A stretch of 64,000 bases of DNA from Volutella citrinella (taxonomy: Eukaryota > Ascomycota > Sordariomycetes > Hypocreales > Nectriaceae): NCBI GenBank assembly GCA_034401135.1, contig JAWZSP010000005.1, positions 1,922,001 through 1,986,000 of the forward strand. The letters are read 5' to 3'. Each line of letters starts with the position of its first letter. Position 1 is the first letter of the stretch. Of the stretch, positions 1 through 64,000 are shown piece after piece. Under the pieces are notes generated by a model, which did not search any database, was not told where the DNA came from, and worked only from the letters and a program-made list of their open reading frames with translations. A program made the translations under genes and the position numbers.

Positions 1-737
1 CAGCGCGGTGGTGATGAGGTGGACGGCGACCTCGGAGCGGAATACGGCGCCGGCGAGAACGAAGAGGGCGATGGCCTGCTTCTGCCGGGTCGCCGCGAGG
101 CGGGGTGTCGACTGTGGTAGAAGGAACGCCGTTGCGAGGGTTGCTGCTCAAATGGTCAGACTGCAAGCTCAAGGCCGAATCAAGGCACTGGGGACGCACT
201 CAGCCCGAAAGCGTACATGTTGGGCAGCGTCCTCGTCAGGTAGAAGTTGACATGGAACTGGCCCGCCATCATGACAACCCACCAGCGCGACGTGGCGGCA
301 CCAAAGGCCCCCGCCAGGGACGCCTGCATCACGGCCAGGGCCACCGCGTTGGCTAGGCCGAGGACGGCGCGCACGACGATCTGGGCGTGCTGGAAGCCTG
401 CGAGGGCGACGAGGGGCCGCGACACGGCGGCGAGCAGCGCGGCGCCGACAAAGGTGCGCGGCACGGCGCCAGGGAACTTGAAGTGGTCGTACGAGCGAGG
501 GAGCGCCACGGACGCGTCCGACAGCGGGGGCAGGCCGTAGACGAGCACGTCGTGAGCGGCCTGCATGTTGAACGACTCCTCGACCTTTGTGTACGGCGCG
601 ACCATGAGGTGCACCAGCGGCACGGTGACGAGGAGCGTCGTCAGGGCGACGTCTGGCTAGAGTGTCAGCGAGGACGGGAGACTTGGTGCATGAGGGCGGG
701 GACCCAGCCCGCGAGGAGTCTTACCGATGGCCTTCAT
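1..737 (-). CDS. alg12: ALG12, dolichyl-P-Man:Man7GlcNAc2-PP-dolichol alpha-1,6-mannosyltransferase (5' part)
   Basis: ER membrane mannosyltransferase that adds the eighth mannose to the lipid-linked N-glycan precursor on the lumenal side (GT22 family knowledge). Three exons are visible on the minus strand: 737-725, 652-200 and 143 to beyond the window edge. They join in frame to MKAIDVALTTLLV..., with donors GTAAGA and GTGCGT and acceptors CAG. Residues about 20-36 carry the conserved block VAPYTKVEESFNMQAAHD, followed by YDHFKFPGAVPRTF and TRTLPNMYAFGL, all hallmarks of ALG12. After the second intron come LAATRQKQAIALFVLAGAVF and RSEVAVHL. The start at 737 matches the family N-terminus, a short run before the first membrane segment. 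The 3' half lies off the left edge, so completeness cannot be judged. ALG9/PIG-B relatives are less likely because of the HLMVAPYTKVEES signature. Confidence 0.9.
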
Positions 738-1866
738 CTTGGCAATTGCACTGCAAGTGGCCAATGGCGCTGCTAATACACTATCCGTCCGAGTATGTAG
801 CAAGTTGGAGGAGTAAGATTGTGGTGTTGCTGAAGGTATGAGACGGCAACTAGCACTTGCTGCTCTTGCCTAGGTGCCTGTTTACTGAGCAAGACACCAG
901 ATGAAAATCGCGACACCGTCAACCGACAATCGAGGGTCTCAACACATGTTTTCGATGGGTTGGCGACCAACCCCACGCATGCTCTTGTGAATATGCAGTT
1001 GTAGTTGTAGTTGTAGTTGGATTGGCCCAGGTGTCTTGTCTGTGGTCGGCGTCGGCAATACCATCTGCCGCCCAGGAGTTCCTGCCAGCTCTATTCTATT
1101 GTACACACCTGGTACCTCACTTAGACCGAACCGAAAACAGGACACACGCAAGCACGGCCAGAGGCATGCTGGGAATCGACCGTCATTGAAACGCGTGCAT
1201 CTTGACGAAAAAAAGACACACGAACCGTTACCGCGTCACATGGCTTCGTGAGAAATCTGCCGAAAGCCACGTCTGTGTTTGGCTACGGAGCACACCATGT
1301 TTCTTGTCCGAGTTACGCCATCAATCAACAACCACCCGGGCCAGCACCTCCTCTAACCTACCTTACTAAGTAGTACCAGTGCTTACTTGAAAGTCCCCTG
1401 TCTCATTGCCGTGTTGTACATTACATACATCAATCAAAAGCGGCCCAGCCCAATCCATCAATCAACCACTCAATCACTCAATCGCAGAACCAATGCTCCG
1501 TACCGCACCAACAGAAGCATCCCCCTTTCCCCATCAAATCAAAACTTTGCCTCACTTGTATTTCTTTTCCCCTCGCCGTACATGCAGCATCATCCGCTTC
1601 ATCATGGTTGCCAACGCTCCACACCGATAACACCACGTTCCAACCACAAACAGGATGCGGGTCGAGTCCGGATTAATCGCTTGTTGATGCTGTGCCATTG
1701 AAACCGCAACTGCCGATAACCACCCAAAGTCTTCGAAAAGCTACAACAACAAGTTGGCACATTTGCCATGGTAGAACCTTCCTCCTTGATGAGCGCGACA
1801 ACAATGGGGCCGAAACCGGCAAATTTGTATCTTTATCAATTATGTGCTGTGAAAAGTCTTGTGTAA
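738..1866. other. intergenic: ALG12 upstream region and creB-like 3' flank
   Basis: No coding region seen. The left end should hold the ALG12 promoter and the right end the 3' UTR of the deubiquitinase gene. A short GTTGTA hexamer repeat (about four copies) sits at about 997-1019. Small open frames here show no family resemblance. Confidence 0.6.
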
Positions 1867-4265
1867 TCATGAGAGCAGGTTGGTGCTCTTCTTGCGTCCC
1901 AGGCCAAAATGAAGGCGTTCTTTGAGTTTTTCATGCTTTTCGGCCTTGTCAGGCCCGTCACCCTGCAGCGCTGCTGATTTATCCTTGTGATGGAAGAGAC
2001 TGAAGCTCTTTTTCGACATCGACTTGCTACCTCGCTTGGTGCGATCCAGGAAACTGGAATGCGAGCTGCCATTCTCCTTCTTGTACTCGTCCTCAAACGC
2101 CAGCGATTTCCGGTTGACTTCGGCAGCCTTTTGCGGAGTCGTACTGGATCGCGGGAGCATCGGCTTGCTGCTGCTCTCGTCTGGTTGCCTCGGCGTGTCC
2201 ACGCTAACCGGCTTCTCCGGTTCCTCCTTCTTGAAATTGTTCTGTGCCGGCACTGTCGAATGCACGCCATTTTGAACCGGAACTGGTACGCCTGCGACCG
2301 GCGCCGGTGCTGGAGGCTGCGGCTTGGCTTGCGGAGCAGTCAGAGGAATGTTGGGGACGGTGTTGGCATGGGCCAGGTTTGCGAGCGATTCCTTTTCGCG
2401 CATTAGAGACGTCGGCTGCGTTGCTTGTCGTTTCAGCGACGATGAATCCGTCTTGTCGCCATTTTCCGACGCGAGGTTGGCGGCTTCGCTAGCCAGCTTG
2501 ACTTCCTCCTTACCTTCCCTTTCCTGCTCCTCCCTGAATTTCTCGAACGTCGTCTCCTGGTAGAAGAGAACATACGCCGTGGCCATGCCAGGCTTGTCGC
2601 CGAAAAAGTTGCGCACAAAGTGCTTGTCTACAGGCTCGACCATTTCATCATCGAATAGAATCCACCCGCGATCCTTGGTCTTGATGATGGACACGTAGTG
2701 TCCATGGTAGGCGTTGCCGCCAATGTGCACCACCACCGCATACAGCTCGTAGAGCCGATCGGGGTCTTCCGCGTCGTCCGTGGTATTGAACATCCGCAGG
2801 TGATAGGGGTAGACAACCCGATGGAAGAGCTTCTGCAATCGACTGTAGTCCTCGGTATACTTGAAGCGCTTCAGATGCAGGGTGAGGATCTTGGGCAATC
2901 GCTTCACCTTCATGCGCTTCTCGGCTTCCTGAAGCCCACCACAGTGATCGCAGTGGAACTTGTTACGCTCACAGAGCATTTCCTCGGCCGAAAACTTGCG
3001 CAGGCAGGATGTGACGGAAGAATGCTCCTCCAGGTCGATGGAGAGGTCCAGGAACGTCTCGTCTCGCTGCGAAGCCGTCTCGCATGTCAAGCACTTGGTC
3101 TCCGAGGTCAACACGCCCTCAAAAATATCGTGAACCCATCCAGTTCCTGGGGTGCGGACTCCTGGAGCTTGCCCCAGTACCTGCCCCACGGACTGCGCCA
3201 AGCCATTATCGCTGTCCTGCAGCTGCCGTGAGTGAGCGGCAGCCTCAACATTGGCAATGACGTCGTTGAGGACCAGTCCGTAAAATTCGTGGGCATCCTG
3301 ATGCATGGAATTTCGGAACATTTCATTATCTCGTTTGAAGATCTCCAGGAAGCGCTGCGGGCTGAGGACACCGATATTGGTTTTGCTATCCATGAGAGCC
3401 AGGAAGATGTCCTTGAGGCCAGTAAATGTGCATTCGTCCATTCCGTATGCTGCCGAGTTTTCCTGTGCTAGTTCGAGGATGGGGCCCTTCAGCATGGCCT
3501 GCTTCTTTTTATACTCGGGGGTATCGGGCTTGTCCTCTGGGCGGACACCAACCTGCCCCGGCAGTTGTTGGTTCATGGCCTGACGCTGCTTGATGACCTG
3601 GGATGTGCTGAGACCTTTCTGTTTGCCTGGCGGTTCCGGGTTGGTTGGAGGGGGTCTAATCGTGACGTTGACTCTGGGGCGGATGCCATTGGGCGTCTGC
3701 GAGGGCGAGTGGGGAGGATAGTTGATGACATTGTCGCGGAAGCAATCTGAGTAGAAGAGAGCTTGGACGATAGAGTTGCAGTAGCTGTGGAAGGATTAGC
3801 AGAGTCGGGTGAGCAATTGATGCACATGCGAGAGAATTACCATGTATTTCCGAACTAAAAAAAAAGAACGTCACGTTAGCCTGGGTATACTCGACAGGCG
3901 ATGGGTAGGGAGAAGCGTACGTTCTCGAGACCGAAGAATCTGTCTGTGCCGTCATCTTTCAAGGGACCGGCATTCTGGAGCATCTTCTCCAGAGGAGTGA
4001 GGTCAAGCACGGGCTCCTCCTTCTCCTTCTTCTTGGCGGCGGCCTTGGTGGTGGCCTTGGTGGTGGCATCTTTGGCCGATCCATTGGACGAGGCCTACGA
4101 TGAGAGCGGCATTTTGTTAGTAACAAGGCGCGACCGAGGACGAAACCGAGACGGGGGGATTGCATCGAGGACAAGCCAAAACATGGCTTGCGAGAGCAAG
4201 AGGGTTGTGCGTGGGCGTCGACGTACCGTGCCGGAGCCCTTGAGCTTGTTGAAGAAGCCGGCCAT
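1867..4265 (-). CDS. creB: USP12/USP46-type ubiquitin carboxyl-terminal hydrolase (CreB/Ubp9-13 family)
   Basis: Cysteine protease that removes ubiquitin; in Aspergillus, CreB works with the WD40 protein CreC in carbon-catabolite control (family knowledge). Exons 4265-4227, 4094-3921, 3854-3841 and 3784-1867 give 714 residues. The catalytic Cys box [17 protein letters not shown] is assembled from a 14-nt micro-exon plus the next exon, placing the nucleophile at Cys76. A zinc-ribbon is seen as CLTC (307-310) and CDHC (354-357), and the His box is [13 protein letters not shown] with His about 438. QDAHEFY follows the family pattern. Residues after about 490 form the Pro/Ser/Lys-rich, partly coiled tail typical of fungal CreB. 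The start [10 protein letters not shown] is typical of the family. Introns are 132, 66 and 56 nt. Confidence 0.93.
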
Positions 4266-7200
4266 TTTCGGCGTGGGGATGTGATGGGTGGCCGGTGGTT
4301 TGGGTCAAGGCAGGTAGCCGGTGGGCTACTGAGCCGAGCTGGGAACGGACCGACCGCACGCGCAGCTGTGCGACGCCAGCTCAGCGGGAAATTTGAGGGC
4401 AATTGCGAGTGAAGCTCATGCGCAGCGAGGGGAGTAGACGTCGGGAGGGCGATCGAGCGACGCGGGGGAGGGCAGCGGGAGAGGGAGCGGGATCGGTCGT
4501 GAGATTCGGGGGGGTGCCGTGACTTGGATGCGGGCGAGCGAGGCCGAGGCGCAAGAGTGGCGTGGGACGCGATAGCGCCGTGGGACTGGTCTGGGTTAGG
4601 AAGGCGGATGGCCCAGCAGAGCAGCAGCAGGCGCGGACGCGGACCGGGGCGGGGAGAGAGACGAGTGCGAGGAGCGTCCGGATGGGCAGATTGCGAGGCG
4701 ATGGGATCGAGAGGAGGGATGAATAGGTAGAGTGAAGAAGAAGTACGTGTGTGGGAAGGGGAGCGTTGGCCTTGGCCCTTCGGCGTTGAAGAGAAGCTGG
4801 TGCTGGTATGGGTGCTGGGTTGTGGCGGAGAATGGTCCGTTCTGCCCGTCAGCCAGGTACTACTTGTATGGTAGTAGCTTGAACCCGGGGGGAGGCGCGG
4901 AGTACCAGTGCTAGTGCGGCGACGGACTTGTCAAACCACTCCCCCAAGGTGCCCGTCGCTTGTACCAACCTACCCACAGCTGGCGAAAGTGTACGAGGAT
5001 GTGGCTGTCGCGGGCTCCTGGGAGCGAGCTGAACTAAGGTCCTGGTCCTGAGGTATGGACGTCTTGAGAAGGGAAGGCTGGAGGTACTTTTGGTCAGACA
5101 GGCTCTTTCCAACCCGCCCGCTGTACTCCGTAGTGTCCTGGGCTATCAGACGTAGTGATGAACCTGGCAGTTGGATGGCAACAGGTTGGGGGAACAACCT
5201 ACACGAAGGGAAGGAGGAGAGACCGACAGCCCAGCCCAGGCACCCGCTCCAGTGGGTGGCCTTGGCTGCCCCCCCTCAAACCCCCCATGTTTGGTTGGTG
5301 CTCCTAGTCCTGGTGTCGCTACGGCCTGCCTTGCCAGTCCATGCCCCAACCTTGCCTTGGTCGGAGTGCTGGTGGACTAACTCCTCGGGCATGGCTCTGC
5401 ACAGTACCGACACGGATTGTGTGGTAAGTCAATATGAGGCTAGCTCGTGGCGGGCAGTACCTTAACTGCGCCTGCGTCTGTTTCTGCAGCAGCAAAGCCA
5501 AGGCACTCCGGGGGTCGTCTTCTCGAAGGGGCATGGGGAGGGGGCAAGGGACGGGGTTGATGCGGTGGTCGGTGCAGTAGTCTGCAGTGGGGCTGCAACG
5601 GGCGCCAGGCCAGGCAGGCCAGTGGACGAGGCCAGGGCCCAGGGGCCCAGCCGACTCGGGGCGGAGTGGGGCCTGCTCCAGGAAAACGCAAACTAGCCCC
5701 GGGGCATCTTGACAGACTTTACTCGGTTGGCACTGCAGGGCAAGCACTGGACTGCTCTGCAGTCCGAGTTGCTACTGTGAGGGTTGACGGCTGTCGGGTT
5801 TGTTGGGGCATGGTCATTCATCGCTCAACCTGCCGGGGGCAAGGCCGCGTGACTGGTTTAGCAGTTGCCTGGACAGGTCGAGATGTACGTGCTGTCATCA
5901 ATCGATACACGTGAGATGTGAGTGATCTTGGTCCTACATCCAGCAGTTGGGTGCCTACTAATAGTACCTACTTACTTGCTTGCGTACCTAGCAGGTACTT
6001 ACACAAGGCCCTCGGCTGAGGGAGGCTTCTGCAGGCTCTGTCTGGTGCCTCCCGTCTGCTCCTCTTTACGTACTTACCTACCATCGATGGCCTGTGCAGT
6101 TCATTTTTGGAAACAATGGCAGCAACACCTGCTCGGACGCAGGAAAGGGAACTCGCTGTCGTCCCGGCGCCGACAAGAGCAGTGGTTCCATCTGGTGCCG
6201 GGGCCATCTGCGGCGCTCATTGGGCACCCGCCCTCCTCTCGACCTCCTCCGTTCTTGGCCACGAGGCACGAGCATGGATGCCAATGCAAGGCCATGGGGG
6301 ATAGGCCAGGGGCAGCACCAGCTCGCGCCCCCGCTTGGAGCAGCTTCCAGACGCAGTAAGGTAAGTCGGTGCTGGACTGCGCAATCAACCTAGCATCCGC
6401 ACCTGTCCTGTGGCCTGCTACCAAGTGGCGAGAGCCCAGTGCTACTCTGTGGGTACCTCCACAGGGCGCCTACAGGATACCAGCCTACCGAGTACAGGGC
6501 GCGCGGACAGGCATGTGCGAGAGCCGACGATGCAGAGCAGCTCTCTCCTCCTCCTCCTCCTCCTCCCTTCCGCCAGTTGATAGGGTTGCTCGAGCCCGTG
6601 CGATTCGCCCTGCGCTCTGTCCGGCTCTCTCCGCCCGGTCCCTCCGTCCGGACCTCGCTGGCCAGGCGTAATGGGGATGCCGGCGGCGCGAAGGATGCAT
6701 GCCACCCTTTGTGTTTTGTGTTTTTCGCTCTGAGTGCGCTCCGTGTTGCAGCATCGACTCTCAATCCTGCAGGCGAAGTAGTTCTGGCGGGGAACAATGT
6801 GGACATCAAGCCCAGTAATTGCCACACCGGTTGGGAGTGCCGTATAAACTAGGAGCGGGACGATCGATAGATGGGACACAATGCCCTAAGCTAGCATCTT
6901 GGTTTTCGCACATATCGTCGGGCCTCGCACAAATGATGAATGCCGACCCGGCAGCAACGTGGGTGTACCGACATTCAGCCAGCAGCGCGCGCGCGAGTCA
7001 ACCAACAGGACCGCGCAAGCCCGCGGCGCCACCGTTCACGGCGGCGATGGACGGTGAGCCAGCAAACCGCTAAGAAGCAACCCGGTGCGGAGTGCTGGAC
7101 GAGACCGGGTCTTTGTGGACCCGACCTTGCGGACTTTGAGTCTTTGGCGTTGCCGTACGGGGCAAGTGTGGACTATGTACGGACGTAGCGTGGTGATGCT

Positions 7201-9627
7201 GAGGAAGGCTCGAGGGAGCCATTTGACATGCGAGGACTCCTCAGGCTCCTCGGGCTCCTCTTGCTCCTCTTGTTTTGGCCATGGCTGTGAATCCGACACT
7301 GGGAGATCCTCTCCACGAGGCTACCTCGATGAAAGCATCAAATGAAATTGAAATGTTGAGCCTGTATTGCCGCACTCCATACCGGCTACAGTCCGCACGG
7401 CTAAATGTCGAGCGACGGCGCGCTAGCCCTAGCCAACTACCAGCCAAAAATGTTGGTTCGATGCGGGGAGGCAAGCAGAAAGATGTCGCAGCGTGGTGGT
7501 GGCTGGCAAGCAGACATGCTTGGTGGGATTATCCTGGCGAGCGGTCCGCGGATGCGAGCGAGGAATCCTCTTGGTTGTTGTGGTTAGCCGGACCACACAC
7601 CAGGGTTGTCGTCACACCTTTGGTGCCTCTTTGACACGTCCAAGTCGAGGCAAGGCGGGCTGTCACTCGTCGCTTTCCTCGCCAACGGCTCGTCGGAACG
7701 GGTGAGTGGCTCAAGGTGTAGCCGTGGATGGTCGTGGAGCGAGGCACCGAAAATCCAAAGCTTGGTGGTCAGTATATTCCCTACTCTATACTGACAATCA
7801 GCAATACGACAGACCTTCTGCCTCTCTTTACAATCATCCCCATTGTCGCATCACGCGCAACCACCATCACCAAACTAGTGGGCCGAGATGGAAAGCAGCT
7901 GGGCGTCCGTCATACAGAGCGAGGCATTATGCCGTCCCATCCTCCCCCGACCACCTCGATAATATTCCCAAGCAACCAACAACTTGACAGCCCAGCTGCT
8001 TGCTTGCGGGGTTGCTGACCCCTCCCCTCCCCCCCCCCCAGTTCTCCAGTTCGTCGCCCCATCGCCAATCACAGCCGTCAACGCCCAGCTCCGCGAGCAC
8101 GGTATCCTATCACCACCCATCCTGTCGCTTGCAAGTCGGTCCGTTACTGAGCAGCTATCCCCTCGGATCGCTCCCATCGCAGCTGGTTTGGCCACCCCGT
8201 GCAGTCGACTGTCTGCACTGTCAACAATTACCCCACATCCCGGAAAAGCGTGCCATCGTCATCGGGTCCATCGGGCTTGGCCCCCAATATATCCCAGGCG
8301 CTCTCAGCACCCGCATTGATCAGTTGAATCACAATCACGCACCCACGGCGAGGAATACGAGGTAATTAATAGACAGGCTGCAGCTGAGGGAAGACTCTCT
8401 CCCCTACACGGCCTCTAGCGTCCCGAGGAGTAGGGGCGCGCGAAATAGACTACTACTCCGTCCGGATGCTGGCGCCTCCAACGGAAGCGCTACTGCAAAC
8501 TGCGCTATTTCGCATCATGCCCGATCCCAGTCACTCCTGCAAGTGACCCTCGTCTCTGCAGGAGTGCCCTATTGATGTTCTGGAACAAACGTCATGGCTA
8601 GGTAGCCACTCACTCACGCAGTATTACTTCGTACAGTAATACAACTCTCGTTCATTACCCCACCTTTCATGACGAAATGTGCCTCTTCCACTCACCGACC
8701 GCCAACGCCCTTGTGCGCCCCTGCCCTGGGCTCGGATGGCGCAGCTAGGTCGATACACTTGCTCGCTCGCAAGTGGCTGACACAGGGCGCATACTGGAAA
8801 CCCAAGTATGCTGGGGAGCGAGCCGCCTGCAGGGCGTTTGTTCTGCAGGGCCATCCTGGGCTGAGGAGCCATGGCGCGGCTGCAGTCAGATTCAGGTGCC
8901 CAGCACGATCTCGATGTGGCTTGGTGTCGCTTAGAATAGTACGGGCACTATGGTAAGCTTCATGGCCGCCATTTTCACTCAGCCGCCGGCCCGCCTCCAC
9001 CAACTCGTGAAACCACCGGCGGCTGGACTGAAACTTGGCACTCCATGTGATCAGGCATCTCTGTGGACAATGAATAAATAAGCACACTTCCTCGAGACAT
9101 CGCTCGGCGTGCTGAGAAGTCCGGGCTCATGGGCGTTTTGTAGCTGTAGTTGCGCACACAGCAGCGGGCAATGATGAAGATATGAGCAGCCAGCCCAACC
9201 CATTAATGTCCGACTACTAGAAGTAGATTCTGCAGCAATTTCCACGCCCGCTAACCAGCAGTATAGTGTATTCCCCGTCAAAGTTTCGATGCATTGGACT
9301 GGCACATGGACCTGGAGCGAGGCAACGAAACCGATGGCTTGTTTCAAACAACATATTGTGAACAACAACGCAGTTTCAAGGACTAACAAAAGCATCCGGT
9401 CAAACCTGGGCAAAATAGCATTTGTATCTACACCCGTAATGAGGACGACAGCAAGATTTAGGAACAAAGTGCCGCCATGGGCCTATGGAACAAGTTGGAT
9501 TGGTGTGCCCTCGGATGTGATACCAACGTTTCAAACAACCAACCTCCACCTCAGCAGTGTATCGAGATACTTTCAAACAACCACCCTCCACCTCAGCAAG
9601 ATGTCAAGGTACTCTCAAATTCCCTCT
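4266..9627. other. 5.4 kb gene-poor intergenic region
   Basis: Lies between the start of the deubiquitinase gene and the 3' end of the phosphate carrier gene. Only short, overlapping open frames without family resemblance are present. It holds simple repeats (CTCCTC-rich nonamers at about 7236-7271), many short GTACCTA/TAGGTAC words around 5960-6080, a TACTCCGTA word at 5124-5132 and an inverted repeat (arms GTATTACT/AGTAATAC) at 8621-8642. I can support no gene here; a long UTR or noncoding transcript is possible. Confidence 0.5.
9529..9612. repeat. two tandem copies of a 42-bp unit
   Basis: Imperfect direct duplication: each copy begins TTTCAAACAACCA, continues CCTCCACCTCAGCA and ends in a GTAC/ATAC word (9529-9570 and 9571-9612). 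A third truncated start (TCTCAAAT) follows, directly before the stop codon of the phosphate carrier gene, so the repeat lies in its 3' flank. Confidence 0.75.
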
Positions 9628-10884
9628 TCACTTCTTCTCCCCAGGCGGCGGAGCTCCACCGGTAGTAGGGAAGCCCATCAGAATCTTGAAGTAGTCCTGC
9701 ATCGTCATACCATCAGCAAGGCACGCATAGTCAACCGGAATCTAGTATTCCACTTACGTAGATCATCCACTGGAGTCCAGTCAGGGTGCCGACCATGACA
9801 ATTCGCATAGGGAGGCCGTTCCAGAGACCACGGAACCCAATGTCTTTGTAAATACGGCCGACAGCGCTTCCGAAGGCCTCGCCAGGCTCGCGCGATGAGT
9901 TGAGCTTACTGACCATGACATCGGCAGGATGGGACACGACGGCGCACAGGATACCGGCGAGATAGCCACCGGCGAAGGAAACCCCCGTCTGGGCCGCCTT
10001 GCCATAGTCGCTCTTCTCGCCGGGGAGGCGATGGTAGATCATCTCGACAATGGTCTCAAAGGAAGCAAACTTCATCATGGTGTAGGGGATCTGGCGTCCC
10101 CACAGCGGGTAGAGGCCCTTGTACAGACCGGCGACGCCCTCCTTGCCCACGATAGAACCGATGCCCTGGAACGTGCCCGTGTACGGGTTCGTGACGCTGC
10201 CTTGCATGCGGACCTTGACGGCCTCGAACGGGCACAGGGCGACGTCCGCAAGCACCTCGGCCGAGGCGGACGCGGCCAGGTAGAGGCCAGTCTTGTACTT
10301 GTAGGCGGCTTCGGGGCCGGCCAGGTCGGCATAAGTCTTCTTGAAGTACTCGTACCAGCCGTACTTGAAGGCGCCTTGGACGCTGTATCCGAAAAGCGTC
10401 GGGCTCCAGCCGGTGAAGATGCCTCGTACCCCCTGGGCCTTGTAGATCTTACGCCAGCCCTCGACATTGCTTGTGTAGAGCTTGGGATCGACCTGCCGCC
10501 GAGTCTTGATGAAATCCAGAGGTGTGACGGCAGCGTGAGTGAGGCCCTAAAGCGGTTCCGATTCCCACGTCAGATTCTGGCGGTCATTGCAAAAGTGCAT
10601 GGGTGGTAACATACGCAGGCCATCATGCCTCCAAGAGTTGCCGCGGCGTAGAACTTGGGCGTGTATAGCTCAATGTTGCCCGACTTGGGCTGGCCACCAG
10701 AGCCCGCGCTGCTGGCCATGTTTGCTGCCTCGACGCCAATCTTGTTCGCTTTGTCTTTGGCGTCATCGACGACGGAGTATGCACTATAGAGCTCAAGGCG
10801 AGCTGCATACGGGCTGCGGGCTCCAGACATGGAGCTATAGAAGGAGGCGCTGTGGCTTTCCTGCGGAGGATGTAGCGACGGCAT
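9628..10884 (-). CDS. mitochondrial phosphate carrier (PiC/Mir1 type)
   Basis: Inner-membrane carrier of the SLC25 family that imports inorganic phosphate with protons for ATP synthesis. Exons 10884-10615, 10546-9758 and 9696-9628 give 375 residues. Three carrier repeats are seen, each with the PX[DE]XX[KR]-type signature: TPLDFIKTRRQ (about 98-108), CPFEAVKVRMQ (about 195-205) and HPADVMVSKLN (about 296-306). The stretch LYTPKFYAAATLGG followed by THAAVTPLDF is the PiC-specific first helix. The C-terminus after the last intron, DYFKILMGFPTTGGAPPPG, also matches fungal phosphate carriers. The 89 residues before repeat 1 are Ser/Ala-rich and probably a presequence-like extension. Copper transport is known for some PiC relatives, but nothing here addresses it. 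Confidence 0.93.
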
Positions 10885-11925
10885 TGCTTATCGGGCTGCT
10901 CTGCTGAGCACGAAGGGGACGGCGATGACGACAATGGAATGAATGGGTCTGGCGGTGCCGGAGTCGGATAGGCCGGAGTTGGTGAAGAGGATTGGTCCCA
11001 GGAAACGAACCCGGGTACTCGAAACGGGAGGTTCAAAAGCGCATTTGTAGGATGGAAAACAAGGCCGTGCTTTCAGACTTTGCCTGAGGAGAAGGTAGCA
11101 CTGTAGCACACCTTCTGCCGGGGTAGCTTGCCCATGGGGTGACGTCGTCGAGTGAGAACAGGGAATGAGTAACCCGTTGTGGTAAACCACCCCTTATCAT
11201 TCGCCAACCACCAACCTTACATTCCTCAGAGGCATGGATGGTCACGGATGCGGGTTGAGCCACCACTGCATCTAGGAGGATTCCGGAGCATCACCACCAA
11301 TGCCCCGGGCAAAGAGTATCCACGGGCAGTAGACGAGGCTGCAGGTATTGCTTCGTACCGGCATCCCGGACTTAAGGCTGACAAACACCGTAGACACGCG
11401 CCTCGTGGAGTTCTATCTCCGACCTTGATGGCACCGTCCTGATACATCCATGGATAAGACACAACTGGCCCCTCCCGGCAATCGACATCCACGGCTTTGA
11501 AGGGTCCGATTCAATGCAAAACAGTCCCCAACTAATGCGGGCCTCGGGGACGCCCACCTGACCGATTCTTCTCTTTTAGGAATTTCTTCGGCTCCGGAAG
11601 CTGACCGTGGGGACCCTATTCCCTGCCGCGCCCCGGGGGTCCGGCGCCACCGGGGAGGGGGGGAGGGTCCTTCAGGCCCGGCCAAGGTCCCCACTGTGGA
11701 CCCCCAGCACCAGCAGCCCAGCGGGTGCCAGCACGCAAGACTGCCAGGCGCCGCTTGAGAACCCCACCACAAATGGAAGGATGCAAACCTCTGACGACGT
11801 GCAACCTCAACCCTCGCTTGACCACAAACAACGCCGATACCCCTCACCGGATCGCAGCCGACCGCCAACGCACCGAGGCGCACCTGAACGAACCCATTCC
11901 TCAGCTACCCGGGGCGTATAATACA
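10885..11925. other. divergent intergenic region (phosphate carrier / CBS protein)
   Basis: About 1 kb between two divergent start codons, so it should contain both promoters. A TATAATA word (11917-11923) lies just before the CBS-protein start and is too close to be its TATA box. No gene seen. Confidence 0.6.
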
Positions 11926-12576
11926 ATGGCCGCCGCAACTGCTAGTGCCTCCGACGCTGCGGCGCCGCCCGTCTCGAGCTGGTCATCCAGGTACCGCGGG
12001 GTAAGTCGGTGACGGCCTCATATCACGCAACACTGCCTCGGCCTCCCTTTCCCTCAATCCCAATTCCATCTCAAATATACGGGTCCCTGTGTTGTTCCCC
12101 TCCCGTCCCCCCTTGATCTTGTTGCTGATGTCCCCCCCCCTCTCCAGGCCACCGTCCAGGACCTCGACCCTCCCGCCGCGCTCTCCCTCAACCCCTCCGA
12201 CACGATATCTCTCGCCCTCCTCTCCGCCTTTGAACGTGAATACACGCACCTTACCATCGTCGATGCCGAGAACCGCGCCCTCCTCGGCTACATCTCCATC
12301 CCGCACCTCCAGTCCCAGCTCGCCTCAGGCGCCGTCAGTCAAAATGACCCCGTCTCCAGCGCCATGAACCGCTTCCAGCGCCGTGGCCGCACCTACCGGG
12401 TCATCACCATGGAGACGCCCCTCGAGGAGCTCGAGGACTTCTTTCGCGGCGGCCAGCCCGCGGGGGGTGCCTGGAAGGAGGAGTTCGCCGTCGTCACCGA
12501 CGAGAAGAGGCGCTTTGTCCTTGGCGTCGCCACGGTTCAGGACCTCGAAGAATTTGTCAAGAGGCGGCCCGCGTGA
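11926..12576 (+). CDS. small CBS-domain protein
   Basis: Two exons, 11926-12000 and 12148-12576 (donor GTAAGT, acceptor CAG, phase 0), encode 167 residues. After a 25-residue Ala/Ser-rich start the protein is essentially one CBS pair (Bateman module). The first CBS is about 29-75 (DPPAALSLNPSDTISLAL, then HLTIVD and LLGYISIPHL); the second is about 86-160 (DPVSSAMNRF, then YRVITMETPLEELEDFF, FAVVTDEKRRFVLGVATVQD). Such modules bind adenine nucleotides or S-adenosylmethionine and often regulate partner proteins (family knowledge). No catalytic domain is attached, so the ligand and partner are unknown. It converges with the gene at 13059-13871. Confidence 0.85.
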
Positions 12577-13058
12577 GGGGCAAGCTCAACGACCGTTTAT
12601 ACACTGTTCATTGAAGGTACATCGGCGATGAGGAGACTCACGTGGGCTTTGCAGAGGGCAGAGGGCAGAGGGCACACGCAATACCCCGGGCATACGAGTG
12701 CAGCCCGAGTCGCGCCAATAAGGAGAATAATGCAAGATGGGCGTCTTTCAGGACCAGGTGTTGACAATCATGGGCTGTTGGAGGGAAGGGAAAAGCCAGC
12801 CAAAGTCATGTTTGCTCCTCGAACCTTGGGATGATGAAATGAAAGGAACAGATGGAGGCAACTGATGTGAATCGCCTATAGACATGGGAGTTACGTTCAA
12901 CACTACAGCGGATCTTGCGTCAACACGTTCCTACAATAGCATAGGGGGAATCATCAGTCAATTATGAAGCACCAGGGGCTCATTCCTTCTCCATGGTCGT
13001 GATTCGTGATGCTCCGTAGCCCACATGCCGTACCTGCGCTTCATGAGCGAACGGCCGC
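12577..13058. other. convergent intergenic region
   Basis: About 480 bp between two convergent stop codons; presumably 3' UTRs. A short GCAGAGG repetition occurs near 12653-12671. No gene seen. Confidence 0.6.
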
Positions 13059-13871
13059 TTAGCCCTGGTAGTCGTACACTAGGGTGCATTGGCGGGTATC
13101 CTTGCCCTTCTTGACGACGACATGGCGGACGTATCGTCGCTCGCCTTTGATGGTAGCGAAGCCCCAGATCTGCTCGCCGGTCCAGCCCTTCTCCTTGTTC
13201 TCGACGAAGCTGTGGATCAGGTACTTCTCACCATCCTCGCCCTCCTTGAGCCAGCCACTGCTGAGGTACTCGTCATCAATCTCGTCGGGGGTGACCCAGC
13301 GCGACTTGCCCTCCAGGTTGCCAAAGAGCCAGTCAGAGTGGGGGCGGAAGGTGTCGTCGAGACAACGGTCCTCCTGGGTGCCGCTGAGGCCAGAGACGGT
13401 CTGGCTGATGTCAATGTGCGTGACGAGATCGGTTCCCTTGCCGCCCTCCTTGGGAGGCGCCTGATACTGGTTGATATCAAGACCAACGCTGGCGGCGTTG
13501 ACCGCCGTGCGGATGATGAAACCGATGCCCTGGAGCGCAAGGACGGCGCCGGAGTCACCAGACAGGGCCTTGTTCTAAAACCGGGGAACCCATCAGCAAA
13601 AAGGGGTCTTCATGGTGAAGGCAATTGGCAGGCGCGCGGCTCTTGGGCGTCTCTGCGGATGCGGGAGCGCTGGCGCAAGACTGCTGCTTGGCGTGGCGGG
13701 GGAGGGAGGGGTAGCTTGTGTGTATTTGTGCATGTGTGTGTGTGTGTGTGCTTGCCAGCGCCAAGCGCCAAGACGGACGCTTCTGGCGCTCCCAAGGTGA
13801 CACTGAGCTCTACATACCATGGTCCATTTGCCGTTGAGGTCCTTGATGGTCTTCTCGGGAGGGGCAGCCAT
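13059..13871 (-). CDS. conserved fungal protein, calycin/lipocalin-like
   Basis: Two exons, 13871-13818 and 13574-13059 (donor GTATGT, acceptor TAG, phase 0), encode 189 residues. The start MAAPPEKTIKDLNGKWTM carries a G-x-W element like the first strand of lipocalin and fatty-acid-binding folds. The middle part contains VTHIDISQTVSGLSG and DWLFGNLEGKSRWV, and the C-terminus ends in RYVRHVVVKKGKDTRQCTLV. Many fungal homologues of this type are named LCCL-domain protein in databases, probably wrongly. There is no signal peptide, so it is probably cytosolic. The calycin fold and lipid binding are inference from the G-x-W start and predicted beta strands; the actual ligand is unknown. The intron holds a (TG)9 tract. 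Confidence 0.8.
13733..13750. repeat. (TG)9 microsatellite in an intron
   Basis: Nine uninterrupted TG units (CA on the transcribed strand) in the only intron of the calycin-like gene; likely length-polymorphic. Confidence 0.9.
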
Positions 13872-16140
13872 GATGAACGAGTGTCAACGGGCTTGATATG
13901 TGGTGATGGGAGGGGAGGGGAGTCTGAGCGCTGAGTACAGAGGATCGAAATGAGCTGAGGTCAAGCAACCTGAAAAGATACGGTCAGTCAGCAGTGTGCG
14001 AGTGAGTGGGCCGCGCGCAGTGTGTCGCATGGCAATGACGACGCCACCACCAAAGGGAACGTGAGACTCGAGAGTCAGTCAAACCCACCTCGAGAGAGCT
14101 GTCGTTGGAATCGAAACCAATTGGGCCGGGAAAGTTCAGTCTCGCTCATGCTGCACCTTGGAGCAGGCCGGGGGTTTATAAATGCCTTCTCGCCGCAGGG
14201 GCCTCGATCACAAGCAAGTCGGCTGGCACCCGAGAACCCCGACACTACCTCCTGTACCTGGCAGTGCCCAGTTGCGCGGGATCGATCCGTAGACATGACG
14301 ACCGCCGAGGTCAAGCTCCATGGGGCAAGAATCACATTCACGGAACCGACGACGCCCCCTCATCTCGCTGCCCAGGTGGGTAGGTACTGTAGGTATCTCT
14401 CTGGTCCATCTGCCCATAGCGGCCGGGGGGCTGGAGCGAGGGTCTTGGTCCGGGCCAGGAAGAGTATCGAGCTCATCCCCATCCCCGCATCCCACCTTCA
14501 CCATCACCACAACCTCCTCATCCACATCCACGCATCCCCTCATCCAGGTGCCGAGCATTGCAGTGCCTTGGTGATGTATTGAAGGCAGAGCTGACACCTG
14601 GTGGCCGCGCGCCCCGTGCCATTGGTCGGAAACGTGCATCTCCACGACAGGGACAGCGACGGGGCCAGTCCGGAGCATCTTCTTCTTTGGCTCGGTCCGC
14701 GCAGGCGCAGCGGATGCAGATGGGGCAATAGGCTGTCATGGATGGATTAGCGCTGTCGTGGTGGTCGGCCTCCGGGGTGCCAAGATCGGACGTCCCGGGG
14801 CTTGGCTTGTCTGGGACGTCAGTTGCAAGTCGTCAGAGGCAGAAGGCCGCCAGGTGATGAATGAGGTAGGTGGGCAGGTGGGTTGACGGGGGATGCATCG
14901 CCAACAGGCTCCATCCATTCATCAACGGAGGAAGATCTAGCGAGCGTCGTTGTTGTTTGAGAGACCCGGGCTGCGCCTACCAGCTAAGCGAATGTACCCC
15001 GTACCTGCCTCTAGTCCACTAACTCAGAGTCGTATCGCTGGCCAAGCCTCCAACGTACAACCAAACCGAAACCTCCTCGGCCGCAACTCCATCCACCCAT
15101 CCACCCACCACACACTCACTCATCCTCCCATGTAGAATATGTCGACGTCGGTTCACAGCCAAACCCCTCCTTCGTGCTCCCCTCCCGAGGCACCTCCTGT
15201 ACAGATACAGACTGGATACGCCAGCCGGCAAGATGCATGGCTGCAGCCATCTCGACCTCCTGAAGGGTTTGGCGTGCTAGATGTATTATGCACCTGGCAG
15301 CTCCAAACGCGAAAGAGGTGCCATGTCATCCCGGGGCCCCGCGATTTCACTGCGGTGCCGCAATCTAGTAATTAATCTACATCATGCCGCAGACTGGGGT
15401 CTCTTGAGCCTTCTGCCTCACCCTTGCTCGCTTGTCTTCCACATGCTGCCCAGCCAAAAAAAAAGCACCTCGGCAATTCCCAATGGATGGTGCTCAAGAT
15501 GCGCCAGTCCATGAGATGGCCCGAGTAGCTTAGGATGCTTCGACCACATCAGCTGCAGCTGCTATCCGCTTCGAGGGATGCCTGCCACCAACCCTTGTCT
15601 GCGAGTGAAACGACCAGAGCGTGTAACATCGTCCTATTATTACTTGTGCGGGCTCTGTAGCGAGAGCCGGCACGTATCATCGGCTTCTCTCCCTTGCCTT
15701 CGTCCCCCCTTCCCCTCTCCCGGCATGCCGCTCATGTTCTAGTCATACACTTAAATAAAGACTCGGGCGCTGCCTCTTTGGACATGTCACATCCCGCAGT
15801 CTGACCCGTTACGGCCGTCCTTCATGCCCTTGCCGTTACCTTCGTCATCCTTGGTATCGTCCTTTCCTAACTGAAAATAGGCAATCGCATCGCCTGGCCG
15901 AGACTGAGGAGGCCTTATGAAGAAGAGAAATAAAAGGTGGGTGAGAAAGAAGCGCAAAGAAGAGAAGAAGAAAAAAGGGGGGAGAAAGGAAATACAAAAA
16001 GGACTAAACAAGAACAATAACCGCGATGAATCGAATCAAACGAGAAACACCCCCCCCTACAAAACCATACAAGACACCCTATTCGCTATGCCCCGTCCTC
16101 TCCGCTTCTCTCATGCTTACACGCATTCTTGCTCGCTCGA
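13872..16140. other. 2.3 kb intergenic region
   Basis: Holds the upstream region of the calycin-like gene and the 3' flank of the SDR-like gene. The only landmark is a palindromic TTTATAAA word at 14175-14182. A purine-rich stretch at about 15917-15995 yields Lys/Arg-rich frames that are not credible genes. Confidence 0.5.
14175..14182 (-). promoter_or_regulatory. possible TATA box of the calycin-like gene
   Basis: TTTATAAA lies about 305 bp upstream of the ATG at 13871. The distance allows a 5' UTR of about 270 nt. No transcript data support it. Confidence 0.3.
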
Positions 16141-17448
16141 TCAAGGCCACCACTTCATCCTTTTGTAGCTCTCAATCACCTCCTCCAGGAGCTCCTTGGA
16201 TATCGCGGGTTTCGTATACTGGAACCCTACTATCGACTCCAGCCGGCTTCCGTCCATGCTCAGGTCGGTGTCCTTGAGAAGCTCCTTCTCCATAAATGGC
16301 GTCAAGGGGCCAGGCCGGGTGATGCCTGCCGTCGCCAGGAGGTCTGCCCACGGACCCAGGACTTCGTCGTTGACGTCGTCTACAACGCTGTCGAGATTCA
16401 GCCGTGCGAAGGTGCTGATCAGCTGACCCTGGAACCCGGTCTCGATACCAAAAATGTCTCCGATAATGGTCGCCATCGTGCCCTGGCACGTCGTTCCCTT
16501 GTCCACCACGTTGAAGGTGGGGACCTTGCCCATGGATGCGTTGTCCCACCCGGATTTGCCTGCGTCATACCAGGCGGCCACATCCCACAATGCTCGTGTA
16601 ACATCGTCAATATGAGCCGTGTTAGTGCGGAGATCCTTGGTCCAGAGCCACTTCATCTCGCCCTCGATATGCTTGTAGACTCGAGCCATGCAGAGCGCCG
16701 TCGCCACCCACTGAGAGGCGTACGGGCCGTAGACGTGCGGCAGTCTCACAATGATGAGGTTTAACCTGTTTCCAAGCAACAACAGTTAGCGTCGTATGTT
16801 TCGGATATGCTCCGCTTCGAGTCTCAACATACCCTTCGATCTTGGCCAGCTCCTCCTCCGCCTGGAGCTTGAAGACAGCGATTCGGCTCCAAGGCTTGAG
16901 CTTATCGCCTTCCTTGCTTGGTGATGAATCTGATTTGTACACCATGCCTGTGCTGAGCTCCACAAAGGCCTTGACGTTCCTTTTCGCGGCCTCTTTCGCC
17001 ACGGCGACGGACAGGTTCAGTGACCTAAGCTTGTAGACCTCATCCTCCTGCGAGTACCGTGTCTCTCCGCCACAGTTGAATACATAGTCCCATTGTTTAC
17101 CGTCCGGGCGGTCAAAGATCCTCGCTAACCCCTCTTTAGGCAGGCAAATCAAGCACGTGTTAGCAAATTGTTGCCCACGACATGTGAGTTTGTCACCGAG
17201 CTCGGGGCTTGATAACGGGAATTAGGGCGCCATGAGCACTCACCAGGTCTGCTAGCATCAGCCTGCATAAACTTGTCCTGAGAACACGCCTCGGAGAACT
17301 CGGGAGCCAGCCATGCAAGCTGCGGGAGGACCTTGTCGACCAAGCGCACCTCAGATGCAAGGCAGTTCGTGTGGATGTGGAGGGCTAGGAACCGGCCGAT
17401 GTAGCCCAACCCTCCGATTATGAGCACCGAAGGCTTCTCTTCGGCCAT
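16141..17448 (-). CDS. extended-SDR / NAD-dependent epimerase-like Rossmann protein
   Basis: Exons 17448-17244, 17133-16833 and 16765-16141 encode 376 residues. The nucleotide-binding loop is IIGGLGYIG (10-18), close to the N-terminus, followed by VRLVDK and YVFNCGGETRY. The conserved LSTGMVY (128-134) and IIVRLPHVYGPY belong to the extended SDR fold (epimerases, 3-beta-HSD). The usual YxxxK pair is broken: the segment reads SRIAVFK, with Lys157 present but Ile153 where Tyr is expected. It may therefore be a non-catalytic or atypical member. The C-terminal part binds the substrate in relatives; here it matches no pathway that I recognise. The start at 17448 is the first ATG in frame; the first intron would use an AAG acceptor. 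Confidence 0.85.
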
Positions 17449-20400
17449 GGCGGCTTTGTCGTCGAGGAGCAGGTCTTGGTGAGGGGAGTGGTGAGGCGTG
17501 TCGACCAGGTCGTTTGCCAGCCTTCGATATTCGGTGATGGCGAGCGCAGCGCTGTACAGCAAAGTGATCTAGGAGGTGGGATCACAATTGTGAACAGCCG
17601 GTATGTGTGGTGCTTCGACGCTGGACGAGAGGCGGGGCAATTCTTTGCTTTATTCAGGAGGTAATGTCGGTGTAGATGGTCGCGAATAATAGATAGGTAG
17701 CTGGGGGGTGGCTGTGGACTGAAATCACCGATTGGCTTGGATCGCAACTCGGTCCTCGTGACGACACTCGAAGGTAAGGAGTGAGGGAGTCTAGACGAGC
17801 AGAACAAATCCTGCAGAGTCAGCAAATGGTACTGCGCTCAAACGGAGAGAATTAATCGAGCGCCGAGGTGTGAAAGTAGCGCGGGCGGAGTGGCGGAAAC
17901 GGGGGGGAGAAAGGGGAAGTGATGGGAGGATGGAGGGGCGAGGGTAATTTACACGATGCGGCAGCGTTAAGGAGAATCTGGGGGCTCTGTTTCGCAAGGC
18001 TAACAACCAACCAGGGCAGCGGGAAAGAGAGGGGGAACTCGAGAGGAAGCTGGGCAGACAGGTTTCGTGATCAGGTACAAGGGAAATGAATATATATTGT
18101 CAAGAAGCGAGACCAGGGGATATAATTAAGGCGCCGTTGCAGGCAGCGACACAGAGGGAACCCAGCTGGAGTTTGGGGTCCTCAGACGGCGGAGGTGGGA
18201 TGTGCGCGACGAGAGGGGGGGTTTCGCGACACAGACTGGGATAGAAGTGGAGGGGTGTATTATGACGGGTGTATCAGGGTCGAACCGGGGACGTACCGTT
18301 CTGGTGGTAAACAGGAGAGCTCGAGGTTCGTAGCTGTGGACGAAAAGTGTGAGAAGGATGAGGCAGCTAGATGGACAGCTTGGACAGTCGCCGAGCAGCA
18401 GCAGCCGTAACCGTGGTGGCGACTGGCTAGGAGAATCGAAAAATCAACGGTCGCTTCTACGCGACTCAGGAGGGCCAAGGTACCTGGAGAGAGAGGCAAA
18501 TGAGGGCACGGCGGTCCCAGCCTACAGCACTCCGTACTGCAAGACAAGCTGGTGCAGGTGGGTTCGAACTGAGGTCTGTGGGGGGTTCCTTCTTCAAAGG
18601 AGCGAACGAGCGCCTAGCTCCACTCCAGAGCCCGTTGTTGGCGTGTCGGGGGGGGGGGGGGGGGGGGGCCACTATTCATATACTACTGGGCAGCACATAT
18701 GTAATATTTCTACAGCCCATCACTGGGTTTGGCCCATCCCTGGCGCTGGCGCTTGCGCTGGTGGTGATGGCGCTCGTTGGTTTGGGCTCGCTGCCCCATC
18801 TCCTCGGGCGAGGACAAGGCTCAAGCCACTCACGGGGGGTTCAGGCTTGAGAAGAGGAGATTTGTAGTAGTCGGAGCAGTAGCATGAATGTAAAAGGTGG
18901 AAGCCTCTCCCGCTGCCGCCGCTCGTAAATGTTCCGTCTCCGGGCGGGCTTCCTCGCTCGCTCGGTTTCATCTGCCCGGGTAGCTAGCCAGGCTGGGTGA
19001 GAATCGCCTCCTGAGCAATGTCCGTCCTGACGTTGACGCTCTCAACGGTCTCGTGAGCCATGGTGCATGCCAGGACCTATTCGATCATTCAGAGCGCTCG
19101 TGGCTATCGGGGATCCGAGTGCCCTCCCCTGGAAGGCGGAAGCGAAACGAAACCGGTCTCTCTGTCACCTTGTCAGGCTCATCTCGCCCACTCGTCAGCT
19201 CGGTTAGACGTCAACACGCGTGGGTTGGCTTGGTGGGCTGGAGCTTGAGCTGGGGATGGGCTGGACAATGGCGACCATGTACCCTCCAAATCGCACGGGG
19301 CGGCGGGCTAGCAGCTAGCTACCGAGCTTGGGTGGAGCTCCCACACCCATCAGTGTCATGGCGGGCCAAGGGAGCCAAGGGAGCCAAGGGCCAGAGCTCA
19401 GGACGAGCCGTGCTTGCTGACCATGGCTTCACTGCCTCTCAACTCCGTAAGTCTTCTCTCTGTCTCGCTGCTTCCACCAAGACGCCCCACGTTCGAGGCT
19501 CACGCCAGCCTTTGTTCGGCACCAATGCCTCCCGCAATCCGTAGTTCCCAACCTGTCTCTCTAACTTGCTCTGCTGCCCATCCTTCAGCAGGCTCAGCTC
19601 ACCCACTGACAACGTCTTGGCTGAGACGTAGACAAGGCGCGCGCAGATCCACGCCCGTGGCTGCGTGTGTCTGAGAGCTGCCCCTGGAGCTCATCTACCT
19701 CTATTCGCTACAAAGAGGCGGCTCGGTAGTATTGCTGCCCAGTTCTTGCCGCTGGATATTAATTGCTCTTCTGCAGGATGGCGCACAGAGTAGCAATTGC
19801 TGCATCGGAAGTGTTTGTGCAACCCCAAAACCCCGACAGCTCAGACCCACGCCATAGCACGACAGATGCCAACCAGCACGATCCGTGACCATTCTCCAGC
19901 CTCGCCCAAGCCCTCGATGCCCATCATGCTCTAGCCCGCCTTGGCTTCGTTACCATGTACGACTTGCTGAGGACAAGGGGGGTTGATGGAGGTGTTCATG
20001 GCGTCGTTGGTGGCTGTTCGTCTTGATCATGTTGCGCAGCACCACGCCATACCTGTGAGTACTAGTAGTCTGCAATAGCGACCAAGTGCTATAGGTAGTT
20101 GTGGCCTCTGGACACTCTAGGATATGGAATTGCCATGCTCCACCTTTGCCCAACGGGCAGCATCATATCATTGTCATGACCATCTTTCTGGACTGACAGC
20201 AGACATGGATGTCCACAGGTGGGCAAGTGCTGGCCGCGCCGCAGCATGGAGCGCCCTGCGACGCCGAAGGAGTGCGCGCGCCAGCCTCTCCTAGCGCTGG
20301 GTAGCGTTGGCGGCCGGCACACGCGTCGATCAACGATCCCGTTCGGGCCGCCAACAGGGCCTTGTGTTTAAAATTAACAGGGCGGACAAAGGCCAATTGC

Positions 20401-23400
20401 CCCAGTGCAACCATCCATTAAATTTTGCAGCCGCCGTGGGCGTCAATAGGCAGCCACGGGCGCCAAATGGATCTTGCGGCCCCAAATTCACACCTCTTGC
20501 CTGCCCTTCAGGCCCTTGTGCATCCGCCGCCATTGTTGCCATTGGTACACTCCCGAGTGGACAGTGCGCCGCCCTTCGACCAGGCCTCCAGAAACGCCCT
20601 CGCTCTCGCTCCCTGTACTTAGTTGCGGCATGTGGTCCACGTGAGCTGGGCAATGAAATGGATTGCGATTGCCTCTGGCGAGAGCACCGGAGATGACATG
20701 GCATGACATTGCTCAGCGGGAGACGGACGGGAGAACGGGGGACAGCCGAGTGCGGGGCGGCTCTGCCTTCTAGAATCCTTCCATTTCCCCCCTTGCATGG
20801 CGGGACCAAACATGCCAACCCAAAAGCAACGGTGAGAAGGGACAAAGTCACGGTGCCAAAGGACGTTCCATCGCAGGCCTGCACAGCGTTTGACATAGTA
20901 CTAGTAGCCATCAGCTCTCACAGATCAGATGCGGGACGGGAGGACCCTTCGACGATCCTTTACATTACGCCCTGTAGTCCGCACCCACGCTGCCGACCTA
21001 CTGTATGCGGCGACGTACGGACAGGCCTTTCGTGACTAGATCCAGGCCCATTGCACTGGCAGATGGCGTCGGAGATATCTGCCGGCCCTGCAGCATCATT
21101 CTGTCTTGCTGCGCATCATCAGTGCGTCGCCGAATGTGGAACTTCCGGGTCATCAGCCGATAAGGTAATGTAAGGTATGTAGCAATGTACCTTTGAGAAG
21201 TGGGTTTGCTCATCCTCCGGACTCGGCCTTCACCTGTCGCCCAGCACCTGCCGCTCTTCGCCTTGAGGCGGGAAAGGAATTATGTTCTCTCTCCATGCAG
21301 CAAGCAGGAGCGGGCAGCGGGCATCGGGCAACAACTGGACTTGGAACTGCCCCTGCATGAAGCATCTTGTTCTGCAAGACACCATCAAACATCACACTTA
21401 TTACAGACATGCTTGCAGCCAGAGCCCATCCGCCCGCGTCATCGCAACCCATGACAAAGGAAGTTCAAATCCACCCGTCCGTTCCTGTGCATGTTGTACA
21501 GCCGACGGCCCGCCGTTGCCACTGGTTCCCCAAGTCAAATCATCAAATGCATCATCATCCATGCTCCATTCACCGTTCACCGTCACCCTTCCCCTGGATT
21601 GCATGTCAGGTGTGCAAGTCCCGCGAGCTTCAAAATTTCAAATTACCACCATCACGCCATGGCTCCTGTCCTGCGGCGCACTTTTTGCCAATCTTGCATG
21701 GGTCTTCTCCGGATCCAGCTCAGGCCGTCTGGAGACTGGAGTCTCTGGACGCACACGCCAGAACCTGGCCCCGGGATGCCGCCAGAGGAACTACTGCGGA
21801 CATGGACATGGACATAACTCTGGACCATGCGCTGTGGTGCACGGCACACGGACCCCAAGTCTCCAAACATCATCGCACTCAGCCAGCAAGCCACTTCAGC
21901 AGCAGAAAGCATGCCCTGATGGAACCTTTGTTGCGTGGCGCCTTGTCTTCGCCGCGTAGTCGTGGCTGGCTGGACACGCATTACAGAGCCTACTTACCAT
22001 TCGCTTCGACGTGATAGTCGTCAAATGTCTAACCATCCTACCTCGGCCATCTGCTCGGTCCGTGTTCAAGCCACTCTCTTTGACGCCCCGCAAACCTTTA
22101 CTGTTGCGGCGACCAATTCCACCGTCACCATCCCGAGGCAGCCTGCATGCATGGTGCCTGGTTGGTTTGGCTGCCCTCAAGATCGCGCCGGCGATGCGCA
22201 ACACACACATGCACACACATGGTGACATGCCTTGTCACCTTCTTAGTCGGGTCGGCTAGGTCCGCCACCCCCAAGGCCGTCAATAGTTTCGGCGAGAGAT
22301 CAGACTATCATCTCCATTCAGCATCGTTCTCGCCCTACTATGCCGCATTGTCTTTCCTGACTCAGTACTCCAATTGCCCGGCAGCCTTAGCGTTGCCCAG
22401 CCTCTGTCCAGCACAATTGGTGGAAGAGGGTGCGCAGCGCATGGGGAAGGGGAGCCTCGCATGTGTAATTTCCGGGGCTGACCTCTTCATGACACGTCAA
22501 AATCCATACTTCTCAGAGGCGTTACGGTTCCTGCATACTTCGTACTGCCGATGGTTTTCATAGCCAAGGGTGATGAGTTGCAGTGACGGGACCCGTCCGC
22601 ACCCCTTTGCGAGGTGTTCCGTTGGTTTCTACGCAGCACACTCTCGCCGTCTACTTGGCTATAATTCAGACGCACAACAGTTGGCTGGACTGCCATGGAA
22701 CTATGCCGTCAAATCCAGTCCCTCTCAGGGCAACACATCCTACGCCTGAAACTATTGCGGAACAAGGACGGGTTGTTCCATCCGCTACGGAGTAATTACT
22801 CGGTAGGTAGAAACAATCCATCGCTAATCAGCGCGCCGAGCCCCAAGCGAAACGCAGATCAAAGCGTCAGTCCATCTGGCAGATTCACAGATGCACATGG
22901 ATGCGTTCCACCCTCTGAACCTGTGGATAACCCCGTCTTCCCCTCTGACCGTTGAATCCCAGCCCCCACCAGGTTCAACGTGACATGTCGCCTTTCGAAG
23001 CCAACTGCAACATGATTCCCGTCGTGTCACCGTCATAAAACCTGGTAATGCTCGCTTTGCCCATCAACAAGGTTTCATTAGTAGAAGCACAATACCCCAG
23101 CTCGCATACGGGATTCAGTTGCCTCACCGCAGACAACTGTTTTTCAACACCGTTTGTGTTTCCCCGCTAGCAGGGGTTGTGCATGGCAGCTGGCTGGTCA
23201 CAAAACTGAAACCCGTTGAGGGCGTTCTCATCTTATCAAGACAGCAATCCATGTTTACTGTGCGTCCAGCGAAAAGTTGACTTTCACATTATCTCCGTAT
23301 GTGAGATACTGTCTACTCGACAGCAGTGGATTGGGCTCCTCTGTTGTTCTGCCAGACAACACATGCTCGCTCGAGTCAGAGTCGCACTGGCCAAACAGAA

Positions 23401-23524
23401 CTGCACTGCATGATGCGAAATGTAGTGGATATACTCGTCCCGGACAAACCATTCGCTCACTTTTAGCCTTTGGCCAAGATAAAAGTACGCGCTCGTTTAG
23501 AACCCCTATGTATCTGCGGCCCAC
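17449..23524. other. 6.1 kb gene-poor intergenic region
   Basis: Between the SDR-like start and the 3' end of the capping-protein gene. It contains many short overlapping frames (up to 225 codons at 21282-21959) but none with family resemblance or convincing splice extension. Landmarks are a 21-nt G run (18648-18668), TA-rich words at 18090-18128 that may belong to the SDR promoter, and a near-perfect palindrome TACGGAGTAATTACTCGGTA at 22786-22805. No gene supported. Confidence 0.5.
18648..18668. repeat. poly-G tract (21 nt)
   Basis: Uninterrupted run of G in a gene-free region. It may be genuine or have an uncertain length from sequencing. Confidence 0.85.
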
Positions 23525-24534
23525 TCATCGCCTCATGCTGCCGATGAGCTCTCGCTGAGCTTCCCGGTCTCGAGCGCCCTCGCTCAGGCTTCCGACGCTC
23601 CTGAGGTCACCGACGACGTCCTTGGCCTTGCCGAAATAAACCTCTTGCAATAGGTTACGCATCTTCAGCTCCATATCCTCGACCAGGCGTCCAACGTTGG
23701 CGATGTGGCTGTCGTCGTTCTCTACCGGGAGATCCTGCTCGACCTGGCGCGTCATGTTGCCACTCAGATCCATGTCGCCGAGGCTGCCCGCTGCCGCCGA
23801 CAGCGTCAGGATAACGGTGGATGTGAGCTTGTAATGGGTGCTTCGGCCTCTCTCAATGGCCTCGAAAACGTGGATAGAGTCCCACACGCCTTCGGAGCTG
23901 CCACCTGGAGGGGATGCTACAAAAGACCAATGACGCAGTCAGCTAGTTGTCTCGCTTCCACTCCCGCGCACACAGGGTGCTCGCGGTGTCAAGGGGACGC
24001 TTGACCTACCCTTTTTCAGCAGCACAACGCCTGCGAAGCCATCATCAAGGTTCCAGAAGTAGACGCTACTCACACCGCCCTCGTAGTACAGCTCTCTGTA
24101 GATGTCAAAGGCCTCGTTGGCCTTTACCTCCATCTTGCGGACTCGTTCGTTGGGAATGGCACCTTCGCCAGCTCCCTCGCTTCCGTCAGCTCCCACGCCG
24201 CCAGCACCGCTTTCATCCAGAGGCGGGTCGAACTGGTTGGACCACGGTGAGCGGTAGCTGTCGCCATCGCGGTTGTAGTCACAGAGGAGGTAGTCGCGGC
24301 CGGTCTGTTTGCAGCGTCGGATGGTCAGGGGCTGGTCAACAGAAGATAGAAGGTCTTCGGTCAGGTCTGGCGCGAGTGTAATGATGGAGTTGAGGTGTTC
24401 GGTCGTCTGCTTGGGGTTGAGGCGGCGCAGAAGGTCCCTTGGCGCGCAGCGTCAGTAGGTTCAACTCGTCATTGGAGCAGCGCCGGAAAGCGGACGACTT
24501 ACAGGGCCGAATCGAAAGGATCCGCGGCAGCCAT
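23525..24534 (-). CDS. cap2: F-actin-capping protein subunit beta
   Basis: Beta subunit of the heterodimer that caps actin filament barbed ends at cortical patches. Exons 24534-24503, 24437-24010 and 23916-23525 encode 283 residues, the usual length. The N-terminus reads [17 protein letters not shown], and [59 protein letters not shown] and TRQVEQD follow in the family order. A Gly/Ala/Glu-rich insertion lies at about 90-110. The actin-binding tail corresponds to the last 40 residues ([16 protein letters not shown]...). Intron 1 has an AAG acceptor preceded by a CTGAC branch site; no other acceptor keeps the conserved frame. Confidence 0.93.
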
Positions 24535-25589
24535 CGTGCTAGGAGTCAGCCTTGTGCCTGTGTGGATGATTGTGTATGCCGGTGAATTAGGTGCTGCAGA
24601 TGAGGTGCTGGATTATTGATGCTCGCAGCTTGGAGTTCTGGGCAGTGTTTGGAGCTGAGACGTAATGTCGTCGGAGTGGCGGGGTTGGGAGCTCAGGACG
24701 GGGTACGTACCAGCGCCCAGCCTGTCCCCTGACCATAGGGGAAACCTGCTCCCACGAGCGTTCAGACAGCATCACATTGACCATCATCCCTGGGCCGATC
24801 CCCGATGGAGATACCTACTAGTTCATTGTTTTAAACCTGCTCAATACTAACACAACTAAGATGTATACATCTAACCGTGAGGGGGAAAAACGGGGGGGAA
24901 AACCCAATCCTAGTCACCAGACGCAAACGATAAATACTGGCTAAGAAAGTCCAAATTATAAGGATACGGCAAAAAAACTCGCAATCATAAAAACCCTGCA
25001 CACTTGTTGCGTTGAAAAGATGCCCTGCCCTGATCCCTGCCTTCGTCCCTTCCGTCCTCCGGTCCCTTCGCTTCCTCCTCTTCTTCTTCTTCCTCCTCCT
25101 GCAGCTGCTCCTCCAACTCCACTTCCTCCTCTTCTCCTCCTTTCCAATCCTCCAGCTCATGGGCGTTTGACGCGGGTGAAGTCGAAATGAGGCCATAGAA
25201 CTATGCAACGACGCCTGCTCTTCTCCCATTCCCATTCTCAACTCCTCTCCAAACGCTAGTCTCGCCGGTAGCAACACCACTCTCTCATCTCTGTCTCTCT
25301 CCGACAGCCGCCCGTACTAGCGTTCTCCACGTCCAAACCAAGCCCCCAGATCCAAGACAGTAGTGAAATCATGGTATCCCCGTTGTTTCGCCTCAAAACG
25401 CCGCGCCCGAAACACCCATTGTAGAAGCATGGCCCGAGAAACGTGTCGGGAACGACACGGCCCCGTGCCGCCCGGACCCTTGAAACAAACAGAAAGAGTA
25501 GAGCCAACAAGATGTTTGCTGCGGCGGCTCAGACCATCTTTCGAATCTCAAGACATGTCCCAATGACATGGCTCCCTTTGTTACTTGCT
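24535..25589. other. intergenic: capping-protein promoter and BAH-PHD 3' flank
   Basis: A pyrimidine-rich run at about 25070-25145 makes a Lys/Arg-rich frame on the minus strand that is not a credible gene. Nothing else recognised. Confidence 0.6.
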
Positions 25590-27073
25590 TTACTCAATGG
25601 TGACACCGCAGAGCAAGCACTCGGCCCGCTCACTCCAAGCCTTCTCGCCGCCCGTGACTTTGTCACGGAGGTCCTTGATCTCCCATGTGATGGGCCCATC
25701 GTTCATCTCCAGCGAGGCTTCAAAGAGACCCAGGTACGGCTTGGCATCGGCAGCCTTCTTTCTTCCCTTCTTCTTAGCCGACAGCTTTGAGTCGGTGCCA
25801 GGGGCAGGTCCGGGGGTGGGGGTCGATGTCGCTCGGGGGGTTGACGCCTCGGGTTTCTTGACGTGGACGTTGTCGGCCTGGGCATCGCCGGAACGGACGT
25901 CGATCGTGGGCTGCGTCTCCTTCTCCTCGGCCTCAGTGGGGCTGAGGGGTCGCGTCGCGGACTCGTCCTTCTCCTGCTTGACAGGCTGCTTGGAATAGTG
26001 AGGCGTGCTGGTTCCGAGCCGCTCGTAAACTTTCATCAAGACCTCGTGCTGCAGGCAATCGTGATGCATCCACTTGCCGCATTTCGAGTTGGTACATCCT
26101 ATGATCATTTTATCGGGGTTCTGGGGGGCATCGCACTTGCACATGGAGTGCACAGACTGTAGCGTGTCCAGTTAGCAAGCAAGCACATAGTGCAAGGGGG
26201 AAAGAAGGCAGGATAGGTTGCTCACCGAGAGCTGCGAGTTACGGCAGTCAAAAGCCTGTCTCCAGTAGAGGGCGTCCTGGATCTCATCATCATCGGTTTC
26301 AATCCACTGGTTTACGGTAGCTGGCATCGTCACGCTGACGACGTTGATAACATCCACTGCGACGGTTGGTTAGATGCAATGACCGGGGCAGAGGGAGGTC
26401 GGCGGCGACGACGGCGACTCACTGTGATTCGACGCAATCAGCTCGTTCTGGCCATGGTAAGGCTGGCGGCCCTGGACCGTCTTCTTGCCGTCGATGGTAC
26501 CGTAGGGCAGCTCGTCGGGCCAGTACATCCAGTAGACGCGCGCGTAGACGTGGTGCTCATCGGCAGCTCGGATCTCCAGGATGCGGGCGACCCAATCATC
26601 ATCAGATTTCTTGATCGGGCCAACGTTGCCCATACTTGCGGCGGCCCTCTGGCGCTCTATGGTGGCCTCGTTGGCGACGTAAACGAAGCCTTCACTGTAG
26701 TACTTGATGCCATTCACTGCCAAGACGCGAGTGGTCAGCCCCCTCACCACGGCAAAATAAAGACAAGACGGTGGCGATACTCACAAACAAAGCTGTTGTA
26801 GCGCGTCATATCGGTCCAGCGCTTGCTGGGCTCGACGGTGTAGTGAAGATCCATGGTGTCGTGCGTCTTGAACGCGCCGGTGGGAGAGAAGGGAGACATC
26901 TGAACCTGTATCCGCTTCTCCTCCTCCTGGCCGCCGCCCTCGCGCTTTCGCTTCTTGTTCTTCTGGCGATCCTGCTCGGCGCGCGTCGGGCCATTCACGT
27001 AGCTAATCGTGAAGGGGCATTCTGCGCGGTTCTCCTCCGTGATGGAGTTGCGCGACCGCTTTCGGGAGCTCAT
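25590..27073 (-). CDS. BAH-PHD chromatin protein, EPR-1-like
   Basis: Exons 27073-26785, 26716-26423, 26356-26226 and 26156-25590 encode 426 residues. A basic start (MSSRKRSRN..., KNKKRKRE at about 40) precedes a BAH domain at about 95-230 (LNGIKYYSEGFVYV, DDWVARILEIRA, YARVYWMYWPDELPYG, QNELIASNHMDVINV). A PHD-type finger follows with Cys244, Cys246, Cys259, Cys264, His269/270 and Cys272; the last CxxC pair (Cys418, Cys421) is at the very C-terminus after a Thr/Pro/Glu-rich insert of about 145 residues. BAH followed by PHD is the layout of Neurospora EPR-1, which reads H3K27 methylation in facultative heterochromatin (established knowledge). Orthology is inference; Snt2-like proteins also combine BAH and PHD but are much larger. 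The upstream in-frame codons include no ATG. Confidence 0.85.
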
Positions 27074-27722
27074 CTTCGGCGCGGGGCGTGGGTGGGTGTT
27101 GGTGATTGATTGATGCTCTCTCTCTCTCTCCGCTGCAGACTCGCGTCTGGGGCTTCGGGTTGGCTGGGGGGCGGGCGGGGATGGGTCGAAACGATTTGAT
27201 GGCAGCGTTGCGATGCGTTTTTTTATCCCTGCATCAGGTGGTAGAGCTGGATATGGCACTCATACACGCTGTCCGCAACCGACGGGCTGCGACCTGCGAT
27301 GCTTTGCTGCTGCTAGCTGGGATTTCCCAAAGGCGCAACGTCGCAAGTGACGGGCGAGGTGAGCCAAAAAAGCAGCACCCATCTTGGTCACGTGATTAGC
27401 CGGGGTTGCCATACAACGCGTCCGCCTCCACCGGCCTCCTAATTACATACGATTGCTTGGCGCGCGTGCGCTGGTACCATGCTGTAAACTCGGACGACTA
27501 GAAAAATACCGCGCTACTGGCTCCCGTCTTGCATGTACACGCATCCTCCCTTCTAGCCTGTCCCCGGAAGCGCGGGGAATTGCCTTTAACCATTATTTGC
27601 CTTCCCTTCTGTCACTAAAAGTCGAAGCTTCATCTCGGGTGATGACTACTGTATTAATAATATGCACCATTTCACCTAAAACACCGTTGCCATGCGTGGC
27701 TGGCAGAACCAAATCGAACACC
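27074..27722. other. intergenic: BAH-PHD promoter and ATG22 3' flank
   Basis: A CT-rich run (27119-27131) lies next to the BAH-PHD start. A GTCACGTGAT word at 27387-27396 is a Cbf1/bHLH-type site about 315 bp upstream of that start. No gene seen. Confidence 0.6.
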
Positions 27723-29769
27723 CTAGCGCCTGCGGCTGTCGTCGCCAACGTCCCCATTCTCATTCTCCTCGTAGTCGGCCAACATGCCACGGCTCTCGTC
27801 CTGATCCTCGGGCAACTCTGGGAAGCCCTCAATTGCCTCTGCAAGCCGGGCGCCCTCTCGTTTGCCCCGTTCGACATTGATCATGTAGATGAGAGGGGCC
27901 GGGAGCCCAACCAGCGCGGCGAGAAACCCAAAGGCAGGCCTGATGCTCCCAGTCCTGTCAATAATGGCGCCGACGATGGCCGGCCCAAAGACGCTGGAGC
28001 CTTTGTCTGTGATTGCGTACAGGGCATAGAATGCGGCCTCGGACCCGGGCGGGATGAGCTCGCCATACAAGGACCGACAGTAACTGCTCAGCCCGCCGAG
28101 CACAAGGCCATAAACTGCGGCCAGAGGGTACATTTCCCATGGCTGTTGCAATCCCATCACTCCCCAGTTCCTAATAAACGGGAGGTATCCGAGCAGCCCA
28201 TATATGGGAATAAGCTCAAACAAGGCGATACAGACAAGAATCGTCTGGTGTGGCTGTAGGTTCAGTTTTCGGGAGACCCATGACCAGCCAAAAGCACCAA
28301 AAACGCCACACAGCGTCGATATGACATTGATCATGCCCAAGGCCCATGGTGGCATGTGAAGGGACGTCTTGGCAAACAGGACCGCCGTGGATGAAGTGGT
28401 GGCGATCGCATCGGATAGAAGGAACCAGCCGGCTAAGAAAAGGACGATGTCTAGCAGTCGTCTAGCCAGCTTGATCGTGGTGAATAGAGATTTCCAGGCA
28501 AATATTATATAGGCGAGAGATGACCGCGGACCTTGTTGGCCCTCCTCGATAAGAGGTGGTCCCGGGCGTGGACGCAGGAACATGGCCGAAGGTATCGTAA
28601 AGACGGTCCACCATACACCAATCGTGAACAGCACAACTCTCTGTGCCCATGTCGTGTTATTCAATGCGACGAGTATCCCAATGGCGGCGCACTGCACGAA
28701 CAGAGCGGCGCTATATCCGATACCAATGCCGATGGCTGAAATGCGAGTTGACACTTCAAGCTCCTTGGACGTGATCTCTGCGTGAGTTGCGATGTGTTTC
28801 AATGGCTGGCCCTCCTCGTTCAATAAAGGTGATGTCAGGGTAGCATCTGACGGCGTAAGTGTTGTGGCAGATGATTCCCTACCATCGACTGAATCAGCTT
28901 CCTCGTTGGCAGTCTCCTCCTCCAAAGGCCCGCGTCTGTCATTGGCTTCAATAACCTCGGGGTGATAGCGGACCAAAAGGGGAAGAAATGAGTTGAGGAG
29001 TACAAAGGAGGCGCCAAAGGAAGTGTTGGAGATAATTGTTAGCAAGGCGCCGAGAATGAAGGTCGACTTGGTGATGAAGATGAAGCACATGACAGACACA
29101 CTGCCAACCCAAGCGAACAGGAGCAGGAGCTTCTTCCGGTAGTTGCCATGGTCGGCTGCGCAGCTGATGCTTACAACAATGAGGGCCTGCAGCAAGACGC
29201 TTATGGAGAAGGTATACATGGCGAAGCTGGCAGTGTTGACCTCCATGCCCAGAACATACACGATACACTGGCCGTCATCTTGGTCCTTGCTATCGCTGGA
29301 CCCGCAAGGCGTCTTCCGGTCTGACAGCAGCACACCATTCTCCCTGGCAAGAGTCTCGAGGAGAATAGGTATGAAGGAAGCTATGCGACCCCAGTCAGCT
29401 TGATTCGGGAGCACGTCACATCAAGGCACCCGGCCTCTACGAATTGAGGAGGCGCGGTTGGTACATACCGATCCCGCAAATCACATAAGTCTCCGAGGCG
29501 AAAGAATACATGAACCAGCCAAAAAGCTCCTTTGGGCTGGTTGGGCGTGCATCGTGACCGACGTGATGCGGCAGACGCGGGCGCTGCACGTCGGATTCGC
29601 TGGTTCGGGGGCTCATGTCGTGCAGGGAGCCGCTGCTTGATGACCGCTCGTCGTCGGCCTCAAACGCGGAAGAGGTGAAGGATCTCAAGGACCGCTTTGA
29701 TAGAATCGATCTGCCCGACCAAAGACGGCGGCCTTGAAGATTCGGGCGAGACGGAGCACCCGGGGCCAT
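27723..29769 (-). CDS. atg22: ATG22, vacuolar amino-acid efflux permease
   Basis: MFS-type membrane protein of the vacuole that exports amino acids released by autophagic breakdown (yeast knowledge). Exons 29769-29469 and 29380-27723 encode 652 residues, typical for fungal Atg22-like proteins. A Ser/Arg-rich cytosolic N-terminus (about 80 residues) is followed by [20 protein letters not shown], the signature first membrane helix, and [18 protein letters not shown] long acidic loop (about 245-310) separates two halves with about 12 membrane spans. [28 protein letters not shown] and [15 protein letters not shown] are family-conserved. The tail is acidic (YEENENGD). The intron is 88 nt. Several Atg22-like paralogues exist in filamentous fungi, so strict orthology is unproven. 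Confidence 0.9.
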
Positions 29770-31291
29770 CTTTAAAACACCCTGGGCCTGGGGGGGTAAT
29801 AGGCGCTGGCTCGGTGAGTCGGTCCCCCGTGATTCCGCCCAGCCACGTGATCGCGGTCACCAGGCCTCAGCAGGTGAGCCTCAGTGGACTGTGCACAGCT
29901 GGGGCCAGCGATTACGGGTCCCGCAGGTGTCGGGTCGTTGAATCAGCCACTATGGGCTCTGAACGACTGCCGCTCCACGTGTCGCGGTCCAGCACCTGTG
30001 GTCGTGAGAGTGCATAAGATGGTTGAGCTGGAAATCGTCAATGCGTGCTACGATGGTGGTATGTACTGACGCACAAGTGGCACAGAGTCAGTTCGGGTGC
30101 ATCGGGTGGTTGGGTAAGGTAGCTGGGTGGCAAGGCCAGCAGGCAGCAAAACTGTCGCCGTAGTCCGTACAGGTAGGTACAGTCGTAGACTCAGCTCAAG
30201 CGCAGCCAAGGTCTGCCCAGGTCATCAAGAAGAGAAGAGCTTGGAGCAGCAGCACGGAACCTGGCTTGTTGGTGCACCAGTCACACATCTTGTATGCCTG
30301 GCTGTGCAGCAACGATGCCTTGGCAATCGTGCCTAGAAACCGGTGCAGATGGACTAGAGCTGCTCATGCCCAAGTAGTAACCGGGCAAACAGGGGTAATA
30401 ATAATAACAGTGGCTCATTCGTTGTGTCTCGGGCCCTGGATGCCGTTGATCGACTAGGCCTGGCAGGCTGGCGCAGAATCGTGCTAGCAATCAGAGACAG
30501 CCATGGTGTGCGAGGCAACTAGCCTTGGCTGATCAGGCTGGTCTTCGAGGGCGGCTTATCAGGTCTAGGTGCACCGCCGGGCGAGCTGAGCAAGCTGGGG
30601 TAGCGCGGGTAATTATCAGAATTAGAGGACGCCTCCATTTCGACAATTCGACACTTGGCCATCTCCCTCGTGAAATGCAGATCCATTGGCGTCAATTTTC
30701 TGCATCCTACTAGAGTCGACTGCACCTTCCATTGAGCCATTGCTAGCTACCTTATGGCTCTGATATAGGCGCTCCTAGGCGATATTCCAGCAAAGTGGAT
30801 GGGCGGAGGCGGATCGAGAGTGGGGTTCGCGGTCTTGGCCCATCCTCAAGTGTGAGTCGACAAGCCGACGTCATCCTGTACTGGATGACGAGGCGCATTT
30901 CTGACTTATGTATCATCTTCCAGTTCATGGCTTCTCAACAGGTCTTTTCAAGCAATAGGGCTGTGCCGGAACCCCCATGTCAGTCAGAGAATGGGCAAGT
31001 CATGAAGCAGCCAAAAAACAAACCACCGCATGGGCATGTGAGGAATGTGTGTCTAAACGCGCACTCGACGGGGCCGTCGAAGGGTAGATGGTATTATAAT
31101 GTCCGAAATGAAGAATACGGGGGTGGTATCTCGGGTATTTCCTCAACGCAGCAATTCAGCAGCAGACGGGTGAGCTGTTCGCCTTTTGCCAGCATTGCCT
31201 CCTCTCTCCACTGCGCTCGACTCTGCTTCCCCCACCTCCTCTCCTCCTCTCTCCTCCCCTCTCATCGCCGCCGCATTTGCAAGCCTCGAAT
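29770..31291. other. intergenic: ATG22 upstream region and DUF3602 gene 3' flank
   Basis: 1.5 kb without a recognisable gene. A CACGTG core (29844-29849) lies about 75 bp upstream of the ATG22 start and a second at 29976-29981. No gene seen. Confidence 0.55.
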
Positions 31292-31779
31292 TCACTTCTT
31301 GAACGGGCTCAGGATCTTGTCCTTGAGCTTGTCGGCAAGGCTCTGGTAAACGGGACCGGGCTTCTCCTCGGCAGGCTTGGTGGGCGACTTCTGCTCGTTA
31401 CCGGCGCCACCACGGCCAGTGTGGAAGTCACGGTCGTCCGAGCTGGGACGGACAGCAGCCTCGGGGACGAGGTCTTGGTCCTTGCGATCAGTTGTAGCGG
31501 CCCCGACGTCGGAGATGTTGCCGGCACCTAAAGATTGCACGATAACCCGTTAGTGAAATGTCCAAGATGCGATGTGCAGCAGTGTAGTCCTAGCAGGCTA
31601 TGTGATGCGATGCGCAATCTGGTGCAAGGTAATTACATACCTCCTCGGCCAGCGCTGTATGCGCCGTCACCATGGCTGCCCTCGGCGCCAGTTCGAACAA
31701 CCTCGCCGTCAACGTACTTGGTGTCGTCGGCAGTGATGTTGCCAGCGCCACCGCGACCATGGGATACTTCGGCAGACAT
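31292..31779 (-). CDS. DUF3602 (Par32-like) GRGGAGN-repeat protein
   Basis: Exons 31779-31641 and 31527-31292 encode 124 residues. The motif GRGGAGN occurs three times: near residue 8 (HGRGGAGNI), across the splice junction near 44 (GRGGAGNIS), and near 82 (TGRGGAGN). This is the defining repeat of DUF3602. The yeast member Par32/Amu1 is a phosphoprotein downstream of TORC1 that inhibits ammonium transporters (established for yeast); transfer of that role to this shorter protein is inference. The C-terminus is basic (ADKLKDKILSPFKK). Most of the chain looks disordered. The splice site falls inside the motif, which supports the intron placement. Confidence 0.85.
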
Positions 31780-33479
31780 GTTGGCTATCGTTTGGGATGT
31801 TTGTAGTGTCCTTATTCGAAAGAGAGAAAAAGTGACGGGGAAATTCAGCAGCAGCAGGACGAGGGCGCTTCTCGCAGGGGAGCAGGGCCGGACGCGAGTA
31901 ATTATAGGCTGCGATCAGGTCCAAGGCTGAAAAGGCTAATAACTACGCACAGAGGCTACATAGGACAGAGGGCAAACACAAGACACACTCTATCTGGAGC
32001 TGTGCCAAATCAAATGGCATGGATGATAACATGGCAGTCGATAAGGCCTGGGGATGGGATCATCGCACCATGGGGTCCGATGGAGACGACCCGGACGGGG
32101 ACCGCCATGTTATCAGCTGCCGAAGCGCTATCGCCGCCTGCCACGCCTAAAAGCGGGATGGTGCAGCGCCATGGGGCTGGGCGCCAAGCCCTGTCGCAAT
32201 GGCTGTATCAACCGCCCTCAGCCCAGCTGCCAGTGAGAGCCGGCCCTGGAGTTGTTTACGTATCCGAATTTGGTGAGTTTGGTGGGGAGTGGTGGTCGGT
32301 GGGCCGTAATCATATCGGACGCCCCTAGTCGCCGGCTCCCGATCCCTTGGAAGGCACAAGGCAGACGGGACCTTATCAGTGACCCAGGAGGGCAGCGCCG
32401 GCCACGGGGCCAGCAGGGGTTGTTACCATGTCTTCTTGCCTGCAACCCTATTCAAGGCCTGTTCCCAGATAGCCAGGAAACAAGAACGACTGCGGCACCA
32501 ACGTTCGACTCCATACGGGGTAAGTACATGGAACATGGAAGTTGGTAATTATTGGGGTCAAATCAACCCAGAGGAGGGGGAAAGCGGAGCATCACTGCCT
32601 GCCCCCATGCCGGCGGAACGACTGCGGAACATTGCAAACTTCCGCGTGGGCTGATGGCGTAACCTGCATCTACGTAGTAGTCGTGAGATCTCATCCTCAG
32701 CCATCTAAGCATAATAATCAAGCCAGCAGCGTTCCTGCCTTGACAAGGTTGATCCCTTCTTCGGACAAAACCAGTACGACACCCCATCATTGCTGTGCCC
32801 AATCTCTGGTGGCCTAGCAAAGCCAGCGGCGCAACGCTTTTGCCCAATCACTGGTGTGCTGGAGCTCTGATAAGATAGGAGAAGATGAGATGACATCTGC
32901 TTTCCTCCACCCATGTCTCCGGCAGACGCCCATGCAATGAATGATCAACTACGGTCACGTGGAGCAATAGAGTTCCCCGAGAGGCAGCCTAAACAGCCCG
33001 GCATGCTGCTCTACAAACGTGGACCTAACTTGGCTACTGGTCTCGGGGGAGGTCAGAGCAGAGTTCCTAATGAGGTACAGAGTCTTTCACATCACCCACG
33101 GCGAACCTGAGAGTGTGCCTACCTTACCTAAGAGTGTGCCGACCTAAGAGTGTGCCGACCTAAGAGTGTGCCGACCTAAGAGTGTGCCGACCCAAGAGTG
33201 TGCCGACCTAAGCGTGCCTTTTATTCACCTCTCCTCTCTACAATAATATGCTAGTCGCGCATGATCATGGGCTCACACGTGACCGTGTCATCAGGTATAT
33301 GTTTCAGTCTACTGTAATGTCGCTCATCAACTCCCCAGCTTCTGCCTTCACGGACCACCATCAATTGAGCCAATGGGCATTTCTCCTCGCCCAACGCCAT
33401 CATTCTCCCTGATTGAATGGAACCAAACTCCTGGAAATGACACCTCCTTTCTATATCATCAACTGCCCGCTACAACCCC
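31780..33479. other. intergenic: DUF3602 promoter and CHORD gene 3' flank
   Basis: 1.7 kb without a gene that I can support. Its main feature is the 16-bp tandem array described separately at 33105-33218. Confidence 0.55.
33105..33218. repeat. minisatellite, 16-bp unit ACCTAAGAGTGTGCCG
   Basis: Five contiguous copies at 33126-33205 (the fifth has one C for T), a partial copy at 33206-33218, and an outlying degenerate copy at 33105-33120 separated by 5 bp. There are no spacers, so it is not CRISPR-like. It lies about 260 bp downstream of the CHORD gene stop. Confidence 0.95.
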
Positions 33480-34562
33480 TCATGCCCTTCCCGCCTTGCC
33501 GATTTGCAAGATCTCGCCAGTCAGCTGGTCGTCGCTTCGGAGCACCGGCCAGGAGGCCCCGTTAGCCTTGACCAGAGTCAGCTCCAGCTTGGTGCCTAGG
33601 ATCTTAAACGCCGACTTGTCGGCGTCAATTTCAGCAAACAGTGGTATGTCAGCCTTGTATTTCTTCGGTGTGGCGTCGGTCGTGACAAGATCCAATTTCA
33701 ACTGCTTCGGCTCGAACTCGACCTTGGCCACTTCCTTGTTGATTTTCTTCAGGAAGAATGAAGCGATGACGTTGACTGGCGTCTGGTAAAAGTCGGTCCT
33801 AGAAGAAAAGCATCAGCCACCTGAGTCGTAGTCTGCAACGAATTGGGGGCAAGAACATACCGCACAGTGGTCAAGACCTCCTCTCCGCCTACATCGGCGG
33901 CGTTGCCCTTGCTGCCACTTCCCACGAATAGATGCTTGCCTTTAGATTTGCAGCCTTCCAGGTTCATGAACTGGTCAAACTCCAGAACCCTCCTCTTGCA
34001 GCAGGAATACCCTTTGCTGCCCTCGTGAAAGATTGGCACTCCAGGGTGGTGGACGCACTCTTCTTGATCTCTAGAGGCCCCCTTCTTGTAGGATGCCCCA
34101 CAGGCTCGTCGCTTGCAGATGGCGCCGCCTGGGATCTCGAGACTGGGGTCGTCATCTTCGGACTCGGGAGCAGGAGGCGGGGGGGTCGGCGCATGTTGGG
34201 CAGGCTGGATTGGTCCACGGCTTGGTACAGCGGCATTGAGCGCCTCGATCTTTTGGGCCAGAGCCGAGTCATCCTGCTTGGGCTTTTCTTCGACTGCGGG
34301 TGGGAGGTCGGTGGTGGAATGGGTGCCAGTGGTGCACGGCGGGATTGACATGAACTCATCGAATGTCAAGACGCGAGGTTTGCAGCATTTCCAACCTGTT
34401 CAATTTTGGCTTGGTTACAGGGGGTCGACTTTGTAGCTTGGAGTTGGCTCTCTCACCTTTCTGCCCCTCATGGAAAACGGGTGGGCCGGGATGGTATTCG
34501 CACTTCTCGTTGGGATCCGTGAACTGCTTCTCGCAGCCCTTGTGGACACATGTTTGGGCCAT
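33480..34562 (-). CDS. CHORD-CS domain co-chaperone
   Basis: Zinc-binding co-chaperone related to plant RAR1 and animal CHORDC1/Morgana, which bind HSP90 (family knowledge). Exons 34562-34457, 34395-33861 and 33798-33480 encode 319 residues. CHORD1 spans about 1-65 ([40 protein letters not shown]). After a Pro/Glu linker comes CHORD2 at about 140-200 (CKRRACGASY, CVHHPGVPIFHEGSKGYSCC, FDQFMNLEGC). A CS domain (p23 fold) follows, about 210-310 (TDFYQTPVNVIASFFLKK, FEPKQLKLDLV, GTKLELTLVKANGASWPVL). Both introns split conserved motifs, which fixes the junctions. It is divergent from the glutaredoxin-like gene and has a possible heat-shock element upstream. Confidence 0.93.
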
Positions 34563-34989
34563 TGTGAAGGTAAAGAGTGCGGCAATCGTCGGGGATGCAC
34601 AGGTCTGTTGAATTGTAGCACCAGGGAGAGGAGGAGGCCATCGCCGAGTCGGTGGGGTGGGAGCTTCTAGAATTACATGCTTGATGACGCCCAGGCCGGG
34701 GGGAGCTTGCTGCTCACCGCCTTCCACACTGGGTGCGGGGTCAAGCCTCATGCCAGTGTTGCTAGGTTGGTACTAAGCTATATGCGATTAGGCCGTGGCA
34801 AAATTAGGAGCCAACTGCTAAGGTAGGCGCTACCAAACGGCTTTGGCAGTAACACCATCAGTTGATGGCATCTGTGCTGGGATTGCGAGCCATTGACATC
34901 TCAAGCATAAACATAGTCTCTCCATCCTGTATATTCCATACCTCCTTTCTTCTTTTTCCTCTCATATTTACCTCTTTACGCTCCCAATC
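34563..34989. other. divergent promoter region (CHORD / glutaredoxin-like)
   Basis: 427 bp between divergent starts; contains the possible heat-shock element at 34660-34672 and a T/C-rich stretch (34940-34985) directly before the glutaredoxin-like start, as is common in fungal core promoters. Confidence 0.6.
34660..34672 (-). promoter_or_regulatory. possible heat-shock element
   Basis: GGAGCTTCTAGAA contains a perfect inverted TTCnnGAA pair preceded by a degenerate GGA unit in the correct 5-bp register. It sits about 100 bp upstream of the CHORD-CS start, fitting Hsf1 control of an HSP90 partner. Confidence 0.35.
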
Positions 34990-35370
34990 ATGTTTGCGAC
35001 GCGTCGTCTTATGCAGTCATGCAGGATCACTTTTTTCACGCGAGAAACATGTGGGCTCTGCTCACAAGCCAAATCCGTCCTGTCCGATGTATGGGACAAG
35101 CGACCATTTGCCTACACGGAGGTCAACGTTGACGCCGCAAAACCCGAGTCGAAGGCTTGGAGGGATCTCTACGATTTCGACGTGCCCGTGGTACGTGAGC
35201 AGGCGCGCCGCCTCCCGAGTGCCAGGCACTGACTCTGGGTTTAGATTCATATCAGCAAGTCCACAGCGCCCAATGAAGACCCAGCTAAGAGCGGGAAGGC
35301 TGTCAAACTCATGCATCGGTTTACTCTTGAGCAGGTCGAAGCCAAGATGGACATAGTTGATCAGAGCTAG
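34990..35370 (+). CDS. glutaredoxin-like protein (YDR286C/DUF836 type)
   Basis: Exons 34990-35190 and 35245-35370 (phase 0, donor GTACGT, acceptor TAG) encode 108 residues. The chain has ITFFTRETCGLCSQAKSVL, a thioredoxin-fold start with a CxxC site (Cys21, Cys24), and EVNVDAAKPESKAWRDLYDFDVPVIHI, ending in the cis-Pro strand. This matches the small glutaredoxin-like family of yeast YDR286C and human C5orf63, whose substrate is unknown. Residues 1-12 (MFATRRLMQSCR) are basic with hydroxylated residues and could be a short mitochondrial signal. It converges with the aldolase gene with only 40 bp between stop codons. Confidence 0.9.
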
Positions 35371-35410
35371 TGTGTTCCCCACGACGCGGGAAGATCTGTA
35401 TAACATCGGC

Positions 35411-36536
35411 CTAATACGTTCCTCCTCTGGCTGGCAGAGCCGCTCCTTTTGCCAGGCTCAGCTGTTCCTTGGCTGAAAACCCAAGCCCTGTAAAGTCCGT
35501 GATAACATTCACCATATCGAAGCCTTGATCTGCAAATGTCTTTGCCTGTTCGCCGCCGGTGCAAAAGATGCCGCACTTCTTGCCAGCATTCTTACTCGCA
35601 GCCAAGACCTTGCCAAGAGCCTGCTTGAGCTCTGGCGCCATGACTCCATCAATGACGGGATATCCAATGTTGTTGCCTGTTTTCGTGTCAGAATTGCCGC
35701 TGCCATGGCAGGAAGCAATACTAACCCAGATCAAATGGCCCTATGAATAGGACATCGATTCCATTCACGGCTGCGATGTCATCCACCGCGTCTACCGCCT
35801 CTTGGGTTTCAATCTGCACAATAGTCAAAAGAGCGTCGTTGGCCTGCTCGAGGTATTCCGTGAAGCTTGGGGCTGGTGTGAATCGCTCTTGGGCAAGGGG
35901 AGAGCCAAATCCACGCTTTCCCTGCGGCGGAAACTTGGCAGATTGGACAAGTTGCTCAGCCTCCTCAACCGTCCGAAGCAGTGGTACGATGATCTTGAGG
36001 AAGTGTCAACACGCCTCAATCCTCAAATGATACGGAGTAACTTACCCCATGAGCGCCGCTATCAAGCGCACCTATACTCGAATTATCAGTATCTGACTGC
36101 CATGTCGAGGTGGGCAAGGCAAGGCCATTGATCCGTACGCTTCACCATCCAGCCCTGCATGTCAGGGAGTCTCACGATCGGGGATACTCCCAATGCTGCA
36201 ATCGCTGGCACCGCATCGTGCATGGCGCCATCTACTCCACTGTCAATAGACAAGCAACGGAAGGCGGCGGTTCAGGATGTCAGCACCATCAATGTTCCCA
36301 TGCTCGCAGTCGACTAGCACCCAATCAACCCCAGAGCCGGCCAGCACCCGGGAGACGTTCGCGCCAGGCAGCATCTGCCATGCTCCCAGAGCAGTCTCGC
36401 CACGGACGAGGGTGTTCCTCAGACGGTTTGACGCTTGCATGGTGGATAACAGCCTTGTCATTCGTCGCTGGCTCATTGGCCGTGTAAACGACAGTAATGG
36501 CCGGAAGCGTCCCATGGTTGTCGCAAAGGTCCTCAT
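35411..36536 (-). CDS. HpcH/HpaI-family 2-oxo acid aldolase
   Basis: Class II (metal-dependent) aldolase family that cleaves or forms 4-hydroxy-2-oxo acids such as 2-keto-3-deoxy-L-rhamnonate; the exact substrate cannot be read from sequence. Exons 36536-36287, 36231-36139, 36071-36046, 35993-35726 and 35676-35411 encode 300 residues. Motifs are LGAWQMLPGANVSRVLAGSG, VLVDCEHGNIDDGAMHDAV, ALDSGAHG, RGFGSP, the metal-ligand region IVQIETQEAVD (catalytic Glu), and VLFIGPFDLG. Exon 3 is only 26 nt. Intron 3 would use an AAG acceptor. The first 40 residues (MRTFATTMGRFRPLL...) are Arg-rich and may be a mitochondrial signal; a later Met (MSQRRM or MQASNR) is an alternative start. Confidence 0.9.
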
Positions 36537-37177
36537 ATTTATCTGTTTGCCAGATCCAGTGGCCCTGATGGGCTATCAGGTACACCAAGCAGGGGCTCGT
36601 ACAGTTTGATAGCGCGAATTTACAGCACCAGCTTGAAGTGGTGAGGATTGCTTCGTTGGTCCATCATCCTACAGCCGGATGCACTTGAGGTGATGCGGGG
36701 GCTGTGCATGGTGGGGGTGCCGGAGGAAAGTCGGCCGATTTTGTGACCTCTGATGTGAAGCTACCCGCAGCATAATCCCATCTTGGGTACTCGAAAGATT
36801 GGGGGGGTATCTGTTGTTCAATCTCTAAACTTGCGTATAAGGTCTAGTTGCCCATTGCCAAATAAATGGAGATGATATGTGGCCCATGTCAACAGAACAG
36901 GCTTATTCTCCCTGGCGCGACAGCAACCGAAATCCCGTCATGTCTATGCGGCCGGTACCATTCAAGCCCTTCCCAAATCATCACCGTCGCTGACGGATAA
37001 GACGCAATCCAACCACAACTTGCCATTCTATTCCGAAGCTCAATGCCACCTCTTTCGGGGAGATCTTGATCATGAATCATCAAGGGTTCTCCCAGGGCGC
37101 ATGTGGTTGAACAGGGCGCGGTAAAAAGCAACTTGATGCAATCCAGTTTTCTTCTCGTTCATCGTGATACCGACGCG
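36537..37177. other. intergenic: aldolase upstream region and RPB7 3' flank
   Basis: About 640 bp; no gene seen. Confidence 0.6.
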
Positions 37178-37860
37178 TTAGTCTTGGAGGCATCTAGATG
37201 GAGTTGTTAGTAAACACGTGTGGCTGGGGGCATCACTGCAACAAACCCTAGGTAATCCTCCTTGATGCTGCCAATAGCCCACATCTCTCCAACTTCAGTT
37301 CTGGTACCGATAATCTTGACGCGGACGTGTGTTCCAGGCTCAATAACGGTATCCTCGTTGTTCGTGAACTGGGGGGGTGTTGCGTTGGGGTCCCACTTGA
37401 TATCGCTAGGAATCAACTATTTCATCATGTCAACAGTCTGCCACCAGTCTGTAGGCGCAGTCAGCAACATACATGCGCCGACACAAATAGTCTCAGCGGG
37501 CCAGCTTGGGCGAAAAAGCCCTGGGGGTTGATAGAATACACAACGGCATCAACCTGAAGTAAGGTCAGATTCAAACGCGCGATAGTCACAGTCAGGCAGA
37601 TGCTGCCTTACCGTCTCGCCCTTGAACGGTCGCCATACAACAGCGCGATATCCGACTGTAAATTCTGCAAGTCCGTTTCCAGGAAGAATGCGTCCTTCTG
37701 AGATATCAAATGTATCCATGATGGAGATGATGTAGTAGCTGCCAGCGCACGTTCCTTCGACGTCTTTCAGGAGCTTGCTGGTCACGAGGTCGTGCATATT
37801 TCGGCCAAAATATGACGGATGCAGGGTAACCCTACGCTCCATGTTGTATAGAAAGAACAT
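37178..37860 (-). CDS. rpb7: RNA polymerase II subunit RPB7
   Basis: Forms the Rpb4/7 stalk of RNA polymerase II and binds emerging RNA. Exons 37860-37612, 37553-37473, 37416-37247 and 37193-37178 encode 171 residues, the same length as yeast Rpb7. The N-terminal RNP-like domain begins MFFLYNMERRVTLHPSYFG and includes EGTCAGSYYIISIMD and GRILPGNGLAEFTVGYRAVVWRPFKGE. The OB/S1 domain follows with VDAVVYSINPQGFFAQAGPL, FVSAHLIPSDIKWDP and VRVKIIGTRTEVGEMWAIGSI, then KEDYLG. The last intron (donor GTTTGT, branch TACTAAC, acceptor TAG) leads to a 16-nt exon that supplies CLQD and the stop. Confidence 0.93.
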
Positions 37861-39923
37861 GATGGGCGTCTGGGGGTGCGAGGTGCGGAGGAACGCGTCG
37901 GACTGTCAGAGGCGATCGTGGCGGTAGGAAAGTGCTGCGAGGCGAGATCGAAGTGAGTGTTCCGTTCAAGGCGTCGATTTCGCGGTATGCCTAGTATGAT
38001 AGGAAAGCTTCGGTTTGCCGCAGGCTTCACGGTGGCCTGAGTCGAAACCTACTAGGCTGCGGTAGAGGAATGGCGGGATCGACGAGGAGGAATGAGCAAG
38101 CGTCGGCGGGCTTCGCGAAGGAGGGTTTCCAGGAGGCCAGAACAGTCGGCACGCAAGCGCAAAGGCAAGAGCGCCAAGTAATCCGCCCGCGCCTTTCAGT
38201 AGAGGGTGCGCCCGCTGCCTTGCCGACTCTGATGAGGCGGATGGGGGAGAGGTTTGGTGATGGAGAAGGGTTGGTGTGAGGCGAGGCTAGGCTGGCGTAG
38301 TCGGCAGAGAAATCAATCCTGTCCAGTGACAATGGAGGACAGACCTGGGCGGTGTTGGCCTATCGGGTCCGTGCGCATATCGCACTCAAAGCAGCGCAAC
38401 GCTCATCAGTCCCGATGACCAGACCTAAGAATAGGCCGGAGGTGTAAATATACATGACCCTTATCCAAACCCACTACTGAATACATCACTAGGAATTGTG
38501 ATACTATCGATCTTACACCTGCTATGGTCTATTGGTGGTCTGTTGATACTATGTAGTAATCCTTCATTCTTTGCACAAGTCAAACAAGCAGAGCAGCCTA
38601 TCTGGCCCACTAGAGCACCAAGATGATACCCAAGCCCCAATATTGCGCATCAATGTGAGAGCTCGCTCATCCATCCGCCAGCGATAAGCTGAGGGCCAAA
38701 AAGCTGTTTCAACTTCAATCAGTGATCATCTTACTGTGACTCGTCACCCTCGTCTTGGTTTGCGCCAGAGCGAACAGTCAACCAGGAAAAGTTGGTGACC
38801 TATCAGCTCCATACTGTCCAACTCTCCCACCACAGCTGCGAACTCATGACACGCAATAATGTGAGATGGAACTCTGCGTGGCATGGTGATGCAGATGGAG
38901 ACTAGAAGCGAGGCGAAGTGAGGGGCGAGAGGAGGTAACTGCATGTTGAGTCACACTTGTCGAGAGTTGCCATGTGCTCTTCACGCATTCTCATCACAAG
39001 CCGTGTCGGTAGGGGATTGGCAAGGTCGGGACAGGATGTGGTCTGGCAGAACAGGACTCGGATCATGGACAAAGAAGAGTTGGTGTACGGCTACGACGCT
39101 AAGATCGCTTGGCCAAAGCGCGACCCTGTTCAACTTGCACCAGCGATGGGAACATAGGCGAACAATGTGCTCTGTCGAGAGTCTCGAGCCCTACGCCCAT
39201 GGGCAAATGGAGGGTTGTGGCGTGATGCACACAGGGAAGGCACGTTGTGCACGCATCCAAAACCTGGGGAAGGGACAGGCGTCGGAGAAAGGATGGGATC
39301 ATGGGAAGGTGCCCTGGCAATTGGAGGCTAGGGATTGGGCAATGGGGTGGCGTAGGCAGCCTGTAGCTGGAAGGTAGTAAGTAATAAGGCAGGCACCTAA
39401 CGGGCACTTCAGGGAGGGGAAAGCGCGAGATGATCCGAGGCCACGGCAGCCCCACGCCGAGTGGCCATGACAAAAGCTGCTTGTGCCGCTGCTGCGCCTG
39501 CGAAGCTCTCACTCGCTCACTCGCACATGAACAGAACACATTCCCTCTCCCGGAAACGCACAAACCTCATTTCGTCTCACACCAGCTCGGGACTCCTTAC
39601 CGACCGACCGACCGTCTGCTTATAGGCCTATCACCGTCCGCCTCGTACCTCCCTGAACCACTCATCCCGGCGCGTTGGCCCTCCGTTGCGTCTCCCTCTA
39701 TCGCCACTATTTAACCAGTCAATCCCCCTTCCCCAACAGGGTTTGCGCTCGGAACTCTCGTTAACCCTTCCCACCTACCAAATCAACATTTCAACCAGCC
39801 CTGCACATCCTCGCACTCGATTCTTTTTGTATTGCATCTGCCACTACGACAGCTTCATCCAGCCTACCAATTCATCTAATCCCCGCTGCTGCCACCCAAC
39901 ATTGAGCGACTACCTCGGCCATC
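37861..39923. other. 2.1 kb divergent intergenic region (RPB7 / Mpo1-like)
   Basis: Contains both promoters. A CTATTTAACC word at about 39706-39715 lies about 210 bp before the Mpo1-like start, followed by C/T-rich sequence. Open frames at 38943-39563 on both strands have no family resemblance. Confidence 0.5.
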
Positions 39924-40712
39924 ATGTCGCTAGACCTGGAACGACACTTGACCTTTGTAAGCGTTGACCCCTTGCCCAATGCAGTTCCATGCGGACGCCT
40001 CAAATGGCCCAGACGAACATCGGCAAAGAGGCCGAGAAGATGATGGCCCTGGCCCGGGGAGGTCCTGCGTGAACGGTCATTGAGCACAAGGCAGCTAACC
40101 ACACTCATCTATCAGTACGGCGCTTATCACAGTAACTCGGTGAACGTTGCCATTCACATGATATGTGTTCCCTTGATTCTGACAACAGCCTTCTGCATGG
40201 TTCGTGGCTCCCCCTCAGACTTCCTGTCCGCCAGATGTCCTAACAAGCATCCATGTCAGGCCACTTATACCGGCACTCTCATCCCAACCCCCTCATGGTT
40301 GACGGTGCCTTATCTCGATCTTAATCTCGGCACTATAGGGGCCACCCTTTACGCCCTTCTGTACTTACTTCTGGAGCCATTTGCCGGCTTCATTCTTGCC
40401 GCATTTTGTCTGGGCGGTGCCGCCTTTGGTAACTATCTGCGTCTGCAGAACCCTGATGCCACATTCCAAGGCGCCTTTGCTCTGCACGTCTTCTGCTGGA
40501 TCATGCAGTTTATTGGCCACGGCGCTTTCGAGGGCCGTGCTCCTGCACTGCTGGACAACCTCCTCCAAGCTCTATTTCTAGCGCCCATGTTTGTCTGGCT
40601 TGAACTCCTGTTCATGCTTGGATATCGCCCAGAGCTGCAAGCCCGCGTAGAGAAGCGAGTCCAGGAGGAGATCCGCAAGTTCCACGCTGAAAAGAATGGC
40701 AAGGCAGAGTAG
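39924..40712 (+). CDS. Mpo1/DUF962 2-hydroxy fatty acid dioxygenase
   Basis: ER membrane Fe(II)-dependent dioxygenase family; yeast Mpo1 (YGL010W) removes one carbon from 2-hydroxy fatty acids in phytosphingosine breakdown. Exons 39924-39956, 40116-40199 and 40260-40712 encode 189 residues. MSLDLERHLTF joins YGAYHSNSVNVAIHMICVP, with the conserved YxxxH...NxxxH histidines. Membrane segments lie at about 28-40, 62-85 and 90-108. The second conserved His pair is in ALHVFCWIMQFIGHGAFEGRAPAL. The tail is basic/acidic, with ERHL-type cytosolic ends. Intron 2 (60 nt) has no stop and keeps frame, so its removal is inferred from a CTAAC branch point, GTTCGT donor and family alignment. Confidence 0.9.
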
Positions 40713-41167
40713 GTATGTGGCATTTTGATTGCATTTCTCGACGAGAAACAATAGGAAATGTCATCGACCAAAGCTCAGATCACGTTGGCCCTGATTTACC
40801 ATACCATTCTCTGCCAAGCCACTACCTTGTGCAAAGCAGATGATGCAAGAAATCCCAGGCTGCAAACACCCTCCCTCGATACGTCGTGGTTGGGTCACCC
40901 CTCACAACAACTGTGCAGCAGAAAAGGCTGTCCTCTCATGGGACCCCAACTCTTTCCGGCTCAATTGCCATTGATCATCATTCACTTTTTGCGGCAGGAT
41001 ATATTCAACGCCAATTGCATTCGCATTCAGCAAGCCCGGTTTTGCGGTGGAACTCTTGAAATTTATTGTCTATTATCACCCTCGAGTACGGGTGGTGTGT
41101 TGAGGTTGGAACATCTGAGAATTCATGTACTCAATACGTGCCGTAGCTACGTTCACAGTTTAACCCT
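40713..41167. other. convergent intergenic region
   Basis: About 455 bp between the Mpo1-like stop and the stop of the Cys-rich gene; no gene seen. Confidence 0.6.
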
Positions 41168-41863
41168 TCAACCAGAACCACGTGCACACCTCTCAATATC
41201 TTGGGCACGCTGACAAATTAATGAATGTTCAGAGTCTGTGGTGCGGAGGATCCGTTGCCTTCGAGTAGCGTCAGCTCTGGGGCGGGTTGACCTCCTGTGG
41301 CCGGAGATACTGTCAACTGCACCCACTTTCGTCCGTTTCCGACTCGATGGACAAGAATATTTCCCCAGTTCAAGAATGTGTGGGGGTCGAGCAGTGAGTC
41401 CCGATGGCGTCCCAGCCACCCTCACGCTCTGCGTTGCGTTCATCATCTCATCAACGCGACGACGAGCATATACAGTTGTGTCGTGTATTCTGTGCACTTC
41501 GAACTCATCCTTGCCGACCGGGAAGGTATCCCACATGAAATCTCTGAGATAGTCTCTGTAAGCCCGTGAAGAGGCATCCCTGCTATTCGATCTCCCTGCG
41601 ATATAATGCCATCTGCTAATTTGTTCGTTGAGTGGCGGATGAGCTGGCCTGCGTGTGACTTCGTCATTGCAGATGGTTTGGGGCCTACAGCGACGACATT
41701 GACGACCCCTTCGTTCGGCATCTGCCCTGCCGCACGGCCGGACTGTCTTGATACGGTCAAGCCATAAGCCATACCAACGGGCCCTGCGGCGCTCGATAAG
41801 GCGGCAAGTTATTTTTCCACGTTTTGAGTGCCCACATTTATATATATAGATTCGGTGACACAT
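41168..41863 (-). CDS. hypothetical Cys-rich basic protein
   Basis: Single-exon frame of 231 residues with an ATG start; I do not recognise the family with certainty. The N-terminus MCHRIYIYKCGHSKRGK has Cys2, Cys10, His12 and Cys20, followed by Cys44, Cys56, Cys59 and Cys65 in PCGRADAERRGRQCRRC. This spacing suggests zinc binding, as in many uncharacterised ascomycete proteins that begin MC-x-H/R with a following CGH. The rest is rich in Arg and looks disordered. There is no signal peptide or membrane segment. It lies 584 bp downstream of the secreted repeat precursor, on the same strand. A spurious open frame is possible, since no intron or homology supports it. Confidence 0.5.
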   Translation of the reverse strand: MCHRIYIYKCGHSKRGKITCRLIERRRARWYGLWLDRIKTVRPCGRADAERRGRQCRRCRPQTICNDEVTRRPAHPPLNEQISRWHYIAGRSNSRDASSRAYRDYLRDFMWDTFPVGKDEFEVHRIHDTTVYARRRVDEMMNATQSVRVAGTPSGLTARPPHILELGKYSCPSSRKRTKVGAVDSISGHRRSTRPRADATRRQRILRTTDSEHSLICQRAQDIERCARGSG

Positions 41864-42447
41864 TTTGACGTCCTAGGAAAAAATGCCGCGACAAAGTACC
41901 ATGAAGGGTTTGGCGAGAGTCTCGCGACCTGGGGAGATGTGATTATTTTGCGAGACAGCAATGGATCCCCCGTCTTTTAAGTATCTATGCAAAGCGGCGC
42001 TAGAAATTATTAGACGGCACGAACGGGGCGACAAAGGCTTGAGGCTAGCCTAGACAATGGAAACAGCTTCAGTTGACAGCCTGTATTTCATGGATGTTCG
42101 GAAGCTATCATAATGGCTTGGCCATCAGTCACCAGATCTCCCAATGGAGTATTCTTGTTCATTACTATCACATATCGGGAGCAGTGAACATTGGCTTGTG
42201 CGTCTCACTTGTAGGTAGCGTTGCGAGGTGGACACATGATTACTCAAGTTAGGTATAAACCGTTATCAATCGACTCCGGGCCGTGGGCGGCCAAACCCAG
42301 GAGCCCATAGTAAGAAGGTAAAAATTCTGTTCTGGATCACATCTCAATCATCCTGGGCAAAGCCCTGATCTGCCCTCCCTTCGACGGCAATCTCTCGATT
42401 TGGTGCCTGGTCTTCTTCATTTCACCACGAGACTTACGAGGGTGTGT
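41864..42447. other. intergenic: Cys-rich gene upstream region and repeat-precursor 3' flank
   Basis: 584 bp; more A/T-rich than the neighbouring DNA. No gene seen. Confidence 0.6.
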
Positions 42448-44341
42448 TTACTGACCCTCGGCCTGCGCAACAAGGGCCTTGATATCCTCCACCGCCGCGG
42501 CAAGGTCGATGGCGGGGTCGGTAAGCTCGACTTCTGTACACACAAGTTAAAAATCTAACACCAGCTTTTCTTCATCTGGCTGAAAGGAACTTACCAGGAG
42601 TCTCTGCCGCATCACGTTTACCCAAGCCAAGCTTGACCAGGATATCCGACAGACTGCTAGTAGGGGCCTTGGTCGTTGTGGTCACGGCCGTGGTGGTGTC
42701 CTTGATGGGGTCCTTGGTAGCATCCTTGGTGGAACCAATGAGAATGTCGATGAAGTTCTTGCCATCCTTGACGGGACCAAACAGGTTAGGGGGCAGGTTG
42801 ATGGTAGGCTTCTTGCCATCCAGTGTGCCGACAAGGGTGTTTAGCAGGGTGGTGAGGATGTTGATGAGGCGAGTGGCAAGATTGGTGTTCAATCCGAAAA
42901 CCGAAGCCTTAGCAGTCTCTCGCTTATTAGTGGCCGGAGCCGGGGTGTCCGGCTTGCTGCGGACAATATCGACAATGTCGATGATCTTGGGGAGGACTTT
43001 GATGATCTTGGGAAGTAATTTGACAAGCTTCGTAAGGACAGCCTCTTGGCCTTGCTCAGCGGCCATGGCAACCTCAGCCTTCATGGCCTTGAGCATCTCC
43101 ATGGCCTGAGCGGCCTCAGCGCTCACAGCCCGTGGGATCACCTTGGGCTTGTCCGTAACTGGGCCGGGCAGGGGGGTGGTGGGGAGGGTAGGGGCAGTAG
43201 GGATGATGGTAGTGAGCTTAAAGATCTTGGGAAGAAGCTTTAGGAATACTCGTAGGAGGGCCTCTTGACTCTGCTCAGCGGCCATGGACAGCTCAGCCGA
43301 AATTGACTGGACCATCGCAGCAGCATCCATGGATGTTTCAGCTTGGCCACTGACATCCCGCTTTCCAACAGGGCCTCCAATGATTTGGATGACCCTATCA
43401 AAGTACTTGGGGGCTCTGGGGCCCCATTTCCGAAGGAGATCAAGAATGCCCTGCTCGCCTTGCTGTTGGGCAGCCATAGCAAGCTCAGCTGTCATGCTCT
43501 GAAGCATCTGCGCGTTTTGCATGGCTTGGCCGCTTACTTCCCGCTTTACGGTAAAGGTCTCGACGATTTCAAGGACTTGAGGGAGGACCTTGATGACCTT
43601 TTTGCCAATCTTCTTGATCTTGTCCCAGAGGCCCTGCTGCGCGTTCGCCATGGCCAGTTCAGCCTTGATGGACTGAAGCATCTGGACAGTCTGCTGGGTC
43701 TGAGCAGATTGCATGCTCACATCTCGTGTGCGCATCTTGGGGCGACCCTTGAGCATTCCGCGGAGGATAGACCTAAGTTCGGCCAGGATAGCTTGGTTTC
43801 CTTGCTCAGAGGCCTCGGCCAGGTCGGTCTGGATGTTCTGAAGCATGGATGTGGCCTTTGCGGACAACCCAGCTTCGGCGCTCAAGTCTCGCCCGAAGAT
43901 GCCAATTTGTTTGAAGACGGCTGGGAGCACTTTTTTGAGTACCTCCAGGACGGCCTGTTCGCCCTTGCCAGAAGCCTCGGCGATTTCGGTCTGCATTGAC
44001 TCGAGCATTTGCACACTCTCAGCAGACAAGTCGCGAGCCGCCAGGTCGCGCTTAGGTATCGCCTTCTTGAGCAGATCGATGACGACGGGAATCAGTCGAA
44101 GGGCCGCGGGTATCGAGATGGCCTTGTTAGATTGTCCGGCCAGTTCGGCGGTCATGGCCTCCAAAGCCTTGACAGACCCCATGGCATTTTCGGCCTTGTT
44201 GGCCTCCAAGCGCTTGGCCAGCTCACCACCGCTGAAAATGCCGGCATCTTCACGGGCGGCCAGAGCAGCGTAGGTGGTGTCTGCTGGAGCGGCGAGAGCC
44301 GTGGTCAACAGAGCCGTGAGGACGAAAGCAACGGGCTTCAT
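42448..44341 (-). CDS. secreted Kex2-processed repeat precursor of amphipathic helical peptides
   Basis: Exons 44341-42595 and 42533-42448 (donor GTAAGT, acceptor CAG, phase 1) encode 610 residues; no known family is recognised. Residues 1-18 form a signal peptide (MKPVAFVLTALLTTALAA). KR pairs end at 44, 98, 267, 328, 474 and 576, and are usually followed by Asp or Glu; single or spaced basic sites end at 30, 103, 151, 206 and 404. Six homologous modules start after residues 103, 151, 206, 267, 328 and 404 with [DEA][LV]S. Each continues with an Ala/Met/Gln helix (MLQSMTAELAMA type) and then an amphipathic helix, mostly cationic (e.g. GLWDKIKKIGKKVIKV, KLVKLLPKIIKVLPKI). Residues 475-576 form a longer Thr/Leu-rich unit, and 577-610 an acidic tail. 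The layout fits fungal Kex2-processed repeat proteins: secretory cleavage would release many peptides. Antimicrobial, toxic or self-assembly roles are inference. Confidence 0.85.
42920..44032 (-). repeat. six diverged coding modules of about 45-76 codons
   Basis: Protein-level tandem repeats (residues 104-474). The shared core is basic-site, [DEA][LV]S, a Gln/Ala run, MLxS[MI]xAExAMA, a Gln/Gly turn, and a Leu/Lys/Ile helix. Modules 3 to 6 are most alike. Divergence is too large for simple DNA-level tandem identity. Confidence 0.85.
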
Positions 44342-44488
44342 GTTGACAGTTGACGAATGTGGATGTTTGCTTGGTTCAAGGAAAGGCTTTTTGGGGGATC
44401 AACTCGTGGATTGGTCCAGGTTAAGGAGTGATAGGCTTGGGGAAGAAAGCGATGATGACATCTTCTTTCGAACGGCGCTCCACCGCAT

Positions 44489-44494
44489 CTTATA
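44489..44494 (-). promoter_or_regulatory. possible TATA box of the repeat-precursor gene
   Basis: TATAAG on the minus strand, about 150 bp upstream of the ATG at 44341. A canonical TATA box would suit a strongly or conditionally expressed secreted product. Confidence 0.35.
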
Positions 44495-46697
44495 CACAGA
44501 CGCATCCGATGAGGTCTTAATATCAACAGCTTCCCATGACTGTCTCGGTGTGTCTTCGGAGACACGAGGCAAGAACAGCGAGTACCGTTGCACGGGGCCT
44601 CCGACCTGTCACTCCGAGACGGAATGGAACCTGGCCCAGCTCGTGGAAGCGACTCAAACAAGAGGCCATTGGCGAACTGGTGAAGCTCGGCAGCAACGAG
44701 AAGGTGGATCCATCCACGTGCGATGGATGTCGGAATGCTGGCGGCGATCCTATAACGGCAACGGCTGAAATGGAGCATCCAAGCCCAGGGTGCCTTTGCC
44801 AACAAGGCGAGACACTGCTCTGGGCGGAGAATGCTGGACGGAATGGCCTTGTTGTAAGTGCTGGACACGATCGCGCACAGCCGCTCCCTCTCAGTGAGCC
44901 GGAGACGTGTAGTTGCTGACCATGGTGGCGCTTATTCCAGAACTGATGTTGAGCTCAGGGTTCAGAGGTTGCCATCATTGCCATCACAGGGACTAATACA
45001 GCTGGACATGGTTGATGGCACTGACCATCGAGCAATATCTGGTGGCTCCCAGATGGATTGACCAAGAGCTCTGGAATTGGAACGCGGGATCGAACGTGTC
45101 TCGTTGTCGTTGGAACGAGTCCATGGTTGCGCAGCCGTGCGAAGGAGCAGAACATGGCCCGCATGGTTGTGCCACAACTATCTTCGCCGTCCGTCTATCT
45201 GGCTGCCTAAGCGGCTGAGCTTTGGACCTTGGCCCTTGAGTATGGCAGACTGGGACAAGGCTGAAGGTCACAAATGCGACTCAGGCCAATTCCGAGTGAG
45301 GCCAGTCTCGTAAGGGGTGGTCAATGGCAGCTGCCAGTCCATTACTGCCTGTGGGTGGATAAGGAGTCAAGCAACATGGCTGAACGGATGTCATCATCCA
45401 CTTGGACAGTGTCGAGATCCTCCGCTCGGGGAATTGGGGCGCTGAGCTGACTCCAGACATGGGCGGCTATGTTCCCGTCAGTACTCGTTCTCTCCGTTCC
45501 TTTTCGCGGCTGTATCTCAGCATGAGCCACCGTAGGGTAACCAGCCAGAGGGCGCTGGATAGACCGCACTAGATAACGAACAAGCAAAGTCCAGGCAGAC
45601 AGGATTGGGAGACGACTCGAGGAAATGATGTTGAGGATGGGTTTGCTGATCGACTTGCAAGACATCTACTTGGTGGAATCCGTACACACGGGGTGAATGA
45701 TCGACCAGCTGCTCCTTCACGTCGGGGGACGTTTTGCAACCTGCCGTCTCCGACTTGTGTCACCTTACCCAACCCATTGGTCACACAAGGCAGGCGCCGT
45801 ACATGTACCGCATCTCCGCAGCATGCAGCAGCTCAGCTCTGCATCTGCACAGTGCCTTTCTGAGCAATGACGTCTCCCCTAGGCATGCTACGAGTCCCAG
45901 TCAACCAGCCTGCCTTGTTAGCATATCCGAAATTATTGTGATTATTGTGTTTACTAGCCCAACAAACACACGACGACTCGCAGTTGCAGCGAACAGCCTC
46001 TTGGTCAGCCCCTTGCTGGCCGTCCGAAGGCTGGGTGGGTGCTGTCGGAAGCTGAGCCAGGTCTGTGCCAGCGTCCATACCACACCACACACACTTCATC
46101 ATCCCTGCGCCTGGCGATTGGCCGGGAAGCTCGCTGACTGGGGATCGCCCACGGTACATACCGCTGGGAGTGTCCTAGTCGCCGCCGGAGCGAAAGCTTC
46201 TGGCACTACTAGTCGCAGTTATTGAGTGGGCGATAACGCCCCCATTGGCACCGATTGAGTCGCCAAATCCCGTCAATTGAGTGCCGCACGGCGCCGATTT
46301 GATTAATATCGCACCGGCCAGCGCACAGGCTCGATCTGGCGTGCCTTGGACCGTCCCTGTTCGCCGCACGCGACCAGCCAGGCCCAGTTGAGCTCAGCGG
46401 GGACGTGGAAGTGTTGGGGGGGTTAGGAAGTGGAGGGGGAGGAGGGCTCTAGTGAGCTTTACCGCTCTAGGGGATGAAACGAAGAGCGACGACCTCGCCG
46501 TGGCCAGAAAAATCGTCACCTTAGATTGGGGGCTAGCGGTAACGAGTTAGCAGAAGTAAAACCATGGCACTTCGTTGTCTGCCGGGCTTTGGCTTGGCTT
46601 GCCCGGCCTGGATGGATCATGGTTTGGTCGGTGAATCGGCGGTGGATGTCAAAGCACAGGCCAAGCTCTTTGTGACTTGACTGGTGGGGAGAGAGTG

Positions 46698-47018
46698 TGA
46701 CTCCCCCGCCCACCGTGGACGGAGCGCTGTACTGCGTAGTAGGTGCGGTGTGCCACTGCCCGCACCGCCAAAAGGAGAATTTTTGAGCAATGTCTTATCT
46801 TATCGGGCGCCGTTCACCGGACCGCCTTTTTTTTCCTCTGCCGCACGGAACCCTGCACGAACGACCTTGTCCTGTGTATTCCTCCCCACCGACCCGGATT
46901 TCCAAAGAGTCACCGGCTCTTGCCTCCTTCACATTGCCAACTCCAGACTCTCAATCGAATTGGGTCTCTAACGAAGGGCAAGATTGCCAGCGGGACGGTG
47001 CCATCCAAGCATTGACTC
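46698..47018 (+). promoter_or_regulatory. cluster of TGACTC (Gcn4/CPC1-type) sites
   Basis: TGACTC at 46698-46703, its reverse complement GAGTCA at 46907-46912, and TGACTC at 47013-47018, all within 340 bp of the arginine-specific CPS start. Gcn4/CPC1 proteins bind TGASTCA and control amino-acid genes, including arginine genes (established knowledge). None is the full palindrome. Confidence 0.4.
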
Positions 47019-47033
47019 GCCTGCACCGCCGCA

Positions 47034-50000
47034 ATGCCTGCTAATCTCCTGGCAAACACCATCGCTGGCCGAGCTCCGGCTCTGCTCCGCCATGGACGTC
47101 GCATCCCGCGAGCTCTGCCCGCGCGCGCCTTCTCCTCGGCCAGCGTCGCCCGCGCCCGCACTTCCATCCTCGCTGCTTCTGCCCGTCCTGCCCTCTCCAA
47201 GCGTCTCGGCACCGTCACCGTTCGAAGCTTCGCCTCTGTCTCCAGCGAGGCTCCCGACCCCAAGGCCTACCTGGCGAGCGGCGCCATCAAGCCCTCTCAG
47301 ACCGTGGATGTGAAGAAGGTCCTCGTCATTGGCAGCGGTGGCCTTGCCATTGGCCAGGCCGGCGAGTTCGACTACTCAGGTTTGTACTCCTCCCCTTGAA
47401 TCCGTCGTCAACAGGTCCATCTCGCCATACATGTCGTCCGGGGAGAGTCAGAAAAAAAAGCGTGTTGGTGGTGATGGTTCTGGTGACTCACCAGCCGGGC
47501 CTGGAATGGAACGAACCCCTCCCAGCTAACTCGATTGCTTCAATCCAGGTGCCCAAGCTCTGAAGGCTCTCAAGGAGGCTGGCGTTGCCTCTGTCCTTAT
47601 CAACCCCAACATCGCTACCATCCAGACCAACCACAGCCTCGCTGACGAGGTCTACTACCTTCCCGTGACTCCCGAGTATGTGAGCTACGTTATCGAGAAG
47701 GAGAAGCCTGATGGTATCTTCCTGTCCTTCGGTGGCCAGACCGCCCTCAACCTCGGTGTCGAGATGCAGCGACTCGGCCTCTTCGAGAAGTACGGCGTCA
47801 AGGTCCTCGGTACCAGCGTCCGAACCCTCGAGCTCAGCGAAGATCGTGACCTCTTCGCCAAGGCCCTCGAGGAGATCAGCATCCCTATTGCCAAGTCCAT
47901 TGCCGTCGGAACGGTTGAGGAGGCCCTCGATGCCGCTGAGAAGGTCGGCTACCCCATCATCGTCCGAGCTGCCTACGCTCTGGGTGGCCTGGGCTCCGGT
48001 TTCGCCAACAACGAGGAGGAGCTTCGCAACATGGCCGCTCGATCACTCACTCTCTCGCCCCAGATTCTTGTTGAGAAGTCTCTCAAGGGCTGGAAGGAAG
48101 TCGAGTATGAGGTTGTCCGCGACGCCAACAACAACTGCATCACCGTGTGCAACATGGAGAACTTCGACCCTCTTGGCATCCACACTGGTGACTCCATCGT
48201 CGTGGCTCCTAGCCAGACTTTGAGCGATGAGGAGTATCACATGCTCCGAAGCGCTGCTATCAAGATTGTTCGTCACCTGGGCGTCGTCGGCGAGTGCAAC
48301 GTCCAGTACGCTCTGCAGCCCGATGGCCTCGACTACCGTGTCATTGAGGTCAACGCCCGTCTCTCCCGATCCTCGGCCCTGGCCTCCAAGGCCACTGGCT
48401 ACCCCCTGGCCTACACTGCCGCCAAGATCGGTCTCGGACACACTCTCCCCGAGCTCCCTAATGCCGTGACCAAGACCACCACGGCCAACTTTGAGCCTTC
48501 TCTTGACTACATCGTCACCAAGATTCCCCGATGGGATCTTTCCAAGTTCCAGCACGTCAAGCGAGACATTGGCAGTGCCATGAAGTCTGTCGGAGAGGTC
48601 ATGGCCATCGGCCGAACCTTTGAGGAGTCCTTCCAGAAGGCTATTCGTCAGGTCGACCCTCGCTTTGTCGGCTTCCAGGGCGACAAGTTTGAGGATCTCG
48701 ACTTTGAGCTCCAGAACCCTACCGACCGCCGATGGCTGGCTGTCGGACAGGCCATGCTCCACGAGAACTACTCCGTGGACAAGGTTCACGAGCTGACCAA
48801 GATTGACAAGTGGTTCCTCTACAAGCTGCAGAACATTGTTGACTGCACCCGCGAGCTTGAGGCTGCCGGCAGCCTCGAGGCCCTGAAGAAGGACCAGATC
48901 CTCAAGGCCAAGAAGATGGGTTTCTCCGATCGACAGATTGCCATGGCCGTCAACAGCACCGAGGATGCCGTCCGTGCTCAGCGAACGAGCCTGAACATCC
49001 GCCCCTGGGTGAAGAAGATTGACACCTTGGCTGCCGAGTTCCCCGCGGACACCAACTACCTGTACACCACTTACAACGGCGCCTCCCACGACGTTACCTT
49101 TGAGGACAACGGCACCCTCGTCCTTGGCAGCGGAGTCTACCGAATCGGCTCTTCTGTCGAGTTCGATTGGTGCGCTGTCAGCGCCACCCAAGCTCTCCGC
49201 GCCATGGGCGAGAAGACTGTCATGATCAACGTAAGCGATATCTCCTCCTTGACACATGCGAATAAACTCAATGCAAATGCTGACATATCGCTACCAGTAC
49301 AACCCCGAGACCCTGTCCACCGATTTTGACATGGCCGATAAGCTGTATTTCGAGGAGTTGAGCTACGAGCGAGTGATGGATATTTACGAGCTCGAGAGCG
49401 CCCAAGGCGTCATCGTCTCCGTCGGCGGCCAACTCCCTCAGAACATCGCCCTCCGCCTGCAGGAAACTGGTGGCGCCAAGGTCCTGGGAACTGACCCCAA
49501 GGATATCGACAAGGCCGAGGATCGTCAAAAGTTCTCTGAGATCCTCGACAGCATTGGTATCGACCAGCCCGCCTGGAAGGAGCTTACTTCCGTCAAGGCC
49601 GCCGAGGAGTTTGCCGATGAGGTCGGCTACCCCGTTCTTGTCCGACCCAGCTACGTCCTTTCTGGTGCTGCCATGACGGTTATCCGCAGCCAGGATGAGC
49701 TCAAGGACAAGCTCGAGGCCGCCAGCAATGTCTCTCCTGACCACCCTGTCGTCATCAGCAAGTTTATCGAGGGAGCCCAGGAGATTGATGTCGATGGTGT
49801 TGCCTCCAAGGGTAACCTGATCGTCCACGCCGTCAGCGAGCACGTTGAGCAGGCTGGTGTCCACTCGGGTGATGCTACTCTGGTCCTCCCCCCCACCGGC
49901 CTCGATGCCACCACCATGGAGCGTGTCAAGGATATTGCCAAGAAGGTCGCCAGCGCCTGGAACATCAGCGGTCCCTTCAACATGCAGATCATCAAGGCCG

Positions 50001-50841
50001 AGAACCCCGAGGGTGGCGAGCCTCTGCTTAAGGTCATTGAGTGCAACCTCCGCGCTTCTCGATCGTTCCCCTTCGTCAGCAAGGTCCTGGGCACCAACTT
50101 CATCGACATCGCCACCAAGGCCCTCGCCGACAAGCAGGTCCCCGAGCCCACTGATCTCATGGCTGTGAAGCGCGACTACGTTGCCACCAAGGTCCCTCAG
50201 TTCTCGTGGACCCGTCTCGCTGGCGCCGACCCCTTCCTTGGCGTCGAGATGGCCTCCACTGGTGAGATTGCCTGCTTCGGAAAGGACCTGGTCGAGGCTT
50301 ACTGGACTTCGCTCCAGTCTACCATGAACTTCCGTATGCCCGAGCCTGGTGAGGGTCTGCTCTTTGGTGGCGATGTCACCAAGCCCTGGCTCACCCAGGT
50401 CGTTGACTATGTCGCCCCCCTGGGCTACAAGCTGTACACCGCCAGCCCCGAGGTCAAGGATTTCCTTGAGTCGAGCTCCCAGCACAAGATCGAGGTCGAG
50501 GTCATTGAGTTCCCCAAGGAGGACAAGCGTGCCCTCCGAGAGGTCTTCAAGAAGTACGATATCCGTGGCGCTTTCAACCTGGCCCAGGCTCGTGCCAAGA
50601 CCACCCTCGATGTTGACTACGTGATGCGCCGAAATGCCGTCGACTTTGGTGTTCCTCTGTTCATGGAGCCCCAGGTATGTTATCACCATGTGCAGGGATC
50701 AACCGACCCCCAATGCTGACTTGTAAATCACAGACTGCCATCCTTTTTGCTCAGTGCATGAGCGAGAAGCTTCCTCGACCTGAGGGTACTCCCTCCGAGG
50801 TCCGCCGGTGGTCCAACTTCATCGGTGGCAAGCCTCTGTAA
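47034..50841 (+). CDS. arg-3: carbamoyl-phosphate synthase, arginine-specific, large subunit
   Basis: Makes carbamoyl phosphate from bicarbonate, two ATP and ammonia delivered by the small glutaminase subunit, for arginine synthesis in mitochondria (Neurospora arg-3, yeast CPA2). Exons 47034-47379, 47549-49230, 49298-50674 and 50734-50841 encode 1170 residues. The first 60-70 residues are Arg/Ala/Ser-rich and resemble a mitochondrial presequence. The first ATP-grasp half starts [24 protein letters not shown] and includes [29 protein letters not shown] and [24 protein letters not shown]. The second half has [34 protein letters not shown] and [20 protein letters not shown]. The C-terminal domain is MGS-like. 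Absence of fused aspartate transcarbamylase or DHO-like parts separates it from the pyrimidine-specific enzyme. Confidence 0.97.
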
Positions 50842-51544
50842 ATCATAGGAAAGAGAAACAGGACGTGCCGAGCGATTGCTCTGGTGGAATGGTGCGTGAA
50901 AATGGACCGAGACGGACTGCCTAGGAGTTTCTAGTAGCCATCACTTTGGCGCTCCCCCGTCATATGTGTGGCTATTTTTTGTTTGAACACTCTTTGTTTA
51001 TGGGTAGAGATTTGGAGTACTGGAAATCCGAAAAAAAGAAAGCATCTCAACTGTCACCGAGTCCCAAAGTGTGAAGCGTGATACCGTTGGGGCTGGGTTT
51101 AGGCTTCAAGGCCCACACCCGGGACACGGAATTGGACACACGCAGGTGATTTACTACTAACACTCAGATGTGACACGACGTCTCTTCAGCCGGCCTTCAA
51201 GGGATGGTATGAAATAACCCACAGATTCAAATGCAACTAGGTTCCCTACGCCCCTTTCAATATGTATCATGATGGGAAATATTCGTGCGCTTCTACATGA
51301 TCAAGCAATGTTTTGCAGAGCCTCCCATGGCATACCATCCTACACCAAACAAACGCAAGCCCAAACGCCATCCTTGCTTCAGTCAAATACGACGTTGACG
51401 TTGCCGCCATGCCAAAGGACAACCGATGAGGCCTTGACTGCTTCTTTTTTCAGTTTCATGCCGGGTGCCTTCCCCGCCTTTGCTCCTCCATGAAAACCAT
51501 CATTCCCACTTCGACTTGAACCCCTGCCTCCCCATGGGGCCGGT
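50842..51544. other. convergent intergenic region
   Basis: About 700 bp between the CPS stop and the NPL4 stop; presumably both 3' UTRs. No gene seen. Confidence 0.6.
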
Positions 51545-53708
51545 TTACTCTGCTGGGCGGGACGGCGGCGCTTGGTCGGACGGAGAATGACGCTCATTCA
51601 GCCTGAAGGCAGCAAATCGCTTAGCAAGGGGCTCACCGGATTCGCGAGCAGGGGGTTGAAAAGATGAAGAAGAAGAGGAAGATGCAGAGGAGAGCGCGGG
51701 AGCCCCGATGCTCTCTCGCGGGCGTTTGGGGATTCGCTCACCAGTCGATTGAAGAATGGCCTCGAGGTTTTGCCAGCCCTCAGTTGAGCGGAGCTGGAAG
51801 CTATCGGCCAGGTCGTGCTGGCTTGCCACGCGGCAAAGCAGCGCATCTTCATCCTGTTTCCGGGGCCAGGTTAGCAAAGCTGTTCGTACATGTATGGGAT
51901 ATCGAAGCCACCCCGCTCACCTTGGAGAGGATACCCATCTGATGGATGAAGCACAACAGATGAAAGTTTGACAATTCCTGCCCATTGTCGCTCCGCTTCT
52001 GGCCAGGCGATAGCTTGAGAAATTTCGAGAGTGAAGAGTGCTCCTGGCTTTCACCAATGTACTCGCGGTTTTCGACGGGGAAGCCCTGCTGAGTGAACAT
52101 GGGCTTGGGCTTCTCCGGGAAGCCGTGCGTCAGGGTGACGAAGAGATACTCGACCGGAAAGGATGGTTTGGCATTCTCCTGGACGTTAGCACCATACTCA
52201 TTGACCCTGCGATAAAACACTTCGGGAATGTATCGCGTGCGGCTAGCGGAGCCATCATCCTCTTCCTCCTCTCGGACAAGCATCACGGTGGGGTCAGCCG
52301 AGGGCTCAACAATGTCTGCTCGGACCATTTCAACCGCGTCGTTGGACACTTGGTACGACGAGATGGAGATTTCGCCTTCTTCGTTGCCAGTGACGATGCA
52401 AGTGACAAAGTTGGAGCCGAAGGCTCCAGTATCGCTCCACTTTGAAGGCTTGGGGTATAGGGCTTGCAACCGGGACGAGAAACAGATCTCTTGTGAGGCG
52501 AGGAAGTACGATTCGGCGTGGCGCTTGCAGATGACTGAGCCGTCGCCATTGCCAGCATCCAAGAGGTCGGTCCAGATGATACCGACGGGCTCCAATCCGC
52601 ATTGCTTCGCAACTAGATCGACCTCCTTTTGCGCCTCCCAGGCGTTCATCGTGATGCCGTCCATCTCATCGACCTGGGGTGGCTCGTAGATAGCCTCCAC
52701 CACGGCCTTGACACCCAGCGGGACTTCGGTGTATTCCGTGTACCTTCCATAAAGGTATCCTAGCCGCTGAGAGCCGGTCTTCCGCCAGGTGTCGATGAAG
52801 GTATCGATGATGGAGGGAGAAGAGAATTCAACATGGTCAACCATGCGGAACTGCTGGGGCTGGAGGGTGATGGCACTGGGCTGGCACTTTGTGCAGATGC
52901 CTTCAGGCCAGGCGGGATGCCCCGAGGGACAGTCGTGCTTGACTCGGTAATACGGCTCGACAAGCGGTGGGATGTATGAGGTGCCCAGCTCCGGCTTGTT
53001 GGTAGCAGCGTTGATCTTGCGCAAGTAGGAGTGGAACGACATGTACTTGATCTTCTTCTCGGAGAGGTATTCGGCGTTGAAGGGGTCGAGGGGTTGACAG
53101 TAGTCGCACATTCCCTTGGGGCCATGGCGGCACATTCGGTTCCGGCCTCGGGGGATCTTGCCGTCCAGGCGGTCTAATCGATCATCCAGAGCTGACTGGC
53201 GCACCACCTCCCACGGCCGCGCTATTCTCTCGGGTTTCGGGTTGATGGGAAGGTCTTCGGTAGCGAGAACGGGCTTGCCGTTGAGTCGGGCTGACGTCGA
53301 GGCCGCCGGGGCGTCGCCGTTGGACTGGTCGGCGTGCTGGTAGCTGAGGAAGATGAGGTCGCCATGTCTGGGGGGGTCAAGGTCAGTTACGGATCACTCG
53401 AAACCGGGGCAAGGAGCCTGAGGTCGTACTTGAGGCCGATCTGGCCAACTTTGAAATCGACAATGTCACCCAGTCGCTTAGAATCACCACCGTTGGGAGA
53501 GTTGGACAGAGATATCGTTTTGGGGTCAACCGTCTTGGGGAGCTCAGAGAGCAGCTGGCAAACTCGCGGATTAGGCTGGGCTCCAAGTGGTCACCAAAAA
53601 AAGAACAGAGCAAGGGATACACACTAGCTTTCCAAGCTCGCCAAACGTCGTAGTCGGCTCGACATTTAGACGGCTCATGCCATCGGGCCCACGGAGACGC
53701 AGCAACAT
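51545..53708 (-). CDS. npl4: NPL4, ubiquitin-binding cofactor of Cdc48/p97
   Basis: With Ufd1, Npl4 recruits polyubiquitinated substrates to Cdc48 for ERAD and chromatin extraction. Exons 53708-53625, 53554-53430, 53367-51921 and 51853-51545 encode 654 residues. An N-terminal ubiquitin-like domain ([20 protein letters not shown]..., to about 85) is followed by [11 protein letters not shown]. The zinc-finger block reads [19 protein letters not shown] (from about 149), with a second C-x2-C in GICTKCQPS. The MPN fold (about 225-450) starts [37 protein letters not shown] and lacks the JAMM metal ligands, as expected. The last exon carries the helical C-terminal domain and a Ser-rich end. Its start faces SEC66. 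Confidence 0.93.
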
Positions 53709-54430
53709 GACATGCAGAGTTGTCTGCGGTGGCCACAGAACGAAGTCGAGGAGGGTCTTAGTGGGGTTGTTGCAGTTGCTCTGGAGCCGTGCAGCGGTGA
53801 CGGGCCGGGATTCAGAATGGCGCGGCGGCGAGATGAAACTGCGCGTCCAGAGTGCCGGGGAGGAGAGGTTGGCGGAAGAAGGTCTGATCGTGGATGGCGT
53901 GAATGCGTGGAAGAGAAGAGTTAGCCAGCCTGAGCTTCGACCGTGGCGTGGAAGCTCGCTGAATCACAGTGGGGGAAGAGACGGGAGCTTGGATTGGTTT
54001 GGCCCGCTGTTTGGAGCATAGCATAGCGTCATCAGGCGGTGCCTACGGAGGACTGCTAGCGGTACGGATACTACTACTGGTCAGTATGGCAAGCACCTGG
54101 AGCCCTCCGCTTTAGGCACTTGCGAACGCCACCGATCGGGGCCTGGAAGGTTTAGCCACACGAGCATGCGCCACACATTTGGGGCCGCTAGCTGGTGGAT
54201 GGTGGGAGGCCAGAGTGCGACATGACATCTGGCCAGTTGGCGTACCAGCGGCAGTGGTCCAGCTTGAATGAAATTATATGCCACACGACCCATGTGCAAC
54301 TTGGCGATCCACGGCCTCGCACCAGTTTGGCATTGACAACCACCTCTCCACGTCCAACACCGCTCGCTACTTTTAGTTCCCTCCGCTCCTTCTGATCTAT
54401 TCGCTCGCCCTCTTCAATCCAACCGCCGCC
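53709..54430. other. divergent intergenic region (NPL4 / SEC66)
   Basis: About 720 bp with both promoters; no gene or clear control motif recognised. A C/T-rich run (54375-54430) precedes the SEC66 start. Confidence 0.6.
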
Positions 54431-55354
54431 ATGTTCGATATTGACTGGAAGGGCCTGGCCCTTCCCTTCGCCTACATTCTCGTCCTCGGCGGCGCCCTCA
54501 TGACATTCTCGACCATCTACCGAAAACGCAAGGCTGGTAAGGCACCGCTCGCATCCCTCTACAATTTCTCGCGTTTTGTTTCTAGACTTCCTTGCCTGGC
54601 CTGGTTCGCCTGGGATTTGGTCTGGCGGGACACACGAGTGATTGAAGCAGGGGCATCGCCTCGAACTTGAGACGGAGAGGGCTGACACGTTCCCGTAGCT
54701 CAGAGCGCAAACCTCGCTCCTTGGTTCGGTCCTCACCTGCAGCGCAATGTGTACCTTTCCCTCCTGCACCTCCAGCCCGAAGACGCCTCCGAAAAGTCGC
54801 CCCGTGTCCCCGACAGCGTCCTGCGCGCCGCCCTGTTGCGCCGTGCCGTCGAGGACATCCGCCGTCTGATCCAGATCAAGTCCGCCAAGCAGGCCTGCAG
54901 CTCTTTGCTGCAGCGTGGCAGTGTCGGCGACGACCTGTGGCAGCGTTTCCAGCGCGCTGAGAAGGAGATGGAGGAGGAGCTGAGGGATGTCGTTACCGAG
55001 GTAGGCAGACACTGGTCTTTTGGGCTCTCCGGGCTGTGCGCTTGTATGCGAGCATTGACGGACTGACTGATTCCATTCGTCTAGGCCAACGCCCTGGCGC
55101 CCAACTGGGGCCAGTCCATTTTCCAGTCCGCACATGAGATGCACTCCAACCAGGCCATCCGCGGCCAGCTCGACGACGTCCTCGCCCAGACGCCATCCGA
55201 GAAGGAGTGGTGGGAGAAGCGACGATCACAGATCCAGACTGACTTCATGAAGGAGCTGGACGGTTCCGAGCAGAGCTCGTCCGCCAAGGCTGTCAGCGAG
55301 GACGACGCCGTGCTAGTGGACACTCCCAAGAGCAAGAAGGCCGCAAAGAAGTAG
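54431..55354 (+). CDS. sec66: SEC66/SEC71, non-essential subunit of the Sec63 translocation complex
   Basis: ER membrane subunit of the SEC62/63 complex for post-translational protein import. Exons 54431-54536, 54699-55000 and 55085-55354 encode 225 residues. A short lumenal start is followed by one membrane span (LALPFAYILVLGGALMTF, about 10-27), then FSTIYRKRKAG. The cytosolic domain begins NLAPWFGPHLQRNVYLSLLHL, with DSVLRAALLRRAVEDIRRLI, ANALAPNWGQSIFQSAHEM and EKEWWEKRRSQIQTDFMKEL, all conserved in Sec66. The Lys-rich tail is PKSKKAAKK. Splice phases (1 and 0) fit. Confidence 0.93.
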
Positions 55355-55860
55355 GACGGACAAGTTAGACGCACGCGGTGCCAAGGGATGAGAACAAAGC
55401 GCAGAGTGCAATGCAGTCACGGCGTAAGACCCCATGTCAGCAACGGCGCTTGGGACCCAGTCAGTGCAGGTGGGCGCCAAATCAGAGATTCACTTGTACA
55501 TTATTCTGTGAGCACTCGGGTGTCTGGGTCAGACGGAGTGGGATCATATTACAGGCGTTATGGGTTTGCAAAACCGACCATACCTAGTCTCCGGGATTCT
55601 CTATTGATATTTGCTCATATCCCTTCTTCGACATGGCGTGACGATGCTTGCCAATAATAATGCTGCGACGTGTTGGCCAGTCGCCCCCCGATGATATATC
55701 TACAAAGCGCAAAACAAAAACGACAAATGGCCACAATGAAGCCCAAACGCCAGATGCAGACAACCGCCCTGCCGAATCTCGCCAAGATGGCGTCTAGTTG
55801 GTATTTGGCAGACAAACAACACCACCTCTCTGGCTTATACAGTATGTAAGGGCAGCCAGC
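55355..55860. other. convergent intergenic region
   Basis: About 500 bp between the SEC66 stop and the stop of the uncharacterised gene at 55861-56653; no gene seen. Confidence 0.6.
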
Positions 55861-56653
55861 TCAGGTGTTCCACGGGTCCTGCTTCCGCCGCCACATCTCC
55901 TCGTCCTCTGTCATCCTCGCCCGTCGCGCATCGTCCATAATATCCTCTTCGGATTTGGGCAACACGGGCGACTCGCAACCTCGCAGGCCGATGAATTTGC
56001 CCATCATGCGTCGCTTCTCTTCGAGCGGCAAGTCGGAGCTCCAGGTTATGGGACATGGGTACTGCTTTGTCCACTTGCAAGGCACCTTCTGGTGGTAAAA
56101 CTGTGCCAGAGACTCCAGCTGGGCGTCCGTCAACAGCCAGAAGTTCAAGACGGTTGTCGGAAAGGCCGGGTGAACTGCGCCAGTGGTGAGCTGTACCAGC
56201 GGGGCCAGAGGCAAGGCCATTTGCTCCAGCTTGCGAGCCAGGCTGGGGTTCTTGGCTAACCGTCGGTACCCGAAGGCATGGCGGTGCCGAGCAGAGGGAA
56301 TCTCGCCTCGCATCATTTTGGAGCGTGCTGTTCTCGGTGATAGTGGCTTGGTGTAGAGATAACGCCAACAAGACACCTCGGTCCAGTGTGTATTTGTTCC
56401 ACGGCGCTTCTTTCCTTGCGTCGCTGGGGGGATTCTTGGATGGGTTTGGATGCTGTAGCTGGGTCCTGTGATATAGTTCTCGAAATGCAAGGCCAAGTGC
56501 ACGTCCAGCGGGATCTTGACGAGTCGTGTTTCTGATTTCTGATGGCTGGGCCAAAGAATCAGAGGAGAGGTGATATCCGACGTCGAAACGGATACCTTGC
56601 TTGGCCTCCCATCGTGGGTGGCCCGAGGCCCTCTTGTATGAGAAACATGGCAT
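55861..56653 (-). CDS. conserved-looking fungal protein of unknown function
   Basis: Exons 56653-56596 and 56531-55861 join in phase 1 (donor GTATCC, acceptor CAG, 64-nt intron) to 242 residues. The N-terminus is MPCFSYKRASGHPRWEAKQ; the longest ordered stretch is at about 150-225: TTVLNFWLLTDAQLESLAQF, PCKWTKQYPCPITW, DLPLEEKRRMMGKFIGLRGC. The last part is charged (EEDIMDDARRARMTEDEEMW). No signal peptide or membrane segment is evident, and I do not recognise a named domain. The patterned hydrophobic and aromatic residues and the good intron signals argue for a real gene. Without the intron the in-frame part would start with a GTG, which supports the spliced model. Function unknown. Confidence 0.6.
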
Positions 56654-57371
56654 CAGTAGATCGTGATACCCGGCCCATGTCTTTGATGCCGAACACGATC
56701 ATTGAACTGGGGCCACCCGCGAGCGGATGTTCTTGGGAAGGCCGGCTTTGTTGGCAGCGCGTTTACCGACCGCTTTGAGGCGTCGTCCCCATGAGCAGCG
56801 CAAAGTCTTTGGACGGACCCGGCCAGAGCCCAGATTTATTTTGGTGGGTGCGTGTGTGAGACAGAGCCATAAGCTGCTTTGGGCCTGGCGACGCAATCGG
56901 GTTGGCCAAGCTGCTGGAAAAAGAGAGACATGAACACAGTTGGCGCGGAATGTGACCAGTGCCATGACTCAAATAGAGCCCAGGAGACAATGGATTCATA
57001 GGTATCGCTTCGCTCGCTTGAGACTAAACCAAGGCGTCCCCCGTCATTCACCTGATGGATCCCCAGGGGGCAAGCTGGCTGCGCCCGGCGTCCAAAATCT
57101 GCCAACGCATGTCTGGATGCGCTGACCGCAGTCCCACCACCACAACCCTCGCTTCCCAACCACCTGGTGTCTCAGCTGTGATGAAGCTTTTATGCGGCCC
57201 AACGGTAGCGGCAGCATTCACTAATATAGTGGCCGGCAGTAGCGGCGTCCGGCGACTCGAGGCCGGCCCGAGCAGCCGCACCCGGTTCCCAAGATCCAGT
57301 TCCGCTCAAGCACAAAGCATCGCACATGGCGTGTACTGGTCGAGTATGAACGCGGTGCCCTCGCAGCCAAC
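56654..57371. other. intergenic: upstream of the 242-residue gene and ORC3 3' flank
   Basis: About 720 bp; no gene seen. Confidence 0.55.
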
Positions 57372-59818
57372 TCAAAGCCATTTGATCTTGGCAACGTGAT
57401 CCGTCTTCTTCTTGCTGGGCTTGACGAAACCTAGAGCCCTCAACTCGGCCAGGCCACGGTAGAACATAACCAAGGTTTTCCGCTCATCCGCTTCCTCTTC
57501 CCTAACCATGGCAGAGAACGCCAGCCAGAGATCCGCCACGTTGATGAGGCTCCCGGTTTCGAGATACAAACGGTATAATAGCGTCGTTGCCGGAAGTGTC
57601 GCCCGGAAGCCTTCATCCACGGGCTTGCAGCATGCGCATCCAAGGTAGTCGTGTGGCCGCGTCAGACTTCGCTCCAGAACGTTTCGAGGCTTCGGTACGA
57701 AAACATCTCGTGAGGGAGTCCGCGAGTCGTATAGCCAGCTTTCCGAGAGCAAGGCCGAGTCGAGACTAGGAGCATGGATCTGTGTAAGCAGCTGTGTAAT
57801 TTCGTCGACAATCTTGGTGAATTGCTTGTCCTCGTCGGTTAGTGTTGCGGAATCCTGGCTAAGCTGAACCCGTTGCGCAATCACTGTAGTCCGCATGACC
57901 TTGCTGTGACCGCTGTATCTGCTGCGCAAAACGAGGCCCTGGCCCTCTGCTATCTCGTGCAGAGCCTGCAACTCGCCAAGTTGCTCCGTGAGCGCGTTCT
58001 GGAGAGCAAGGTGCTTCCCTCCAGCTGCAGCTCCGAGTCTCAAGGCATTGTCGCCGTCTGCCAGCAGGGAAATTATGCGGCGGAGCATCGTAAGAAGCTC
58101 AAGGGCTTCTTTGCGCCGCACGGCATCAAGAATGATTGAGTCCTCTGGAATGCTGATGCCTTCATTCATGGCGTTGACGTAGGCTGCTGAGAATCCAGTC
58201 CCAGCTGCGCTGGTGGCCTGAACAATCAATAAAGCACGGATAAGATCGCCAACTTGCTCTTGGCCATTGGCGACTGCATTTTCCGTGGTCATGGCCAAAT
58301 ATTTGTCATCTTCCAGGAGATTCTTCGCATGTTGCAACTCTTCCGGATTGCCAGACTCGACTGCTTTCTCTACGTGATTGCGAAAAGACGCTGTATTTCG
58401 AATAGCCTCGAAATGTTCGGCTTGCATACTTGCAGATTCGAATCCGGAGGAGGTCAAGACACAGAGCGGGTTTGCGTAGAAATGGCACATGTATGCGTAC
58501 TACTGCAGTTAGTACACTACGTGGTGAACATCACATCAAGGCAAGGATGGATGGGTACCTTCAAAGACATAACAAATGTTTGGATGCCCGCGACGTGATC
58601 ATGCTGCCGATCAAGCATGCCACGAAGAAGCGAGGGGCCAATTTGTATCGGCGCATCGGCCGCTGCGACTGCCGCTCGAAACACAGTCTCTAGAATTGTA
58701 GCTGCTTGAATGACGTCGAATTGTGCACCGTAAATGAGTTGACAGGCCAATTTCAAAAGTCGTGCTTGGAGCAGTTCCACAGATGTTGCAATGCCGAACA
58801 GCAGAGTAAATGGAATGCGTGGGCGCCAGGAACTAAGCATCGTTAGCAGATCTAGAAATGGCTTTCATGGGGGACCATGTTTACCTGAACAAAATGATTA
58901 AATCCGAAAGTAGACTGCTGTCAAAGCCCTCGCTGTCCTGGAATGCCACATAGACATGCTCACAGTTTTGAGGGGCGATGCAAGCGTGCAGAGCCTCGAG
59001 ATCGTAGTCGAGATATCGATGACCCTACAATCGGTGAGTACTTTTACTTCCAGCCGGCGTCAAAGGAGATCATACCCCTCGGTCGTCGCCGACCTGAATG
59101 TCATCATTCTCATCATCCACTGCCTTGGCAGTGACCTCGCGGATGATCCTCTTTAGCGTCCCCTTCAGGGTCGACGTTTCGGAGGATCGCAGCCGCACAA
59201 ATTTGCTAGGTGTGGACCGTTGCAGCGTCTCCGATAGTTGTTCAAACAGGAGGTCCTGAGAGGCGATGTTTGGCCCGGTGATGATAAAGGCCGAAGGGAT
59301 TTTATCCTCGCTGTTGGCGTTAGGCGTTGTCCAGGCAAACGGGGCAGGGGAGAAAGATGCTTACCTAGACACATTCGCCTCATCCACGAATGAACTCACT
59401 TGGTCGAGAGTTGCCTGGTTAGCGCTCCTCAGGATAGTCTGCACAGATTTATTTTGATTAGCATCTTATTAAACCAAGGGGAGAAGGAGACTAACCTTGA
59501 TCCGCTCATCAATCTTGGCCCAGCTTTGCTCGAACAGTGTCTCGCGAAGCTGCACAAACGCGGGTTTCTCGGCGCCGTTCAGAAGGGGCACGAATGGAGA
59601 ACCAGTCTCCAGGGGCTCGGTAGCCTTATGGGTCTGTTTGGAGACCCGGCGGCGCTTCGAGGCTCTTTCATTACGTGACCCAGTCCCCTCGGGATCAAAG
59701 ACGTATGCCACCTGGCGTTTTTGTCAGGACGTCAAACATAATAAATGCGGTTTGAGAGTTGTTTTACCTGATGGTCTTCCTGTCTGTAGGTCTCTCCGTC
59801 TACGTCGTCACGAGTCAT
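57372..59818 (-). CDS. orc3: ORC3, origin recognition complex subunit 3
   Basis: Subunit of the hexameric complex that marks replication origins and loads MCM. Seven exons: 59818-59768, 59711-59496, 59438-59365, 59310-59076, 59024-58885, 58832-58559 and 58499-57372, joining to 705 residues. The N-terminus has AYVFDPEG and a basic KRRRVSKQ stretch. An AAA+-like region without a good Walker A follows (SAFIITGPNIASQDLLFEQL, HRYLDYDLEALHACI, VYVAFQDSEGFDSSLLSDLI, IPFTLLFGIATSVELLQARL, GPSLLRGMLDRQHDHVAG). The C-terminal winged helix ends LYLETGSLINVADLWLAF ... LAELRALGFVKPSKKKTDHV. Every intron restores conserved text, for example FSSWRPRIPF and the YAYMCHFYANPL junction. Two ACGCGT boxes lie upstream. 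Confidence 0.93.
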
Positions 59819-59889
59819 CTTTGAGACCTTACAAGTTGCCAAAGGCGTTCGTTTGGGGAATTGGTGTTGGGCAAGGGATGTTCAACTAG

Positions 59890-59917
59890 ACGCGTTCCAG
59901 CCGAAATTGTCACGCGT
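59890..59917. promoter_or_regulatory. two MluI cell-cycle boxes (ACGCGT) upstream of ORC3
   Basis: ACGCGT at 59890-59895 and 59912-59917, that is 72 and 94 bp before the ORC3 ATG and 22 bp apart (about two helical turns). MBF binds this site to switch on replication genes at G1/S in yeasts (established knowledge). Confidence 0.5.
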
Positions 59918-60184
59918 TCTGCGCACTGTGCGAATGCACTGTACATATTCTCATCACTCTCTTGCGGATGAAATCATCTCCTGCCACGTCGTCTAGGGAG
60001 GGTCAAGGTGAGTAAGTACCGGTACTCAGGAGGTTGCATTGACGCTCGTCCTATATTAGGGAACATCTAATTTTCGCATTCTCCATATGTATGCTGCAAA
60101 TCTCCAGAACTCGAGCCATTGCGCCCCAGTCCCCATACGTAGCCGTGAAAGTCGGAGATGTGACGACCTAACCCATGCATTCCA

Positions 60185-60212
60185 CCCCCCCCCCCCCCCC
60201 CCCCTCCCCCCC
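60185..60212. repeat. poly-C tract
   Basis: Twenty C, one T, then seven C; lies about 370 bp upstream of the ORC3 ATG and beyond the PWWP gene stop. The length may be uncertain. Confidence 0.85.
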
Positions 60213-60616
60213 AAACGAAGCCCAATCATGCCCTCGACATCAATAGCATTCTCTTCATCATTGGCTCTCCTTCCCGTGGTGAGAATCGAAGGGCTTTTTT
60301 TCTTGATATAATATCCCCGGTCGTCATTTATACAGCCCAGCCTCCCTCAGCTACCAACTGCATGTGTTCTCAACTCCATGGACCGAAGACCTTGTGCTCA
60401 CAGGACAAGCTGCTGCACCGTTGGTTTCAAGCCGCCAACGTCGGTGATATTGATCCGTGCAGCCCCGAGGCAGCCGAAGCCAGTGTTTTTCATTCGAGAC
60501 GAGAAACCCGAAACCCTTGCGCCAAGATACGACAAAAAATTGAGAGAGAAAGAGCAAAAACGTAACCTGCTTAGCAAATTCACTCGCCATCACCAAATTA
60601 AAAAACGCGTCCGACT

Positions 60617-62698
60617 CTAAGCGGTAGCTTCGACGGGCTCTGGAGGAACCACAGACTATGATTTCCCTCGTCAGTATCGTGTTCTTTTGATAGATGTCGT
60701 GCTCAGCTCACCTCATCAGCAGTCTGATCGCTTTCCTTCTCGGCCGCAGGCTTTTCCTGCTCGTCCTTAGTTTCCGCGACGGCAGCCGACTTCTTGTTAT
60801 CGTCGGTAGCCTGAGGCTGTTCGTCCTTCACTCCATTGGCCTCGGCCTTTTTCTCATCGCTCTTGCCTTCCGACTTGCCGTTCACCCCATTGGTGGCAGT
60901 GGATGCGTCGTTGGCAATTAGCTTGTTCCACTTTTCAAGCAGTGATCGGGATCGATCCTTGAACTTGAACTCGTCCTCTCGAGGAATTGCCTCCAGTTTC
61001 AGGATTCCCTTGAAGACCTTGTTGATCTTTGTAGCACGCATAATGGCCAGATCCAGATCATTGAAGTTCTCAAGCATCGTGATGTAATCAGACATTTGCT
61101 TCATCTCAGCCTCTTGAGGTTGTTGATCCCGAGTCAGGAGACCCTTCTGAAGCTTGTGTCGCAAGTACAGGACCTCTTTCTAAAACGGGCGTTAGAATAG
61201 CGGAATTGTAAACGCAAAATGAATGGGGAATAGCTGACCTGCTTGCGCTCATGTCGCTCTTCGGGAGTCATCTTGGGCTCCTTAGGCGCCTCAGACTTCT
61301 TATCCGTTGCCTTCTTGGACTTGACCTTGGCCTTAACAGAGTCGTCCTTGGCCTTGGGAGTGCCATTGGAAGCCTTGGGAGTAGACGTGTTAAGCTTGAT
61401 CTTTGGCTTCTTGACGGAATCCGAGCGCTGGGGGGTCTGATGTTTGGCCAAAGTCAGCTCTCGAAGCTCTCGAGTATCGAAATGGAGAGGAAAGGGACTC
61501 ACGCTGACGGCTTCTTCGGCCTTTCGCTTCTTGGAGGACTTGGGCTTCTCCTGTTCTTCGTCCGCATCCAACATGTCCACATCCTCGTCGTCTGCTGCTG
61601 CCTTGGCCTTGCCCTTCTTCTTCTTGGGGGTAGCGGCTGCTTCCAATCGGGCTTCCTCTTGGGCAATGAGCTCCTCGTGAAACTTGTTGAGGATGTCTTT
61701 GTAATGTTCGACAGGGTGATTCTCAGCAGCGAGGTGGTAAGCCTCCTTCAGGTCCTTTCGCATCTTCTCAGTGATAAGATCCTCGGCCTTGTCAGGGTTG
61801 AGCTCGGTAAGGCTGGTGTTGGGTCTCCAGGAGCTATGCAGCAGATTAGCCAAAGAGCGACCGGAGCATGGTTAGTCGACCTACAATTCGTTGGTGTACA
61901 GGAACATGACAGGGAAGGAACGGTCGTTGACCTTCTTGCCGCCATCGGCGTAGGCCTCGGAGAAGGTGCCATCAGGACGGGCGGCAGCCACGGGGCGGTT
62001 ATTGACGAGGGCCTGAGGAAGCATTGACTCGTCGCAGATGATTACCGGCCAGGCCGGGTGTCCCTTGAGCTTGACCAAAAAGTGGTCACCAGGCTTCGCA
62101 TCAATATGCGTCATCTTGGCCTTGGATGCTTTTCTGTTGAGCGTCTTGCCCTTGGTTTCTCCGGCAGCGGACTTGCGTCGGCCCTTGGCCTTGGCAGAGG
62201 GTGTTTCGGCGGACGCGCTGGCAGGCGCGGCCTCATCATCAGCAGGTGGAGCCGAGCTACCCTCCTCGGCAGCTGTGGCGTCGGCAGCATCTTTCGTCTC
62301 GGCGTCGCCGCCCTCTGTTGTGTTTTGTTCGCCTTCAGTGGCCTTTTCGGTCGCGGATTCGGCAGGCTTGTCCTCATTTGCGGACTTCTTGGTTTCTAGA
62401 ACGCGCCGCTGCGTCAGCGCGGTTCGGGTAAACAGGGAAAACGCGCCGGGAGGCAACCACCACGGCGCAAACCATGCTTCCCACAAAAGCAAGCTCCAAC
62501 TGCGCGAATTGCGCAACGCATAGGGAATCAAGACTTACCGGCTGCGCGATCAGCATCCGCGTTTGTAGCATCGTCGGCGATCTTGGTGGCGCCGTCTTCC
62601 AGAGTAGTCTCAACTGCCTTGGTCTCCTTGCCAGCATCGCCCTGAGCATCGGCAATAGGCGCCGCGGCGTCGGGCTTCTCTGTTGTCTGCTCTGCCAT
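60617..62698 (-). CDS. PWWP-domain chromatin protein with a LEDGF-IBD-like domain
   Basis: Exons 62698-62539, 62395-61885, 61833-61503, 61436-61239, 61179-60712 and 60655-60617 encode 568 residues. An acidic, Ala/Glu/Thr-rich N-terminus (1-145) precedes a PWWP domain at about 150-240 (PGDHFLVKLKGHPAWPVIIC, SFPVMFLYTNEFSW). The middle is Lys-rich (AATPKKKKGKAKAA, SSKKRKAEE). At about 401-490 lies a helical bundle (LYLRHKLQKGLLTRD, MLENFNDLDLAIMRATKINKVFKGIL, FKFKDRSRSLLEKW) like the TFIIS N-terminal/IBD fold of LEDGF and HDGF-like proteins. PWWP domains read H3K36 or H4K20 methylation (established knowledge). The target here is unknown. Nuclear location is likely. Donor GTCAGC of intron 4 is unusual but keeps the frame. 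Confidence 0.88.
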
Positions 62699-63513
62699 GG
62701 CGGAAGAGGGTGGTTTCCAAGATGTCTGAGTGTCACGAGTCACTGGGGCTTGAGAGCTGATACAAGCTTGGGCAAAAGATAGGCGAACGCGTTGCGGGTC
62801 GCGTGTGGCGTGGGGACAATGGAGCGCAAGGTTTGCGGCGCGATGAAAGTGAGGTTTTGACGATAGGTTGCGCAATTGAAGATGTCAACTCCTCCCGCGT
62901 TGTGCTGTGGGTTGGGGTGACGAAGGAAAAACACTGGCGGGAGATGATGGGCTGGACAGGGAAACAGTTCAACGTCACCGAAAGGTGTGTCACGTGACAC
63001 AATATCTCACCCAGACGGCGCGCGGCGTCATTAGCAAGGGCGACGAAACGCTTCGCCCGCCCGTGGACCTTCCAACCAACCACGGTACCGTCTGCACAAT
63101 GCCAGCCGTGGCATCAAAGCCACACGCGTCTGCAGCCACTCCCTTGATATGGGCCTCATTCTCGATTCTCGTTTCATCCCGGCCTCTGGTCTCCCACCCG
63201 CCTGATGGTCCATGCAGCACCAAACTGATCCTAGCGTAGATGCGACGTTGTCGGTTAGCTGGGACAAAAGTCTCTCGTGGCTCGCAACTCTTGTCGCACC
63301 ACCTCACCTCTATACGAGTGCGCTTGAATCCAGAAAACAAAACTCAAAGCGCTCATCTCACTGATATCGACCAAACGGCTGTGCAGCGTCGTATTGGCTA
63401 GTTGCAAATTCATCATCTATTCGCGTGCGATGTCGGTTGTAGATAGTCTGCCATATTGTACACGGCCATCCCTGGCAGGGGTTGGGAGGGGGCAAAAGGG
63501 ATCTTTGCGCGTC
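62699..63513. other. intergenic: PWWP promoter and BRR2 3' flank
   Basis: About 815 bp; contains the 16-bp palindrome at 62986-63001 around a CACGTG core. No gene seen. Confidence 0.6.
62986..63001. promoter_or_regulatory. 16-bp palindrome TGTGTCACGTGACACA
   Basis: Perfect palindrome centred on CACGTG, about 290 bp upstream of the PWWP gene. It matches Cbf1/bHLH-type GTCACGTGAC sites. Confidence 0.45.
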
Positions 63514-64000
63514 CTAATCCTCGTCCTCGTCCTCGTCCTCGTCCTCCTCATCCACATCCATACTTTCGGCTGCCGTGACCGAAAACTCCCGTTCCTGGTC
63601 CACGCCCACGTAACTGTCACTCATCAGGAACAACTTCAGATTGTGCTCACCTGGTGACGGTACTGTGTACTCAAGACGAACATTGAGTTCACGGCCAATC
63701 GTCACTCGCTTGATAGCCAGCAAACTCTTGGTCTTTTCGTCACCTACCACAAGCCACCAGTTTTCAATCTTCTGAGGAGGGTAGAACGGCGCATGCACAG
63801 TTTGGTCATGGCTCTCGTCCTCCTCGTCCAGGTTCCGCGAGATCTTGACGCTGAGATACGCTGGCTCACCAGCCCTAATCTCATCTTCATCTAAGATCTC
63901 GTGCTCAAGCTCGAGATCGGGGTATTTGTCGTTCGTGAAGTTGGCAGCTTGGGCAAGTTGACTCTGTGACAACCCAAGGCGGCTTACTAGCTTCTTGTAG
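63514..64000 (-). CDS. brr2: BRR2, U5 snRNP RNA helicase (3' end only)
   Basis: C-terminal 161 codons of the spliceosomal DExH helicase that unwinds U4/U6; the rest lies beyond the right edge. The visible part is the end of the second Sec63 unit, with its FN3-like domain: KLVSRLGLSQSQLAQAANFT, PDLELEHEILDEDEIRAGEP, VHAPFYPPQKIENWWLVVGD, LLAIKRVTIGRELNVRLEYTV, HNLKLFLMSDSYVGVDQER. It ends in an Asp/Glu repeat from (GAT/GAC GAG) codons, as in many fungal BRR2 proteins. The frame is open to the window edge with no intron seen in this part. Confidence 0.92.
   Translation of the reverse strand, partial: YKKLVSRLGLSQSQLAQAANFTNDKYPDLELEHEILDEDEIRAGEPAYLSVKISRNLDEEDESHDQTVHAPFYPPQKIENWWLVVGDEKTKSLLAIKRVTIGRELNVRLEYTVPSPGEHNLKLFLMSDSYVGVDQEREFSVTAAESMDVDEEDEDEDEDED

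Follow-up and report, generated by a model that had tools for sequence, protein, structure and literature searches.

The window, by which we mean the whole 64,000-nucleotide stretch of Volutella citrinella DNA analysed here, carries on its minus strand (44341 to 42448) a gene for a protein of about 610 amino acids (611 codons including the stop). The protein has a predicted signal peptide, seven homologous modules that each split into an acidic and a cationic part and have helical periodicity, a pattern of Kex2-type sites, and a leader and a tail that recur in other proteins. The gene and its repeat architecture are not due to chance, and we consider it likely that the product is a Kex2-type repeat precursor. 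Kex2-processed repeat proteins are already known as a kind of precursor; this one offers seven specific predicted peptides, all built on one plan that couples an acidic to a cationic part.

The original prediction described a secreted repeat precursor cut by Kex2 into amphipathic helical peptides. As an observation it is confirmed, with corrections to the number of modules, the length of the protein and the boundaries that are single Arg residues. As an interpretation it is partly supported, because the sequence architecture stands and a toxin or antimicrobial action is not settled.

Gene model and modules

The frame of the gene had a codon score of 0.17 and was alone among the six frames in having no stop; the runner-up scored 0.04 with 6 stops. 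Read without splicing, the frame is open from 44341 to 42572 on the minus strand and gives 589 amino acids. The length had been predicted as 590 residues, and the spliced model, with its probable 61-nt intron and 86-nt second exon, gives about 610 instead. No cysteine is present in the predicted precursor protein (about 610 amino acids). Two open frames lie on the plus strand opposite the gene, at 43343-43999 (218 amino acids) and 42633-43109 (158 amino acids), and we read them as shadows of the coding frame. A signal peptide, as had been predicted, can be read by eye from the sequence. All features are listed in Table 1.

Table 1. Features of the precursor gene and of two genes in the same genome that share parts of it. 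Positions are those of the window unless a contig is named; the slash marks a boundary.
Feature	Position	Strand	Residues	Remarks
Exon 1	42595..44341	-		582 whole codons; no stop; top codon score of the six frames
Signal peptide	44288..44341	-	1-18	MKPVAFVLTALLTTALAA; by eye; common to P0003, P0004 and the C4 gene
Short pro-piece	44252..44287	-	19-30	Ends LAAR/E
Spacer	44210..44251	-	31-44	Ends LAKR
Module 1	44048..44209	-	45-98	Ends KR; most divergent; from alignment and charge count
Module 2	43889..44047	-	99-151 (or 104-151)	LAAR before 104; ends IFGR
Module 3	43724..43888	-	152-206	Ends MRTR
Module 4	43541..43723	-	207-267	Ends KR
Module 5	43358..43540	-	268-328	Ends KR
Module 6	43130..43357	-	329-404	Pro/Thr-rich end; ends VIPR
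Module 7	42920..43129	-	405-474	Ends KR; modelled as one helix, pLDDT 65
C-terminal fragment	42614..42919	-	475-576	Thr-rich; ends KR; no module copy
Probable intron	42534..42594	-		61 nt; GTAAGT donor at 42594, ACAG acceptor ending 42534; read from sequence
Exon 2	42448..42533	-		86 nt, in frame; conserved tail and stop (42448-42450)
C4 gene	C4:59217-62337	-		Related by leader and tail; some 60 kb into contig C4
C1 protein	C1 (L015:5482-7518)	-		678 amino acids; Thr/Leu/Gly-rich amphipathic repeats; similar tail

Residues 45-474 divide into seven homologous modules of 53-76 amino acids, each with a terminal Arg, and not into the six of about 45-76 residues first described. When the modules were aligned in pairs, 19 of the 21 pairs scored above all 500 shuffles, and the two weaker pairs (reached by 6 and 13 of 500 shuffles) both include module 1. 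In these alignments R404 was counted as the first residue of module 7 and not as the last of module 6; module 2 was taken from residue 104 in one of them, and the TTG codon that opens module 1 was read as Met. The C-terminal fragment did not clearly resemble any other fragment, its scores being reached by 45 to 346 of 500 shuffles, and a search with the C-terminal region of exon 1 matched only itself.

If each module is split at a point set by eye, the first part has a net charge of -1 to -6 and the second part a net charge of +3 to +6 with its terminal basic residues, or +2 to +5 without them, in all seven modules. Pairwise identity is 45% in the core of the first part and 26% in the 20 columns that open the second part. 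There is no cleavage site between the acidic and cationic parts in the modules. The pairing of an acidic with a cationic helix, as predicted, is borne out by the charge split and by the helical periodicity, and has to be qualified for the trimmed modules as wholes, which are near neutral (net charge -3 to +2).

Over residues 45-474 the hydrophobic moment peaks at 100 degrees, with a z of 6.5 against 100 shuffles, and there is no moment excess at the beta periodicity of 160-170 degrees. The top 18-residue stretch of each of the seven modules has a net charge of 0 to +5 and a moment of 0.53-0.75. Helical moment had been proposed as a check on the predicted peptides, and these values address it. 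AlphaFold2, given the seven modules as an alignment, modelled residues 3-59 of module 7 as a single helix with modest confidence (pLDDT 65, pTM 0.25). The view that the modules would form a family of amphipathic helical units is supported at the level of sequence.

Processing sites

KR occurs six times, at residues 43-44, 97-98, 266-267, 327-328, 473-474 and 575-576, in agreement with the claim of at least six; about two are expected after residue 20, and at least six were seen in 0.8% of 20,000 shuffles. The residues that follow are, in order, L, D, E, D, E and D, so Asp or Glu comes next at five of the six sites, which is what had been meant by mostly. Four further boundaries, at residues 103, 151, 206 and 404, are single Arg residues (in LAAR, IFGR, MRTR and VIPR) followed by D, D, D and A. 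The bounds predicted for the peptides were 98, 206, 267, 328, 404 and 474, and all of them are module ends, although those at 206 and 404 are a single Arg and not KR. The four single-Arg boundaries nevertheless keep to the common register R/[DEA][LV]S, which occurs six times, a number that none of 20,000 shuffles reached.

After the signal peptide there are 22 Arg residues, 13 of which sit in a dibasic site or in one with an aliphatic P4. Asp or Glu follows 9 of these 13 and none of the remaining 9 (one-sided Fisher 0.0014, which flatters the pattern since the aliphatic-P4 class was picked after the sites had been seen). The same test gave Fisher values of 0.05 and 0.2 in the relatives P0003 and P0005 taken alone, and the pattern fails in the C4 protein, where three of the four Arg residues before Asp or Glu are at non-Kex2 sites. 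LAAR or a similar Kex2-type site ends the leader in the window gene, in P0003 (also LAAR/E) and in the C4 gene (LSRR/E), and by eye the pro-piece has a comparable end in P0004 and P0005.

The expanded Kex2 motif is given as LxxR in PMC8528282, and PMC2515848 describes a Kex2 S1' pocket that may take Asp or Glu. Elsewhere in the genome we found a kexin P-domain match over 58 of 86 positions. Together, the six KR sites, the R/[DEA][LV]S register, the pattern of the Arg sites, the Kex2-type end of the leader and the kexin P-domain support Kex2 cutting.

Relatives by leader and tail

Of 8000 candidates scored, none was a homologue of the full exon 1 protein at E<=0.01, and a divergent relative of the cargo could escape such a search. 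With residues 1-210 as the query, and again 8000 candidates scored, we found P0003 (metagenome, E 8e-4) and P0004 (E 2.9e-3), which is protein BKA56DRAFT_565754 of Ilyonectria sp. MPI-CAGE-AT-0026. The similarity to both is confined to about the first 56 residues, at 46-48% identity. The leader of P0003 as a query returned P0003, P0004 and P0005 (metagenome) from 930 candidates. Rep1 and Ece1 were absent among the matches listed in the protein searches. Pfam gave four matches, including dermaseptin at E 0.37, and because all were under the curated cut-offs we dropped them as evidence of family; a PDB search gave no match at E<=1. Two weak matches of modules 5-7 within the same genome were also dropped: C1:1831503 (E 0.91), a long ORF that is PAS/histidine-kinase-like by eye, and C1:3164682 (E 1.04).

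The leader recurs once more in the same genome, at C4:62239-62337 (61% over 33 residues, E 3.9e-5; the reverse search was also run). For the tail, P0003 matched C1:6239473-6239742 (E 3.6e-5) and C4:59217-59363 (E 1.1e-3). The tail pairs window-C4, C4-C1, C4-P0003 and C1-P0003 each scored above 2000 of 2000 shuffles. The direct pairs of the window tail with C1 (reached by 10% of shuffles) and with P0003 (38%) were not significant, and we tie the window tail to these two because each of them matches the C4 tail. A search with the C1 tail matched only itself. There is also a site at C5:1472391 that resembles the C4 tail at E 1.13.

What the relatives carry as cargo differs. The C4 gene shares leader and tail with our precursor, whereas its cargo is a 976-amino-acid open frame of Leu-rich 17-residue units punctuated by LP, in which 19 of 31 successive LP spacings are exactly 17, an 85-residue super-repeat is present, and KR or RR appears only from residue 906. 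The leader at C4 and this frame probably belong to one gene, with a putative intron between them. Eleven Pfam matches were found in the C4 protein, five of them above or near the cut-offs (EAD1, T2SSF, SesA, FAD_SOX and Sde2_N_Ubi_yeast); in our opinion they come from the Leu-rich repeats, and we did not accept them as true domains. The ORFs beside the C4 gene resemble, by eye, an enoyl-CoA hydratase and an MFS transporter. In the C1 protein we looked through 658 residues and saw neither KR nor RR. The helical moment at 100 degrees is high in C4 (z 12.7) and C1 (z 8.5), and there is no excess in P0003 (z -0.8) or P0005 (z -0.6).

The Ilyonectria-type proteins (P0003, P0004 and P0005) have the prepro-leader in common with the precursor, and KR and LxxR sites throughout, often before Asp or Glu, but their cargo is Gly/Leu-rich. 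P0003 and P0004 differ, by eye, by a block between the similar stretches EETLHSLGGL and DESLLNLGGL, which suggests that whole peptide units may be gained or lost by unequal exchange.

A speculative reading, and one we doubt, is that these proteins form a family with a secretory chassis, where a Kex2-cleaved prepro-leader and a tail helix would be kept and the cargo between them replaced wholesale. The cargoes would be two-part helical peptides, Gly/Leu peptides and 17-residue Pro-punctuated helices, and the idea that the chassis delivers them as a membrane-active cocktail seems to us equally doubtful. Cargo replacement is said to be how venomous snails and frogs come by their conotoxins and skin peptides, and the chassis, if true, would be a fungal counterpart. 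The kept leader and tail with differing cargo let one ask whether fungi build peptide arsenals in this way.

Genomic surroundings

The window is C5:1922001-1986000 of an assembly that has 26 contigs and a total of 45.1 Mb. Its introns, gene content and the Ilyonectria match suggest a fungus close to the Hypocreales. The eight neighbouring ORFs that we scanned all belong to housekeeping families: Mpo1-like, carbamoyl-phosphate synthase (two ORFs), NPL4, ORC winged helix, ATG22, CHORD and ubiquitin hydrolase. Among these eight we saw no biosynthetic cluster and no UstYa-type enzyme. A genome-wide UstYa search gave no match, and the search's own control gave none either. There is no tRNA in the window, and Rfam gave no match at gathering score. 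Between the gene and the carbamoyl-phosphate synthase gene lie about 3 kb (44342-47660) for which the ORF lists show no recognised frame.

Possible functions

We infer the cleavage and release of the peptides, their action on membranes and their target, as follows. The explanation that we tentatively prefer, as quite possible though short of probable, is a secreted polyprotein that Kex2 would cut into helical peptides that are membrane-active against neighbouring or host cells. The signal peptide and the short conserved pro-piece would be removed from the secreted polyprotein, and Kex2 in the late Golgi would cut after Arg at KR or aliphatic-x-x-R, usually before Asp or Glu. Kex1 would then trim the exposed basic residues from the cut ends. 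This would free some seven helical peptides, each around 50-75 residues long, in which a conserved acidic part rich in Ala, Met and Gln is joined to a variable part that is cationic and amphipathic. During transit the acidic part may hold the peptide near neutral and soluble; once outside, the peptide would enter membranes by its cationic part.

Membrane-active helices are supported by the charge split in all seven modules, the variable second part, the helical moment and the helix modelled for module 7. A plain cationic-antimicrobial reading is weakened because the trimmed whole modules are near neutral. Also against membrane attack are the four single-Arg boundaries, the lack of a cleavage site between the acidic and cationic parts, the different cargo of the relatives (in two of them with no KR inside), the non-Kex2 sites in C4, the modest confidence of the module 7 model and the lack of any antimicrobial-peptide or toxin match over cut-off. 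The nearest alternative is that the peptides would act like surfactants on the hypha: freed by Kex2, as in Rep1 of Ustilago maydis, they would assemble at its surface or at an air-water interface and alter wetting or attachment, and would not be toxins. We hold this to be possible and somewhat doubtful. It would not call for second parts that are consistently cationic, and the Rep1 peptides form amyloid-like fibrils as described in PMC4617103, whereas our modules are helical and without beta periodicity. Still, Rep1 is the nearest described architecture (PMC4617103), near-neutral modules suit such a role, and C4 and C1 in the same genome are large amphipathic repeat proteins; because their repeats are mostly or wholly without KR, an interface role fits at least as well as membrane attack.

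C4 (KR or RR late in the frame) and C1 (no KR) are not obviously cut into units, and they have the tail in common with the precursor, C4 the leader too. It could then be the whole secreted amphipathic repeat protein that acts, with Kex2 taking off no more than the leader and possibly the tail. We find this improbable, given the KR excess, the sites in register with each module, and the KR and LxxR sites throughout the Ilyonectria-type proteins. That the freed peptides are signals or pheromone-like ligands, and not membrane-active agents, is very unlikely in our judgement: modules of 53-76 amino acids with second parts about 26% identical are unlike near-identical short pheromone repeats, even though mating factors and mutualism modulators are among the KEP products that have been characterised, as described in PMC9769878 and PMC6339444.

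Comparison with known systems

The KEP rule, as given in PMC6339444, asks that cutting at KR/RR leave four or more fragments of at least two residues, that three or more of them be similar (by FIMO), that repeats make up at least 15% of the protein, and that the protein be SignalP-positive without a membrane segment by TMHMM. Cutting exon 1 gives seven fragments (26, 54, 169, 61, 146, 102 and 6 amino acids, the last cut by the exon end). Fragments 2-5 are alike, judged by local alignment and not by FIMO: for five of the six pairs 0 of 500 shuffles reached the score, and for one pair 3 of 500. The repeat share, worked out by hand, is about 35% (4 x 54 / 610). Module length does not speak against this class, since PMC6339444 lists motifs from 3 up to 352 residues long. 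With its signal peptide read by eye, the precursor fits the KEP class in substance. Like KEPs as described in PMC6339444 and PMC7329392, it has a signal peptide, at least four KR/RR fragments and at least three that are alike; it differs from them in its long and divergent modules, its four single-Arg boundaries and its two-part acidic/cationic design. KEPs are described in PMC9769878 as widespread in fungi, with functions largely unknown. The statement that no named family could be recognised is thus half right, since a published class fits and the cargo had no match in the searches made. In the open-licence literature, judged by title and the start of the abstract, we found no description of the two-part module, of the cargo for which no relative turned up, or of the leader-tail family with differing cargo.

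Dikaritins have short near-identical cores, and the precursor has modules of 53-76 divergent residues in their place; this length and divergence support the distance from ustiloxin-type RiPPs that had been pointed out. K2PP effectors also have an N-terminal pro-piece ending in LxxR, but they release one domain, and in the precursor repeats come next.

By description and not by sequence, Rep1 appears to be the nearest architecture. It has 652 amino acids with twelve amphipathic repeats of 34-55 amino acids and Kex2 sites between them, as described in PMC4617103, and Hum3 (828 amino acids) is similar. The precursor resembles both in size, in its imperfect amphipathic repeats and in the Kex2 sites between them. 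Hum3 also has a hydrophobin domain (PMC4617103), and the precursor has no Pfam match over cut-off. The best functional parallel, again compared by description, would be Ece1 of Candida albicans, the source of candidalysin. As described in PMC5784256, Ece1 likewise holds several peptides between KR sites, and its product is amphipathic and membrane-active, cut by Kex2 and trimmed by Kex1. Ece1 has 271 amino acids and yields one cytolytic product of 31 amino acids (PMC5784256), whereas the precursor has seven homologous modules of 53-76 amino acids.
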